A DNA stretch of 64,000 nucleotides, from positions 1-64,000 of the forward strand of contig JAIOHM010000213.1 in NCBI GenBank assembly GCA_019912965.1, written 5' to 3'. A model generated the notes under the pieces. The model did not search any database and was not told the DNA's origin. It was given only the letters and a program-made list of their open reading frames with translations. Both the position numbers and the translations under genes were made by a program. The DNA comes from Anaerolineae bacterium. Its GTDB lineage: Bacteria > Chloroflexota > Anaerolineae > Aggregatilineales > Phototrophicaceae. Shown here one piece after another: positions 1 through 64,000 of this stretch (within the stretch, counting starts at the first letter, position 1; each line of letters begins with the position of its first letter).

Positions 1-1254
1 GTTGATCCGCAGACGTTCTTCTGGTTCCGGCTTAAAAACACCCATCCAGTCCGCCTGAAATGGCTCGGTGCAGTCGCACCACCAGGCATCAATCCCGTGA
101 ACGAACAGCCCTTCATTGGCCTGCTTCCAGTACAAGGCGCGCGCCGTTTCTTGGAATGCGTCGTAAGTCCCCTGGTTGCCCAGCAGGCAGCCCTGATCGC
201 GCATTTCGCGCCAGTTATCACCGCCCGGATTCATGTTCGGCCAGATCGAAATCATCAGGTGCGTATTCAGATGGTGGAGTTCCGTCACCATTCCTTTCGG
301 ATCAGGAAACCGTTCTGGATCGAGCGTTTTCTGACCCCACAGGTCTTGCGGCCACGATTTCCAGTCCTGCACGATGCAGTCCAGTGGAAGACCGCGTTCC
401 CGGTATTCCTTGACGACATCGATCAGCTCAGCTTGCGAAACATAGCGTTCTTTGGACTGGATATAGCCAAAAGCCCAGCGAGGCAGCAAGGTTGCTTTGC
501 CGGTGAGTTGCCGAATACTCTGGACGATTTGGTCGAACTCTGGGCCATAAATGAAGTAGTAAACCAGTTCACCGTCTACATCTGTCCATAGATACGAACC
601 GAACGCATCGTCATGAAAAGTCATCAGCGAATAACTATCAAGCAGGATGCCGTAGCCTCGTGTTGAGAGGAGAACTGGGATAACTGCCTTCATGTTTTGC
701 TGATACAAATACTGGTGCTGCCCCCGCAGATTCATCATCCCTTCTTCGTGAGAGCCAAGCCCATATAGTGCTTCGTCCGGCATCCATTCGAATTCCAGTT
801 TTGTGTGGAAGGCCTTGCGGTCAACGATCTGCCTGACAGATGGGGTATAGGCATGGACACCATCTGCGTCCTTCCGTATTTGAGCCTCCACTGTGTCGTC
901 AAATACTGATTTGATCACATCCATCGGTATGAGTGTTTTGCCCCCTCGATCTGGTTCCTTCGTCAGGATTTGTCCTGAACTATCCAGATAAGTGAACGCG
1001 CCGGTCTGCCTGTCCATGCGGATGGATAGTTTCTGTGTTGAGAAAATGAGCGCATCCGCTGTTTCACTCACCTCAAGATCGAGTGATACATCGGGGTAAT
1101 GTTGGATCATCAAACTTTCTTTTGTACTGAATTCTCGCGTCGGCGCATAACGCACGCGAATAATGCTGTCTGAGTAAGGTGTTAGTGCAAGAAATCCCCC
1201 AGGGAGTTCAATAATCACAACATTGTCCCGGAGAGTGTATTGGATGGTTTGCAA
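1..1254 (-). CDS. Glycoside hydrolase family 31 (alpha-glucosidase/alpha-xylosidase type), C-terminus outside window
   Basis: Open minus-strand frame not in the ORF track (no stop inside window). Starts TTG at 1254: LQTIQYTLRDNVVIIELPGGFLALTPYSDSIIRVRYAP...; later GSYLWTDVDGELVYYFIYGPEFDQIV, RWAFGYIQSKERY and LDCIVQDWKSWP are GH31-like. Confidence 0.85.
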   Translation of the reverse strand, partial: MQTIQYTLRDNVVIIELPGGFLALTPYSDSIIRVRYAPTREFSTKESLMIQHYPDVSLDLEVSETADALIFSTQKLSIRMDRQTGAFTYLDSSGQILTKEPDRGGKTLIPMDVIKSVFDDTVEAQIRKDADGVHAYTPSVRQIVDRKAFHTKLEFEWMPDEALYGLGSHEEGMMNLRGQHQYLYQQNMKAVIPVLLSTRGYGILLDSYSLMTFHDDAFGSYLWTDVDGELVYYFIYGPEFDQIVQSIRQLTGKATLLPRWAFGYIQSKERYVSQAELIDVVKEYRERGLPLDCIVQDWKSWPQDLWGQKTLDPERFPDPKGMVTELHHLNTHLMISIWPNMNPGGDNWREMRDQGCLLGNQGTYDAFQETARALYWKQANEGLFVHGIDAWWCDCTEPFQADWMGVFKPEPEERLRIN

Positions 1255-1353
1255 GTGTGTACTCCATATTTATAATGAAGGCTTTTTGTCAATCGTGAGA
1301 TCATTTTTCGGTAGCTAAAATTTTTGTTATTCTACGCTAGCGCTGTCTAAAGT

Positions 1354-2178
1354 TTAGCCTTTTACTGCTCCAGCTGTTAATCCAGAGAGAATGAAGCGTT
1401 GCCCGATTAAATAGATGACCAGCACTGGCAGCACCGTCAACACTATGTCTGCTGAAACCAGATTCCAATCTTGCTGGAACCGCCCAAAAAAGTTGTAGAC
1501 GGCCAGCGTCATCGGCCAATAAGCGCTGTTGTTCAAATAGTAAAGTGGGAGAAGAAAATCATTCCATATCCCAACGAAATTCAGCACACCGGCTGTAACG
1601 ACGACGGGCATTAACAGCGGAAAGATCACATAAAAGAACAGACGCAGTGGGCCGCAGCCATCAATAATGGCAGCTTCATCTAGCTCTACGGGGATAGCAT
1701 CTACAAATCCGTATATCAGAAAAACATTAAATGGAATTTGTGTCGCCGCATACAGAATAATGATGCCGATCTGGCTATTAATTAACTGGGTGATCTGCAT
1801 GACTTTCGTTAAGGTAAAAAAGTTCAGCGGCATGGCGATGCCCATAACGATGAATAAGTAGATATACCGATTCAACGATGTTCGATTACGGGATAGAACG
1901 TAAGCCGTCATCGACGCTAGAAGTGTGCTGATAATGGTCGCGGTGGTCGCATACAGCATACTATTTAGGAAGGTTTGCCCTAATTTCCCGCGTTCAATCA
2001 CTGTGGCATAGTTATCAAAATGGAGTGCATCAGGCAACGCCGCGCTCATGGTGCGTGCCCCTGCGGAGTCCTTGAGCGAATTGACAATGACCAGGTATAC
2101 CGGAATAATCACCAACAAGCAGACGAACATCGCAAGCATATTATTGCGGGTACCTTGGAATATTTTATTGAGCTGCAT
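1354..2178 (-). CDS. Carbohydrate ABC transporter permease (MalG-type)
   Basis: Multi-TM protein with EAA-like motif VELDEAAIIDGCGPLRLFFYVIFPLLMP. Confidence 0.93.
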   Translation of the reverse strand: MQLNKIFQGTRNNMLAMFVCLLVIIPVYLVIVNSLKDSAGARTMSAALPDALHFDNYATVIERGKLGQTFLNSMLYATTATIISTLLASMTAYVLSRNRTSLNRYIYLFIVMGIAMPLNFFTLTKVMQITQLINSQIGIIILYAATQIPFNVFLIYGFVDAIPVELDEAAIIDGCGPLRLFFYVIFPLLMPVVVTAGVLNFVGIWNDFLLPLYYLNNSAYWPMTLAVYNFFGRFQQDWNLVSADIVLTVLPVLVIYLIGQRFILSGLTAGAVKG

Positions 2179-2180
2179 GG

Positions 2181-3056
2181 TTACGCCTCAACCGGATCGC
2201 GCGTGAGTCTGCGAACGATAAAAAAGCCGGCGACAGACATGACGATGAATAACACACTGGAAAGTGCCGTTCCCACGCCATAACGACCTTTGGAAAATTC
2301 ATCAAAGACTGCGGTAAATACCACATCTGTTGCATAACCCGGCCCGCCCCCAGTTAAAACATAAATGATGTCAAACACGCGCAAGCCGTATAACAAGTTC
2401 AAGACGGTGACGACGGTGAGCGCCGGGACGAGCAGCGGCAGGGTAATAAACCGGAGTTTTGCTATTGCGCTGGCGCCATCAATCTCAGCCGCCTCGTAAT
2501 ATTCTTGGGGAATGGTCTGGAGTCCCGCCAGCAAGATGACCATGATGTAGCCGGTGCCTTTCCAGGTATCTACCCCAATCACGGAAAACATCGCTATATC
2601 AGGATTCACAAGCCAGGGCTGCGCCAGCGCATCCAATCCAACTGCCCGGAAAAATTCGTTCAGGATACCGGTTCGTGGATTGAGGATTGACCGGAACACT
2701 AGTCCGACCACGATGGTCGGTAGTACCACTGGTAAGTATATAATGACCCGATACAGATGGGTCAGACGTCGAACCCCATAATTTAATAGTAAAGCGAGTG
2801 CCAGACCAAAGATAGTTTTTAAGATAATCGTGTAGAAGGTGAAAAACAGCGTATTGTTGATGTAATCAAGATAACCTTCTTCACTGGAAAGGATCGTTCT
2901 GAAGTTATCCAGCCCGACGAAATTCACTTCAGTCGAGTAACTGTTCCAATCAGTGAACGAATACGCAATTCCCATGAATCCTGGCAGGACAACAAACACA
3001 AGGTATAAAGTGAGCGCCCCGTACATAAAGTAGGCAGGGTAAATTTTATTTTTCAT
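2181..3056 (-). CDS. Carbohydrate ABC transporter permease (MalF/UgpA-type)
   Basis: EAA motif EYYEAAEIDGASAIAKLRFITLPLLVP; adjacent to the second permease. Confidence 0.93.
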   Translation of the reverse strand: MKNKIYPAYFMYGALTLYLVFVVLPGFMGIAYSFTDWNSYSTEVNFVGLDNFRTILSSEEGYLDYINNTLFFTFYTIILKTIFGLALALLLNYGVRRLTHLYRVIIYLPVVLPTIVVGLVFRSILNPRTGILNEFFRAVGLDALAQPWLVNPDIAMFSVIGVDTWKGTGYIMVILLAGLQTIPQEYYEAAEIDGASAIAKLRFITLPLLVPALTVVTVLNLLYGLRVFDIIYVLTGGGPGYATDVVFTAVFDEFSKGRYGVGTALSSVLFIVMSVAGFFIVRRLTRDPVEA

Positions 3057-3093
3057 TTTAAGTTCCGACTTCTGTTTTCAATCTATGTGGACA

Positions 3094-3125
3094 ACAACCC
3101 AGGCTCGATAGTCAGCCTGGGTTGT
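3094..3125 (-). other. Intercistronic hairpin, 12-bp perfect stem, 8-nt loop
   Basis: ACAACCCAGGCT-cgatagtc-AGCCTGGGTTGT between binding-protein and permease genes. Confidence 0.85.
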
Positions 3126-3156
3126 CATCGGATCTACCTACTGTTATGGATGTATA

Positions 3157-4443
3157 TTATTCACTCCAGTCTGGATCTTTCGCGGTCTGCGCCTGTTGAG
3201 CGCGCCGTTCATCAATTCTCACTAACACCTCACTCGGCTCAATATCACCAATGAACATTGCTGTCAAATCTTGTCCAATGTCCATCCATTGTGGATTAAC
3301 ATAGTCCACCGCCGTCTGGTACACCGTGCCGCGTTTTTCCGGCGGGAAAGAGTCCAGAAATTCTTGCTGACCGGGCAGGAGATTAAAGGTCAGCCCATCA
3401 AAAGGCAGTGTCGGCGTATTGGGGTCGTTGTCAATCAGGTATTGCAGATTTTCCGTGCGCGTGAGGAAGTCAAAGTACTGCTGCGCCTCAGCAATGTGTT
3501 CCGAGCCTGAGTAGATGAATTTGGTGGGGCCTGCGGGATTAATATTCAAATTTTGATTGTCCGCCAAGGGCATAACGAAATAGCCGAAAGTATCCGCGCT
3601 TACATCTGGAAAGGCGTCACCGACAACCTGCGGGTTAGTCAGGTTTGCTACCGCCATCGCATATTCACCACTCGCCAGTGCTTCCGGCAAGTATTCGTAG
3701 GTATCTGCCAGCGCATTGTCCCCAAAGCAGCCCATGTCATACAGGTCTTTCAACTGCTCCACTACGGTCAGCATAGTGGGGTTATCGGCAAAGGTCGTCT
3801 CGTTGGCATTGAGCATTTCCGCCAATCCGGGCGCGACTTCTTCATAACGAGGTCCTAGCTCGGGGAACCATAGAACGTGATGCCATCCAGCCGCAATCGG
3901 CTCAAATATCGGAGTAGTTCCCACATTTAACAGCGACTCGCAAATCGATCTGAATTCTGCATAAGTGGTGGGGACGCTTAGACCCTGCTCTTCAAAAATG
4001 GTCTTGTTGTAGTTAACAACCCAAGTGGTGCCTAGAGTATTCCAGAGTGTCAACCCATAGACTTTATCGTTGACAGTGGCTTGAGCAAGAACGAGGGGAT
4101 CCATCCGCCCAACCCATTCCTGATCGGATAAATCGACGGCATTTTCTTCAACATGGTAATTGATGATGAGATCAGTGACGCCGCTCTGTCCGCCAAAGAT
4201 GTCGGTTGCTTCGCCTGTGTTCAAGCGTGTCTGTAAGACAGTAAAATACTGGTCGGCTGGAATAATCTGGTAGTCGATGTGAATACCCGTTTCTTCCTCG
4301 AACCGCGCGCCTAAGTCCATCTCTGCTTGCGTTACCCAATTTTGGCTTGCCATATAGGTCAGTGTTACGGGCTCCTGCGCCTGTAAACTTCCCACGGTAA
4401 GAAGCACAAACATTCCTAAAACAATGACGATTAGCTTCTTCAT
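3157..4443 (-). CDS. Extracellular solute-binding protein family 1 (sugar)
   Basis: Signal peptide (MKKLIVIVLGMFVLLTVGSLQAQ) then SBP_1-like sequence; upstream of two permeases. Confidence 0.92.
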   Translation of the reverse strand: MKKLIVIVLGMFVLLTVGSLQAQEPVTLTYMASQNWVTQAEMDLGARFEEETGIHIDYQIIPADQYFTVLQTRLNTGEATDIFGGQSGVTDLIINYHVEENAVDLSDQEWVGRMDPLVLAQATVNDKVYGLTLWNTLGTTWVVNYNKTIFEEQGLSVPTTYAEFRSICESLLNVGTTPIFEPIAAGWHHVLWFPELGPRYEEVAPGLAEMLNANETTFADNPTMLTVVEQLKDLYDMGCFGDNALADTYEYLPEALASGEYAMAVANLTNPQVVGDAFPDVSADTFGYFVMPLADNQNLNINPAGPTKFIYSGSEHIAEAQQYFDFLTRTENLQYLIDNDPNTPTLPFDGLTFNLLPGQQEFLDSFPPEKRGTVYQTAVDYVNPQWMDIGQDLTAMFIGDIEPSEVLVRIDERRAQQAQTAKDPDWSE

Positions 4444-4649
4444 GACGAATCAATTCTCCTTAGCAATTCTAAATGCGTAATATTTGACACTTCGAAACTG
4501 TAGCGCCCACCCACGCTTGAATGTCCTGCAATGTTGAGCCTGAAACTGGCGAAATAAAACTTATCGGGTCAACGATGGCGTTTACCTTTCTCCAGAACTA
4601 CACCGGTTGTAACTAGCTAAACAGAACGGTTATTGACGTCGAAGCGGCG

Positions 4650-5708
4650 TTAACTTACCTCCTTCGTACTTTCCCGTATAACGAGCTTTGGTGGCACTAA
4701 AACCTGCTGGACAGGGAACTGCACAGTTGCCAGCGTCTCAGTCATTAAGATGGTCGCGTTATAACTGATCTCATAGGGAGACCATTCCAAGGTGGTCAGC
4801 GAGGGTGTAACGACACTAGCGAAGTTACCGCCAAACCCAATTGCCATGACTGAGCAATCCTGTGGAACACTACGTCCATGTAGAGCCAGCGCTTTGATGC
4901 TGCCAGCCGCAGTCAAATGGCTTACGGTGACGATGGCAGTCAGTTCTGGGTTTTCCTGAAGTAAATCATTTGTTCCCTCAAAGCCTTCTTCAACGCTGTT
5001 CAATCCAATCTCTCGGTAACAGCTACGCAGGCCGTATTGGTTAAGAGCACGTGTATATCCATCGAGAGAGCGAACTGCGGGGCCTATGCCGACTTTGCGC
5101 CAAGCCTCCGGATAAGTCAGAAACCCAATGTTTCGGTGTCCCAACCCGACCAGATGATCGAAGGCTAACAACATGGCATTTTCAAAATCAAGGTCAATAA
5201 AGCTTAAGCCTTCCAAGTCAGCGCAACGCCCGATCATAACGAAGGGATAATTGTTTTCCCGCAGAAGATTGACACGCCAATCATCCAAACGAACCTGTAA
5301 CAGGATGATCCCATCAATCTGATTGCTCCGGTACATATTGAGTAATGATTCGGGGGTTAGCCGCGAAACAAGGAAGTTTATGAAATATTCTTTTTCGCTG
5401 GCCGCTTCCGCTGTGCCTGTAAAATACGAAGTCTCGATGACGCTGCTGAGATCATGTGGGGATTCGATAGGATGATGCAGCGCAAGCGTCATGGTCGCAC
5501 CACCACGTAAACGCCGGGCCTGGGTGTGGGGGGCATACCCCAACGTGCGAATAGCTTCATGAACACGTTGGCGTGTTTCGTCGGCTACGTATTCCTTGTT
5601 ATTGAGGATACGAGAAACGGTCGGAACAGAAACACCAGCGGCTTTGGCAACATCCGCTATGGTCACACTACGAACCTCATTCTGTGAATTGGTATTTCTT
5701 TTGCTCAT
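4650..5708 (-). CDS. LacI family transcriptional regulator
   Basis: N-terminal HTH VTIADVAKAAGVSVPTVSRILNNKEYVADETRQRV and periplasmic-binding-protein-like domain. Confidence 0.96.
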   Translation of the reverse strand: MSKRNTNSQNEVRSVTIADVAKAAGVSVPTVSRILNNKEYVADETRQRVHEAIRTLGYAPHTQARRLRGGATMTLALHHPIESPHDLSSVIETSYFTGTAEAASEKEYFINFLVSRLTPESLLNMYRSNQIDGIILLQVRLDDWRVNLLRENNYPFVMIGRCADLEGLSFIDLDFENAMLLAFDHLVGLGHRNIGFLTYPEAWRKVGIGPAVRSLDGYTRALNQYGLRSCYREIGLNSVEEGFEGTNDLLQENPELTAIVTVSHLTAAGSIKALALHGRSVPQDCSVMAIGFGGNFASVVTPSLTTLEWSPYEISYNATILMTETLATVQFPVQQVLVPPKLVIRESTKEVS

Positions 5709-5717
5709 TAAGGTTTA

Positions 5718-5757
5718 AATTTCTGATAACGATTTCTGATAACGTTATCAGAAATCG
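5718..5757. promoter_or_regulatory. LacI-type operator: 28-bp perfect palindrome plus an extra direct half-site
   Basis: CGATTTCTGATAACGTTATCAGAAATCG (5730-5757) is its own reverse complement; TTTCTGATAACG also occurs immediately before it; located just upstream of the LacI gene. Confidence 0.85.
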
Positions 5758-5932
5758 TTTTTATTGTCAATATCCTTAAGAATCTGTTTGAATATTCACT
5801 TTTTCTGTTTGGGGCGATGCAGGGTTGTCCTCTACACGCAGGAAAAACATCTGATTTCCAAACAGGTTCTTAGCCGAAGTAATGAGTTACATGCGACGAG
5901 TATTAGACGAATTCATCACTTTTAATTTTCGG

Positions 5933-6805
5933 TTAGAGTTCTTCGAGATGGGATTCGACCCAAGCGACATAGGCCTGTCTGAGGGCATGAGTGTATGAAC
6001 CGGGTCTACCTTCTCCAATTTTCAGACCGTCAATTTCGACAACAGGCACAATGCCCCGACTGCTGCTGGTGATGAAAGCATCACTCAGTTGAGATAAGTC
6101 GTTGATGTTGACGGCTTCCCGTCGCAGTGGGAGGATGCCCGAAGCAACTTCAAAAACAATCTGCTGGGCGATTCCTAGCAGCACCCCTTCGCCAGCCGTG
6201 CGAAGTTCCCCATTCAGGACAGCATAAAAGTTACTGCTGACCCCTTCCAGAATATTGTCATCATGGTCGAGCAATAATCCGGTATAGATACCATCGGGTA
6301 GCTTGACGCTTTCGCGGTCGTGCATCCAGTCAGTGGTTTTGGCCGCCGGGTTGTGGCGGGCGCTGTTTGGCAGGGTGATGCAGTGGACACCATTCGCGTA
6401 GACTTCCGGGGCAGGCGGACTGAAGGGTTCAATGGACAGAATCAGATGATCAGGTTGGTCATGGGGAACGGTGATGCGGAAACGCACATCACCATAATTT
6501 GCTGCTGCAATCATGCTGCGGAGGGCAGCGCGTAGGACGGTGCGGTTGAGGTTCAATGGGATATTTTCGCGGCGAGCAGAGTCTTCCAAACGATCTAAAT
6601 GGGCATCCAATTTCAGGACTTTGAAGGTCTGGTAAGTATTGGTGACGGTATAGACACCATTGTGTGGTTCATGGCGGGCGGCATCGGCTAATGAGTCAGC
6701 CGTGTAAGCGACAGGGTGGAGGCCATCTGATGTAAGTGTCTGAATGTAACAGGGCGACATCCGCGTATACCTCGACTGCATTTTTGCTAAGTGTAGCACG
6801 TCCAT
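5933..6805 (-). CDS. Aminotransferase class IV (branched-chain/D-amino-acid/ADC lyase family)
   Basis: LLLDHDDNILEGVSSNFYAVLNGELRTAGEGVLLGIAQQIV and FITSSSRGIVPVVEIDG match class IV PLP motifs. Confidence 0.88.
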   Translation of the reverse strand: MDVLHLAKMQSRYTRMSPCYIQTLTSDGLHPVAYTADSLADAARHEPHNGVYTVTNTYQTFKVLKLDAHLDRLEDSARRENIPLNLNRTVLRAALRSMIAAANYGDVRFRITVPHDQPDHLILSIEPFSPPAPEVYANGVHCITLPNSARHNPAAKTTDWMHDRESVKLPDGIYTGLLLDHDDNILEGVSSNFYAVLNGELRTAGEGVLLGIAQQIVFEVASGILPLRREAVNINDLSQLSDAFITSSSRGIVPVVEIDGLKIGEGRPGSYTHALRQAYVAWVESHLEEL

Positions 6806-6916
6806 CTACCCTTCAATATGCCATCCTGCCCATCAAATTGTGCTGTGGGTGAACATTTTAAAAGCTCATACGTATAGGAGGTAAGTGCGGGAATTGAAAT
6901 AGGGGAGCATTCGTCC

Positions 6917-8266
6917 GTGAAACAAAAAAGTGGCCTTTCCACCTTTTATACAATCGTCCTTACGCAGGCTTTTTCCATGATTGGCAGCCGAATGTCCGGA
7001 CTGGCGGTTGGCATCTGGTTATTTCAGCAGACCGGGGATGTTACCCCGTTGGCGCTGGTTGCGTTTTTTGGGGTACTGCCGACTATTCTTGGCTCAAACG
7101 TGGCTGGGCTGTTGGCGGATCGCTATGATCGCCGTGTGATTATCGTGTTGTCCGATACGGGGCAAGCGGTTTGTACAGCTGTGCTGTTTCTGTTGTTTTT
7201 GACAGGCACATTCCGGGTGGAATACCTGTATATCCTCGCATTTCTTCAGGGTTCAGCCGAGATGTTCCAAGGGCCAGCGTTTGGTGCGTCGGTGGCTATG
7301 CTGGTTCCAGATGAACACCGCGACAGGGCGAACGCTATCCAACAGCTCGTGATGCCTGCCGCCGGGTTGATCGCGCCTGCCACCGCCAGTCTGCTGTATT
7401 CGATGGTGGGCGTTGAAGGGGTCATTCTTTTCGATCTGTTCACTTTTGGCGTGGCAATGGTGGTCATGTTCTTCTCGCATATTCCGCGTCCAGCACAGAC
7501 GGATGTGGGTCAGCAGTCGCGCGGGTCGTTCTGGCGGGAATTTACGGCGGGGTTTAGCTACTTATGGTCGTACAAGCCGATGGTGCTGCTGTTGATCTGT
7601 GCCTGTTTGGTGAACTTCGTGATGAACGGTCTGGGCATTATGAATACACCGTACATATTGCTGCGAACAGATAATAACGAAGTGCTGCTGGGGGTGCTAT
7701 TGAGCGTGATGAATGCTGGAGCCATTGCTGGCGGGCTGCTCATCGCAACATGGGGCGGGACGCGGCCACGCATCCATACTGTGATGCCAGCTATCATTTT
7801 GATGGGTATTGCTGCCAGCGCATTTGGTTTTGCACAGCATCCAGTTGCAATGGGCGCGGCGATGTTTTTAATTATGTTCTGCCCACCACTGGCGAATGCG
7901 TGCTTGTTCTCGATCTTGCAGGGCAAAGTGCCACCAGATTTGCAGGGGCGGGTATTTGCAGCCGTTGGGCAGATTGCGATGTTGATGACGCCACTGGCTT
8001 ATTGGTTAGTTGGGCCGCTGGCTGATACGGTTTTTGAACCAGCAGTTGTACAGGCGGGTTGGTCAACCGTTGCGCCGCTGGTAGGTTCCAATGCCGGGGC
8101 GGGGATTGGATTGATGATGGTGATTGGCGGGTTAGTTCTGACAGTTGTGTGTGTCGCGTTTTATTTGCTACCCAGCCTGCGGCATTTTGAGCGTGATGTG
8201 CCAGATTATGAACCCGTTGAAGCTGTAACCGCTATTGATGCACCACTTCAGGAAGTAGCTGTATAA
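6917..8266 (+). CDS. MFS transporter
   Basis: ~12 TM segments; N-terminal motif LADRYDRRVIIVLSD. Confidence 0.92.
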   Translation: MKQKSGLSTFYTIVLTQAFSMIGSRMSGLAVGIWLFQQTGDVTPLALVAFFGVLPTILGSNVAGLLADRYDRRVIIVLSDTGQAVCTAVLFLLFLTGTFRVEYLYILAFLQGSAEMFQGPAFGASVAMLVPDEHRDRANAIQQLVMPAAGLIAPATASLLYSMVGVEGVILFDLFTFGVAMVVMFFSHIPRPAQTDVGQQSRGSFWREFTAGFSYLWSYKPMVLLLICACLVNFVMNGLGIMNTPYILLRTDNNEVLLGVLLSVMNAGAIAGGLLIATWGGTRPRIHTVMPAIILMGIAASAFGFAQHPVAMGAAMFLIMFCPPLANACLFSILQGKVPPDLQGRVFAAVGQIAMLMTPLAYWLVGPLADTVFEPAVVQAGWSTVAPLVGSNAGAGIGLMMVIGGLVLTVVCVAFYLLPSLRHFERDVPDYEPVEAVTAIDAPLQEVAV

Positions 8267-8276
8267 GTTTTCAGGA

Positions 8277-8301
8277 GGGGTATATCAACGTGACATACCC
8301 C
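8277..8301. terminator. Probable bidirectional terminator hairpin between convergent genes
   Basis: GGGGTATATCA-acg-TGACATACCCC in a 43-bp convergent intergenic space; no strong T-run. Confidence 0.5.
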
Positions 8302-8309
8302 CGATTGGG

Positions 8310-10649
8310 TTACTTCAGAAAATCGGCTGGATAGGGTTCATACTTGTTGAACTTTTTCAACCGTTCTGACAGCACATCCATCGTGACAATCCCTTCCGGC
8401 CACGGCTTGCTGCGTTTTTCCCAGAGAACTGGAATACCATATTCGAAAAACGCTACCGTAAAATCGTCTAAGGCCGGCAGATGGGTGATGCCCAAATCCT
8501 TGAGCATGGCTTGTGTAGGATAGGATGGCCGACCATTGTAGCCGATGGTTTTGCTCTGATGTAACTGATATTTAATCAGCCGACGTTCGTAAAACAGCAG
8601 GGTGTTCCAGGGCACCTGATTGCTGAAGGGCTGCGGGCGTTTGAACTGAGTGAGCAGTTGCCGCGCTCCCAACTTACGTACATTCAGGAAGCCTGTGTCG
8701 CCACTCAGCCAGTGAACTTCCAGATGCAAATGATCATTGGTTGTTGATCCGGCGGGTGTGCCGCTAACACCGATGACTTCCCCTGCTTTGACTACATCAA
8801 GTTCTTTCTTGAGCGCGTTATTGCTCATGTGCCCATAAGCAACCAGAATGTTGCTCATCATGCGGCGGCCTTTGCTGTCATTAAAACGCTCCGGCAGGAA
8901 CGGCCACAGCACTACCGTTTTTTCATTGGGGTTGCCCATGAACACCCATTTCCTGATGATGACCCCGTCTGCAACTGCCAGCAGGGGTGTGCCCGTTTCG
9001 ACAATGAAATCATGACCATTGTGCATTCCACCGATGCGGCTGTACCAATTACGCCAGTTACGGGCGGCAAAAGTGTTGGGGCCGAAGCCGTTGACCTGCA
9101 TATTGACCAGTTTATGCTGTGAGCGAATTTGCACCGGGAGGCTGGTGAATGGGTCGGGCAGGCCGAGGTGATCCTGCATTGCCCAGAGTGCGTCATAAGC
9201 CGACGGGATGGGGTACTGGTCAGGAATTGAATCAATGTATTTATCCGTAGTAGCTTTGACGATGGCTTCGCCGGGGGCGAGCAACCATGCGGCAACAAAG
9301 CCTTCGCGGCCTTCATCAGTACGGATGCGGGCGAATTCGCCGCCTTTTTCACCTTTCATCATCTTGGCTAGAAAATCATCCAGCGGTTCAAGCAGGGTAA
9401 CAGGTTCATTTTTACGAAGTTTTTCGATGACATTTTTGTCGCTGCGATCGAGCACTGGTTCTTTACGTACTTTCAACCCTTCGGTGGTTGAAATAAGGAC
9501 TTCACCTACATTGGCAGCAGGTGATGTTACCTCAATGATGGGAGGCGGGGCGGAGACTGGAATGCTGGGTGTTGGAGCAGTAGGCGTTGGAGTGGTTGGC
9601 GTGGGCGCTGGTGTGGTTGGTATGGGTGCTGGTGTGGTCGGTGTTGGCGCTTCTACTGGGCCGCGTTGATCGGTTGGCGGCGGTTGTACAGGGGCGGCTT
9701 TCACAATCAGACGGTCGAACATATCGGCGCGGGCTTTGATGATCCCCTCATAGGTAGGGGCATTGGCCGGGCCGTTGTAGATGCTGGCAAACGTCAGATA
9801 GTCTTTGCTCTGAAGGGCGCGAATAGCACGCGAATCAGTGCTTGGCCCCTTCACAAAGTCGAACATTGCCAGAATTTGAGCGTGGGCGCTGCGGGTGAAG
9901 GCGTCGAACATGTGTTGGACGCTTTCGTAGCCTACCAGTTTGTAGTTGAAACCCATTACCTGTGGCGCACCCATGCTAATGCTGAACAGCGCGGCTCTAT
10001 CGTCCAGTGCGCGGGCAAAGGCCAGCACATTCCATTCTTTGGCTTGTGTGCCGTGAAAGTTTTCCCAAGTATCCTGAAGGCTGGGGCGGAATTGATGTAA
10101 TTTCCAATTGTTCTTGGGGGAACTGGTGTCAAATTTGAAATGGCGGTTGAAAATTTCCGGGTTTTTCTCTCCCCAATAACGCCAAAAAAGGTGATTTTCA
10201 AAACGGATAATCATCCGGCCATCTGCCGCGAAAGCCCGCCCGCTGCTTTCAGCCACCAAGACCGCGACCAGCGATCCAACCGGTACATTGAGCAGATCAG
10301 CCAGCCGAGTCATAAAGTTGCCGTAAGCATTCCATGTATTGGCAACTGCTAGTTCCGCACCTGCCAATCCATCGGTTGGGATGATGAATTGGGGTATAAG
10401 CGACACTTCCAACAAGTCGGGCTGTTCAATCAGAAAACCTGAAACGGTCTGAAGCGACTTGATGGTGACAAACTGAGCCGATACATAGGCATCAGCATTT
10501 TTGTAACGTACCTTGATCCAATCGCCCTGTATTTCTACAACATCTAGCTGTGCGCCTTTGTTGAGGCTGTCGATGATGCCGAAGTTTGTGCCTGGCCCTG
10601 AGCGAACACGCAATCCATTGGTGGTGACTTCCGCTTTTGTCGCTGCCAT
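8310..10649 (-). CDS. Multidomain cell-wall hydrolase: SH3b + N-acetylmuramidase-like + PT-rich linker + SH3b + M23 peptidase
   Basis: SH3b LRVRSGPGTNFGIIDSL; muramidase-like IIRFENHLFWRYWG and SMGAPQVMGFNYKLVGYESVQHMFDAF; M23 GHDFIVETGTPLLAVADG...HLHLEVHW. Confidence 0.85.
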   Translation of the reverse strand: MAATKAEVTTNGLRVRSGPGTNFGIIDSLNKGAQLDVVEIQGDWIKVRYKNADAYVSAQFVTIKSLQTVSGFLIEQPDLLEVSLIPQFIIPTDGLAGAELAVANTWNAYGNFMTRLADLLNVPVGSLVAVLVAESSGRAFAADGRMIIRFENHLFWRYWGEKNPEIFNRHFKFDTSSPKNNWKLHQFRPSLQDTWENFHGTQAKEWNVLAFARALDDRAALFSISMGAPQVMGFNYKLVGYESVQHMFDAFTRSAHAQILAMFDFVKGPSTDSRAIRALQSKDYLTFASIYNGPANAPTYEGIIKARADMFDRLIVKAAPVQPPPTDQRGPVEAPTPTTPAPIPTTPAPTPTTPTPTAPTPSIPVSAPPPIIEVTSPAANVGEVLISTTEGLKVRKEPVLDRSDKNVIEKLRKNEPVTLLEPLDDFLAKMMKGEKGGEFARIRTDEGREGFVAAWLLAPGEAIVKATTDKYIDSIPDQYPIPSAYDALWAMQDHLGLPDPFTSLPVQIRSQHKLVNMQVNGFGPNTFAARNWRNWYSRIGGMHNGHDFIVETGTPLLAVADGVIIRKWVFMGNPNEKTVVLWPFLPERFNDSKGRRMMSNILVAYGHMSNNALKKELDVVKAGEVIGVSGTPAGSTTNDHLHLEVHWLSGDTGFLNVRKLGARQLLTQFKRPQPFSNQVPWNTLLFYERRLIKYQLHQSKTIGYNGRPSYPTQAMLKDLGITHLPALDDFTVAFFEYGIPVLWEKRSKPWPEGIVTMDVLSERLKKFNKYEPYPADFLK

Positions 10650-10715
10650 ATGCCCTCCGGTTATAAATTATTTACCTTCACACATTGTACATCGCTTTGA
10701 TTTCAGGCGCATTGG

Positions 10716-11040
10716 TTACTCCGGGAATTTACGCACAAAGTTGGTGGCTTGTTCCAGCCAGACAATATGATTTTTTCACTGCTGGGTCCGAGTTCGAGAG
10801 TCAATCGTTGAAGACCAAGTTCAGCCAATGTGGGCAATAGGATGGCATGATAGTGCGCCAACCGTTCCTGATGTGCCTCCATTTGCTGAGTCAGGAGTTC
10901 AATGATGCGGATATTGGAAATCCCGCCGGCGAAGAATAACTGCACCAGAAAAGGTTCACGGTAGACAGGTAGTGCTTGTGGGGTTGTGAGCCAATTTTCA
11001 AGTTCAGCATGTCCGGCTTCGGTAACGACTTAACTCTTCG
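10716..11040 (-). pseudogene. PadR-family regulator remnant with frameshifts
   Basis: Reverse-strand VTEAGHAELENWLTTPQALPVYREPFLVQLFFAGGISNIRIIELLTQQMEAHQERLAHYHAILLPTLAELGLQRLTLELG, then the homologous C-terminus HIVWLEQATNFVRKFPE* in another frame. Confidence 0.65.
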
Positions 11041-11041
11041 C

Positions 11042-11070
11042 TTGACAGCTTTTTCCCGACGCGGTAAGCT
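11042..11070 (+). promoter_or_regulatory. Candidate sigma70-type promoter for the lysC leader
   Basis: TTGACA (11042-11047), 17-nt spacer, TAAGCT. Confidence 0.5.
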
Positions 11071-11098
11071 AATCGCCGTCAAGGAAGTGAGCCAAATA

Positions 11099-11188
11099 AT
11101 GAACATCCTGACAATTTGTTGCACGACTATGGGTATGGGTACTACTACTCCACATAAAAAAATGCGGGGGAGTTTCCGATTGCCATAG
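11099..11188 (+). CDS. Leader peptide of the aspartokinase attenuator
   Basis: ATG...TAG encodes MNILTICCTTMGMGTTTPHKKMRGSFRLP; T/M/K/I/N runs; preceded by AAGGAAGTGA; followed by terminator and aspartokinase. Confidence 0.7.
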   Translation: MNILTICCTTMGMGTTTPHKKMRGSFRLP

Positions 11189-11214
11189 ACAGGCAGCGAC
11201 GACGTAAGCGAACG

Positions 11215-11246
11215 AAGCGTGTGGAAATCCCCCACACGCTTTTTTA
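11215..11246 (+). terminator. Intrinsic terminator/attenuator upstream of aspartokinase
   Basis: AAGCGTGTGG-aaatccc-CCACACGCTT followed by a T-run; lies between leader ORF and start codon. Confidence 0.88.
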
Positions 11247-11266
11247 TTTATCTGGAGAAGGCACTC

Positions 11267-12682
11267 ATGAAAACGATAACGATGAAATTTGGCGGTACAT
11301 CCGTCGGCGGCCCGGAGGCGATCAGCAATGTGGTGGAGATCGTCAAGACCGAACGTGAGGCGGGCAACCGCGTCATTGTGATTGTCTCTGCGATGGCGGG
11401 CGTTACGGATAATTTGCTGGCTTCGGTGAACGCGGCGGTTTCCGGCAATAAGTGGGGATATCTTTCGACGGCAGACAAATTGCGGGAACGGCATGAGGAC
11501 ACGCTGAATCGACTGGTTCCACCAGGCAAACTACGTGAGAAAACCTTCTCCCAGATTACCCATTTGCTCAACGAATACACCGAAATCTGCAATGCGGTGA
11601 CAATTTTAGGCGAAAATACCGCCCGTGTGAGTGACGCAATTGTAGCTTACGGCGAACGGTTGAGCAGCCGTGTGGTGGCAGCGGCACTGAAGGCTAGTGG
11701 TGTCGAGTCAGCGGCTTATGATGCAGGTGAATTTCTGCTGACGGATGACCGCCATCAGGGTGCGACCCCACTTTGGGACGAGACGCAAGCACGGGTGGAA
11801 AATAAATTGAAACCTGCTTTGGATCAGGGTGTTACACCGATTATCACCGGCTTTATTGGGGCGACACAAAAAGGGGCGATCACAACTCTGGGACGCGGCG
11901 GGAGCGATTACAGCGGTGCGATCTTTGCAGCAGCGACCGACAGCGATGAACTGATTATCTGGACGGATGTGGATGGTGTGATGACCACTGATCCACGTGT
12001 GGACAAACGGGCGCGGGTGCTGCCTTATGTCTCGTATCAGGAAGTTGGTGAATTAGCATTTTATGGGGCGAAGGTGTTGCATCCCAAAACGGTGCAGCCG
12101 GTTCTGGATAAAGGCATTCCAATCTGGGTACGCAATACATTTAACCCGACATTTCCGGGAACGCTCATCCGCGAGAACGGTGAACCAACAGCGACGGTCA
12201 TTAAAGCTGTGACGAGCATTCGCAATGTGAGCCTGCTGACGGTCAGTGGCAAGGGCATGATCGGCGTTCCGGGCATCGCCGGACGTACCTTTCTGGCTAC
12301 GGCAAATGCAGGCGCGAGTATTTTGATGATCTCACAGTCGTCATCTGAGCAGAGTTTTTGTTTTCTGGTGACCGATGGCACAGCAGAGAACGTCAAAGAT
12401 TCGATTGAAAGCGAACTGGGCGGGGAGATTGCCCGCCGCGATATTGAGAAGGTGGATATTCAGGACGATGTGGTGATTATCACGGCGGTAGGGGCGGGGA
12501 TGCGCGGGACACCGGGTGTAGCAGGGCGAGTGTTCAGTGTGATGGGCGACAACCGCATTAATGTAATCGCTATTGCTCAAGGGGCATCCGAATGCAGCAT
12601 TTCGTTCGTGGTAGCGGAAAGCGATCTGGAAAGAGCAGTGGTTAAGCTGCATGATCTGGCGCTAGAAAGCGCGGCGGTTTAG
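11267..12682 (+). CDS. lysC: Aspartate kinase with C-terminal ACT domains
   Basis: MKTITMKFGGTSVGGPEAI N-terminus; GRGGSDYSGAIFAAA; two ACT-like repeats. Confidence 0.95.
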   Translation: MKTITMKFGGTSVGGPEAISNVVEIVKTEREAGNRVIVIVSAMAGVTDNLLASVNAAVSGNKWGYLSTADKLRERHEDTLNRLVPPGKLREKTFSQITHLLNEYTEICNAVTILGENTARVSDAIVAYGERLSSRVVAAALKASGVESAAYDAGEFLLTDDRHQGATPLWDETQARVENKLKPALDQGVTPIITGFIGATQKGAITTLGRGGSDYSGAIFAAATDSDELIIWTDVDGVMTTDPRVDKRARVLPYVSYQEVGELAFYGAKVLHPKTVQPVLDKGIPIWVRNTFNPTFPGTLIRENGEPTATVIKAVTSIRNVSLLTVSGKGMIGVPGIAGRTFLATANAGASILMISQSSSEQSFCFLVTDGTAENVKDSIESELGGEIARRDIEKVDIQDDVVIITAVGAGMRGTPGVAGRVFSVMGDNRINVIAIAQGASECSISFVVAESDLERAVVKLHDLALESAAV

Positions 12683-12718
12683 GGGATAAACCGCCGAGAC
12701 GCCAAGAAAAAGAGCGCA

Positions 12719-13858
12719 TTAGCCGAGATCGAAGATCACTTTCAAGGCATCGATTAAGCGGTTGAGGTCTTCACTGGTGTTGTAGCCCTGAAACGAGACA
12801 CGCAGATGCGGGCGGTCGCTCCAGACAACCTGCGGCAGTTCGATGCAAAATTCATCGTAGAGGCGGGTTTTTACGGCCAGCGCATCGCAGGGTGGCAGCG
12901 GGAAAGTGAGCATCTGCCCCAACCAATCGGTTGAATTCGGGCTGATGGGCGGCAGATCAAACAGTTCTGCTACTCGTGTTCGCGTTTCGCTGATGAGTGC
13001 GTGACAGTTGGCGCGGATGACATCCCAATTATGGGATCCTTGAAATTCGATGGCAGCGGGTACGGAAAGAAAAGCAGCGATATCCCGCGTGCCCTGCCAC
13101 TGGTTGCGCTGCACAAACGAGGCATTTTCCACATAACCCCAACTAATCACCAATGGGTCGATGATGGGGTGATGGTCATGGCGGGCATAAAGGAAAGCTG
13201 CACCTTTGGGCGCACAGAGCCATTTATGGCAGTTGCCGGAATAGAAATCCGGGTCAAGGGCTTTCAAATCCAATGCGATGTGACCGGGTACATGTGCGCC
13301 ATCCACTACCGTCAGGATGCCAGCTTCGCGGGCGCGGCGGCAAATTTCCTCTACCGGAAAAATCAACCCGGTTGGCGAGGTGATATGGCTGATAAAAATC
13401 ACTTTGGTGCGGGGTGTGACCGCCCTCCAAAAGGATTCAACAAAATCTGCATGGCTGGTGACGGGCAGCGGAACAGGATGACGGATGTATTTTGCGCCTG
13501 TTTTGCCGCAGACGAAATTCCATGTGTAGTCGAGTGCGCCGTATTCGTGGTCAGTCGCCAGAATTTCGTCGCCGGGTTGCAAGGAAAGCGAACGGGCTAC
13601 TGTGTTGATGCCAATGGTCGCATTGGGGACAAAAATCAGATTGTCTACGTCAGCGTTCAAATAAGCTGCTAAAGCTATACGTGCAGCATCCAGAAGTTGG
13701 TCATTGCGGCGACCCAGAAATTCAACGGGCTGGCGTTCCAACTCGCGCTGCCAGTTCTGGTAAGTTTCAAATACTGGAATCGGGCACGCACCGAAGGAAC
13801 CGTGATTCAAAAAGACGACATTGGGATCAAGCAAGAAGAAATCACGCAGATTATTCAA
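12719..13858 (-). CDS. Class V-fold PLP aminotransferase (isopenicillin-N-epimerase-like)
   Basis: VFLNHGSFGACP, VVDGAHVPGHIALDLKALDPDFYSGNCHKWLCAPKGAAFLY. Confidence 0.9.
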   Translation of the reverse strand: MNNLRDFFLLDPNVVFLNHGSFGACPIPVFETYQNWQRELERQPVEFLGRRNDQLLDAARIALAAYLNADVDNLIFVPNATIGINTVARSLSLQPGDEILATDHEYGALDYTWNFVCGKTGAKYIRHPVPLPVTSHADFVESFWRAVTPRTKVIFISHITSPTGLIFPVEEICRRAREAGILTVVDGAHVPGHIALDLKALDPDFYSGNCHKWLCAPKGAAFLYARHDHHPIIDPLVISWGYVENASFVQRNQWQGTRDIAAFLSVPAAIEFQGSHNWDVIRANCHALISETRTRVAELFDLPPISPNSTDWLGQMLTFPLPPCDALAVKTRLYDEFCIELPQVVWSDRPHLRVSFQGYNTSEDLNRLIDALKVIFDLG

Positions 13859-14592
13859 GGAAGTTTCTCCACCACGAGTAAATGCGAAAGGCCAAAAGTA
13901 TCTAAGGGGGTTCCTTCGATGCCTTGAAGTGTGCCGCGAATGAGTTTCCCGACACTGCCTAAGCGGGCGATGATGTTGTCGTAGCCACCATAGATATGGC
14001 TGTGATGGATAACACGAATGGGTAACTCATCAAATAGCCGTCGAATACCATGTGAGGTGTAGGCACGAACATGCGGAGCAAGGCGGTTACGCAATATATC
14101 CGGCAAATAGTTGATGAGGGGTGTATTGCCGAAATGATATTCTCCTCGCCAGTAATGACCATGTGTTTCAAATGGATACCAGCGGTTGGGCGCAAAAATC
14201 ACCATGCGTCCACCGGGTTTTAGCACACGAGTCATTTCTTTCGCGGATTGGCGATCATCGGCGGTATGTTCCAGTACCTCATTGGAGAGGATGGCATCAA
14301 AGTAATCAGATGGATAGGGCAGGTGTTCGGCGGCGGCGACCAACGCATGAGGGATTTCGACACGAGCTTCTAGAGCACGTTCGAGTTCAATATCAAAGAC
14401 TTCGACGTGATCGGTATATCGTCGGCGGACTTGAGAGGCATACATACCGTTGCCGCCGCCGTGATCGAGAACGTGGGCGTCCTGTAACTGCACCCAATGT
14501 GCGATCATTTGCAGACGGCGTTCCTGTCCGGCACGCCAAACATAACTCGGTTCACCGCGCAGGGCGGCGAGTTCAGATGGATTGTGGGTCAT
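13855..14592 (-). CDS. SAM-dependent class I methyltransferase
   Basis: VLDHGGGNGMYASQVRRRY and EVLEHTADDRQSAKEMTRVLKPGGRMVIFAPN. Confidence 0.9.
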   Translation of the reverse strand: MTHNPSELAALRGEPSYVWRAGQERRLQMIAHWVQLQDAHVLDHGGGNGMYASQVRRRYTDHVEVFDIELERALEARVEIPHALVAAAEHLPYPSDYFDAILSNEVLEHTADDRQSAKEMTRVLKPGGRMVIFAPNRWYPFETHGHYWRGEYHFGNTPLINYLPDILRNRLAPHVRAYTSHGIRRLFDELPIRVIHHSHIYGGYDNIIARLGSVGKLIRGTLQGIEGTPLDTFGLSHLLVVEKLP

Positions 14593-14598
14593 GGAGTA

Positions 14599-16533
14599 TT
14601 AATATTGGCGACCGTTGGCGTCCTGCTGAGCAGTGCGAATTCGCTCAACTGCATGGGCAGCTAATTTGCTAGTGCTGCCAGTTGAAGCGGCGCGGCGTGA
14701 ACGGCGGTCAGGCGGGTTCATTTGATCGTCTTTAATCGGGACGAGTACGCTGATGGATGTTCCTTTGCCGATTTGACTTTCAATACGCAGTGTGCCGCCG
14801 AGCAGTTCGGTACGTTCTTTGAGGTTAACCATGCCCAAACTGCCACGTTTGTCATAATTGGATTCGACAGCACTGGTATCGAATCCTTTGCCATTATCGA
14901 CAACACCAATCAGTATGACATCTTCCTGCTTTATGACGTTGACTGTAATCTGCGAGGCTTCAGCATGTTTGCGGGCATTGCCTACAGCTTCTTCAACAAT
15001 ATAGAAAATGGTTCCTTGCTGATGTGTGTCCAGCATTTTCTCCGCGTCTTTGCCGACCCGAATTACCACATTCTGATTGTGGGTTTCCTTCATCTTTTCC
15101 GCAAGCTGGCTGAGTGCGGCGGTCAAACCCTGATTTTCCAGCACCAGTGGGCGCAGGGTGAACAACATGTGCCGAATTTCTTTGGTGGTGTTGCGTGCCA
15201 AATCTTCGACTTTCTTCAGCTCAGCAGGCACTTCCAGAGGCGTTTTTTCCAACATTCGCTGGATGATGTTGGCACGCATGGCGATGGCGGAGATGCTTTG
15301 GGTTGGGCCGTCATGCAGATCACGCGCCAGTTTTTTGCGGGCTTCTTCTTCAACTTCGACGATGCGGTCACGTTCGCTTTGCAGATTTTCGTAAAGTACA
15401 GCGTTTTGCAGCGCGACGGTTGCCTGTGTACCGATAGCGGTCAGCAGTTCGGTATGTTCATCAGTAAAGGCGTCATTCTGTTCGCTGCCATAAACCATCA
15501 CCCCGAAGTTATCAAACCCGGCCCGCAGCGGAATGCATAATAAGGAACGCATACTTTGGAAGGCAACAAAATCGCCCAGTTCAGGGTCTTTGCGGGCATT
15601 TTTACCAAAGATCGGGATGCACTGTGTCAGTGCCTCGCCCATCACACCTTCATTGCCCGGCATCACACGGTTCTCATCGGTGCGGGCTAATCCCCGGCTG
15701 ACAACCACATGAAGCTGGTTATCCGAGGCGCGGAACAGCATCACCATACTCACCAGCCGATTGGGGTTTTTGTCATTCGGCTGAGTCTTTTGGGTCATAT
15801 CGCGCAGGCCGAGCCACCCGGCGTTCATGGCGGAGTCGAGGATTTTTTCGTAATTAAGGGTTGAACTGAGCGTAGCAGCCATTTCATAGATAGCGCGGGT
15901 ACGCTCTTTCATATTGGTGGCTTGCATGGCCTTGGAAACATGGACTTCGTGAAGTTCACTTTCCTGAACATTCAACTGCCGCCGCAATACAAAAGCCCAT
16001 GTATTGGCAACCACTGCAAACAGGGCAACAATCAACAGTGGTAAGCCCTCTTGGGCGAGGGCTTCGCTGATGCGGTCTGTGCCAAAAATAAACACCAGCA
16101 CCGCTCCCATTGCAACAATTACACCTGTTCCTTCCACTGTACCCCATGTCATACCCAAACGGAGGGCGCTGGAAACAACCAGCAGACCCCCAGTTGCAAC
16201 CATCAATGTAGGTTCGCCCCGGGTAACATAGGTAACAATGGCGGCAGTTGCCCAATCCCCCAAACTAACAAGTAAGGGTAGAACACTCTTGAAAGCGGGA
16301 AAGACTACTGGAATGGTGATAAGCAGCGTTGCAATCACACCGACGATCAGGACAATCACAGTTTCATTAGGCGGATACAGCGGGAGGCCATCTGAAGACT
16401 CTGACAGGAACAGCGTCAGACCAATGAATAATAGAAAAGCGAAGCGCAGGCCAAGCAGAGTCCAATCCTGCCAATTGTTCGATTTGATCTCGCTGTCCAT
16501 AGCGCCCCGGAAAAATAGACTGTCGTATAACAC
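14599..16533 (-). CDS. Membrane GAF-domain sensor histidine kinase (HisKA_3/NarL type)
   Basis: N-terminal TM region, GAF domain, ARDLHDGPTQSISAIAMRANII, HATPase DNGKGFD. Confidence 0.93.
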   Translation of the reverse strand: MLYDSLFFRGAMDSEIKSNNWQDWTLLGLRFAFLLFIGLTLFLSESSDGLPLYPPNETVIVLIVGVIATLLITIPVVFPAFKSVLPLLVSLGDWATAAIVTYVTRGEPTLMVATGGLLVVSSALRLGMTWGTVEGTGVIVAMGAVLVFIFGTDRISEALAQEGLPLLIVALFAVVANTWAFVLRRQLNVQESELHEVHVSKAMQATNMKERTRAIYEMAATLSSTLNYEKILDSAMNAGWLGLRDMTQKTQPNDKNPNRLVSMVMLFRASDNQLHVVVSRGLARTDENRVMPGNEGVMGEALTQCIPIFGKNARKDPELGDFVAFQSMRSLLCIPLRAGFDNFGVMVYGSEQNDAFTDEHTELLTAIGTQATVALQNAVLYENLQSERDRIVEVEEEARKKLARDLHDGPTQSISAIAMRANIIQRMLEKTPLEVPAELKKVEDLARNTTKEIRHMLFTLRPLVLENQGLTAALSQLAEKMKETHNQNVVIRVGKDAEKMLDTHQQGTIFYIVEEAVGNARKHAEASQITVNVIKQEDVILIGVVDNGKGFDTSAVESNYDKRGSLGMVNLKERTELLGGTLRIESQIGKGTSISVLVPIKDDQMNPPDRRSRRAASTGSTSKLAAHAVERIRTAQQDANGRQY

Positions 16534-16683
16534 AACTACTCACCTAAAAGTACCACGCACTTCCCTTTTGTTCAAGTAAAGAAGTTTTTATAAAAATGTA
16601 GCAGGACAATGCTGGGACAATTTGCCTGTTTGCGAGTCTGAGGGTATCCTGCTAATCTGACTGGCAGTACTGGTTATATTGGT

Positions 16684-17922
16684 TTGAGATACACGGCCTT
16701 GAAAAAAATGACTCGCTTACTGATCGTTGCCATGTTCGCACTGGCGGCTTGCACTGGGGGCGGGGGAGACTCGCAGCAGGTGCTTATCCCCACTGATACG
16801 CTTGCGCCTATCGTCAGTATGACGCCGCGTTTCACCGCTACACCCATTCCGACGCGTACACCGCTGCCGACTTACACCTATACACCGTCCAACACACCGA
16901 TCACTCCTACACCATCTGATACCCCGACGCCTACCGCTACCCCACCTGTGACAGGTATCATTGCCTCGCTGCAATCAGTTAATGTGCGTGAAGGGCCAGG
17001 GGTGGCTTTTGATGCTATTGAGGCACTGACACCCGGCACAGGGGTACAAATTCTGGGGCAAAATGAGGATGGTAAGTGGTTGAATATCCGCATGGAAAAT
17101 GGGCGTGAGGGCTGGATTGCGACCAGCTTGGTGCGTGTCAATCCGGTGCCAACAGGTGTACCTACGGCTACTCCTTCGCCTGATTTGACCGCATTGGCAC
17201 AGGGAACACCGTTACCGACGGCTATCTTCGGTGGTGGAACAATAACACCTACTCCGCCGGGTTCAGTTGTCACCGCTACACCACCGGGTACACCCGAATC
17301 TACTACACCAACACCGTTTGAAATCCCGGTCATTGACGTGAATTCGATTCAGCAAACTGCAACCGCATTGGCTGGTGGAATCAGTTTGCCAACGGTTCCG
17401 GGTGCAACAGCTACCTTTACGCCAGTTGGCAGCACCAGTGTCCCCGGCACACCAACTATCCCGGTTATTGGGGCGACAGTCACAGCTGGAACAGGTGTTG
17501 GAGGTGAAGGCAACGCGACTTCACAGCAAGGTGTAGATGTGCTGGCGTATTGCGATAACCGGATTTTTGGTAAGCCTGCACCCACCAACCTCTCAGCAGG
17601 AGCAACCATTGATGTGTTCTGGAGTTGGTATGTCAGTGATACAGAATACATTCAGCAGCATCTTGATAATGTGATCTATGAGGTGCGAGTGGATGGGGTT
17701 CTGCTGCAGGACTGGCGGTTGTATTCAACCCGTGTTCGCCAGCAGGCAGACGGCAACCATTATATCTATTGGTTTGTGCCGTATGGCCCGCTGACTGCCG
17801 GACAGCATACCATCACTTACAATGTAACCTGGCGGCAGCAGATCACCGATGGTTACGATGTATTCGGCCCCGGCACGAATCGGCCTGGTGAAAGTGGAAC
17901 CTGTACCTTTACAGTGAGCTAG
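16684..17922 (+). CDS. Lipoprotein with TP-rich linkers and SH3b domain
   Basis: Lipobox-like LLIVAMFALAACTGG; SH3b VNVREGPGVAFDAIEALTPGTGVQILG. Confidence 0.85.
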   Translation: MRYTALKKMTRLLIVAMFALAACTGGGGDSQQVLIPTDTLAPIVSMTPRFTATPIPTRTPLPTYTYTPSNTPITPTPSDTPTPTATPPVTGIIASLQSVNVREGPGVAFDAIEALTPGTGVQILGQNEDGKWLNIRMENGREGWIATSLVRVNPVPTGVPTATPSPDLTALAQGTPLPTAIFGGGTITPTPPGSVVTATPPGTPESTTPTPFEIPVIDVNSIQQTATALAGGISLPTVPGATATFTPVGSTSVPGTPTIPVIGATVTAGTGVGGEGNATSQQGVDVLAYCDNRIFGKPAPTNLSAGATIDVFWSWYVSDTEYIQQHLDNVIYEVRVDGVLLQDWRLYSTRVRQQADGNHYIYWFVPYGPLTAGQHTITYNVTWRQQITDGYDVFGPGTNRPGESGTCTFTVS

Positions 17923-17926
17923 AATT

Positions 17927-17960
17927 AAAAGAGGGCATCTCAGCGGCTGTCCTCTTTTTT
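17927..17960 (+). terminator. Rho-independent terminator
   Basis: AAAGAGGGCA...TGTCCTCTTTTTT, T-run. Confidence 0.8.
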
Positions 17961-17969
17961 GTTGTTTTA

Positions 17970-19502
17970 TCACTTAGTTTTTCGTTGCGGAATCAGGATG
18001 ATAAAACGCGCCCCACCCTCTGGCGCAGGTTCATAATGAATTGTTCCACCATGTACCGCCACAATACGTGCCACAATTGCCAACCCTAATCCGGTGCCGT
18101 GTGACTTGCCCATCGTTACGAATGGCTCAAACAAAGTATCAATAATTGTTGGGGGCACACCCGGCCCGTCGTCCGTGACCATAAAGCGGATGTGATCTCC
18201 CATTGGTTCAGCAGCAATTTCCACTTTACTGCCGCTGTGTTCTTCCAAGACATCCACCGCATTGTTAACGAGATTCTGAAACACACGCATCATGCGGTTA
18301 TAGTCGATATTGGCGTAGATGCCACGCGCTTTTTCGGTATTGAGCACCAAACTAACCGATCGCTCCAAACCACGCGGCATCAATAATTCCGCAACTTCGT
18401 TCAGATATTTCTCGATTTCAAGGGGCTTCATTTCGACTTTTTCGGTGCCCCGAACGTATTCCAGAATTTCCTGGGCAATATCGGAAACCAGATCAACATA
18501 CTTGATGATCTGGCCGACCATATAATCCCGTGATTCAGGGTCGTTGGCCGGGTGACCCAATTCTTCGGCTAAGAGTCGCACGGATGCCATTGGCTTGCGG
18601 ATGTCATGTACCACGCTGCCAACCGCTTGCCCAATCAAACTTAACCGTTCCGCTTGGCTCAATTTGTCGCGGGTGGCCTGAAGTTCATTGAGTGTTGCTT
18701 CCAGTTGGGTTTTCTCGTGTGCCAGCCGATCAACTAACCGAACCGCGTAAATGAACAATGCAGTATTTTGGGTGAGCGTGGTCAGCAGATTAACTTCATT
18801 GGCTTTGAAGTGGCTGTCTTCGCGTTCGTAGAGCAGCACCAATGCGCCGAGTTTTTCTTCGTTGTAACGCAGTGGTGCACAAATCATCCGGTCAGCATCG
18901 AAAAGTTGTGCCTGTTCATAGGCATACAGGGTGCTGAGTGCGAGTTCATGCACCCGGCCTGACCAGAAATCTGGCGTGGATTTTTCGCCAAAATAGCTGA
19001 CGGGTTTGATCTTAATGCTGGAATCGTCGCCTGTGTCTTCAACGACATAAATTACCCCAGCGTCAGCTTGAATGATACGATTGGTTTCTTCCAGCACGTT
19101 TCGAACAATCTCGTCCTGGGGAATACCCTGTACGAAACTGGTACCTAAGCCGTAAATCAGGTTCAATTCGTCGTAGCGGTCGAGGACTTCATCTGCCAGC
19201 AGATTACGACGCCAGGCTTCAGTCGCCAAAATAGAAAGTGTGAGGCTGAGGTGGTGCAGCGCACGAGGTAACTGGGGATCCAGATTCTCGCCGTATAATG
19301 CGACCTTCCCGATGATTTCGTTATCGACATGCAAGGTTTCCTGGCAGTCAGCCGGTTGGTCACGTTTTACCCCGTAGTAGTAGCTGCCATCCAACTCAAA
19401 TAGTGCCACCGAGTCCTTTATACCAAACAGTGACTCGAAGGAAAAAACAACGTCATCCAGCAGCGACGTAGGGAGAATGATGCTCAGGCTTGGTTTCGTC
19501 AC
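17970..19502 (-). CDS. GAF-domain sensor histidine kinase
   Basis: VVHDIRKPMASVRLLAEELG H-box; ATPase motifs VTDDGPGVPP, GKSHGTGLGLAI. Confidence 0.93.
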   Translation of the reverse strand: MTKPSLSIILPTSLLDDVVFSFESLFGIKDSVALFELDGSYYYGVKRDQPADCQETLHVDNEIIGKVALYGENLDPQLPRALHHLSLTLSILATEAWRRNLLADEVLDRYDELNLIYGLGTSFVQGIPQDEIVRNVLEETNRIIQADAGVIYVVEDTGDDSSIKIKPVSYFGEKSTPDFWSGRVHELALSTLYAYEQAQLFDADRMICAPLRYNEEKLGALVLLYEREDSHFKANEVNLLTTLTQNTALFIYAVRLVDRLAHEKTQLEATLNELQATRDKLSQAERLSLIGQAVGSVVHDIRKPMASVRLLAEELGHPANDPESRDYMVGQIIKYVDLVSDIAQEILEYVRGTEKVEMKPLEIEKYLNEVAELLMPRGLERSVSLVLNTEKARGIYANIDYNRMMRVFQNLVNNAVDVLEEHSGSKVEIAAEPMGDHIRFMVTDDGPGVPPTIIDTLFEPFVTMGKSHGTGLGLAIVARIVAVHGGTIHYEPAPEGGARFIILIPQRKTK

Positions 19503-19554
19503 AGATCAATACTATCTCAAAATAGATGGCAGGTTGCGGCCGGCAGACCGCTTT

Positions 19555-19998
19555 CTACAAACCCCAAATGTTGCCCAGTTGACCCATCAACCGGGAGGGG
19601 TTGAAAGGTTTGGTCATAAAGTCATTGGCTCCAATAGCTTCTGCACGCTGGCGGTCAGTACTATTGCCACGCGCGGTCAGGATGACAATATACGGATTGT
19701 AATCCGTGATGCGACGTACGCGCTGGCAAACATCGTAGCCGTTTAATTTAGGCAGCAATACATCCAGCAAAATCAAATCGGGGCGTTCGTCTTCGGCGAT
19801 TTTCAAGGCTTCTTCGCCATCTTCGGCCATCAGGATTTGCAGCCCTTTTACCCGCATTCGTTCGAAGACGTGCACAAGGAGAACGCGCGTCATATCCTCA
19901 TCATCAACGATGAGAACTTTATGTTTATGTCCATTTGAGCCATTGGAATCGGGCATAATTCCCCAAACTGTGTTGCCGTGTATTGTCACGTTTTTCAC
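19555..19998 (-). CDS. Response regulator (receiver domain)
   Basis: VLIVDDEDMTR, DLILLDVLLPKLNGYDV, VILTARGN, FMTKPFNP. Confidence 0.93.
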   Translation of the reverse strand: MKNVTIHGNTVWGIMPDSNGSNGHKHKVLIVDDEDMTRVLLVHVFERMRVKGLQILMAEDGEEALKIAEDERPDLILLDVLLPKLNGYDVCQRVRRITDYNPYIVILTARGNSTDRQRAEAIGANDFMTKPFNPSRLMGQLGNIWGL

Positions 19999-20178
19999 AT
20001 TATAATCGAAGTCTATTTAACGAAGATAAAAGGTTTCGATTCCCGAACCCAACTTACGGCGGTTTCTAACCAATTTTTCACAAGTATATAACCTAAGTAA
20101 GGTTTGCTGGAAATCCCCGTTAGCAATCCGCAGCCTGTTTACCGCTTATCTTGCTTATATTGTTACGCCTATTCAATA

Positions 20179-20225
20179 AAAAGGCGACTCTGCGTAGGTG
20201 AATCACCCAACAAGAGCCGCCTTTT
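20179..20225. terminator. Probable terminator for icd
   Basis: AAAAGGCGACTC...GAGCCGCCTTTT inverted repeat downstream of icd. Confidence 0.65.
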
Positions 20226-20259
20226 ATAGCCTAAAGGAGTGTTTCAGGTGTGCTAGAGT

Positions 20260-21507
20260 TTAGCCCATATTACGGATGACCGCAGTAGCGAATTCGCTGG
20301 TCTTGACTTCGGTTGCACCCTGTGTCTGGCGCGCGAAATCATAGGTCACAATCTTTTCATCCAGCGTCTTCTCATATGCTTTCGTAATCAGATCAGCCGA
20401 TTCCTGCCAACCAATATGTTCCAGCATCATGACACCACTGAACAACAGCGAACCGGGATTCACTTTATCGAGATTGGTGTATTTGGGGGCAGTGCCGTGG
20501 GTGGCCTCGAACAGTGCCACTGTGTCGCCAATGTTCGCTCCTGGGGCAATACCGACACCACCAACTTCGGCTGCAATCGCATCGCTCAAGTAGTCACCAT
20601 TCAGGTTCGGGGTAGCAATAACCTCAAATTCTGACGGACGCAGCAACATCTTCTGGAACATGATGTCGGCGATGGTGTCCTGAATCAGAATTTTACCTTC
20701 TGGCACTTTGCCGCCGTGCTTGGCTTCCACATCTGCCCATGAAATAGTTTCGTTGGGGAATTCTTCTGCGGCTACTTCGTAACCCCATTTCTGGAACGCA
20801 CCTTCGGTGAACTTCTGGATATTGCCTTTGTGAACCAGTGTGACACTCTTGCGTTTGTGGTCAATGGCATACTGGATGGCTGCGCGGATCAGACGCTTGC
20901 TGCCAAATGGACTGATCGGCTTGATGCCGAGGCCGGCATCTTCAAAAAATTCTGCACCTAATTCCTCGCGCAGGAATTTCGCCAATTTCTTATTTTCTGG
21001 CGAGCCGGATTCGTATTCGATGCCTGCATAAACATCTTCAGTATTTTCGCGGTAGATCACCACATCGACTTCTTCCGGATGTTTCAGTGGGCTGGGGACA
21101 CCACGATACCAACGCACCGGACGCACACAACTATACAGATCAAGCACCTGGCGGAGTGTGACATTCAGACTGCGGAAACCGCCGCCTACAGGCGTTGTCA
21201 GCGGCCCTTTGATGCCAACCAGAAATTCGCGCAGGGCATCAAACGTTTCTTCCGGCATATAGTCACCATTGTAAATGCTTGCCGCTTTCTCACCAGAATA
21301 GACTTCCATCCAGGCGATTTTGCGCTGGCCGCCGTAAGCCTTCTGTACCGCCGCATCCCAGATGCGTTTACTGGCGGTCATAATGTCGTAGCCGATACCG
21401 TCGCCTTCAATAAATAGCAGAATCGGATTATCCGGCACGTTCAGTTTGCCGTTGTTGACCGTAATTTTCTGTCCATCCTGCGGAACGACAACCTTGTCAA
21501 ACGCCAT
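20260..21507 (-). CDS. icd: NADP-dependent isocitrate dehydrogenase
   Basis: [72 protein letters not shown]. Confidence 0.96.
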
Positions 21508-21649
21508 TGATTGATCTCCTTAAAATTTGCAGTGATTTACGGTTGATTATACGTGCCGTGTGCCCTTCCGCCTATGCACATTTTGGCAATAGCAGATGTG
21601 GTGCTAAACTATCGTTCTGGCATACCTGTGTATCCCGAAGGAACGCCCT

Positions 21650-22972
21650 ATGTCTTCCATCCTGCAAGTTGCTATCGGTATGGTGTTCATCTACAGCCTG
21701 TTGAGCATCCTGGTTACTCAGATCAACACCGTCATCCTGAACATCCTCAACCTGCGTGCCAAGCAGTTGAAAGAGGGGTTGGTGGAACTGGTACAGGATA
21801 AAGAATTGCAGGCCAAAATCCTTGCACATCCTCTGATTCGTATGGTGGAGGCACGCGTTACCCCCTCAGCTTCCCTTACACCCGAACAGGCTGAAGACAT
21901 CGTAAATAGTGAGCCGACTCAGGTGACTTACATCGAACCCAGCACATTCGTTGAAGCCCTCATCAGTTTGTTCACGGCTGACGCCGACAATACGATTTTT
22001 AAACCCCTTGAAGAAGCTATTTCATTTCTGCCGAATAACGATCAAAAAGTGAAACTGCGGGAGATGATTCGCGATTTACGCAGTTTTGGTGATACCGATA
22101 CCAACAAACTGCGGGCGGCAATTCTCGAACTCCCCAACGAAAATCATAAGCAGGTACTTTCGTATTCGCTGGAAGCGGTTGAGGATGCGCTGGGACGTTT
22201 GCCGATCAAGGCTGGGCAGCTTGTGCCGCTGCTAGAAGGTATCCGTAAGATCAAGGATGAAGCCTTTCAGGATGCCATCAAAACCGTGCTGGTCACGGCA
22301 CAGTCTTTACAGGATGCTCGCACCAAACTGGAAAACTGGTTTAATGATGGCATGAACCGGGTATCCGAAATCTATAAGCGCAAAATTCAACTGATTTCGC
22401 TGCTGGTGGGGTTGGTGCTGGCATTGCTGCTGAATGCCGACTCGCTGCAACTGCTGCGTGCTTTCTGGGAAGATCCTGCGCTGCGGCAATCAGTTTCAGA
22501 AACGGCTAAAGAGTCCATTCCCGCGCTGGAGGAGCAAATTAACCAGAGCCAAGGTGCGCAGTCACAAGCGGAAGCAGGGGAAGGCGCGGTGCAGCAATCC
22601 GCCGAAGAAGTTAGTCGTTCGTTGCAGCAGCTACTTGATTTGCAACTGCCGATTGGCTGGGAATTTACGCCCATTACCGAAGAATTGATCGCAACTAGTC
22701 AAGCTGCCGGATTACCCGACCCGCGCGAGAACTCGCGCAATGTGTGGAACTTTTTGCCTGGCAATAATTCTGCTTGGCTGCGGATGATGTTCCAGAAAAT
22801 TATTGGTTTGGTCGCTACGATGATTGCGATTGCCCAGGGTGCACCGTTCTGGTTTGATTTGTTGCGCCGTATTGCAGGTGGTAGTTCATCTGGTCAGCAG
22901 CCTTCCAATATTACGGTCACCGTCAATAATCCCAACTCACCGCCAAATGATTGGAGCAATGTGCAGGGGTAA
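21650..22972 (+). CDS. Hypothetical membrane protein
   Basis: Long ORF with N-terminal TM (ILQVAIGMVFIYSLLSILV) and internal TM (LISLLVGLVLALLLNA). Confidence 0.8.
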   Translation: MSSILQVAIGMVFIYSLLSILVTQINTVILNILNLRAKQLKEGLVELVQDKELQAKILAHPLIRMVEARVTPSASLTPEQAEDIVNSEPTQVTYIEPSTFVEALISLFTADADNTIFKPLEEAISFLPNNDQKVKLREMIRDLRSFGDTDTNKLRAAILELPNENHKQVLSYSLEAVEDALGRLPIKAGQLVPLLEGIRKIKDEAFQDAIKTVLVTAQSLQDARTKLENWFNDGMNRVSEIYKRKIQLISLLVGLVLALLLNADSLQLLRAFWEDPALRQSVSETAKESIPALEEQINQSQGAQSQAEAGEGAVQQSAEEVSRSLQQLLDLQLPIGWEFTPITEELIATSQAAGLPDPRENSRNVWNFLPGNNSAWLRMMFQKIIGLVATMIAIAQGAPFWFDLLRRIAGGSSSGQQPSNITVTVNNPNSPPNDWSNVQG

Positions 22973-22976
22973 TAAA

Positions 22977-23007
22977 AAAGGGAAGAGTATCATTGACACT
23001 TCCCTTT
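22977..23007. terminator. Terminator hairpin between convergent genes
   Basis: AAAGGGAAG...CTTCCCTTT. Confidence 0.7.
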
Positions 23008-23024
23008 AGATCAGATTTAGTCTT

Positions 23025-24488
23025 TCAGGTGATGACTTTCTGGCCCAATTCGCTGCCCATTTTCAGCAGGGCATCGCGGGTTTCCGGGGTGCGGGCTTCG
23101 GCGTAAATTCGCAGTACAGGTTCTGTTCCACTGGGGCGAATCAACAGCCAGCTATGATCTGCTAGATAAAATTTTGCCCCATCCATTGTATCCATACGCA
23201 CAACAGATTCTCCATGAACCTGTTTGGGTGCGGCATCGACAAGCATTTTGACCATTTGCTTTTTTGGCACTTGATGCGCGAGCCGGACATCAATCCGGTC
23301 ATAATGTGCCGGGCCAAATTTCGCCCGTAAATCCGCCACGATTTCATGCAGCGGTGCTTTGGCTTCGGCCATTACTTCCAAAAGGAGAAGACCCATCAGA
23401 ATGCCATCTCCTTCTGGAATGTGGCCACGAATGCTGATGCCGCCGCTTTCTTCGCCGCCCATCAGAATGTCACGTTTCATCATCAAATCTGCGATGTAGT
23501 TAAAGCCCACTGGTGTTTCATGCAGGGTGAGGCCGTATTTATCACATATGCTATCAATCATCAGTGTTGTTGAAACCGTTTTTACCACATCGCCACGCTG
23601 TCCCTTGCCTTCGATCAGTTGGCGTAGCACCAGAGCGAAAACGGTGTGCGGGTCGATAAAATTGCCCTGTGCATCGATTGCACCAATACGGTCGGCATCT
23701 CCATCCGTTGCCAATCCCACATCAGCCTGTGTGCGCTGCACGGCGGCTACCAGTTCGTTCAGGTAGCGGGCAATGGGTTCCGGGTGGATACCCCCAAAAC
23801 CGGGATTGAGCAAGCCGCGAATTTCGGTGACATGACAGCGCGAACGGGAAAGGATGCTCATAAATGCGCCGCGTCCTGCGCCCCACATGGCATCAGCTAC
23901 GATGTTCAGTTCACCCTGCGAAATCTTGTCCAAATCAACGAGCGTACTCAAATGCTGATAATACACCCATGACGGATCAAAACTGCGGATCAGCCCCAGA
24001 TCGAGTGCCCGATTGTAATCCATCAGGTTTGGGCCGCGCGCTTCGCGTTCCATCAATTCCAGTTCTTTTTCCACCAAAGCGCATTCTTCGGCTGTTGCGC
24101 TGCCGCCGTAAGCCGCTTTGAGCTTAAAACCGTTATATCGCGGTGGATTGTGACTGGCTGTGATAACTATCCCTGCGTTCGCACCTTTTTCTTTCACATT
24201 ATAGGAAACTGCCGGGGTAGGGGTGTCAGTACGCGTTAGCCATGCGATAATGCCGTTGCCAGCCATCACTCGGGCTGCTTCCGCGGCAAATCTGTCGGAA
24301 AGAAAACGGGTGTCGTAACCGATCACGACTTCGGGCTGTTTATCACCCGTGTGTGATTTGTTTACCCAATCGGCCACCGCCTGTGCGATCAGCCGTAAAT
24401 TATCAAATGTGAACGTATCGGCAATGACAGCACGCCAGCCGTCGGTGCCAAATCGAATCATATGTAACTTATCCTCTCGTGAATTCAA
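23025..24488 (-). CDS. Phosphoglucomutase/phosphomannomutase family protein
   Basis: IRFGTDGWRAVIA; VITASHNPPRYNGFK; DGDADRIGAID; LLIRPSGTEPVLRIYAEA. Confidence 0.94.
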   Translation of the reverse strand: MNSREDKLHMIRFGTDGWRAVIADTFTFDNLRLIAQAVADWVNKSHTGDKQPEVVIGYDTRFLSDRFAAEAARVMAGNGIIAWLTRTDTPTPAVSYNVKEKGANAGIVITASHNPPRYNGFKLKAAYGGSATAEECALVEKELELMEREARGPNLMDYNRALDLGLIRSFDPSWVYYQHLSTLVDLDKISQGELNIVADAMWGAGRGAFMSILSRSRCHVTEIRGLLNPGFGGIHPEPIARYLNELVAAVQRTQADVGLATDGDADRIGAIDAQGNFIDPHTVFALVLRQLIEGKGQRGDVVKTVSTTLMIDSICDKYGLTLHETPVGFNYIADLMMKRDILMGGEESGGISIRGHIPEGDGILMGLLLLEVMAEAKAPLHEIVADLRAKFGPAHYDRIDVRLAHQVPKKQMVKMLVDAAPKQVHGESVVRMDTMDGAKFYLADHSWLLIRPSGTEPVLRIYAEARTPETRDALLKMGSELGQKVIT

Positions 24489-25159
24489 TTACTGAGGGTG
24501 AAAGACGCTTGTCCAACAGGTTTATCCCGATTTAGATAAATCGCTGCGGTGTAAGTGCCCATTCCGTAATTCTGCGCCAGTTGTGCCCCATTAAAGCCAA
24601 AACTCACGCAGGCATTCGTGTATGTCTGCGGCACCACCATTGGTGGATTAACCCGAAAAACCTCAAACTGATTCATGGCTAATTGGGCATCAATTGTCTG
24701 ATTTATTGTCAGAGCGCCCTGATAAATAACATGAATTGTATCAGATGTATTGAATGTAGTTGTGGTTTCCACTGGGCAACCATTGGTATCCACATTTTTG
24801 GCGGTCACAATAGTTTGCTCGTCATTCGATGGCGATGGATTAGCGGCCATGTGTATCTCAAGATTCATGGTCAATGACTGCGGTGTCATAACATTGATTG
24901 CGGGCATCATAACAACAGGCAGGCTGTTTGATTCCTGTATGCGCTGGCTTGGCTGTAGCAGCAAGAAGGCAATTACACCTGTCTGCGCGATAACTGCAAC
25001 CAACAGGATAATCACCAGCCACCTTATGCGAGGTGACGTGGGCTTCGTCTTGCGTTTGGCTTTGTAGGATTCCTCAATAACGAGAAATTGTTCAGCCTCA
25101 CCACCTTGCATCAAATCATCAAGTGGAACACCAGCCTCTGTGTCAGACTCATGTGGCAT
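24485..25159 (-). CDS. Hypothetical single-TM protein
   Basis: TM IRWLVIILLVAVIAQTGVIAFLLL; coding overlap with neighbours. Confidence 0.75.
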   Translation of the reverse strand: MPHESDTEAGVPLDDLMQGGEAEQFLVIEESYKAKRKTKPTSPRIRWLVIILLVAVIAQTGVIAFLLLQPSQRIQESNSLPVVMMPAINVMTPQSLTMNLEIHMAANPSPSNDEQTIVTAKNVDTNGCPVETTTTFNTSDTIHVIYQGALTINQTIDAQLAMNQFEVFRVNPPMVVPQTYTNACVSFGFNGAQLAQNYGMGTYTAAIYLNRDKPVGQASFTLSN

Positions 25160-25165
25160 TGCGGA

Positions 25166-26185
25166 CTATCCCACCGCGTCTAGACCGGTTTTTACGACGA
25201 GATCAAGCACTTGTTCTGGTGTTGGGGCATACTCGTTCAGGATGCTGTACGGCAGATTATGCCGCCGCACATAATCCGGCAGATTTCTAATGGTGTCCAT
25301 AACATCCGTCGAACGAAGTTGGTCAAGGCGGATACCTGCCGAAAGAATAGTATCACGAATGGGCGCGATGTCCTGCCCATGTACTGCTGCTGCGATCAAA
25401 ATTCCCGGTCCTACCAGATCAGCATAAGGTACACCGTAACCGCTGGCGGTGCGTCCTTCAATAGCATAAGCAAAATACTGTTCACTGCCTTCCTGTGGGC
25501 GGTTGTGCCCAATCTGGTTGGTCAACTGTACTTCGGTACACATCAAATCCAGCAGATTGCGCAGTGATTCAACCCGCCCTTGTCCTACGCCGGGAGCGAT
25601 TTTGAACGCTTGCTGCGCGATGCCCGCTGCCAAGCCCGCTGCCCAGGGTAGAAAGCGTGTATCAGGCGTAGTCTTGTTGCGCTCGGCGGCATAACGCCAG
25701 TCGAGCAAACCTGTGACAATACTCAACAATTCACAAATTCCTGTTCCTCGAATTTGTGGCGGCGCATTGCGAATAATTTCCCAATCCAGAATGACAGTCT
25801 GCGCCGGGCCAGTGGTTACATAGTGCACTGTACCACCTTCACGCACAGCAACCAGTGCAGTAAAAAAGCCATCCACACTCAAAGCCGTAGGAATAGTGAT
25901 AACCGGGAGTTTGCGTGCCCAGCCAATGTATTTGGCCGCGTCCGAAGCCAACCCCCCTCCGACTGCATAAACGACCTCAACCTGAGGCGGGATATCGGCT
26001 GCAAGCTGCTTGAAAAAGTCGTGATCGGCTTTATGCGGCTCGGCCTGCACCACAATCGGGAGGTTCAGGAGCTTTCCTGCGGCTTCCCATGCTGGGCCTC
26101 CGGTGAGCAACGCAGTGGGGCGTGTTTCGGTCACACTACTCAGATCGCGGATTTCAATCCGGGGTAACGGCCAGATCGTTGTCAT
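25166..26185 (-). CDS. Glycerol-1-phosphate dehydrogenase-like protein (iron-ADH superfamily)
   Basis: VVYAVGGGLASDAAKYIGWARKLPVITIPTALSVDGFFTALVAVREGG matches the nucleotide-binding core of G1PDH/AraM-like enzymes. Confidence 0.78.
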   Translation of the reverse strand: MTTIWPLPRIEIRDLSSVTETRPTALLTGGPAWEAAGKLLNLPIVVQAEPHKADHDFFKQLAADIPPQVEVVYAVGGGLASDAAKYIGWARKLPVITIPTALSVDGFFTALVAVREGGTVHYVTTGPAQTVILDWEIIRNAPPQIRGTGICELLSIVTGLLDWRYAAERNKTTPDTRFLPWAAGLAAGIAQQAFKIAPGVGQGRVESLRNLLDLMCTEVQLTNQIGHNRPQEGSEQYFAYAIEGRTASGYGVPYADLVGPGILIAAAVHGQDIAPIRDTILSAGIRLDQLRSTDVMDTIRNLPDYVRRHNLPYSILNEYAPTPEQVLDLVVKTGLDAVG

Positions 26186-26367
26186 AAACGGCGCTCCATG
26201 CGGGAATTTACCAAACTTGCCTAACTATAGTGCGAAACGCAATAATTTCCAAACCTAGTTCCGCCTACGCATTCTAACCTGATTGCAACTTGAAGGAAAA
26301 TGGCGGATAGGACACAATTAGGACGCTATCCGTTTGGCGCACGCATCGGCGCAGGGGAACGATTTTC

Positions 26368-28188
26368 ATGAACAGCCCACTTCCATCTAACCAGCAGTTG
26401 CTCGAATTCAGCGAGGCTATTCCTTGGCAAGAGATTGAACAACAAAAGCGTAAGTTCAATCAGGCACTTAAATCCATCGCTGCTGATGAGAATAACCAGA
26501 CCCTGCCGCTAGAGCAACTCTCGGATGCCTTGGGCGTTCCAGTTACCACACAATTTGACTCCAACGACTCGTATGGCGCTAATGTGGTGATAGCACAAAT
26601 TAACGGACAAACACACGTTCTGGGTGCGGCAGTCAGCGCCCGCTACCGGGGCAAAAAGACGCTGCCACAGGCTATTGTTCCTTATAACTTCAACCCCAGT
26701 GTTAATCATACCAATCTGAACGAAACGGATGACCCCATCACCCGGATGCGTTATCTGGGGGCAGAAATTGAGTTAGGGCTGGTTCATGCTGATGGTGCAT
26801 CTCCCAGCGAAGCTGACATGCAGAACTACATGCAGGTTTACCGGGAACACGCTCAAAAATTAGGGATTACACCACAGGTTGACCGCGAAGCTGCCCAATA
26901 CCAGATTGAAGCTCATGTTTCTCCAGTTCTGGGTTATCACAAAACCCGCGCAGCGCTCGGCGGCATTTTGACGGCTCTGGTACTCAGCAGTGAGGATACT
27001 CGATTACTGACGACGGTTATGCCTGCTTACCCGGTCGAGTCTGATTTCAAACTAACCGACGATCCAAAAGTCCAGACTGCCGTTGATCTGATGCAGGAAG
27101 TTAATAATTATTTCCCGGAATACGAGCAGCGATTACACGATGCCCATGCTCGTTATCATGTTGACCCACCCACCGAAAATTATGTGCAGATGTTCCGCAA
27201 TCAGGGCTGCCATATCCACCTTGATATTGCGGGACGTTCCGAAGCATTAGGTTTGTTGGCCTTCTATACCATGCTCCACAGTGCTTCAGCGATAGCTAAC
27301 GCGGCGGTGTTGAAGGGTGCGCCGTTCGTCAACGGCACCTGCGATGCTGAACTGCTGTGTACCCGCGAATACCTGCGCCGTGTGACTGTGACCGGGCGTT
27401 ATCTGGATTTGCCCACTACACCGCATCTAACACCGAACGGACTCGAACGCTTTAGCACACTGTTGCGTTCCGAAGGTGTGAACGCGATGGCGCGGGCGAT
27501 GCTTTGTGACGAAGGGTTGGGCAGAATGGTTTCGGTGATGCACAACCCCATTGGGCGCATCCGGCCTGACCTTGCCAGCAGCAAGCGCATTTGTACACTG
27601 GAAAGCACCGGAATGCCCGCTAGTGTCAGCGCCTCACGCATGGCGGCTGTGCTCATTGATTTTGAGTACAACCACATTTTGATTGAAAATTACTTCCGCA
27701 AATATGGTTGTGATCTGGAACCCATGTATAACGATAAAGATATGTGGGCGGTGCTTGGCCCGCTTGATCCACAAACCTACATGGATTTACAGGATGCCTC
27801 CGACCGTGAATGTACTGATGTAGTGATTACCACCGCCGCTGGAACCCACATGACTCTGGGTGAGTTCTACGAGAAAAAACGACTTTTTATGCACAAGGCG
27901 CTTTACGATGTGGACTCGGTAGACATCATGCCGCGCGATATTGATGATGTGTACGTCAGTCTGACACGGATGCTTGCCCCGCCCAGTGGTCACACAGCGC
28001 AGACTATCAAGGAATTCATCAGCCATCCCAAACTCAAGAGTACCGGCAATTGGGGACGTATCCTGCGAAATACCTTCGTTGAACGGGGTGGATCACTGGG
28101 CGAACATCGCCCTGATCTGGTGATGCAAATCGTCCGCGAAATTCACGATGCACTGCGTTTGCGCTACCTGCAAGGACGGCATGATTAA
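26368..28188 (+). CDS. GCS2-like (glutamate-cysteine ligase/carboxylate-amine ligase fold) protein
   Basis: LGAEIELGLV, NQGCHIHLDI, LKGAPFVNGTCDAELLCTREYLRR resemble GCS2 motifs. Confidence 0.65.
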   Translation: MNSPLPSNQQLLEFSEAIPWQEIEQQKRKFNQALKSIAADENNQTLPLEQLSDALGVPVTTQFDSNDSYGANVVIAQINGQTHVLGAAVSARYRGKKTLPQAIVPYNFNPSVNHTNLNETDDPITRMRYLGAEIELGLVHADGASPSEADMQNYMQVYREHAQKLGITPQVDREAAQYQIEAHVSPVLGYHKTRAALGGILTALVLSSEDTRLLTTVMPAYPVESDFKLTDDPKVQTAVDLMQEVNNYFPEYEQRLHDAHARYHVDPPTENYVQMFRNQGCHIHLDIAGRSEALGLLAFYTMLHSASAIANAAVLKGAPFVNGTCDAELLCTREYLRRVTVTGRYLDLPTTPHLTPNGLERFSTLLRSEGVNAMARAMLCDEGLGRMVSVMHNPIGRIRPDLASSKRICTLESTGMPASVSASRMAAVLIDFEYNHILIENYFRKYGCDLEPMYNDKDMWAVLGPLDPQTYMDLQDASDRECTDVVITTAAGTHMTLGEFYEKKRLFMHKALYDVDSVDIMPRDIDDVYVSLTRMLAPPSGHTAQTIKEFISHPKLKSTGNWGRILRNTFVERGGSLGEHRPDLVMQIVREIHDALRLRYLQGRHD

Positions 28189-28189
28189 C

Positions 28190-29332
28190 ATGAGCTATCA
28201 AATCCCTTTTAATCGTCCTTGCTTTACTGGTAAAGAACTGAATTACATTGCCGAAGCGGTACAGCGTGGACACATTTCCGGGGATGGTCACTTCACCAAA
28301 CAGTGCCATGCTTTGCTTGAGCAATCGCTCGGTATTAAGAAAGCTTTGCTCACCACCTCTTGTACTCATGCGCTGGAAATGTCTGCCTTGCTGCTGGATA
28401 TTCAGCCGGGTGACGAGGTGATCTGCCCGGATTTCACCTTTGTTTCCACCATCAATGCTTTTGTGCTGCGCGGTGCGCGTCCGGTTTTTGTAGATGTGCG
28501 ACCGGATACCCTCAATCTGGATGAAACTCTGCTGGAAGCCGCCATTACTCCCCGCACAAAGGCTATATTGCTGGTGCATTACGGTGGTGTTGGCTGTGAA
28601 CTGGATACCATTCTGCCTATTGCTTTACGCTATGGTATTCCGATTGTGGAAGATAACGCACATGGTATGTTCGCCCGTTATAAAGGAAAATATCTGGGTA
28701 CCTTCGGCGTGATGGCGACCCAGAGTTTTCATGAAACCAAGAATTTCCAATGTGGTGAGGGTGGCGCGTTGCTGGTAAATGATGATCGCTATTTGGAACG
28801 TGCTGAAATCATCCGCGAGAAAGGTACGAATCGCAGTCGTTTCTTTCGGGGTCAAGTTGATAAATACACTTGGGTCGATGTTGGGTCAAGCTACTTGCCG
28901 TCTGATCTGTTGGCAGCTTTTCTTTGTGCACAGTTGGAAGCCCGCGATAATATTCAGGCTAAGCGCCAGCGTATCTGGCAATACTATAATACGCATCTGG
29001 CAGATTGGGCGGCGGAATTCGCCGTGCATCTGCCTATTGTGCCCGCCCACTGTGAACAGGCTTATCATGTTTTTTATGTAGTCATGCCGTCGTTGCAGTC
29101 GCGTCAAAATCTAATCGCGTATCTCAAAGGACAGGGCATCCTGAGTGTTTTTCACTATCTCCCATTGCACCTTTCGCAGATGGGACAAGAATTTGGTGGC
29201 AAGCCGGGAGAATGCCCGGTTACTGAACGTTTAGGGGATTGTCTTTTGCGTCTGCCATTCTACAACGATTTGACCGAAATCGATCAGTCGCGCGTAGTGG
29301 AGGCGATTCGCGGCTTCGATGGGTGGGCGTGA
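28190..29332 (+). CDS. wecE: dTDP-4-amino-4,6-dideoxygalactose transaminase-like DegT/DnrJ/EryC1/StrS aminotransferase
   Basis: IPFNRPCFTGKELNYIAEAVQRGHISGDGHFTKQC, LLTTSCTHALEMSALLLDIQPGDEVICPDFTFVSTINAFVLRGA, SFHETKNFQCGEGGALLV. Confidence 0.88.
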   Translation: MSYQIPFNRPCFTGKELNYIAEAVQRGHISGDGHFTKQCHALLEQSLGIKKALLTTSCTHALEMSALLLDIQPGDEVICPDFTFVSTINAFVLRGARPVFVDVRPDTLNLDETLLEAAITPRTKAILLVHYGGVGCELDTILPIALRYGIPIVEDNAHGMFARYKGKYLGTFGVMATQSFHETKNFQCGEGGALLVNDDRYLERAEIIREKGTNRSRFFRGQVDKYTWVDVGSSYLPSDLLAAFLCAQLEARDNIQAKRQRIWQYYNTHLADWAAEFAVHLPIVPAHCEQAYHVFYVVMPSLQSRQNLIAYLKGQGILSVFHYLPLHLSQMGQEFGGKPGECPVTERLGDCLLRLPFYNDLTEIDQSRVVEAIRGFDGWA

Positions 29333-29511
29333 TAGCAATTTGTGATACAATGGCTTCTGTAATGAATATACTTCAGGGGTTTCTGATCCATTGCCCCATT
29401 CAAAAATACCTTCTTTTTAACCTTTTTAAACGTTTGGTTTAAGAGGCTATTCAACAGAAGAAAGGAAAGAGTCCCGGTTCACTGAGTCGTGAATCGGGCA
29501 ATTTACGTTCT

Positions 29512-31167
29512 ATGGCAAAAGTGAAATTACGTATTATCCCACTCGGCGGCCTCGGCGAGGTCGGCAAGAATATGACTGTGTTCGAAATGGGCAACGATGC
29601 CATTATCATCGACACAGGCATTATGTTTCCGGCAAACGATATGTTTGGCGTGGACTATATCATCCCGGATTTCCGTTATTTGACGGAGCGCAAAGACCTC
29701 AAAATTCATGGCATTCTGTACACACATGGGCATGAAGATCATGTTGGTGCGACAGAACATGTGGTGGAAACCTTTCCCGGTATCCCCATCTATGCCACAC
29801 CGCTAACCGCGGGTTTGATCGGGGTCAAACTTAAGGAAGCGCATCTGGAAAAAGCCACCAAGATTAATGTGTTCCAGGCAGGGGATACGATCAAGGTCGG
29901 GCCATTTGTGGTAGAAAGTTACCATGTCTGCCACAGCATCCCGGATTGCGTGGGCTTCGGTATCGTTACACCCTATGGCATTATCGTTCACAGCGGGGAC
30001 TACAAGTTTGATAACACACCCGTGGATGGCAAACGCACCGACTATGCCAAACTAGCCGAATTTTCACAGCGCGGTGTGCTGCTGCTGATGGGCGACAGCA
30101 CCAATGCTGATCAGCCCGGATGGACACTTTCGGAAAGTGTGATTGATGATGCTTTCGACAGCGTTTTTCGGAACGCTAAAGGTCGTATCATGGTTGCTAC
30201 TTTCGCCTCGCTCATCTCGCGCGTTCATCAGGTGGCCAAAGCCGCCGAGCGTTATGGGCGTAAAATCGCTGTGGCTGGGCACAGCATGGCAGCCAATGTC
30301 AAGATGGCGCGCGAATTAGGAATCCTCAAAATCCCGGATGAGATGTTTATTGATTTGAACCGTATCGGCCAGTATCCTTCCAGCAAGGTGTGTATTTTGG
30401 TTACGGGGGCGCAAGGCGAACCCAGTGCTGTGCTGGGGCGATTGGCAACCGGTCGTCATCGCCAATTGGATGTGCAGGAAGGCGATACCATCGTCCTGTC
30501 CTCGCATACCATTCCCGGCAATGAGGAATCGGTCAGCCGTACCATCAATCGCCTGTTCCAACGCGGTGCGGATGTAATCTATGATCCCCTTGCGAAGGTG
30601 CATGTCTCCGGCCACGCCCGACGGGAGGAAATGCGTCTTCTCATGAGTCTGACCAATCCTAAATACTTTCTGCCGATTCATGGCGAACTCAAGATGTTGA
30701 AAGCCCATGCCAAACTGGCAATGGAGTCTGGCATCCCGGCGGAGAACATTTTTGTGTTTGAAAATGGCTACGTGCTGGAAATTGACCGCAATGGGGTTCG
30801 GGTCGGTGAGCGTGTGCCCGGTGGCTATGTATTTGTGGATGGTGGCGGTGTAGGGGATATTGGCAAAACCATCATTCATGATCGGGAAATACTTGCACGC
30901 GATGGTGTTATGATGGTTGTGGTTAATGTAGACCGGAAAACGGGTAAAATGGTAGGGGAACCCGAAATTATCTCGCGTGGTTTCGCTTATCTGCGTGATG
31001 GGCAAGACCTTATGGAAACTGTCAAATCGGCTATCAGCGAAGTCCTGACCACTACCCAGGGACAGAATGGCAGACGACGCGAAAAACTGCAAGAGAGCCT
31101 CGGTCGTGTTTTATACAACGAGACTCGCCGTCGCCCAATGGTCTTCAGCGTTATCAACGAAAGATAG
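29512..31167 (+). CDS. rnj: Ribonuclease J
   Basis: LRIIPLGGLGEVGKNMTVFE; YTHGHEDHVGA; MGDSTNADQPGWT; HVSGHARREEMRLLMSL. Confidence 0.96.
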   Translation: MAKVKLRIIPLGGLGEVGKNMTVFEMGNDAIIIDTGIMFPANDMFGVDYIIPDFRYLTERKDLKIHGILYTHGHEDHVGATEHVVETFPGIPIYATPLTAGLIGVKLKEAHLEKATKINVFQAGDTIKVGPFVVESYHVCHSIPDCVGFGIVTPYGIIVHSGDYKFDNTPVDGKRTDYAKLAEFSQRGVLLLMGDSTNADQPGWTLSESVIDDAFDSVFRNAKGRIMVATFASLISRVHQVAKAAERYGRKIAVAGHSMAANVKMARELGILKIPDEMFIDLNRIGQYPSSKVCILVTGAQGEPSAVLGRLATGRHRQLDVQEGDTIVLSSHTIPGNEESVSRTINRLFQRGADVIYDPLAKVHVSGHARREEMRLLMSLTNPKYFLPIHGELKMLKAHAKLAMESGIPAENIFVFENGYVLEIDRNGVRVGERVPGGYVFVDGGGVGDIGKTIIHDREILARDGVMMVVVNVDRKTGKMVGEPEIISRGFAYLRDGQDLMETVKSAISEVLTTTQGQNGRRREKLQESLGRVLYNETRRRPMVFSVINER

Positions 31168-31318
31168 CTGCTTCATGTATGGGGCAAGTTTAGCCTTGCC
31201 CCTGATAATCCTTCTCACCCTCGATAGCCATTTCGCTCAGTTTATTTAGGCCGCTGCAAATTTTTTAGTTTCTACTATTTACAACGTCAGGTTGTCTGCC
31301 GACAGGGAATAAGTACTC

Positions 31319-32977
31319 ATGATGCAAGCCGCTAATCGCAGTTTATGGATGTATGCTGTTTTAATTTTTCTCGGCGCAGCGATTCTCTACCGCCTGTGTC
31401 TCCCTGCTGAATATTCAGGCGATGATCTGCAATACACAATGGTGATCGAAAGAGGCGCACAGGGCGATCTGTTTTATCATCCGGCTGGCGGGCGGCCTTA
31501 TATCCCGCAGACAGAAGCGGCTGCTTTAGAGCCTGTACCTTCGCCACCTGCATTGAATCCCCGTTACCTGCTGGAATGGCCGACTTCAGTATTGGTAGCA
31601 AGGGTATGGGGTGCTTTGGGCTGGGAAGATTCAGCTATTGTTCCTATTCAGGCTTACCGCATTATCGTTGGTGCATTAGGGTTGATATTCTTTTTCTTCG
31701 CCATTCATCGGCTGGTTAGTAATAAAACGCTGGCGGTTTTGACAACTATCGGCCTCGGTGTGGGTTCAGCCTATTTCAATTACAGCACCCATCAGGATCA
31801 GAGTATTAACATGCTGACACTTCTGTGTCTGGCATTTTATTTGTTGGTGCGGGGTAGTCAGGATGGCCTGACCCTACGCGGAAAAATTATTCTGGCGGCG
31901 GTATTGGCTGGGGCGAGTTTTTATAACTTCACGGCTGTATTGAGTGCGTTGGCGTTCGCGGTAGGTGTAGCCCTCCTGAGTGCAGATAAAACGCTGATTG
32001 GTCGGCTCAAGCAGTTGATTAGTTTTGGTCTGATCTATGTGTTGATTGTCGTTGTGGTTATTGCTGGGGCAGTGGTTATTTTTGTCTCGCCGGACAGCCT
32101 GTTTGACCCGGCTTACTGGCGTTCCGTCACCTTTGGCGGCAAGCCGGAATATAACGTCAGCATTCTAGGGGATGCTGCCCGTGCGGCTATCGCCCTCGCT
32201 AAATCACAGACTGTTTTCCCCGGCGTGGCTGGCGAATTTTCTGCTTATTTTGAAACCGCGACTGGGGTACAAAAAGTGCTTTTGGTTGGTTTCTTCGGCA
32301 TTGAACTGGTGATTTTGCTGCTGCCCTTTGCATTGCTGGCGTTACGCAATCGCAAGCTGGGGGAAAACGGAGCGATGTTTCTGTTTCTGGTGGTGTGGCT
32401 GGCAGCCCATTCGCTGTTTAACTGGTTTTGGGATCCCGGTTTCAATAAGTACTGGCTCGTCCCGCTGGTGGCCTGCTGGGCAGTTGCTGCGCTGGCGCTC
32501 GATCATATCAAGAACCAACTGCTGCGTTTTTATCGTCCAGCCTTGATCGGCGCAGTTGCCTTTGTTGCCCTGTCGTTCTTGCTCAATTTGACGACGCAGT
32601 TCCTGCCGCAAAGTCGTGCGGCGGATAACCCCTGGTTGAATATCGCTCAGGCCATGAATACCGAAAGTCAACCTGCTGATTTATTCATCTCGCCCGGCCA
32701 TCCAATGGATTTCTACATCGCTTATTTCTCAAGGCGAGATATGCTGTCTACTGGATTGGTAACCTACGATAAAGGTGGCGATTCTTCCAGCGTGGAAGGT
32801 TTGCTTGCGCCGCGTATCGAGGCACATCGGGCCGACGGTGGCAAGGTATATGTGTTTGGGATGGAAACGCTGAGCCCGGAAGAACGCGCTGCTTTTGACG
32901 CCTTCATCGGCACTGGTGAGCTTCAGGAAGCTTGGAACTTCCCGGATGCGATCATTTATGAACTTGTTGCTTCATAA
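31319..32977 (+). CDS. Polytopic membrane protein, glycosyltransferase-39/PMT-like
   Basis: Many TM helices; first-loop YSGDDLQYTMVIERG; soluble C-terminus. Confidence 0.6.
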   Translation: MMQAANRSLWMYAVLIFLGAAILYRLCLPAEYSGDDLQYTMVIERGAQGDLFYHPAGGRPYIPQTEAAALEPVPSPPALNPRYLLEWPTSVLVARVWGALGWEDSAIVPIQAYRIIVGALGLIFFFFAIHRLVSNKTLAVLTTIGLGVGSAYFNYSTHQDQSINMLTLLCLAFYLLVRGSQDGLTLRGKIILAAVLAGASFYNFTAVLSALAFAVGVALLSADKTLIGRLKQLISFGLIYVLIVVVVIAGAVVIFVSPDSLFDPAYWRSVTFGGKPEYNVSILGDAARAAIALAKSQTVFPGVAGEFSAYFETATGVQKVLLVGFFGIELVILLLPFALLALRNRKLGENGAMFLFLVVWLAAHSLFNWFWDPGFNKYWLVPLVACWAVAALALDHIKNQLLRFYRPALIGAVAFVALSFLLNLTTQFLPQSRAADNPWLNIAQAMNTESQPADLFISPGHPMDFYIAYFSRRDMLSTGLVTYDKGGDSSSVEGLLAPRIEAHRADGGKVYVFGMETLSPEERAAFDAFIGTGELQEAWNFPDAIIYELVAS

Positions 32978-33016
32978 TCGTGAATTGGGGAGGGGTGTTC
33001 AGAATGGATGCCCCTT

Positions 33017-33364
33017 TTACTTGTTTAATGCGCTGAATAAAGCGGAAAACTCAATTGGCTTTTGCAGCACTGCATCTGCACCAAGCGCAATCAGATGATC
33101 GACATCCACTTCTGCTCCAGTTGCCACCACAATTTTGACCGCCATCCGCTGTAAATCCTGACGAACATAATGGATGACTTCTTCTCCTGTACCATCTGGT
33201 AGCTGCATATCCAGCAAAATAGCGTCTGGCTCATTACCCTCCAGATAATCTTTAGCTTCCTGAACCGTTTCAGCTTCCGTAACCTGATAACCGAATCCGG
33301 TCAATCCAGCTACATAGGTCGTTCGCAGCATCCGGTTATCTTCGATCACGAAAATCGACGCCAT
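33017..33364 (-). CDS. Response regulator (receiver domain)
   Basis: MASIFVIEDNRMLR, DAILLDMQLPDGTGEEV, IVVATGA, LQKPIEFSAL. Confidence 0.9.
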   Translation of the reverse strand: MASIFVIEDNRMLRTTYVAGLTGFGYQVTEAETVQEAKDYLEGNEPDAILLDMQLPDGTGEEVIHYVRQDLQRMAVKIVVATGAEVDVDHLIALGADAVLQKPIEFSALFSALNK

Positions 33365-33503
33365 ACATCCTCTTATGAAATTATCTGAACTCAATAATCA
33401 TCATAATCTGAAATATTTCAGCGGCAAGTAAAGACGTGTAAAATTGCACCTCCAGCAGTTTATACTTATCGTCAGCCTACGATTTGCTAAGGAATGACAT
33501 CTC

Positions 33504-34547
33504 ATGAATATACACGATCTGGAGACTCCCAGTGTTTTGATTGACCTTGACCGTATGGAACGAAATATTGCCCGGATGCAGGAGCGATGCAATAGCTTGG
33601 GGCTGGCTTTTCGTCCACATACTAAAACCCACAAAATTCCCGATATTGCCCGGATGCAGCTTGATGCTGGGGCAGTGGGGATTGCTTGCCAGAAGGTTAC
33701 TGAGGCGGAAGTATTTACGGCAGCCGGTATCAATGATATTCAGATTCCTTATAACATTGTTGGCCCACAGAAAGCTGCACGTTTGGCTGATCTTGCGCTT
33801 TACAATCGAATTACTGTTTCTGCTGATAACACCGCCGTGATTGCAGGTTTAGCGGAAGCGGCCCGCGCTAACGAAATGACGATTCGTGTGATGGTTGATT
33901 TAGCAACCGATATTCAACGTACTGGTGCACCTATTGAAGAAGTGGTCGAGCTGGCAAAAAAAATTGACGCTGACGAAAATCTGCATTTTGCAGGATTGAT
34001 GGTTTATCCCTCGAATCCCGTTGTGCGACCTGTCATTCAGGAGGCTTTGGCGCGTTTGGGTGAGGCGGGAATCGGCGTGGATAGTGTTAGTGGTGGTGGT
34101 AGTGGGGCGGCGCTCCATGCCCATGAGGTTCCTGAATTGACAGAACTGCGTGTTGGTACTTATGTGTTTAACGATTGGTCAAGTGTTGGTAAAGGCTGGG
34201 TAACACCGGATGACTGTGCCATGACAATTATGGCAACTATCATTAGCCACCCCACACCTGACCGGGTGATTCTAGACAGTGGCAGCAAAACGTTGGCTGC
34301 TGACCGTTGGGATAACGCGCACGGGTGTATCGTCGAGTATCCTGAGGCGCGAATTTACCAGCTTAGTGAAGAACATGCTCACTGCGACTTTTCCGCTTGC
34401 GAAACCCGCCCCGATATTGGTGAGTGCGTTCATGTTATTCCAGTGCATACCTGTGTCGTTTCCAACTTGCATGACCATCTCTACGGTGTTCGCGGCGAAA
34501 CCGTTGAAGCCGTTTGGCCTGTTGCGGCGCGTGGACGGGTTTGGTAA
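33504..34547 (+). CDS. D-threonine aldolase / alanine racemase N-terminal-fold PLP enzyme
   Basis: LETPSVLIDLDRMERNIARMQ...FRPHTKTHKIPDIARMQLDAGAVGIACQKVTEAEVF and C-terminal EEHAHCDFS...VHVIPVHTC. Confidence 0.92.
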   Translation: MNIHDLETPSVLIDLDRMERNIARMQERCNSLGLAFRPHTKTHKIPDIARMQLDAGAVGIACQKVTEAEVFTAAGINDIQIPYNIVGPQKAARLADLALYNRITVSADNTAVIAGLAEAARANEMTIRVMVDLATDIQRTGAPIEEVVELAKKIDADENLHFAGLMVYPSNPVVRPVIQEALARLGEAGIGVDSVSGGGSGAALHAHEVPELTELRVGTYVFNDWSSVGKGWVTPDDCAMTIMATIISHPTPDRVILDSGSKTLAADRWDNAHGCIVEYPEARIYQLSEEHAHCDFSACETRPDIGECVHVIPVHTCVVSNLHDHLYGVRGETVEAVWPVAARGRVW

Positions 34548-34742
34548 CAGCTACTTTTGAGATTAATCCCCTCAGCTTGATTTTTCCCAACTGCTGTGGC
34601 TGCTTGAGTTGGCAGCCACATTACCTCATCATTAAATCCCCAGCTTGTTCCTGTCATAGTTATCTTGTTATGGCATCAATTGAACGTAAGGTCTTCATTT
34701 AGATGATGCACAGCAGCAAGTTACCGTAAAAGAACTGCGGCT

Positions 34743-36197
34743 TTAGAGTGAAATGGACAAACTGGGACAGGTAGTGTTTGTTTGATAAATGGATACGGTA
34801 TCGTCTGGTATGGATACTGATACACGCCCCTCGCCATCCCCACAAGCGGGCGGCAGTAAGGCAGTTTCCAGCGAGGCAGGCAGGGCGGCATAAAATTGGT
34901 AGCGAATCTCTGTTCCGGCCATCAGACGGACGTGAAGTTGATATTCTCCGTCGGTTGGCGACAAAACTAAGGTGCGGCGTCCTAATCCGGTGAAATCTCC
35001 CCAGAAGTAGATCTGATCGGGCAAATCCTGCCCTTCAAATCGATAAGTCAGTGTTACATCCACCGGGTAGGTGTAGTCGTGGCGCAAAAATTCGATGCCG
35101 GGGAGGATTTCGTTATCGTGATTGAAGTCGAAGAAGGTCGCATTTTCCCAGTGTGAACCCTGTCCCCAAAGGGTGCGGCAAGGTGTGGATACCCATGCTG
35201 GCTCCCAATAGATGATGCCTAATCCACCATTGGTAAAAACGGTCTGCGCTAAGTCGGTCAAGAACTGGCGCTGCCCATCGGGCGAAGCGGGATAATCTTC
35301 GAGCAAGAAATCGTCGCCTAAAATGTTGGAGGCACTTTCGGGTACACCATCCAGCGTCCACGGATAGGCGGTTTCGACGATCATCACATCTTTATTGAAC
35401 TGATAGCGCAGGCGGTTGATGATGTTTCCGGCGGTTTTGATGGAGTGATCTGACCAACCGGGATAGTACGATATCCCGATGATGTCGTAATCGGTCACAC
35501 CCGCATCTTTCGCGGCTGACAGCCATCCTTCAACCGATTCTGGTTGGGCGACATGGAGCATCAGGCGCGGCGGTTCCTCGGCTTGCGCGCCGATGTCCCG
35601 AACGGCTTGGATGGCTTGGTTGATGAGGAAGGCGTTGCGCTCCCAATTGATGGGATAACCGGATGTATTTTCGTCCCTTAGAATCTCGCTGTTAATCTCG
35701 TTGCCGACCTGCACCATTTCGGGCATCAGGCCTAATGTATTTAGCTGTGCGAGGACATCGTAGGTGTATTGGTAGAGAGCATCGCCTAACTCGTCCAAAT
35801 CGTCAATGTTTGCCCATGCGGCGGGGATAATCTGCTTGGATGGATCAGCCCATGTATCGGAGTAATGAAAGTCTAGCAATACATCCATGCCTAAATCTTC
35901 GGCACGCTGCATTGATCGGATGACATCATCAAGGGTGCTGTATTCCGTCCAATCTGGGGTATACCACAGACGCAGGCGAACGAGATTCGCGCCGTAGTCA
36001 TAGAAGATTTGATAAGGATCGCGGGGTGCGCCATCGACATGGTAACCCGCGCCGCAGTCATCCATCTCATTCACGTAGGATAAATCGACACCATGATAGA
36101 AGTGCGTGGATTCCGCAGAGTCTTGGGCAAGGGCGGGCGTGATCGTGAGCAGGAAGGCTATCAAGATTATCAGCCAAGCGCGAAACTTCATAAGCAA
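34743..36197 (-). CDS. Secreted GH53 endo-beta-1,4-galactanase with C-terminal extension
   Basis: Signal peptide; HGVDLSYVNEMDDCG, LLDFHYSDTWADPSKQIIPAAW, QVGNEIN, DIIGISYYPGW. Confidence 0.94.
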   Translation of the reverse strand: MLMKFRAWLIILIAFLLTITPALAQDSAESTHFYHGVDLSYVNEMDDCGAGYHVDGAPRDPYQIFYDYGANLVRLRLWYTPDWTEYSTLDDVIRSMQRAEDLGMDVLLDFHYSDTWADPSKQIIPAAWANIDDLDELGDALYQYTYDVLAQLNTLGLMPEMVQVGNEINSEILRDENTSGYPINWERNAFLINQAIQAVRDIGAQAEEPPRLMLHVAQPESVEGWLSAAKDAGVTDYDIIGISYYPGWSDHSIKTAGNIINRLRYQFNKDVMIVETAYPWTLDGVPESASNILGDDFLLEDYPASPDGQRQFLTDLAQTVFTNGGLGIIYWEPAWVSTPCRTLWGQGSHWENATFFDFNHDNEILPGIEFLRHDYTYPVDVTLTYRFEGQDLPDQIYFWGDFTGLGRRTLVLSPTDGEYQLHVRLMAGTEIRYQFYAALPASLETALLPPACGDGEGRVSVSIPDDTVSIYQTNTTCPSLSISL

Positions 36198-36215
36198 TCC
36201 TTCTCAAAGGCAAAA

Positions 36216-37139
36216 TTAGAGTTTGACTGCGCCGGTTGTTAGACCGCCGACGATGTAACGTTGGAGCAGGAGATAGAGTATCAAAATGGGCAGGGCAGCA
36301 ACGACTGCTCCCGCTGTAAACAGTCCCCAATTCTGGGCATAATCTGCTGACTGGAATAAGTACAATCCCACCATGATGGTCAATTTATCGGCGCTTTGAA
36401 GCAGGACGCGCGGCAGAATGAAATCGCCATAAACCGCCATGAAGGTCAGCACACCGATGCTGACGAGGATGGGTTTCGCCAACGGCAGGGTAATAAGCCG
36501 GAAAACCTGCCAATGGGTCGCACCATCAACCCGTGCAGATTCGTCAATTTCCATTGGGATTGAGTCGAGATACCCCTTCATCAAAAAGACGTTGATACTC
36601 AATGCCCCTGATGTATAGATCAATATGAGAGAAGCGTGCGAATTCAGGCCGAGAAACGAAACATGTTCGCCCAACTGCTGCATGATAGTGTAAAGGGCGA
36701 TCATGGAGAGGATTCCGGGGAAAACATTGATGATGAGGATGGCGCGCATCAAGCCCTGCCGACCATAAAATCGGAAGCGCGATAGGGCGTAAGCGGCAAT
36801 CGCGGTGCTGAGTACGCTGAGGACAGTCGAGGTAATGGCTATGTTGAAGGAGTTAAACAGCCATGTTGTAAATGGGTAGTAGCTGTTTTGGAACATGCCA
36901 CGATAGTTTTCGAAGCCCGCATTCTTGGGGATAATTTCGGGCGAAACCAGCGATCCCGATTGGTTCAACGAGGCGGATACGACCCAGACAACCGGAACAA
37001 AGGCGAACACAATCAGAATCGCGGCAATCACATAGCGAATGGCGTAGCTTATCCAGCGCCGCTGCTGAAAAGTGAGGGTGAAGGTTTTCTGATGTGAAGG
37101 GACGGTTATTTCTGATCTGATTGAGGAATTATTCGTCAT
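36216..37139 (-). CDS. Carbohydrate ABC transporter permease (MalG-type)
   Basis: EIDESARVDGATHWQVFRLITLPLAKPI; start set at MTNNSS, just overlapping the MalF-type stop. Confidence 0.93.
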   Translation of the reverse strand: MTNNSSIRSEITVPSHQKTFTLTFQQRRWISYAIRYVIAAILIVFAFVPVVWVVSASLNQSGSLVSPEIIPKNAGFENYRGMFQNSYYPFTTWLFNSFNIAITSTVLSVLSTAIAAYALSRFRFYGRQGLMRAILIINVFPGILSMIALYTIMQQLGEHVSFLGLNSHASLILIYTSGALSINVFLMKGYLDSIPMEIDESARVDGATHWQVFRLITLPLAKPILVSIGVLTFMAVYGDFILPRVLLQSADKLTIMVGLYLFQSADYAQNWGLFTAGAVVAALPILILYLLLQRYIVGGLTTGAVKL

Positions 37140-38695
37140 CAGCTTCGATCCTCTAATACCCGCGTAAACCGGAACTGGAACCACGTAATTAGTGCTACGA
37201 ATACAAATAAGATGATGGAAATGGCAGCGGCTAATCCATAATCGGATTGGGCGGAATTGAAAGCTAGTTTGTAGACGAACGATATGAGAATATCGGTATT
37301 GCCCGCCGGGATGGGTGAGCCAGCAATGGGCGGGTTGCCTTCGTTAAAGATGTAGATCAGGTTGAAGTTGTTGAAGTTGAAGGCGAAGGATGCCACCAAC
37401 AAGGGGCTGACAATTTGTAGAAGCAGAGGCAACGTAATCCGTGAAAATCGCTGCCAGACGTTCGCCCCATCTACCGCTGCGGCATCGAGCATATCAGCCG
37501 GGATGGCCTGCAAAGCACCGCTGGAAACAATGTAAAAATAGGGATAGGAGAGCCACATGTTGATGATGATGATGGCGGCGCGGGTGGCGGTTGGGTTGGT
37601 CAGCCAGTTGGTGGTTGTGCCAAACAGGGTTTCTTGCAATTGAACGAGCGCACCAAAATCCGGATTCAGCAAATTGCGCCACACCAAAATCGAAACCAAT
37701 GCCGGGATGGGGTAGGGGATAATCAACAGGGTGCGGATGATTCGCTTACCCGGCAGGTTATCGAACAGCACGGCTATGAACAGACCTAGGATAAAGCTGA
37801 ACAGCACACTCAAAATAGCGTAGACGAAGTTCCACGAGATGATGGTGACAAGCGGGCCGCGCAGCGCAGCGCTGGAGAAAAATCGGTTAAAGTTGTTCGT
37901 CCCAATGTTGACAAAGAAACCCGTCGTGATTTCTTCCCCGGTGTCGGAAACGAAAGTTCCCTGCTGCGGATGATAAACGATTCTGGTTTCTCGGTCAGTG
38001 ATGGTATCTTGGTCGGGATTGTAGGTGTAACGCTGTTGGGCAGCAGCGGCAGCACTGAGGCTGATAATCCGTACTGTATTCGGTGGAAAACCGAATTCCA
38101 ACTGGTTCAGTTGATCGAGCATGGGAACTACGTCGCGGCGTTGCAACCTTTGGTAGCCTTCTATCGCCAGCGGGACGCCATTTTCGTCCAGTTCTCCGAA
38201 AGTGTTTGAGGCATCAGCAATTGGTTCAAGGTCTTCGCCAGTATGCGCCAGATAACTTGTATCGTCTTCACCTTGCAACCATAGGGCATAATTTCCATCA
38301 GATGACCGATACAACGTCCACTTGAATGACGGACTATCTTCAGGAACGTACTGTTCACGTTCCAGATTTCTGATGACCTGCTGTTTCGTTAGGACATGTC
38401 CATAACTGGTGTTGGTGGTGGCGATGTAGAAGGTATATAAGATGGGGTAGAGGACAAAAAGCACCGAAAGGCTGATACCGAGCGCAAGCCAACGATAAGG
38501 TTCCAAGCGTTCGACCGAAAAGCTGATGGTGATAATGAGGGCGATAACGCTTAGAACGGCTGCCAGCGGATAACTGCCATCGCCAATCAATCGCAAGATC
38601 AGCCAGAGTATCCCGGCATCAAACAGGATGACAAGAAATAGGCGGGGTGCTAAATTCGAAATCGACCCAAGTGGTTTATTTGTTGCAGTAGCCAT
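37139..38695 (-). CDS. Carbohydrate ABC transporter permease (MalF-type with large extracytoplasmic insertion)
   Basis: ADMLDAAAVDGANVWQRFSRITLPLLLQI; long soluble segment between TM segments. Confidence 0.92.
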   Translation of the reverse strand: MATATNKPLGSISNLAPRLFLVILFDAGILWLILRLIGDGSYPLAAVLSVIALIITISFSVERLEPYRWLALGISLSVLFVLYPILYTFYIATTNTSYGHVLTKQQVIRNLEREQYVPEDSPSFKWTLYRSSDGNYALWLQGEDDTSYLAHTGEDLEPIADASNTFGELDENGVPLAIEGYQRLQRRDVVPMLDQLNQLEFGFPPNTVRIISLSAAAAAQQRYTYNPDQDTITDRETRIVYHPQQGTFVSDTGEEITTGFFVNIGTNNFNRFFSSAALRGPLVTIISWNFVYAILSVLFSFILGLFIAVLFDNLPGKRIIRTLLIIPYPIPALVSILVWRNLLNPDFGALVQLQETLFGTTTNWLTNPTATRAAIIIINMWLSYPYFYIVSSGALQAIPADMLDAAAVDGANVWQRFSRITLPLLLQIVSPLLVASFAFNFNNFNLIYIFNEGNPPIAGSPIPAGNTDILISFVYKLAFNSAQSDYGLAAAISIILFVFVALITWFQFRFTRVLEDRS

Positions 38696-38748
38696 AGGAA
38701 TAAAAACACTATTTCCACATTAAGCTGTTATTTTAACGCTATTTTCAA

Positions 38749-38780
38749 CAGCGGGGTCTGAATGCTGCCAGACCCCGCTG
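38749..38780 (-). other. Intercistronic hairpin, 12-bp perfect stem, 8-nt loop
   Basis: CAGCGGGGTCTG-aatgctgc-CAGACCCCGCTG between binding-protein and permease genes. Confidence 0.85.
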
Positions 38781-38790
38781 ACCAGATGAC

Positions 38791-39987
38791 TTAGCTGGCT
38801 TCACTAATTTGAGTGCGAATCTGGTTTCCTGCTTCTGTCAAAGCCTCAGCAGGGGTTAGTTCTCCCTGAGCAATCAACAAACCTGCATTGCCCCAGGCAT
38901 CCCATACATAACCCATCGCGGGGATGGCGGGCATTGGCTGACCGTTCGCTCCGGCTTCGGCAAAACCGCGCATGTCTTCATCTTCGGTGGCTTCAAAGAT
39001 CGACAACCAAGCGGAGGGACGGGGGTCGCCATCAAAAATTGCCTGTTGGGCTTCGTCGGTGGCGATGAATTCAGTCAGATAGGTTTGTGCCAGCAGCAGA
39101 TTATCACTGTTCGCATTGACCATAAAGCCCTGCACACCGATGAATGGTGCACCGGGTTCGCCGCCTTCTTCAGCAGCAGGGAATGGGCTAATGGCGTAGG
39201 GTACACCATTGGTTTTGAAACGGTCAACTGCCCATGGCCCGGTAATAATGAAGGGTGTTTTCCCGGTTTCAAACAAGACGTGGGCGGCTTCCCAATCCAG
39301 ATTTTCAGAAGCATATCCATCGCGGATCAAAGTGTTTGCCCAATCCGCACCGGCGATCATGCCTTCGCTATCCATACCGACATCTTCCGGATTGTAGCTG
39401 CCATTTTCGTCATGGCCAAAGATATAACCACCAAAAGCAGTGTAGACCGGGAAGTAGTTATAGCCGAGGTCGGGCAGGGCGACAGCATTTTCTGTTTTGC
39501 CCTCATCCACCAACTGCATTCCAATTTCGGCGACCGCTGCCCATGTAGCTGGCACATCAGGCACGAGTTCGACGTTGCGGAAGAAGGCTACGTTTTCGGT
39601 CGCAAATGGGACGCCGTATAACTCACCGTTATAGGTAAAGGCCTCAAGGGAATTTGGCAGGAAAAGATCAGCCTTGTCACCCAGATCAATGGGTGCGACA
39701 ACACCACTTTCTACCAGTGCGCCGATATTATCATGCGGGATGATGAACAGATCAGGACCTTCACCCGTGCTTGCGCCACGAATCATCGAATCTTTGGTGT
39801 CCTGAATACCCATCGGCTCAACAACAACTTCAACCCCGAATTCTTCAGTAAATTGCTTGGAGAGTTCGGTGATGGTGGGCAAACGCTGGTCATCCACCCA
39901 GATTGTCAAACTGGCATCTTGAGCAAATGCCACCGAAGACAGGGACAAGATGGTAGTCAAGATCAAAAAAAGAAATAACCGTTTCAT
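38791..39987 (-). CDS. Maltose/oligosaccharide-type solute-binding protein
   Basis: Signal peptide then LTIWVDDQRLPTITELSKQFTEEFGVEVVVE (MalE-like). Confidence 0.92.
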   Translation of the reverse strand: MKRLFLFLILTTILSLSSVAFAQDASLTIWVDDQRLPTITELSKQFTEEFGVEVVVEPMGIQDTKDSMIRGASTGEGPDLFIIPHDNIGALVESGVVAPIDLGDKADLFLPNSLEAFTYNGELYGVPFATENVAFFRNVELVPDVPATWAAVAEIGMQLVDEGKTENAVALPDLGYNYFPVYTAFGGYIFGHDENGSYNPEDVGMDSEGMIAGADWANTLIRDGYASENLDWEAAHVLFETGKTPFIITGPWAVDRFKTNGVPYAISPFPAAEEGGEPGAPFIGVQGFMVNANSDNLLLAQTYLTEFIATDEAQQAIFDGDPRPSAWLSIFEATEDEDMRGFAEAGANGQPMPAIPAMGYVWDAWGNAGLLIAQGELTPAEALTEAGNQIRTQISEAS

Positions 39988-40011
39988 TGCAAACCCTTTC
40001 TCTTGAAAATA

Positions 40012-41079
40012 TTATTTCTGTGCATTCACTCCGTAGGAGTGCGACAGAAATTCGATACCTTTATGAACATTGCCGTTGTAATCAAAAAGAGTCGAATTTT
40101 CCCATATCGACGGCTTCTGATCGGTTGAAATCCAGGCTGGTTCCCAATAGATGACGCCCAGCCCCTCGTTGTTATAAGTGATTTGAGTGAGATCAATCAA
40201 AAAATCACGCTGCCCTTGCTGTGTTGCAGGATAGGCCGGAACAACTGCATCTTCACTCAATAAGTGTGAATCTGCCCGCCCGGTTTCCAATGTCCAGGGA
40301 TAAGCTGTTTCTACAACCATCACATCTTTGTCATAGCGTTGACGTGCCTCGCTAATGGTCTGCCCACATTGTTCCAATGAACGGATGCTCCATTTTGGAT
40401 AATAGGACAACCCAATCACATCAAAACCTTGAACCCCTGCGCTAGTTGCAGCATCAAACCAGGGAACAACATTTTCCGGCTGCGCGATGTGAAGCATGAT
40501 TTGCGTTTTCATCGATACCGCTTTAGCAGCTTCGCGCACGCCTCGTATACCAGCATTGATAAGTGGAGCATTCCGCTTCCAATTAATTTCGGCATCGTAA
40601 ATAGAAGCGTCGCCTCCATGCGGACTGTGCATCAGCATTTCGGTGTTGATCTCATTGCCCACTTGGACAAATTCGGGCATCAAACCTTCTTGATGTAACT
40701 CAATCAGTACGTCGCGTGTATAGTCGAACAAGGCCTGCTCAAGCAGCGACATATCGGTAAAATGTGCCCAAGCTGCGGGGATGATTTGCTTGGCGGGGTC
40801 TGCCCAAGTGTCTGAGTAATGAAAATCTAGCAGAATAACCATACCCAGCGCTTTAGCACGCTGTATCGTTCGTTTCACGTCAGCCAGATTGCTATAGGCT
40901 GTCCAGGTTGGTGTATGCCATAGGCGTACACGGACGATATTCGCCCCATATTTGCTCAAAATACTAAAAGGATCTTTGGGTTGTTGACCCTTATCGTAGA
41001 AAAGGCCACCACAATCTTCAACTTCATTCACATAAGAAAGGTCTGCGCCAAGATACATCTTTATGTCCGTCATGTTCAA
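40012..41079 (-). CDS. GH53 galactanase lacking a signal peptide
   Basis: LGADLSYVNEVEDCGGLFYD; LLDFHYSDTWADPAKQIIPAAW; QVGNEINTEM; no N-terminal hydrophobic segment. Confidence 0.93.
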   Translation of the reverse strand: MNMTDIKMYLGADLSYVNEVEDCGGLFYDKGQQPKDPFSILSKYGANIVRVRLWHTPTWTAYSNLADVKRTIQRAKALGMVILLDFHYSDTWADPAKQIIPAAWAHFTDMSLLEQALFDYTRDVLIELHQEGLMPEFVQVGNEINTEMLMHSPHGGDASIYDAEINWKRNAPLINAGIRGVREAAKAVSMKTQIMLHIAQPENVVPWFDAATSAGVQGFDVIGLSYYPKWSIRSLEQCGQTISEARQRYDKDVMVVETAYPWTLETGRADSHLLSEDAVVPAYPATQQGQRDFLIDLTQITYNNEGLGVIYWEPAWISTDQKPSIWENSTLFDYNGNVHKGIEFLSHSYGVNAQK

Positions 41080-41092
41080 AGAAGTCTTTTAA

Positions 41093-41106
41093 TCAACGCG
41101 CGTTGA
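41093..41106. promoter_or_regulatory. LacI/GalR-type operator candidate upstream of GH53/ABC operon
   Basis: Perfect palindrome TCAACGCGCGTTGA 14 nt upstream of the 40012-41079 start codon. Confidence 0.6.
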
Positions 41107-41308
41107 CAACATGCGTCAATCGTAACATACAGAACATTAGCCTGTCAACAAAATCAATCAAAGAGCCACTTGAAAGAAGCCATCAATCCAGAAATGAAGG
41201 AAATTTGCGAGGGGCGATTGCAAACTTATAAGTTGGTCGTTGAATGTGTCTCGATTCGGTGGAGGAAAAACGAAGAGACAGGAAGACTGAATCGAGGAGC
41301 AAACAACA

Positions 41309-41670
41309 ATGGCAGTCTAGGGTAGAAAGCACACGGAAACGTTCAAACGCGAAGCAGTCCGGTTAATGGAGACCAGCGGCAAACCCACCGCTGAGCTGGC
41401 GCGTAATCAGGAGATTAATGCTAATAACCTGTATCGGTGGCGTGGATTGTATGGCAGCTAATGTCAAGTGTGCACAAATATAATGCCATAAGGAGCGCTT
41501 TTTCAGCACCTTGCGGGCGGAACTGATCGACCTGGAGCGCTTTTCCCATCTAACAGACTGCCCGCACCAAGGTGTTCGCGTTCATTGAGGTGTTTTGCAA
41601 CCGTCAGCAGTGGCATTCGGTGCTGGGCTATCTCAGCCCGGCACAGTATGAGCAACTTGCCTGCCCATGA
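41309..41670 (+). pseudogene. IS3-family transposase remnant (orfA N-terminus fused by deletion to orfB C-terminus)
   Basis: RKHTETFKREAVRLMETSGKPTAELARNQEINANNLYRWRGLYGS followed by FSTLRAELIDLERF...AFIEVFCNRQQWHSVLGYLSPAQYEQLA, with stops/frameshifts. Confidence 0.8.
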
Positions 41671-41753
41671 TATTTTTTACTGTCCGTTCAATCGGGGTAG
41701 GTTCAACTCCTGCAAATTAAAGGTGGTATCTGATAGGTTTATCCCAATTTACC

Positions 41754-44045
41754 TTACTTCAAAGGGATGGAAACTGTAAATACTGTGCCTTCGTCTTCTT
41801 TGCTTTGAACACTAATGGTTCCCCTATGTAGCTCCACATAACTTTTCACGATTGAAAGCCCTAGCCCAGTTCCTTCAATACCTCGTGTATTCGTGGCTCG
41901 ATGGAATGGCTGGAATAGATTTGCTTGATCGATTTCTGGAATACCAATTCCATCATCACTCACGCGGAAAATCAGATGGTTTTGATCGTTTTCTACCTTG
42001 AGGCAGACGTGACCGTTATGAGGAGAGTATTTGAATGCATTTGACAAAAGATTGACTAGAGCATAATGGATTAAATTGGGATCAAAGTGTGCTTCCTCGT
42101 AATGATAATTGTAGACGAACTCGACCTCATGGGTTTTTTCCGCCATGCTGCGAAAACTGTCCAAAATTTGTTCACAAAATGGTTTAAGCGCGACGGATTT
42201 CGGTTTAAAATCGAGCTTTCCAGCATTTGCTTTACTCATTGTGAGAACATCATCAAGTAGTTGAGTCATATGATCCACCTCAGTGTGTATCTGATGCAAT
42301 TTTGCTGTACGCTGTTCAACGGACATTCGATCAAGGTATGTTTCCAGCATATGGATACTCATCTTGATGATAGTCAATGGAGTTCGAAAATCATGCGATG
42401 CGGTCGCAATGAAGCGTTCCTTCAATGCGATCATTTCTTGTTCTTTTTCCAACTCGATACGGAGTTTTTCTGCGTTCAGCCGTTCCGTAATATCATTCGC
42501 GACTCCAATGATGCCTTTGATTTCACCGAGGTTGTTTTTTAATGGGGAATAACGCACATCGAGAATGATGTCCCCTAATGTTTGAATGGTAGATGCCTCC
42601 TCCCCATTAAGCACTGACTGGAAGCGTTCCTTAATATTGGGAACAAACTCACCAAACGTTTCAAAAATGGATTTTCCTAAAAAAATATTAGGATCGCCTC
42701 CAAATATATTTACGCCGCGACCCTGCAAAAATGTGACAACCCCATTGGTATCAACTTCAAATAGAATTACCGGTGTTCCAGAAACAACTGCACGAAGATG
42801 TGCTTCACTTGCGCGTAATAATTCCTCAGCCTGTCTGCGATCTGTAATATCGCGTGAGATTCCAACTAGGCCGATAACATCTCCCAACTCATTTCGCAGT
42901 GGAACTTTAGTCATGAGCAACCATTGTGAGCGACCCTGGGCATTGTGTATGAGTCGTTCCTGATTGATTAAAGGGACACCAGTGAGCATTAATTCTTCAT
43001 CATCATTGTGAAACTGTTGAACAAAATCTGGTGATTGCAAATCTTGATCTGTTTTATCTATAACTTGGGCAGGTGTGCGGTGAATAGCAGCCGAATGGGG
43101 TGTATTACTCGCTATAAATCGCCCACTCCGATCCTTAACAAATATATAATCCGGTACATTGTCAATGAGCGTTCTGAGTAGATTGCGTTCTCTTTTTAAC
43201 TTGATTTCGCCCATCTTTCGATCTGTGATATCACGCACGATGTAAGCCACCATAGACTTTTCATCATACATTGGTTGCATGGGCGATATACGGGCTTCAA
43301 ACCACTTGACGTTATCTGATGACTCGATCTGATATTCAACTGATTGTGTGGTAGTCGTTGCGATAGTTCGATGAATGGCATTTAGGAGTTGTTGGGCTGC
43401 ATGGGCTGGCATTACATCACGAATGCATTTTCCCAGAAGATGTTGACCTTCTCTGTAAAGGTGATGATCTGCTCCACTTAGGAGACGAACGAAATGCCCG
43501 TTACCATCAACGATAAACGCGAGGTCTGGAAGTGCCTTTGCAAAAGCACTGAGACGCTCTTCACTGGTTCGAAGGGCTTGTTCGGAAAGCAGTTGTTCAT
43601 CTTGAAGTCGTTTATGTTCAACGGCTGCTAGAATTACCAATGGCAACCTGCGAATATGCTTCGGACTCTTGATTACATAATCAACAGCGCCGCGTTTCAT
43701 GGCTTCGACTGCCACTTCTTCAGAACCTGTGCCTGTAACAAGAATTACCGGAAGCGACGGGGTTACTTTGTAGACAGCATCAATAACCTGTAATCCTTCA
43801 AAACCAAGAATATTAAAATCAGTCAAAACAGCATCATAATTGGTTTTGGTTAATTGGATTTCAAATTCCTGTCGGGAAGCTGCTGCCGTTACAACAAATT
43901 GATCACTCTCGCGTTCTAGCACATCGCGAACTAATTCCCGATCAAGCACACTATCATCAACGTGTAAAATGTGGAGGGGCGATGGGGGCATAATTATTTC
44001 TCTCCAAAATTCGATAGCGGCGGACTGGCGTTGAGAGTTAACCAA
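41754..44045 (-). CDS. Sensor histidine kinase: N-terminal receiver + multiple PAS + HisKA + HATPase
   Basis: ILHVDDSVLDRELVR receiver; PAS/PAC repeats; ATASHDFRTPLTIIKMSIHML; GTGLGLSIVKSYVELHRG. True start probably the internal MPPSPLHILHVDD. Confidence 0.92.
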   Translation of the reverse strand: MVNSQRQSAAIEFWREIIMPPSPLHILHVDDSVLDRELVRDVLERESDQFVVTAAASRQEFEIQLTKTNYDAVLTDFNILGFEGLQVIDAVYKVTPSLPVILVTGTGSEEVAVEAMKRGAVDYVIKSPKHIRRLPLVILAAVEHKRLQDEQLLSEQALRTSEERLSAFAKALPDLAFIVDGNGHFVRLLSGADHHLYREGQHLLGKCIRDVMPAHAAQQLLNAIHRTIATTTTQSVEYQIESSDNVKWFEARISPMQPMYDEKSMVAYIVRDITDRKMGEIKLKRERNLLRTLIDNVPDYIFVKDRSGRFIASNTPHSAAIHRTPAQVIDKTDQDLQSPDFVQQFHNDDEELMLTGVPLINQERLIHNAQGRSQWLLMTKVPLRNELGDVIGLVGISRDITDRRQAEELLRASEAHLRAVVSGTPVILFEVDTNGVVTFLQGRGVNIFGGDPNIFLGKSIFETFGEFVPNIKERFQSVLNGEEASTIQTLGDIILDVRYSPLKNNLGEIKGIIGVANDITERLNAEKLRIELEKEQEMIALKERFIATASHDFRTPLTIIKMSIHMLETYLDRMSVEQRTAKLHQIHTEVDHMTQLLDDVLTMSKANAGKLDFKPKSVALKPFCEQILDSFRSMAEKTHEVEFVYNYHYEEAHFDPNLIHYALVNLLSNAFKYSPHNGHVCLKVENDQNHLIFRVSDDGIGIPEIDQANLFQPFHRATNTRGIEGTGLGLSIVKSYVELHRGTISVQSKEDEGTVFTVSIPLK

Positions 44046-44464
44046 TATCGATTGATTTGATGAACAAGCTCCAAAAAGCTAGTGGCTGATATTGGCTTAA
44101 CCAAATAACTATTTGCACCACTATCATAACTTTTGATAAGGTCTTTTTCTTCTTGAGAAGAGGTTAAAATAATGACTGGCAGGCGTTTGAGTTCTGGTGT
44201 TGTTTTGATTTGCTGCAGCACTTGATGCCCATCTATACCAGGTAACTTCAGATCTAAAAGGATTAACTGCGGTATCGGGTAGATATTTCGGTCATCATAT
44301 TGCCCTCGACCAAATAAGTAATTTAGGGCTTCATGACCGGATCGGACGACGTAGATGCTGCTTCCCAATTGGGCTTCTCGAAATGCATCTAGCGTAAGTT
44401 CAATATCAAAGAGGTTGTCCTCAACAAGAAGGATTCGTGTCAGCCGATTTTCTCGTGATGTCAC
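43994..44464 (-). CDS. Response regulator (receiver only)
   Basis: ILLVEDNLFDIELT, LILLDLKLPGIDGHQVL, YLVKPISATSF. Confidence 0.93.
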   Translation of the reverse strand: MTSRENRLTRILLVEDNLFDIELTLDAFREAQLGSSIYVVRSGHEALNYLFGRGQYDDRNIYPIPQLILLDLKLPGIDGHQVLQQIKTTPELKRLPVIILTSSQEEKDLIKSYDSGANSYLVKPISATSFLELVHQINRYWLTLNASPPLSNFGEK

Positions 44465-44466
44465 AG

Positions 44467-47400
44467 TTATAATTCCTTTTCTAGGTTACGCGGAAGTTTG
44501 ACACAAAATACACTGCCTTGTTGAGGTGCTGCTTCTACCCAAACCGCACCCCCAAGCATTTCAACGGATTTTCGTACAATTGCCAATCCAATGCCTGTGC
44601 CGGGATATTGATCTTGACTGTGAAGCCTTTGAAAGATGTCAAATATTTTTTCTCGAAACTCTGGCTGGATTCCAATACCATTATCGGTTACCCGAACGAT
44701 TACATTGTCATCTTCGAATGCAAAACTGATATGAATTATGGGAGCAATGTTCATTCGGTGATATATGAGTGCATTTTCCAAAAGATTGGTGAATATTCGC
44801 TTGAGCAATGTTTTATCTGCCAAGACAGTTGGGATATCGCTTGCTAAGTGAATTTGTGCGACACTTTTTTCAACTTGTGGCATTAGATTATCTACAATTT
44901 CAGTTAGGATGTCACTCAACTGAATAGTTCTTAATCGTACCTGTTGCCGACCGAGTCTAACATATTCCAACAGATCGTTGATGATCTGATCCATTTGTTG
45001 ACTAGCGGTGACGATGTTATCAAAATAGCGACTGCTTTCTTCGTTCAGACTGGAGCGATGACGACATGCAATAATCTCCGAAAAGCCTTGAATGGCTCGA
45101 AGCGGCGCTCGTAGATCATGAGAAACAGAGTAACTAAATAATTCTAGCTCTCGGTTGGCGTTTTCTAGCTGAATTGTTCGTTCGCGTACTCGTTGTTCCA
45201 GTTGAGCATTATATTGAGCAATCTGCTCATGCAATGTGGCTTGATGAAGCCCAATAGCAACTTGAGCAGCTACCTCTTCAGCAATCTGCTGATGCTCGGA
45301 AGTAAAAAAACCAACTTCCCGTGCTGCGAGTGCGATTGTCCCAATTAACTTGCCATGAACAATCATTGGACTCGCTAGAGCAGAACGTACACCGCGCGAT
45401 TCCAGTTCTAGAGCCAGACGGGCATGGGACCCAGCCTGTTGAAGTAGATCTGGCGCAATTGCTGTTTTCCCTGATTTCAACGTTTCGAGAACTTCATTTT
45501 GAACAACGGGCTGAACCTCTTGCGAATATTGGCCAATCTCAGGTGTGTGCCGCAGTGCAAATATTCTCTCTTCAGTAAGATCGTCATTGTGAAGAACAAC
45601 ACTTAAAAACTCACAGGGGATCAATTGAGCTAATTGTTCCAAAACGGCATTGGCGATAATTTGGGGTGAATGGGCAGTAAGAATGTAATGATCAATATCG
45701 TGAAGAACTTCTAGGCGCTGGTTGTAGCGTTGTAAAGTGGCCTCTGTTCGTTTACGCTCCTCAAGTTCTTGCTGCGCTGCGTTATACAGCCGTGCATTGT
45801 CTAATGCAATTGATGCCAAAGCTGCAAATCGAGTGAGTGTAGCAATGTCATTCTCACTAAATGTTCGTCCCTCTTCATGGTAATCAACACATAAAATCCC
45901 GATCAATTCATCATTCGACTTGAGAGGGATGCCTAGATTAGCGCGGATCATGTCAGGAATAACACCAAATGACCGGTTGTGCCAATGTTGATAATCGTTA
46001 ATTACGACCGTATTGCCTGTCTGCCAAACTGTCCCTGCTAGACCTTTTCCCATCTGTGCATTACGAAGCGGTAAATCTTTTGGATAACCTGTATAAATAA
46101 CTGCTGTTAATGTTGTTTTGTCGGGTGAAAACAAAAAGATAGATCCATAAGCTGTTCCCACAAGGGCAATTGCGCGGCTGAGAATGTCGATTAGCAGATT
46201 TTCAGAGTTGAGCCGATTCATAATCGCTAAGGTTGTTTCATACAAGGCTGTGAGATATGCATTCTGCTGGCGCAGCGTTTCCTCTACTCTTCTACGCTCA
46301 GTAATATCAGCAATAACACCAAAGCTGCCCTGAAATTTGCCAAGACTATCGAAGATGGGGGTGCCAGCGATACGCGTTGATATTCTTTCCTCACCCTTTG
46401 TTGTCCAGTCCAGTTCATAAATGCTTTGTTCACCATTTATTCGCTTGGAGATTTGCGCTTCAAATATTTTGGTGTTGGTTGAATCGAGGAGTGATTTGAG
46501 TGGTTGTCCAATTAGCTCTTCTGCCCTAAATCCAAGTAAGTCACAAAACGTGGGATTAGCATATGTAAAGACTAAATCTTGATTAATCACGGTCAAGCCA
46601 TCATTCATGCTCTCGATCAATAACCGATAGCGCGATTCACTGGCTTGCAATGCTTGAGTGATTTTTGTCCGTTCTATCTGTTCTCGTAATGCAGCGATAC
46701 CATATGCTATATCACTGGCGAGTTTCATCAATAAATCGATCTCATTGGCTTCAAATGTACCGGATTGGCGTGAATAGACCTTGAGAACACCAAGAATCTG
46801 TCCCTTAAGGAGCAGGGGCAGCACAGCGGCACTTTTATATTCCTGTTGTTCGATATGATCTTGACTGTGTGTTGAGTGTGAATTTGTAGTAACATCTCGG
46901 AGAATAACAGGCTGATGATTTTGAATCACCTCTTGAACAGCACCATATTCCCGTTCAATATTTGATGTGCTGAGGTCTATTGTTTCGAAATACTCGTCAT
47001 TAAATCCTGCCTGAGCGATTAGGCGTACAAGGTTTCTTTCTTCTTGCCGTTCGATAAATCCAATCTGTACAAGATTGTATCCACATTCGTCTTTGATGAT
47101 GTGGCAAATCTCTTGAAGAAGCTCATTCTCCTTCGTGGCTCGTAACAAGGCTTGATTACAGCGACTGATTGCTTGGTATGCTCGATTGATTTCATGTAAA
47201 GATTTTTCTGTATTTTTTCGCTCTGCTATTTCCTGCTCTAATTGCTTATTTGTTTTAATTAGCTCGGTTGTGCGTTTGGTGACTTGCTGCTCCAATTCAA
47301 CCTTGGATAATTCAAGTTTCTTGTATAGACGGGCATTTTCGATAGCGATGGCACTTTGGTTAGCCATTGCCATCATCAATTCCACATCATGTTCAGTGAA

Positions 47401-47886
47401 ATCTTGTTCATCAGGACTATTGATTGCAGTTAGTGTGCCGAGAATATTATTCTGATATTGTAATGGTGCGACTATAATGGATCCACAATTTGTTTCCAGA
47501 CGGCGGCGCTGAACCTGAGGGCTTTCACGGAGATCAGGAATCGTTTTGGGGGATAGTGCTGGCTTCATCTCTCGTAATACCCAGCCCGAAAGCCCATCCC
47601 ACAATTCGTCAAAAGCAACCTCAACAACCTGCTTTATTCCTGCTCCACCTTTCATAAAGTGAGTCACTTGATGTGTTTCTGGATCAAATACGATCAATGT
47701 TACTCGGTTTGCTGGTAGTACACTGGCTATGGTATCAACGACTGTCTGTAGAAGAGTGGGCATGTTGGGTAAAGTAATTAAGGAGCGCGCGACTTGATAT
47801 AAGGCTTGGGTTCTGGTGAGTGCTAGTTGTGTCTGCTCCAATATGTCTTGTTGAGTTAGGCTGTCATTTTTGGGAGTACACATCAC
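44467..47886 (-). CDS. Large GAF/PAS multi-sensor histidine kinase
   Basis: Several GAF domains, PAS, SVSHDLRAPLRAIQGFSEII H-box, GTGIGLAIVRKSVEMLGG. Confidence 0.93.
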   Translation of the reverse strand: MMCTPKNDSLTQQDILEQTQLALTRTQALYQVARSLITLPNMPTLLQTVVDTIASVLPANRVTLIVFDPETHQVTHFMKGGAGIKQVVEVAFDELWDGLSGWVLREMKPALSPKTIPDLRESPQVQRRRLETNCGSIIVAPLQYQNNILGTLTAINSPDEQDFTEHDVELMMAMANQSAIAIENARLYKKLELSKVELEQQVTKRTTELIKTNKQLEQEIAERKNTEKSLHEINRAYQAISRCNQALLRATKENELLQEICHIIKDECGYNLVQIGFIERQEERNLVRLIAQAGFNDEYFETIDLSTSNIEREYGAVQEVIQNHQPVILRDVTTNSHSTHSQDHIEQQEYKSAAVLPLLLKGQILGVLKVYSRQSGTFEANEIDLLMKLASDIAYGIAALREQIERTKITQALQASESRYRLLIESMNDGLTVINQDLVFTYANPTFCDLLGFRAEELIGQPLKSLLDSTNTKIFEAQISKRINGEQSIYELDWTTKGEERISTRIAGTPIFDSLGKFQGSFGVIADITERRRVEETLRQQNAYLTALYETTLAIMNRLNSENLLIDILSRAIALVGTAYGSIFLFSPDKTTLTAVIYTGYPKDLPLRNAQMGKGLAGTVWQTGNTVVINDYQHWHNRSFGVIPDMIRANLGIPLKSNDELIGILCVDYHEEGRTFSENDIATLTRFAALASIALDNARLYNAAQQELEERKRTEATLQRYNQRLEVLHDIDHYILTAHSPQIIANAVLEQLAQLIPCEFLSVVLHNDDLTEERIFALRHTPEIGQYSQEVQPVVQNEVLETLKSGKTAIAPDLLQQAGSHARLALELESRGVRSALASPMIVHGKLIGTIALAAREVGFFTSEHQQIAEEVAAQVAIGLHQATLHEQIAQYNAQLEQRVRERTIQLENANRELELFSYSVSHDLRAPLRAIQGFSEIIACRHRSSLNEESSRYFDNIVTASQQMDQIINDLLEYVRLGRQQVRLRTIQLSDILTEIVDNLMPQVEKSVAQIHLASDIPTVLADKTLLKRIFTNLLENALIYHRMNIAPIIHISFAFEDDNVIVRVTDNGIGIQPEFREKIFDIFQRLHSQDQYPGTGIGLAIVRKSVEMLGGAVWVEAAPQQGSVFCVKLPRNLEKEL

Positions 47887-48397
47887 ATGTTTCCCCCTTT
47901 ACTATGATTTGCTCTGGTATTCCACAAGTCGGATGAGCGGGACGAAATAGTTCAATTGATCTTTAATGTACAATTATAAGGCTGATGTGTACTGAATTGA
48001 CAAAATGCTGTTTCGGAGATGATAAATCATTCGACAAAATCAGACCGAATAGCTCGCAGTCAATATAAACATGGATATTATTTACTATCGTCTGGATTAG
48101 GGTTTGTATTCAGTGGATAATGGTGTATCACTTGAATTGCTGGCAATCAAGCGGCAAATATTATCAATGTAACTGGAGCTTTGTCTTGCAGTTGGCACCG
48201 CAAGCTTTTTCTGTGTAATAGGATGTTTGAGATGAAGGGGTGAGCGCAAGAATCGCTTGATAAAATCAATTCTCAAGCGAGTCATCACAGTGATGCTTAA
48301 ATCTAAATACAATGTCATCGTAGGCATAAAGCAAACGAGCCAACCTGTGTTGAGGTTGACCCGATGGTACAAAGTGGGCGCTAAGGGACTCGAACAC

Positions 48398-48430
48398 GCG
48401 CGTATACACAATCAAGTTCATTCCACCTTA
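48398..48430 (+). repeat. Dispersed direct repeat copy A
   Basis: GCGCGTATACACAATCAAGTTCATTCCACCTTA; closely similar to 56292-56325. Confidence 0.6.
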
Positions 48431-48780
48431 CTTGCCAGTGTGCCGTGATAAAGCTGTAAAATGGTGACATTTGCTTATTGAACTGTAGCGAGCATGTATA
48501 ACCATATAGGATTGGGTAGGAAAGAGAATCCGAGATGGCTAATACAACTCATCTCCACATGCCTGTCAAATGCAACCACTTAACTGGCAAGTACTACCTG
48601 AGTAAATCCTAGACTTGCCACTGAATCGGGGCAAATTCACCTTCTGTTTTGTTAGGTGGGAGTGAATTGGAATAATTTACTCCCACTTGTGTTAATTAAA
48701 TCTTGATAAATGGGTGTTTTCTTTGGACTCCAGTAAAGTCCGGCCTTGCGGAACCCATCCTATTCACCAGCAGCGCCACA

Positions 48781-51357
48781 CTAGTTCAAGATTTCTGGCA
48801 CTGCCCATCGGAGTTTGAAGACATTCCTGCCGGGCATTTGCAGCAAATCATCCGTTCTGCGCTTATCGGGATTTTCTCGACTAATGTATGTGAACCAAAT
48901 TGCGGTACCATTATCAAAAGCTATGTAATCCGGTACAGGCCCCGGTGACAGATTGCCTAGACTGTTTGGGTCGAGGCCAGCTTGACTGCTCAGGATGTCA
49001 ATCTCAGAAACTGTCCCACTATCGGTATAATTCCAGAATTCTCGGCTGCCGTCAACTTCACAGGTAAAAAGAAGCGATAGATACTGATATTCGAACACTG
49101 GTGCAAAACACCCATCAGTGCCATCTGGGTTAGGTATCAATTCTTCTTTGTGCCCTTCCTCCGGCAAGCCATACATACTTAGCAGCACTACACCAATCTG
49201 GTTATTGCGCTCAAACGCCAAGAAACGTGTTTCAGTCTGGGTGTATGACTGCAATATTGGAGCATAAGCGGGCGAGGTTGCGTCTGACAACACCTGAATA
49301 GGACCTGCACTTGGCTCATTCAAATACAACTCGTAAATGCCACTCTGATTGTTATTATCAATTAGGGTAACCAGTAACCGACGACTGATGTCGTTGCTAG
49401 AGGCAGAATTAGGTACCCAAGCTACTGGTGCAATTACCATAGAAAAACCGAAATCCGAGAACCATGATTGGTTAAAAGATTGAACCTCTTGGTTTTCAAG
49501 GTTAAGTACTTTTAGGGCGCGGAAGTTGCCTTCTGTATCAACAAGATAGTAGGCTAGGAAAGTGTGTGTCCAGTCTAGGACAGGGTATTCAGTACTATCG
49601 GTCTCGGGGTATCCAAGTGCGTCCTCAACCACTCCAAGATTGAGCCGATTAATAACAGTATGACCAGTGTTTTGATCTTCCGCGAGGAACACCGCTATAT
49701 TGCTTGAGAAAGGAAATTCACAGAGTCTGTCAAGCATGAGGGCGCAGCCCGGTTTTGTCTCAACAAGTTCCCGATTTGGATCCGTGAATTGCTGACCGAA
49801 TGTCGGATCAGAGGTTAGTTGTGTTGACTCACCATCAGGAAGGACGCCTGTGGTCAGCCACTTAAATGCTGACTTACAAGAATCCGATGCATTCAGCAAA
49901 AGTATTTGCTGTTCTGAAGTGAGGTCATCCCATCGATTGTGGAGTAACATAATCAGGATGAAACGGTCAGACTCAGGTTGGCACTGAAGAGCACCTGCAA
50001 TAGCTGCAAGCGCCGGGTCATCATCCAGTGGATCGTTGACCCTGAACATTCTAAAGATCGCATATGGATCCATGCAAAGCTGATTCAGACTCATGTTATT
50101 CCCGTTGGTCATCTCTTTTAGCTCTAATAGGTTTATACCCATACCAATTGCATAAGCAACCAACTCCACTGCTTCGCTAGTGGGTTTAGGTGGCTGGCAC
50201 GTTGTGTTCAAGATGTGATAGAGCCACTCCTGTTCAGGGTTATCCGGGTCGAATCCCCCTATTAACTTCATTACGGTGATGGTTTGACACGCATTTACGT
50301 CAAGTGCTTCCAAATCATCGGTGGTGAGACCCAGTGCCTGAACGTGTTCTCGAGCCAGCGACAAAACAGGACTTGATTGATTTGGATCACATGCTAAGGC
50401 AACCATGTCTATTGCATACCTTAAGGGAAAGCTAGATGGTAAATCTCCTAGCTTGCCATCTACTAGCAACGCATACACAAACTCACAACGTGTGCTATCC
50501 GATAATCCTTGGAAAAACCCTTCAACCGCAGTTCGGACATCAGGGGTTAGTTTATACATCCAAGCCAGAAATTCCGGAACCAAACCAGCATACTTCTGGT
50601 CCAATGAAGGGCATATATCAAAGAGCGTTCGCCGCAGATCCTGACTGATCAGATCGCCACGTTGCCGATTATTCACTAGATCTTGTAGCATGTCACAAGC
50701 AGCATCACCTGAAGTTCGGGCGGTGACTGCTGCCAGCACTATCGGTGCAAATTCCTCGGTAAGATAAGTCTGGCAGCCATCCAATTCCGCTCTGAATGGA
50801 TTTTCTGTTGGCGATGGGGATACTGTATTGTTACAACTGCTATTTATGTTGATGTTAGTTCCAGCAACCCATCCCTGATCTGTTCGGTACCAAACTAAAC
50901 CATCACTATCACGCCGTTCATAAACCGGGAGTGAATCATGTTGCACCATTGTTGCGATAACATTCCCTCCTAATGAGGAAGTGTCACGAATATTAACATC
51001 ATTATAATAAGTACATGCTGTTCCGATCGGTGCCTGCGGAGTGGGAGTTTCTGTAGACCTTGTTTCCGTTTCCGTTTCCAATGTAGGAGTGATGCCTCCC
51101 CCAGGAACGGTAATTGTTCCCCCCGATCCCATATTACATCCATACGAAATCACTGTGCCGGGTCCATGATTCCCGACATAGAGGATCGAACCGCTGTTAT
51201 CAGCTGTTACCGTGACAGGGTGACTCCCATCATTAGCCGTAAAAGTACAAGTCTCGTTCGGTTGTGCTTGAATTGAGTATGTTGTTGCATGAACAACTAT
51301 ACTTGAACCGAATAATACTACTAAGACTATAAACAGAAGAAGCGAGTGGCGTTGCAT
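48781..51357 (-). CDS. Large secreted protein with SH3b domain, function unknown
   Basis: Signal peptide; TP-rich linker; SH3-like NDVNIRDTSSLGGNVIATMVQHDSLPVYERRDSDGLVWYRTDQGWVAG. Confidence 0.8.
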   Translation of the reverse strand: MQRHSLLLFIVLVVLFGSSIVVHATTYSIQAQPNETCTFTANDGSHPVTVTADNSGSILYVGNHGPGTVISYGCNMGSGGTITVPGGGITPTLETETETRSTETPTPQAPIGTACTYYNDVNIRDTSSLGGNVIATMVQHDSLPVYERRDSDGLVWYRTDQGWVAGTNININSSCNNTVSPSPTENPFRAELDGCQTYLTEEFAPIVLAAVTARTSGDAACDMLQDLVNNRQRGDLISQDLRRTLFDICPSLDQKYAGLVPEFLAWMYKLTPDVRTAVEGFFQGLSDSTRCEFVYALLVDGKLGDLPSSFPLRYAIDMVALACDPNQSSPVLSLAREHVQALGLTTDDLEALDVNACQTITVMKLIGGFDPDNPEQEWLYHILNTTCQPPKPTSEAVELVAYAIGMGINLLELKEMTNGNNMSLNQLCMDPYAIFRMFRVNDPLDDDPALAAIAGALQCQPESDRFILIMLLHNRWDDLTSEQQILLLNASDSCKSAFKWLTTGVLPDGESTQLTSDPTFGQQFTDPNRELVETKPGCALMLDRLCEFPFSSNIAVFLAEDQNTGHTVINRLNLGVVEDALGYPETDSTEYPVLDWTHTFLAYYLVDTEGNFRALKVLNLENQEVQSFNQSWFSDFGFSMVIAPVAWVPNSASSNDISRRLLVTLIDNNNQSGIYELYLNEPSAGPIQVLSDATSPAYAPILQSYTQTETRFLAFERNNQIGVVLLSMYGLPEEGHKEELIPNPDGTDGCFAPVFEYQYLSLLFTCEVDGSREFWNYTDSGTVSEIDILSSQAGLDPNSLGNLSPGPVPDYIAFDNGTAIWFTYISRENPDKRRTDDLLQMPGRNVFKLRWAVPEILN

Positions 51358-51474
51358 GATTCCCTCGTGATTCTAACTTTTATCTATACTAACTAATAAA
51401 ATTGTACGGTATATGTCCCCATTCTCGGCCTCACTTCCTAGGGGGTAATCCGAGTCTACTGCCCGATTAGTATT

Positions 51475-52779
51475 TTAGTAGATACATCGAAATACGACCT
51501 TGCCTCGGAATATATTTTCGGGTGTTGAAGGAAGACGCACTGGTATATCGTCTTGAATACGCACTAGATAAAACTGATTTCCGCTTACTGCCCATTCGCT
51601 CTGATCTTCATAGTATTGGAATCCGACTATCTGAATAGCTGCCTCCCATTCATCCGGGGTTGGTATCCGGGAACCACGCGTCAGGCAGTAGGCTTCTGCT
51701 TCCCTGCCTGTACTGCTTGAATAAGGATTGCTGTCGTTAGGAAGTGGGGATGATACTTGGCTATGAGTTACTTCTTGATATGCTTTGTAGTTACTGTTCG
51801 TAATAACATTTTGATCAATTTTCTGCCCGCTGGCTAGTGTTAGGTAGGGTATAGTCGCCGTAGCAGTAGGCAACAGAGGCTGAGTGGAAATCGAGGTAGA
51901 TGTATTGCTCGGAGCGAGATTTGGTGTTGGTGTGGAAGTCATTGATGGAGTTACTGTGGGAGGGTCGGTCGGCGACAGTGTCGATATTATGGTATCGGTC
52001 GGCGATAGGTTAGTTGTCGAGGTGGGTGTTGGTGTGGAAGTTTCGGTCACCATTGCAGAGAATGTAATAATGTCCGGGGAATGAATCGCCGTACAATGTG
52101 CCTCCATGTATCGCCGCTGGAAGAATACCCATCCAATATTACCACCAGGTAATTGAACTTCATACCATAAATCGTCGCTTTTATTTGAATTTGCTATTAT
52201 ATCTACTTCCTGATCTATCGTCAATTTGACAATCACCTCTGCGTTTTCAGATGGAGTTTTATAAACTGGTATCTCTTTGGTCGTTATTTTAAGAAATGGG
52301 CCATCACTGCATTCGCTTAACAGGATTATAAAATTGAATCCAGATAACCTGATTAGTATAAGTATGATACCGATTAATGAAAAAACTATCAAAAATATTC
52401 TGAAATTATTCCGTGCTAAAAGTTGCTGAAAATGATTTGCCGCGACCTTTCCGAGTCCAAGCGATACTGGCAAAGCTATAAAATAGAGAATAGACTCCAT
52501 ATCTTGCCAACCAATCAATGTATTAATTAACAATAAATATATTGTTATTGGTAGCGCAAGATATAAAATCTCCAAGATACTGCTAATTGTTTTGGCCTCA
52601 TGTGAGGTTGGCTCTGGCGAGCTTGGGGTAACATTGGGGCTGGTATCGCGTGTAACTGTTTGCTCAGGTTCATTCAGCTTGTTTGGAGGGGGTGCTCCTT
52701 TGTTTTCTTGTACGTTGGTTTGAAGGGGGGCGGCGGCTTCTTCGGGCTGTGGAATGCCCGATGTGCGATCTTCGCTCAT
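51475..52779 (-). CDS. Membrane protein with SH3b domain and TP-rich linker
   Basis: TM helices; SH3-like IPVYKTPSENAEVIVKLTIDQEVDIIANSNKSDDLWYEVQLPGGNIGWVF. Confidence 0.75.
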   Translation of the reverse strand: MSEDRTSGIPQPEEAAAPLQTNVQENKGAPPPNKLNEPEQTVTRDTSPNVTPSSPEPTSHEAKTISSILEILYLALPITIYLLLINTLIGWQDMESILYFIALPVSLGLGKVAANHFQQLLARNNFRIFLIVFSLIGIILILIRLSGFNFIILLSECSDGPFLKITTKEIPVYKTPSENAEVIVKLTIDQEVDIIANSNKSDDLWYEVQLPGGNIGWVFFQRRYMEAHCTAIHSPDIITFSAMVTETSTPTPTSTTNLSPTDTIISTLSPTDPPTVTPSMTSTPTPNLAPSNTSTSISTQPLLPTATATIPYLTLASGQKIDQNVITNSNYKAYQEVTHSQVSSPLPNDSNPYSSSTGREAEAYCLTRGSRIPTPDEWEAAIQIVGFQYYEDQSEWAVSGNQFYLVRIQDDIPVRLPSTPENIFRGKVVFRCIY

Positions 52780-52989
52780 TGTAGGCGACCTTGCAAAGGA
52801 TGGACATAGTTTAGTATATTTAACCGCAAATTAACCACATTGGCAAGTATCCATAAATATATTGCTGCCATTATCGTCATATAATTACTTGCTATAGCTT
52901 GTGTTGATTGGCTAGGTATTTGTAAGGTCAACACCTATAAGCTACTGTAAGAGTTCAACCCAACCTGTGATCGAGACATCTATTGTTTA

Positions 52990-54036
52990 TTGGATATTAT
53001 CCTATTCCGGAGCCTATTTCTGATGTTGAAAATACGAATCTGGCACCTCATTCTATGTTTCAGTTTCGCAGGATTGTTCATAATTGTGAGTGATCGAGTA
53101 TGGAGCCAATCCTCTTGTTTGATACCTTCTCAAACCGAAAATATCACACTTAACACTCCTCAAATTGTAGATGAGGGAGGTGAGCGTGTTTATCAACTTC
53201 CAGTTGGGCTGAGTTTCCCACAGTTTTTTGACACTGTATGTGCTTCTAGAGGGATTGCAGTATTTGTAAAAAACACCGACGGGACAAATAATGGTTCGAT
53301 TTTGTGGACTTACACAGCTGGGGATGGACCGTCTGATAGTGATATGATATACATTATTGTTAGATACAGAAACTCAATTAGGCCCAAAAAAATCACTTTT
53401 GATCTTACAGTCAATAATATACCCCCAATAGCAATTTTTCAGGTCGCAACCGAAGAAATATTTGAGGCTGAGCCGGTGGAATTTTCCCTGACCGATGTTG
53501 TTGATCCCATTGCTTTACTTGATGCTCCATTCCAACATGCTTATGATTGTACCAATGATAATATCGAAGATTCCGTACTCGACATTCAGGACATGTCAGC
53601 TTCATCAACCACCTGTCTTTATTCGGAAAGCGGCGCTTTTTCGGTGAGTGGTCGTATACAAGACAAGGATGGTGGTATAAATAAGTACACGTTGGTAGTA
53701 AATGTCGAAGAGGCTACAGTGCTTACTTTGGAGTCTTCAGAATGCGATATCAGTGGTACAGTAGTCATCTCATATGGGGCGGGGGTTCTAAATTCCCCCC
53801 ACGATGCACTTGGTTCATTAGAATTACTCCTCGATAACGCTATAGTCGCTGTGCATACTAATCTGAATGACGCCGAGGTTTTATTCACGGAATCCATCTC
53901 CCTCTATCAGGGAACTCATGAATTTGTCTTAAATGTAAACACCTTGAATGGCTCTTCCAACCAAACATCCTTAATAATTTTCTGCACGGTGACACCATCT
54001 GGTGTGGGGAATCCAGCATATACACCGGACAATTGA
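52990..54036 (+). CDS. Secreted protein with PKD/Ig-like regions
   Basis: Signal peptide (MLKIRIWHLILCFSFAGLFIIVSDRVWSQ; likely start 53023); beta-rich domain content. Confidence 0.7.
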   Translation: MDIILFRSLFLMLKIRIWHLILCFSFAGLFIIVSDRVWSQSSCLIPSQTENITLNTPQIVDEGGERVYQLPVGLSFPQFFDTVCASRGIAVFVKNTDGTNNGSILWTYTAGDGPSDSDMIYIIVRYRNSIRPKKITFDLTVNNIPPIAIFQVATEEIFEAEPVEFSLTDVVDPIALLDAPFQHAYDCTNDNIEDSVLDIQDMSASSTTCLYSESGAFSVSGRIQDKDGGINKYTLVVNVEEATVLTLESSECDISGTVVISYGAGVLNSPHDALGSLELLLDNAIVAVHTNLNDAEVLFTESISLYQGTHEFVLNVNTLNGSSNQTSLIIFCTVTPSGVGNPAYTPDN

Positions 54037-54075
54037 ATCCGATACTAAGCCAATTAACTTAATGGAATAAAATCA

Positions 54076-56187
54076 ATGCGAAAGTATTTTAGACAGTGGA
54101 TACTATTAAGCTTGGTTGGTAGCACGATTTGGATCGTCATCTGGGGACTCCCTCTGTATCATAGTTTCCAGTTACTTGTATATATAAGTACACTGTTACT
54201 CATTGTGCTTTGTACCGGGGTACTGTTGATATTCCACCAAGCAATCCGGTTGCTGACACTAGATTTCACAAGGTGGCGAATTTCAGTCCTAATTGTTAGT
54301 AGTCTATTATGTGTATTATGTGTAATTGGTTTTATATGGCTTCCAGATATGTGGAGTACTTTCAACCGCATCCGGGCAACTCTAACCGAAGTCCGAGAAT
54401 ATTTTGATATTCATCTCGACTCACTTGACGAACTAGGGGCGGATGATTTGAGTGAGGCACAATTTAGGATCAATTTATTGATAGAGGACCTAATACATCT
54501 AAAACAGCAGACCCATATTCTTCGACCACTAGCTTTGCTTCAGCCAGATCTCAAAGTCGCACTGGAAGGAATGGCAACTGCCGAAGAACTAATGGTGGGA
54601 GTGCGTCATGTAACTGTCGGCCTATATCCACTTTTGGAGCAACTCAACCTATCAAATGACCAATCCCAATCTGTTTCGCTAGAGGACATAGCCTTTTCAT
54701 TGCAGGAGGGTAGTGCGGATTTTGCGAAGGCAGATGGTAATTTCACTCGCGTTGAAGACCAAATTACTAACTTCGATTTGAGCTATGTCTCGCCTTTAGT
54801 GCTTACAGAAGTGGAAAAGTTTACCCGTTATACTACACAACTCCATAATATGACCAGAATTTTGTTAAGCGGATCAGATTTTCTACTCACAGCTTTTGGT
54901 TTTGTTGGTGATCAAAACTATCTTATTCTTTCACAAAATAGTGACGAAATACGCCCATCTGGAGGATACATAAGTACATTTGGTTGGCTACAAGTTCGTG
55001 ACGGGCTGATAGCGGGTTACGGCTATAGTCCGACAACAGATCAGCTACCCATTCCTCCGGTCAGTGACCTCTCTGAACAGATTAATATCCCGGATTGGTG
55101 GCTGGAATTCCACGAGCCGATTTATGCTGCTTGGGATGGAAGCTGGTATGCTGATTTCCCGTCAACTGCAAAAATGGCTCAGTGGTATTACGAAAATGGC
55201 GGAAATCCATTTTCGCCATTGGATGGTGTTATAGGGATTGATCTAGTTGGTTTTGAATATCTTTTGAGCGCAATCGGCGAAGTTCAATTACCGAATTACG
55301 GCGTTAGTGTCAATCCTGAAAACTTCCGCACGATTGTCTACGGTATACGCGCTTCAAGCGAGGAGTCCGAACTCTTACACAAGAAATTCTTGTCCGATTT
55401 ATACCGCCAGATTATAACTTCTTGGCAAACAATATCACAAAATGCAGATGGCAACATCCGGCTGATCGAAGCAATAGTCAAGGCACTCCAAGAAAAGCAT
55501 GTCATGATATATTTCAGCGATAATCGGCTAAGTTCAGTTATAGATTTATTAGGTTGGTCAGGTCAACAAACTCCAACTGCTCATGCTGATTACCTCATGG
55601 TGGCGGATGCCAATTTAGGTAACAAATCAAATCGGTCAATAATCCGCAGCATGGTCTATGAAACTATAATTAATCTCGATGGTTCCTTGAATAGTCGTCT
55701 AGCAATTTCTTATGAATATCCTGACCTATTAGCTGCTTTTGATCCTGCTGTAAGACCGGAACACTACTGGGTGCGGAAGGATTACTTTAATCTGTTTCAG
55801 ATTTTTGTTCCAGCGGACAGCCAACTACTAGACATAGATTATGATAGTTGGAAAGTTGAAAGGGTAAGCGAAGATTTATATGCTTCATTTATTTCGTTTG
55901 TACAAGTGCCTTATGATGATTCTAGACAAATAGAATTAGTTTATTCAACCGAACCTTTGGTAGAATCTTTTGGTGACTACCGTAAATATAGTCTGTTGTT
56001 CCAGAAACAACCCGGTGTATTGACTGAGCTATTGAAGCTATCCATCCAATTACCAAAGAACACATCAATTATCAGCGTAATTCCACCAGAATATAGTATT
56101 GACGACCAAACTCAACCAGAGTTAACTCTAGATTTGCGTCTATTGACCGATCAGTGGATTGAAGTCATATACAAAGTGAATGACTGA
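54076..56187 (+). CDS. DUF4012-domain membrane-anchored protein
   Basis: N-terminal TMs; QNYLILSQNSDEIRPSGGYISTFGWLQVRDGLIAGYGYSPT typical of DUF4012. Confidence 0.82.
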   Translation: MRKYFRQWILLSLVGSTIWIVIWGLPLYHSFQLLVYISTLLLIVLCTGVLLIFHQAIRLLTLDFTRWRISVLIVSSLLCVLCVIGFIWLPDMWSTFNRIRATLTEVREYFDIHLDSLDELGADDLSEAQFRINLLIEDLIHLKQQTHILRPLALLQPDLKVALEGMATAEELMVGVRHVTVGLYPLLEQLNLSNDQSQSVSLEDIAFSLQEGSADFAKADGNFTRVEDQITNFDLSYVSPLVLTEVEKFTRYTTQLHNMTRILLSGSDFLLTAFGFVGDQNYLILSQNSDEIRPSGGYISTFGWLQVRDGLIAGYGYSPTTDQLPIPPVSDLSEQINIPDWWLEFHEPIYAAWDGSWYADFPSTAKMAQWYYENGGNPFSPLDGVIGIDLVGFEYLLSAIGEVQLPNYGVSVNPENFRTIVYGIRASSEESELLHKKFLSDLYRQIITSWQTISQNADGNIRLIEAIVKALQEKHVMIYFSDNRLSSVIDLLGWSGQQTPTAHADYLMVADANLGNKSNRSIIRSMVYETIINLDGSLNSRLAISYEYPDLLAAFDPAVRPEHYWVRKDYFNLFQIFVPADSQLLDIDYDSWKVERVSEDLYASFISFVQVPYDDSRQIELVYSTEPLVESFGDYRKYSLLFQKQPGVLTELLKLSIQLPKNTSIISVIPPEYSIDDQTQPELTLDLRLLTDQWIEVIYKVND

Positions 56188-56291
56188 ATGGTTCAAACTG
56201 CTATCGATTTTTCCTCTCATTGCCCTCCAGTAGTAGCGAAGACAAAGTTGTGAATATAGGATGCATGAATTGATTGCTAAACGGGGTGAAT

Positions 56292-56325
56292 GCGCACATA
56301 CTACAATCAAGTTCATCCCACCCTA
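56292..56325 (+). repeat. Dispersed direct repeat copy B
   Basis: GCGCACATACTACAATCAAGTTCATCCCACCCTA. Confidence 0.6.
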
Positions 56326-56389
56326 TCTGCGCCTCAATAAGCACAAATTGTCTCCTCAAAGATCGTCTAACAGTCAGCCACAGATGCTA

Positions 56390-56418
56390 ACTTCCGTGAG
56401 TGGAATTCTCGCGGAAGT
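56390..56418. terminator. Hairpin terminator candidate
   Basis: ACTTCCGTGAG-tggaatt-CTCGCGGAAGT (one G-U), no T-run; at the end of the 56418-56723 gene. Confidence 0.45.
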
Positions 56419-56723
56419 CACTTGTCCTCAAATGTCGTTGCCGCATTCCAGCAAGCTTGCAGCCACATCTCCTCTACCTCACTCAAAATAAGGTCTGGGG
56501 CAAGTCCATCAATCACTTTCACAGGTTTATCCCACCCCGCATCCCCCATCCAGAGCATTCCTGTTTTTGTCTGGCGGTCATACACAAAGATAGCTTGTTC
56601 ACCATGCTCATTCTCGTAATAGCCGTGATATTTATCCTTCGCATTGCCATCAAACTCTGGCGGGTTGCCAGCATGAATCGTGTGTTTGTTTCGTACTGTG
56701 AAGATCGTTCTTGAGGTAGTCAC
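56418..56723 (-). CDS. Small hypothetical protein
   Basis: 101 aa, natural composition (YHGYYENEHGEQAIFVYDRQTKTGMLWMGDAGWDKPVKVIDGLAPDLILSEVEEMWLQACW). Confidence 0.6.
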   Translation of the reverse strand: MTTSRTIFTVRNKHTIHAGNPPEFDGNAKDKYHGYYENEHGEQAIFVYDRQTKTGMLWMGDAGWDKPVKVIDGLAPDLILSEVEEMWLQACWNAATTFEDK

Positions 56724-56833
56724 CGCAACGTATCCACCCTGAATATTTAGAAGCCAAGTATAAGTTAATGAAAATGAGACGGCGAATATTTCTCTTGCCC
56801 TGATGAGATGGACACACCTGCTACACTGGATGC

Positions 56834-57808
56834 GTGAGAGAACACACTCCCCAACCAGACACTAAGATCAACCGAGAGATATTGACCTTCTATGCCGAGA
56901 CCTTTATTAATCGTTGGGATCGGTATCCAAAACAGCAATTAGATGGTGCGTATGTGGCTGTACAGCGGGAACCGCTTACCTATTCACATATCGAACGACA
57001 CTTGTTGGGAAACATCACATTGGGAGCATATGCTTTGGATGCTCAAAGTCGGGCGAAATGGATTTGTTTAGATGCAGATGATGCAGCAGATTGGGCAGGG
57101 CTACAGGCACTGTCTCGCAGCCTGCTCCGTTCCCGCGATCAGATTGTCTCATACCTAGAACCATCTCGCCGAGGTGGGCATTTGTGGCTGTTTACCAGCC
57201 CGCTACCCGGTTCGGTGGCTCGTCGCTTTGCCAAATACCTACTTCTGATGCATGATCTCTCCCAAGTTGAGGTATATCCGAAGCAGGATGAATTGCGGAC
57301 TGGCCCCGGTTCGCTGGTCAGGTTGCCGTTGGGCATCCATCGGCTCGATCAGAAACGACATCATTTTGTGATGCTAGAAGGGAAACCATTGGCACCCAGT
57401 ATCCGCGAACAACTCCGGCTTCTGGCTAACCCGCAGCGAATACCTGCCGGATACATTGAACAGGTGGTCGCTCAAATCCCGGAATCCAAACAGATCTTCC
57501 CCGCTCCCCGCTTTCACAAGCAAGATCAAATCACTGGAAATACCCCTGCGGAGCGTATCAAGAACGCCATCAGTGTTTATGATTTCGTAAGTCAGTATGT
57601 GGAGCTAGACCGCAATGGCAAAGGTTACTGTCCATTCCATGATGACACCCATATGTCGTTGGGTATCAGCCAAGATGGAAACTTTTGGCACTGCTTCGCG
57701 GGTTGTGGTGGTGGCTCAATCATCGACTTCTATATGAAGTTTGAGGGTAAAGATTTTAAGCAAGCCGTTTCAGATTTAGCCCATCTGTTGTTGCCACCGC
57801 TGTTTTAG
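56834..57808 (+). CDS. AEP-type primase domain fused to a CHC2 zinc-finger domain
   Basis: GTG start; AKWICLDADDAADW...EPSRRGGHLWLF (primase-like), C-terminal ISVYDFVSQYVELDRNGKGYCPFHDDTHMSLGISQDGNFWHCFAGCGGGSIIDFYM (DnaG-type CHC2). Confidence 0.85.
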   Translation: MREHTPQPDTKINREILTFYAETFINRWDRYPKQQLDGAYVAVQREPLTYSHIERHLLGNITLGAYALDAQSRAKWICLDADDAADWAGLQALSRSLLRSRDQIVSYLEPSRRGGHLWLFTSPLPGSVARRFAKYLLLMHDLSQVEVYPKQDELRTGPGSLVRLPLGIHRLDQKRHHFVMLEGKPLAPSIREQLRLLANPQRIPAGYIEQVVAQIPESKQIFPAPRFHKQDQITGNTPAERIKNAISVYDFVSQYVELDRNGKGYCPFHDDTHMSLGISQDGNFWHCFAGCGGGSIIDFYMKFEGKDFKQAVSDLAHLLLPPLF

Positions 57809-57840
57809 TATGGTTGTTCAACTCCACGAACTCCACAATC

Positions 57841-57856
57841 CACCTGTTGACAGGTG
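57841..57856. promoter_or_regulatory. Palindromic operator candidate upstream of the HTH gene
   Basis: CACCTG-TTGA-CAGGTG. Confidence 0.4.
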
Positions 57857-57882
57857 TTGCTTCAATGTGTCATACCATCTGT

Positions 57883-58074
57883 ATGAGACTATTTGTTTCG
57901 GCACGAGATTTTGGACGGATTGTGAAACGCGATCCCAAAACCGTGATTACTTGGGTTGAGCGGGGCTGGATACCAGGAGCACGGCGGGTTGGGCATCGCT
58001 ACCAAATTCCGGTGAAGGAAATTGCAGTTTACCATTCCAGTAGCAACTATCCCCCACTCAAATGGCAAAGGTAA
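57883..58074 (+). CDS. Excisionase/MerR-like helix-turn-helix DNA-binding protein
   Basis: MRLFVSARDFGRIVKRDPKTVITWVERGWIPGARRVGHRYQIPVKEI. Confidence 0.8.
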   Translation: MRLFVSARDFGRIVKRDPKTVITWVERGWIPGARRVGHRYQIPVKEIAVYHSSSNYPPLKWQR

Positions 58075-58811
58075 TTACATTTTCGATCTACAAAGGCGGC
58101 ACAGGCAAAACCACCAGTGCCGTGAATACGGCTGCGGCACTGGCTGAGGCGGGCAAACGGGTGCTGCTGATAGACCTTGACCAGCAAGCACAAGCTACCA
58201 AATATGTCGGGATTGATCCCGATACTTCCCCACTGAATATCGCACAGGTGTTTATCCAGAATGTCCCCATTCGCCTCGCTATTCAGAAAACCGCTTTCGG
58301 ATTTGATGTGGTGGGAGCAAGTGATGTATTGTCAGCCGTCGAAGCCATGTTGGAGAGTGGCAAGGATGAAGGCTTGCTGCGCGAGAAGGTGGAGGCGTTG
58401 AGTGCTGACTATGATTTCATCCTGTTGGACACTCCCCCTGGAAAGGATAAATTGACGTTTAATGCCCTGATTGCTGCCCAGCAGATCATTGTCCCAGTGT
58501 CGGCTGAAAAAGCCGCCATAGACGGTTTGGCGGACTTAATCAAGCATCTGCACACGGTGCTGTGGCCGAAGTATGGCCTGGATCAGGACATCCGCATTTT
58601 GTTCACGATGTACAAGGCAGGGACATCCCACTCCCCCGGCATTGTCAACAGTGCCCGCAAGATTTACCGCGAGAATGTGTTGTCGGTGGTGATCCCCGAA
58701 GCGATAGCCTTTCCCCGCTCATATGATGCCCGTCAACCGATGACGATCTTTGCCCCCAGTCATGCAGGAACACTCGCCTACCGAGACTTGGCAAGCTGGT
58801 TACAAACATGA
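58062..58811 (+). CDS. parA: ParA family partition ATPase
   Basis: ITFSIYKGGTGKTTSAVNTAAALAEAGKRVLLIDLDQQAQAT (deviant Walker A), FILLDTPPG. Confidence 0.94.
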   Translation: MAKVITFSIYKGGTGKTTSAVNTAAALAEAGKRVLLIDLDQQAQATKYVGIDPDTSPLNIAQVFIQNVPIRLAIQKTAFGFDVVGASDVLSAVEAMLESGKDEGLLREKVEALSADYDFILLDTPPGKDKLTFNALIAAQQIIVPVSAEKAAIDGLADLIKHLHTVLWPKYGLDQDIRILFTMYKAGTSHSPGIVNSARKIYRENVLSVVIPEAIAFPRSYDARQPMTIFAPSHAGTLAYRDLASWLQT

Positions 58812-59275
58812 AAGTCGTTGACACCTCTGTTTTTGTGGCACAGGCCGACAGCCGGATCAAGCCGGAGGTGGTTGATCTGGGCAACTTGCCACCTATCCAG
58901 AAATCCCCAAGACCAAACCCGTCTCCCCTACCGAAAACGCTGATCTTTCAACAGGGGAACCCAACTTCTCCATCACCAAGCTCATCCGAAGCTAAGCAGT
59001 TGCTTGCAACCGGGCAACCAAACAACCAAATAACCAAAACTGATGGGATCAGATCGGCGTTGGAGGCGAAAGCCTTGAAACCGTTGACCCTGCGCTTTCC
59101 ACAGGAGCTATGGGATGAAATCGACGAGGTGATGTATTACATCAAGCGGCGATTCAAACGTAAGCTGACCAAGAACGACCTGATTACCCTAGCCGTCGCC
59201 TTGCTGCTCAAGGATTTTGGTGAACGGGATTTAGACAGCGACCTCTACAAACTGCTGGTGCTCAAGCAAAGCTAA
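58808..59275 (+). CDS. Putative ribbon-helix-helix ParB-like centromere-binding protein
   Basis: Overlaps parA stop; disordered N-terminus; C-terminal KPLTLRFPQELWDEIDEVMYYIKRRFKRKLTKNDLITLAVALLLKDF resembles RHH. Confidence 0.65.
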   Translation: MKVVDTSVFVAQADSRIKPEVVDLGNLPPIQKSPRPNPSPLPKTLIFQQGNPTSPSPSSSEAKQLLATGQPNNQITKTDGIRSALEAKALKPLTLRFPQELWDEIDEVMYYIKRRFKRKLTKNDLITLAVALLLKDFGERDLDSDLYKLLVLKQS

Positions 59276-59537
59276 ATGGTTGTTTACAACCAAGCAATCC
59301 ACCAACCAAAACAGGCGCAATCAGCTCAACCCTGTAAACAAAGCCGTTACCACCGCATGTCTCAAGTATTTTGAGAAATGGGTACACGACTGATAACATG
59401 GTTATTGATTTGGCACATGCCACCCCCTGAAAGGGCTTAAGGTTTGAACACCCACATGAAGACCCGCGCAACCCGGCCTATTCAAACAAAGCTAAATAGT
59501 TGCTTGCAACTAAACAACCAAGCAACTATGGTTGTTT
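58991..59537 (+). repeat. Three-copy repeat GCTAARYRGTTGYTTRCAAC with AACCAA-rich tails (candidate parS)
   Basis: Copies at 58991-59010, 59271-59290, 59491-59510; each has a GTTGYTTRCAAC near-palindrome and a downstream CAACCAA-like tract; inverted AAACAACCA...TGGTTGTTT at 59512-59537. Confidence 0.75.
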
Positions 59538-59899
59538 GGTTGCAATCTAATCGTTGACTTGATGTTTTCGGATATGGTGGTATGGAGTAGGTATCAAATC
59601 CTTGTAGTGAGTATGAGATAACGGACGGCGTTTCAAGGGGGCGCTACCGTCTAGGGAAGACCCGAACGGAAAGCTACAAGGTCGGCGTTGCCAGAGCAAC
59701 AAGAATGGTGGGGGAGGGCAGAGCGCAAAAACAAAACAGCGCTCTGGAAAAGTCCACAGCGCCGTTTATGAGTTTGTTTTCAGACGAACATATCTGTCTA
59801 AAGCAATAACTTTAAAGCAGATAGTTTATCTACGCAAATTGCCGCAGCAATTTGAAAATAAACTTTGCCCCCGTCGTTGTCAAGTAGGGGATTGCCGTT

Positions 59900-59908
59900 T
59901 GTGGATAA
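59900..59908 (-). promoter_or_regulatory. DnaA-box consensus match
   Basis: TGTGGATAA (reverse complement TTATCCACA) in a non-coding region with perfect hairpins. Confidence 0.45.
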
Positions 59909-60095
59909 CTTTTCACGTCGATAAATGACAATCATGCAATACATCGCAGAAGATCACACCCCAACAAACGAATACATCATCTGTTCGTTAATTGCTTTCA
60001 CTCCGAAGCAAGAGTGGTGCCAAACCCCAGACAGAACCCCACGCCACTGAATATGGAGTAGCACCTGGAGCCATTTACACTCACACAATACCTAT

Positions 60096-60439
60096 GGTTT
60101 GCTTGAGGAGGGTACGCGCTCACCATCTGACTGACCACACAGATGGTCAGATCAGGCTGCTTTCCCGACCGTACCCTCCCACTGCACAAACCATCCCGCG
60201 TCGGGCTTCTTCGTCACCTGCGTCTTCGACGGGTGTCCTCGCAGCCCGACCACAAACCCCGCCGCAGCCTACAAATCACTTCTCCCTTCGGGAGACCCCG
60301 ATTTCGCCGCGCTCATCGGGGACGTGGTTTGGGCGGCTGTGTCCTCGGTCGCTCTGCTCCCTCGGCGGGTGCGGGTTCGCACTCCGCCACAGGCGGAGGC
60401 TCACCACGCTCAGGGTTTGTGGTCGGCCTGACAGCCGAC
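60096..60439 (+). ncRNA. Candidate structured non-coding RNA or single-strand-structured DNA element
   Basis: GGAGGGTACG/CGTACCCTCC, CCATCTG/CAGATGG, GTCGGGCT/AGCCCGAC, AAATCAC/GTGGTTT, TCTCCC/GGGAGA, CCCCGAT/ATCGGGG, CTCCGCC/GGCGGAG, GTCGGC/GCCGAC and a long-range 14-bp CCGACCACAAACCC/GGGTTTGTGGTCGG. Confidence 0.6.
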
Positions 60440-60820
60440 GCGGGCAGACGGCGAATATGAGCCATTAACGTGAGTGGTGATGCAGAGTGAGAAATTCCCC
60501 CGTATTTAGACACTGGCGCGCCCGCTGCCTGCTGCTGGGCAGGGATGCGTTACGAAGGTTGTGCATGGAACGGATGAGTGGAGGAGCAGTGTAAATTGCC
60601 CCGTGTGAGATCGTGTAGTGACGCAGAATGGGTGATTTTGTTGCTGGCGGCCATCTGCTTATCCAAGCACTTTACATCCAGTTTAGACCCCAGTTGCTAT
60701 TACCGTAGGTAACAACCGTAAGCAGATTGCCAATATCCTATGTAAAGCGCCTTGAATATGTCGAAATGATGTTCCGCAGGTGTACTGTCCTCAACATCTG
60801 AAGTAGAGGTGCGGGAGTGC

Positions 60821-60849
60821 TTGACAAATGTTATGCAATATTATATACT
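60821..60849 (+). promoter_or_regulatory. Strong sigma70-like promoter
   Basis: TTGACA - 17 nt - TATACT. Confidence 0.7.
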
Positions 60850-60943
60850 AATGAATAGTATTATATGAAATGAGATGAGAAGGTTCTGGGATGGGAAGCG
60901 TAACCAACAGCACATCTTCTCCCTATCCCTAACTAGCACACCT

Positions 60944-61207
60944 ATGCAGCAGCACCCGAATACACGCCCTCCGACTAAGCTTGAGGTTCGCAAGATCGCG
61001 TATTACGCCGCGCGAGATGGGGGAAGGCACGACCCAGTAAAATTTGAGGTGGAACTCAAAGCACTTGAAGCAGCTACGATTACCGTGTTTCCAAATTTTG
61101 ATGGCCATACGCATCTGATGGTCATTAGCAACTGGAAATCAGGTTTTTTGTACTATGGAATGACAATGATCTTGGATCTTGATAAGGGAGAAGTCATTTG
61201 CGATTAA
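60944..61207 (+). CDS. Small hypothetical protein
   Basis: MQQHPNTRPPTKLEVRKIAYYAARDGGRHDPVKFEVELKALEAATITVFPNFDGHTHLMVISNWKSGFLYYGMTMILDLDKGEVICD; follows the strong promoter. Confidence 0.6.
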   Translation: MQQHPNTRPPTKLEVRKIAYYAARDGGRHDPVKFEVELKALEAATITVFPNFDGHTHLMVISNWKSGFLYYGMTMILDLDKGEVICD

Positions 61208-61260
61208 TGTGGCTTAGGAAACAGATAATCCTACCACTGTATGATATAATCCATATGATT

Positions 61261-61494
61261 ATGGATCATAAATTAGCTTCCATTAATGCTACGCAATTGC
61301 AAAAGCAAATTGGCAGTGTTTTACGCCGAGTGGGAGTGGGTGGGGAACATCTTATTGTGGTGCGGAGCGGCTTTCCGATTGCGGTTCTTATACCCTACAT
61401 CGATTATCCACCGCTTTCCGATTCAGATACGTCGCCAACTGCCAAAATAGAGCAGGCAAATCGACCCAAATCACCTCACAAAAATAGTCGCTGA
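61261..61494 (+). CDS. Phd/YefM-like antitoxin
   Basis: MDHKLASINATQLQKQIGSVLRRVGVGGEHLIVVRSGFPIAVLIPYIDY resembles prevent-host-death N-terminus. Confidence 0.65.
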   Translation: MDHKLASINATQLQKQIGSVLRRVGVGGEHLIVVRSGFPIAVLIPYIDYPPLSDSDTSPTAKIEQANRPKSPHKNSR

Positions 61495-61612
61495 ACAGTA
61501 AGCGATCTGCTCTACAGACCAAAACCCAGCTAACGAACCCCGTCCATTTACAACTATTAGGCGCAGTTGCACTCTTATGATTTTGGGTATTTAATACTCA
61601 AAAGGTTGTTAT

Positions 61613-64000
61613 TTGGGGGATAAAGCCGCTTTGTCTCGCCACTACCGCCGTGACCCAGATGAGCGTGCCGCCGGATGTCTGTTGGCACTGGTAATTGCTG
61701 CTGTTTTTGGCCTCATCTATGTGCTGATAGAAGCCTTCAAATACCGCCCGCCTGTATACACTCCTGCGTCGCCGTATGATCCAGAAAACAGCGGTATTCC
61801 CACCACTCCTCGTTTCTATGACTTGCGAGTAGACCTTGCCCAGTGGAGTACCGTGTTCGGTTCTAGCATTGTAGTGGGTATTGGGGTGATTGGTGGCCTG
61901 AGTACTGTGCGTGTAGGCGGATTGTCGCACTGGCTGACGGGTTTGAGCATCGCATGGGCCTGTGGCTGCATTGGCGTAAATGGTGGGTTAGTGGCGGTCG
62001 CATTGTGGCGGGATCCACCACAAACAACGGCACAATTGGATGATAGATGGCTGCTGCGCTACCTCCATTTGCCCGCACTTGTGGTACTACTCCGCAGCAT
62101 TGGCGTCATTACGATTTTTATGCTGCCGTTTGTCATTCAAGTTATTGTTGTTCATCCAACGGTCCGATTTGTCTTGACGGTTGGTGGGTTGTTATTTGGC
62201 GCAGTGGCAGGTTCTCAGTTATGGGAATTTTCGGATAAAATTCTTGCTTGGCAACCACAGCAGCAGACAGCACGAGAACAGGCGACAGCTCTCTTGCAGC
62301 AGCAGCAAGCTGAGGTCGTCACTCATCAGCCGCCGCAAACGATTTATACACTTTACCCTGCTCACAGCAAAGCGGATTATGTAAGTGATAGCAAATTATT
62401 GGCAGCGCTCTTGGCGACTGCGCCCTGTTTGACCTTCCAAATTATTGGCACGAAAGGGGAGACTATCTGGCGAGTGGTTGATCCAACATCCACCTACGAG
62501 CCAGCGAGGGTCATGGCACTCCTCAAAAGTCATCTCCCACCGCTCAGTCAAGTTGTTTTCCATCAGCGCAAGACAAGCAAACATGAGGGTTTATCCCTGC
62601 CGTTTTACCGTCAGCATCTGCTGTTTGATGCTGTTCATGAATATGGAGTGCCATTGCCCTTTTTGGAACATATGAAAGTCTACGATCCACTGATGGCAAT
62701 TACACAACATATGGGACTGCTGGAAACTGAGGATCGGATCGTCTATTCGGTGATGACGTTGACATCCAGTGCTGAGGCACGTCGACGTGCCCAAGAACGG
62801 TTTCGGGCAGGCTTCATTACCCCCTTAACGATGGTGCGGCAGGACGTGCAGCGGCAGAGTGCTCGATTTGAATTTGATGAAGCGGTTGTGACCGCCAAGC
62901 TGTCTGGAGAACTGTATCATTGCTATTTGGTGGTCACGGTTGAGAGTAGTCGTCCACAACGCGTAGGGGAATTGGCGCAACTGGCGTATCAAATTCCGCA
63001 GTTTCAATTGTTGGGTCATAATCAGATGCGGCATACCTTTGCACTGGGACGAGTGGAGGTGACAACAGAAGCTGAGAATGTAGTGAGTGATTTTGCTGCG
63101 ATCCTTGAATCGTGGGTTAGGGAGTATGAAACTGCATGGCGGCTTCATTTACTGGTGCTTTCACCTGCTGAGATTGCTGCCCTGTGGCATCTCCCCAATG
63201 AGACTTTTACCAGTCGGCGCATCGCTTGGGCGGGTCCTCCAGTTCCCGCAGAACTGCTGAGCCAATACCGAGAACGGGTGTGGCTAGGCGAGGCAGTTGG
63301 CCCTCAAGGTTACAGCCCGGTTTCACTGACGCTTAAAGATCGCGCTTACCATCACTACATCGCGGGTAAAACCGGGATGGGCAAATCCACGCTCCTTCAT
63401 AACCTCATTCATCAGGACATCCAAGCCGGACGCAGTGTGGTGGTAATTGATCCACACGGAAAACTGATTGATGACATCTTGGGACACAGCATCCCCGAAA
63501 AACGGGTCAAAGATGTGGTATTGCTGGAATGTGGCAATCGGGAGTATCCGGTGCCACTTAATCCGCTGCGGATACCCACCGGAGTATCTTATGAAACCGC
63601 TTTTAACTACCTGTATTGGATCCTACGGAAACTGTATGAGAGTGTATGGCGTGATCGAATGGATTTGGTGTATCGCAATGTGCTCCATGCACTCTTGTGC
63701 GATCCAGCGGCAACACCACTGGATATTGACCGGATATTTACCAGCCATTCCTATCGGGATTATCTCATTGAGCGGATGGACAAGCACCCGCAAGTTTCCA
63801 CAGCAGTGCAGGCTTTTTGGCGTGACTACGGACGGCGGGGAAAAAGTGAACAGGCAGAGATGGCAGCACCCATTCGCAACCGCACCGCCATTTTCTTGGG
63901 CAACAGGGCGCTGGAATTGATGACTTGTCATCCCCAAATGCTCAACTTTCGCAGTTTTATCGAGCAGAAAAAGATTGTGCTGATTAATCTTTCCGGCGAG
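61613..64000 (+). CDS. Conjugation/type IV secretion-type ATPase with N-terminal TM region (TraD/HerA-like), truncated by window end
   Basis: Open frame not in the ORF track (no stop in window); TM segments then HHYIAGKTGMGKSTLLHNLIHQDIQAGRSVVVIDPHGKLIDDIL (Walker A) and a continuing P-loop ATPase domain. Confidence 0.82.
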   Translation, partial: MGDKAALSRHYRRDPDERAAGCLLALVIAAVFGLIYVLIEAFKYRPPVYTPASPYDPENSGIPTTPRFYDLRVDLAQWSTVFGSSIVVGIGVIGGLSTVRVGGLSHWLTGLSIAWACGCIGVNGGLVAVALWRDPPQTTAQLDDRWLLRYLHLPALVVLLRSIGVITIFMLPFVIQVIVVHPTVRFVLTVGGLLFGAVAGSQLWEFSDKILAWQPQQQTAREQATALLQQQQAEVVTHQPPQTIYTLYPAHSKADYVSDSKLLAALLATAPCLTFQIIGTKGETIWRVVDPTSTYEPARVMALLKSHLPPLSQVVFHQRKTSKHEGLSLPFYRQHLLFDAVHEYGVPLPFLEHMKVYDPLMAITQHMGLLETEDRIVYSVMTLTSSAEARRRAQERFRAGFITPLTMVRQDVQRQSARFEFDEAVVTAKLSGELYHCYLVVTVESSRPQRVGELAQLAYQIPQFQLLGHNQMRHTFALGRVEVTTEAENVVSDFAAILESWVREYETAWRLHLLVLSPAEIAALWHLPNETFTSRRIAWAGPPVPAELLSQYRERVWLGEAVGPQGYSPVSLTLKDRAYHHYIAGKTGMGKSTLLHNLIHQDIQAGRSVVVIDPHGKLIDDILGHSIPEKRVKDVVLLECGNREYPVPLNPLRIPTGVSYETAFNYLYWILRKLYESVWRDRMDLVYRNVLHALLCDPAATPLDIDRIFTSHSYRDYLIERMDKHPQVSTAVQAFWRDYGRRGKSEQAEMAAPIRNRTAIFLGNRALELMTCHPQMLNFRSFIEQKKIVLINLSGE

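Follow-up and report, generated by a model that had tools for sequence, protein, structure and literature searches.

An aspartokinase gene of an Anaerolineae (Chloroflexota) genome (7.76 Mb, 237 contigs) is preceded by a short leader ORF and by an intrinsic terminator with which an antiterminator competes. Together they form what is very probably a ribosome-mediated transcription attenuator, setting aspartokinase expression by the levels of charged tRNA-Thr and tRNA-Met. The element lies in the window, i.e., the whole 64,000-nucleotide stretch of DNA that was analyzed, and its layout, conservation, covariation and spacing are evident from the sequence and from comparison with relatives. A sequence-only reading of this DNA had proposed a leader-peptide transcription attenuator acting on aspartokinase. 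The conservation and covariation of ORF, terminator and antiterminator strongly support this proposal, and all the features which had been listed were found in place when the sequence was re-read.

Transcription unit and distribution of the element

The gene under putative control (11267-12682, forward strand) was assigned by its ORF and homology and encodes an aspartokinase of 471 aa. The gene that follows (12719-13858) is on the opposite strand and, therefore, the transcription unit consists of the leader and a single gene. By sequence, the best structural relatives of the enzyme are the aspartokinase structures 3c1m and 2hmf, which we take to be the threonine-sensitive aspartokinase of Methanocaldococcus jannaschii, and the ThrA model scores 462 bits vs 356 bits for the lysine-sensitive LysC model. 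The enzyme is, as judged from these comparisons, nearer to the Thr type (M. jannaschii aspartokinase, ThrA) than to E. coli LysC, so that the name lysC, which it had been given in the sequence-only reading, is misleading. Thr/Met control of a Thr-type enzyme makes sense, because both amino acids derive from homoserine while lysine branches off earlier.

The candidate promoter noticed upstream of the leader (11042-11070, forward strand), which consists of TTGACA (11042-11047), a 17-nt spacer and TAAGCT (11065-11070) and would serve both leader and aspartokinase, is present and kept in relatives. A TTGACA-N17-TAnnnT promoter is conserved 24-58 nt 5' of the leader start. When the 90 nt before the leader start were scored in the 59 relatives with enough upstream sequence, a score of at least 9/12 was reached in 88% of them vs 6% of shuffles, nearly all these promoters being of the TTGACA-N17-TAnnnT form. 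A stricter consensus promoter scan does not list the window promoter because its -10 element has only 3/6 matches.

Aspartokinase relatives were gathered from 61 related genomes and a public genome set, oriented and deduplicated, which yielded 65 distinct upstream regions; the relatives of the window genome carry the names Aggregatilineales, Anaerolineae and Chloroflexi. The same layout, with leader ORF, intrinsic terminator and strong antiterminator pairing, was found in 61 of the 65 regions and is absent from L026, L034, L038 (which has a SAM riboswitch) and L091 (a Bdellovibrionales relative). The conservation that the sequence-only reading had called upon as a check is thus found in dozens of relatives, in which ORF, terminator and antiterminator are kept and covary. 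Two contigs with foreign titles, JAPUDW010000391.1 (L040, titled Bacteroidetes) and JAHHHY010000012.1 (L058, titled Pleurocapsa minor), carry the Anaerolineae aspartokinase together with the leader described here and look like mislabelled or mixed bins. A covariance model has strong hits in the window's family only, because the stems differ elsewhere. Searched against the window's own genome, it places only the window locus above background (next match, E 0.07), and the second aspartokinase (L135) and the homoserine dehydrogenase (L143) of this genome are without such a leader.

Leader peptide and control codons

The leader ORF (11099-11188, forward strand), MNILTICCTTMGMGTTTPHKKMRGSFRLP*, comprises 29 codons from ATG 11099 to TAG 11186-11188 and ends 78 nt 5' of the aspartokinase ATG (11267), with a homologous ORF in 61/65 upstream regions. 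No strong Shine-Dalgarno sequence precedes it, and ATG 11099 is an uncertain start. Its length, its distance to aspartokinase and its composition (6 Thr, 4 Met including the start, 2 Lys, 2 Ile and 1 Asn) are all as previously counted; for this leader alone, the Thr+Met content has a P of about 4e-4 vs background amino-acid use.

Comparison of the 61 leaders locates the Thr/Met block, to which codons T9 T10 M11 G12 M13 G14 T15 T16 T17 (11123-11149) correspond in the window. In frame, Thr accounts for 31% and Met for 21.5% of a 16-codon control region of the leaders, and the other two frames contain no more than 2.1% Thr and 0.1% Met, a contrast somewhat inflated by the choice of the leader frame on its Thr+Met content; the positional block was unselected. 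This block is sharply bounded: codons -6 to about -15 before the 5' strand of the antiterminator (strand 2, 11166-11177) are mostly Thr or Met, vs about 10% Thr+Met at codons -1 to -5, and codon -7 is Thr or Met in 60/61 leaders. The two residues swap freely at the same positions, and their order and number vary. Methionine beyond the start codon is present in all 61 leaders and confined to the block; it reaches 59% at codon -9 and provides the last control codon in 27/61. The first base of this last codon lies 19 nt from strand 2 in 42/61 leaders (range 13-22), a spacing which, given what is known of the ribosome footprint, is expected for a ribosome that stalls when this codon occupies the A site and must leave strand 2 free. 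Threonine codons favour ACT, with 149/302 in the leaders vs 21% in 28 long window ORFs.

The sequence-only reading had assigned the stalling signal to Thr, Met and Lys codons. Its threonine and methionine parts hold, as codons for both, which are end products downstream of aspartokinase, cluster in the 61 leaders. Lysine sensing was rejected: Lys makes up 1.5% of the control region, and a Lys pair occurs in a single leader out of 61, the AAA AAA of the window itself. Ile, which is not enriched in the control region (5.7%), and Asn had been counted there among the aspartate-family residues of the leader; neither is a block residue.

Leu-Pro-stop is the ending of most leaders in the window's genus (in the window, 11174-11188). 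Proline before a stop codon slows release, and such an ending could prolong the coverage of strand 2 by the terminating ribosome.

Alternative structures of the leader RNA

The intrinsic terminator predicted between the leader ORF and aspartokinase (11214-11245, forward strand; -17.1 kcal/mol) is present as AAGCGTGTGG-AAATCCC-CCACACGCTT, with arms at 11215-11224 and 11232-11241, followed by a T run. It covaries in 61 relatives, with 94.9% of cells paired, six pairs with changes on both sides and 53 such cells; none of 500 shuffles scored as high.

The sequence-only reading had further suggested that a segment at the end of the leader ORF could disrupt the 5' arm of this terminator. Indeed, TGCGGGGGAGTTTCC (11163-11177) pairs with GGAAATCCCCC (11223-11233), the duplex of both regions reaching -20.3 kcal/mol, and the pairing is conserved in relatives. 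Strand pairing, permutations and constrained folding delimit two strands on the forward strand of the window: strand 2, GGGGGAGTTTCC (11166-11177), in the last leader codons, and strand 3 (11223-11233), which overlaps the 5' arm, loop and 3' arm of the terminator. Among 19 non-redundant sequences (at least 4 base differences in strand 2), native strand pairs have -13.6 vs -9.9 kcal/mol for permuted ones, and none of 20,000 permutations equalled the native pairing, nor did any within the window's genus; the sequences share kinship, which makes these permutation P values optimistic. On the full alignment, RNAalifold recovered the terminator alone and missed the antiterminator and a protector hairpin because their register shifts between clades, and strand-swap permutations were used for both in its place.

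The protector hairpin had been overlooked in the sequence-only reading. In the minimum-energy fold, strand 1 (11144-11155, forward strand), which overlaps Thr codons 16-17, pairs with 11162-11173, so that these codons and the ones after them engage the 5' half of the antiterminator strand. The shuffle z-score of this 1:2 hairpin is -1.9 in the window, with a mean of -1.8 over the 61 sequences and values below -1 in 48/61, and its permutation P is 0.05 for the non-redundant sequences and 0.016 for those of the genus, both optimistic for related sequences. Support for 1:2 is borderline and weaker than that for 2:3. Dissimilar hairpins nevertheless occupy the same place in different relatives, such as CATC-GAAA-GATG (L017), GCAC-ATAA-GTGC (L012) and CTCCGGGGG-AAA-CCCCACGGAG (L015).

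The three states of an attenuator were simulated by folding partial and full-length transcripts of the 61 sequences with the ribosome footprint masked. With a ribosome stalled at the last control codon, 54/61 partial transcripts adopted the antiterminator 2:3; with the ribosome at the stop codon, the terminator formed in 61/61 and 2:3 in none. When no ribosome was present, the full-length fold was the terminator in 60/61, 1:2 engaged strand 2 in 42/61, and 19/61 partial transcripts preferred 2:3. The window transcript to 11236 takes the antiterminator fold under a stalled ribosome (-27.0 kcal/mol); without a ribosome, its strand 2 is locked in an extended 5' hairpin. At equilibrium, full-length RNA carrying a stalled ribosome still favours the terminator in 50/61 sequences and, therefore, the switch must be kinetic; the decision would have to be taken during transcription, as in all known attenuators.

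The following mechanism can be proposed. Transcription would start just after 11070 and the leader ORF would be translated behind the polymerase. If threonine or methionine is scarce, the ribosome would stall in the Thr/Met block and open 1:2, and strand 2, once free, would pair with strand 3, precluding the terminator and allowing aspartokinase to be transcribed. If both amino acids are plentiful, the ribosome would reach the stop codon and cover strand 2, leading to terminator formation. The terminator would form as well if no ribosome is loaded, strand 2 being then held by 1:2, and the protector hairpin would add in this way the third state of classical attenuation. We infer from this scheme that the leader is translated and that limitation for threonine or for methionine would each raise readthrough, the size of the response being likewise a prediction.

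Related control devices and alternative readings

Thr/Met leaders with the same geometry and unrelated stem sequences precede aspartokinase in three further families: f3 (L130, L132 and L134, the antiterminator of L130 having 15 bp), f34 (L148-L152) and f8 (L138, G059:C14; L139, G043:C56). The f8 leaders belong to an aspartokinase of more remote kinship, which shares only about 33-36% identity with either aspartokinase of the window genome (33% with that of the window), a case in which control may follow pathway role rather than gene lineage. In the sister family f4, a SAM-I riboswitch (RF00162) is directly upstream of the orthologous aspartokinase in three of the four loci examined (L123, L127 and L038, from G039, G052 and G046, respectively), which is an independent methionine link for this gene. 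This riboswitch shares with the window element the orthologous gene, its position, a transcription-termination outlet and a methionine-linked signal; it differs in sensing SAM directly, without a leader peptide. No match to SAM, lysine or T-box riboswitches or to any other Rfam family was obtained in the window leader, the detection of SAM-I in L123, L127 and L038 serving as positive control. In many other members of the phylum, inspection of the region upstream of aspartokinase revealed neither a Thr/Met leader nor a SAM riboswitch.

Leaders rich in aromatic residues were also encountered in other Anaerolineae. They share the leader and terminator layout of the window element and differ by their Tyr/Phe control codons and by the genes which they precede. 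In another family, L108 (G327:C85:2720-2822, minus strand) has a Tyr-rich leader, MQKRFMTYAYNSYGNYYYAAD, and a terminator before a gene reading as tyrosyl-tRNA synthetase (tyrS), and is a likely Tyr attenuator. L109 (G311:C261:67-171) has a Tyr/Phe leader, MIKHYSTYAFYFYGYFYAAERTRGRIVTP, and a terminator before genes reading as an AroH-type chorismate mutase and then prephenate dehydratase (pheA). L111 (G106:C150) and L116 (G071:C16) carry the aromatic-rich leaders AYYFYFYFAK and AFYFYGYFYFGG, before a gene reading as a LysE-family exporter; induction of an exporter by shortage of aromatic amino acids is odd. Their terminator is almost the same as that of the Thr/Met leader L130, a near-identical GCGTGGAGCAA[CT]CGGCTCCACGC being common to some aromatic leaders and f3 Thr/Met leaders, and a single scaffold seems to have taken on different control codons. 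L107 (G239:C90:7391-7516) has a leader ending in ..CASYYYYYAPKEGKGW.. and a terminator near a contig end, its downstream gene being cut off.

Read jointly, these data make it reasonably probable that several Anaerolineae families have, as the standard control of their homoserine-branch aspartokinase, a dual Thr+Met attenuator in which AUG serves as a sensing codon. Its stems would have been fully rewritten and its ribosome geometry kept; it would swap with a SAM riboswitch and belong to a wider set of Chloroflexota leader-peptide attenuators, with similar terminator scaffolds and different control codons.

The methionine codons could also be read otherwise. In an attenuator sensing threonine only, they would be tolerated, ACG and ATG being one base apart, or act as spare internal starts which keep ribosomes loading on the leader. 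We consider this unlikely. Threonine is somewhat commoner than methionine (31% vs 21.5%) and E. coli thrL is established to sense Thr with Ile, but the occurrence of non-initial Met in every leader, inside the block only, its 59% share at codon -9 and its use as last control codon in 27/61 argue against a passive role. Moreover, Ile, which is as near to Thr by mutation, is not enriched (5.7%), and relatives have placed the orthologous gene under a SAM riboswitch. The conserved C-terminal end of the leader (RG-x-F-R-L-P or GG-F-G-L-L) could rather evoke an arrest peptide, the nascent Thr/Met chain arresting after it has bound a ligand inside the ribosome (free Thr, Met or SAM), with no stall on uncharged tRNA. 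TnaC arrests in such a manner with tryptophan. However, the codons conserved at the C-terminal end are none other than the antiterminator strand, whose RNA pairing explains most of the conservation, the leaders of f3, f8 and f34 end differently, and Thr and Met occur in freely varying order and number, unlike in an arrest motif, which makes such a switch very improbable. Least credible of all, and barely worth retaining, is a functional small protein followed by a plain terminator or partial block unrelated to the ORF. Leader peptides can act in trans in other bacteria, as described for peTrpL (PMC7298713), but here the peptide is unconserved outside the Thr/Met block and the RNA-constrained end, and a plain terminator would leave the antiterminator covariation unexplained.

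The dual Thr+Met attenuator is closest to known systems of E. coli. Like thrL, which controls thrABC (Rfam RF00506, Thr_leader), it combines a leader peptide in which the regulating amino acids abound, a terminator with an alternative antiterminator, and control of an aspartokinase gene. It differs by its codons (Thr+Met vs Thr+Ile in E. coli), by its target, a single monofunctional aspartokinase vs an operon with a bifunctional aspartokinase-homoserine dehydrogenase, and by its phylum, and RF00506 has no match at the gathering threshold and, over 11000-11300, none even when E values up to 5 are admitted. The trp and his attenuators have the same four strands, with a protector over the control codons, antiterminator 2:3 and terminator 3:4, and sense other amino acids; in contrast to them, strand 2 in the window is encoded by the final leader codons, some 21 nt ahead of the stop, and would therefore be covered by the terminating ribosome itself. 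The element carries the defining attenuator features that a sequence can reveal, the protector hairpin being borderline.

Most known cases of ribosome-mediated attenuation come from Proteobacteria, and others have been described in Actinobacteria and Firmicutes. While its logic is textbook in E. coli, the Thr+Met pair and the Chloroflexota host appear to be new. In agreement with the sequence-only reading, which knew of no such leader in this type of organism, the open literature searched gave no account of Thr+Met leaders or of an aspartokinase under leader-peptide attenuation in Chloroflexota, a 2010 comparative survey (Lopatovskaya and colleagues, cited in PMC4833913) being outside its scope. 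The citing article lists Chloroflexi as too sparsely sampled to judge (PMC4833913).

Attenuation would thus be a conserved mode of control in the little-studied Chloroflexota, with a Thr+Met pair which fits the homoserine branch point and leaves out lysine. With Met codons as sensors, a testable question arises, since methionine limitation also slows initiation. The SAM riboswitch of f4 and the Thr/Met leader offer a clean case of two unrelated RNA devices replacing each other, and the 61-member alignment is a natural experiment in how the ribosome footprint sets the geometry of an attenuator.
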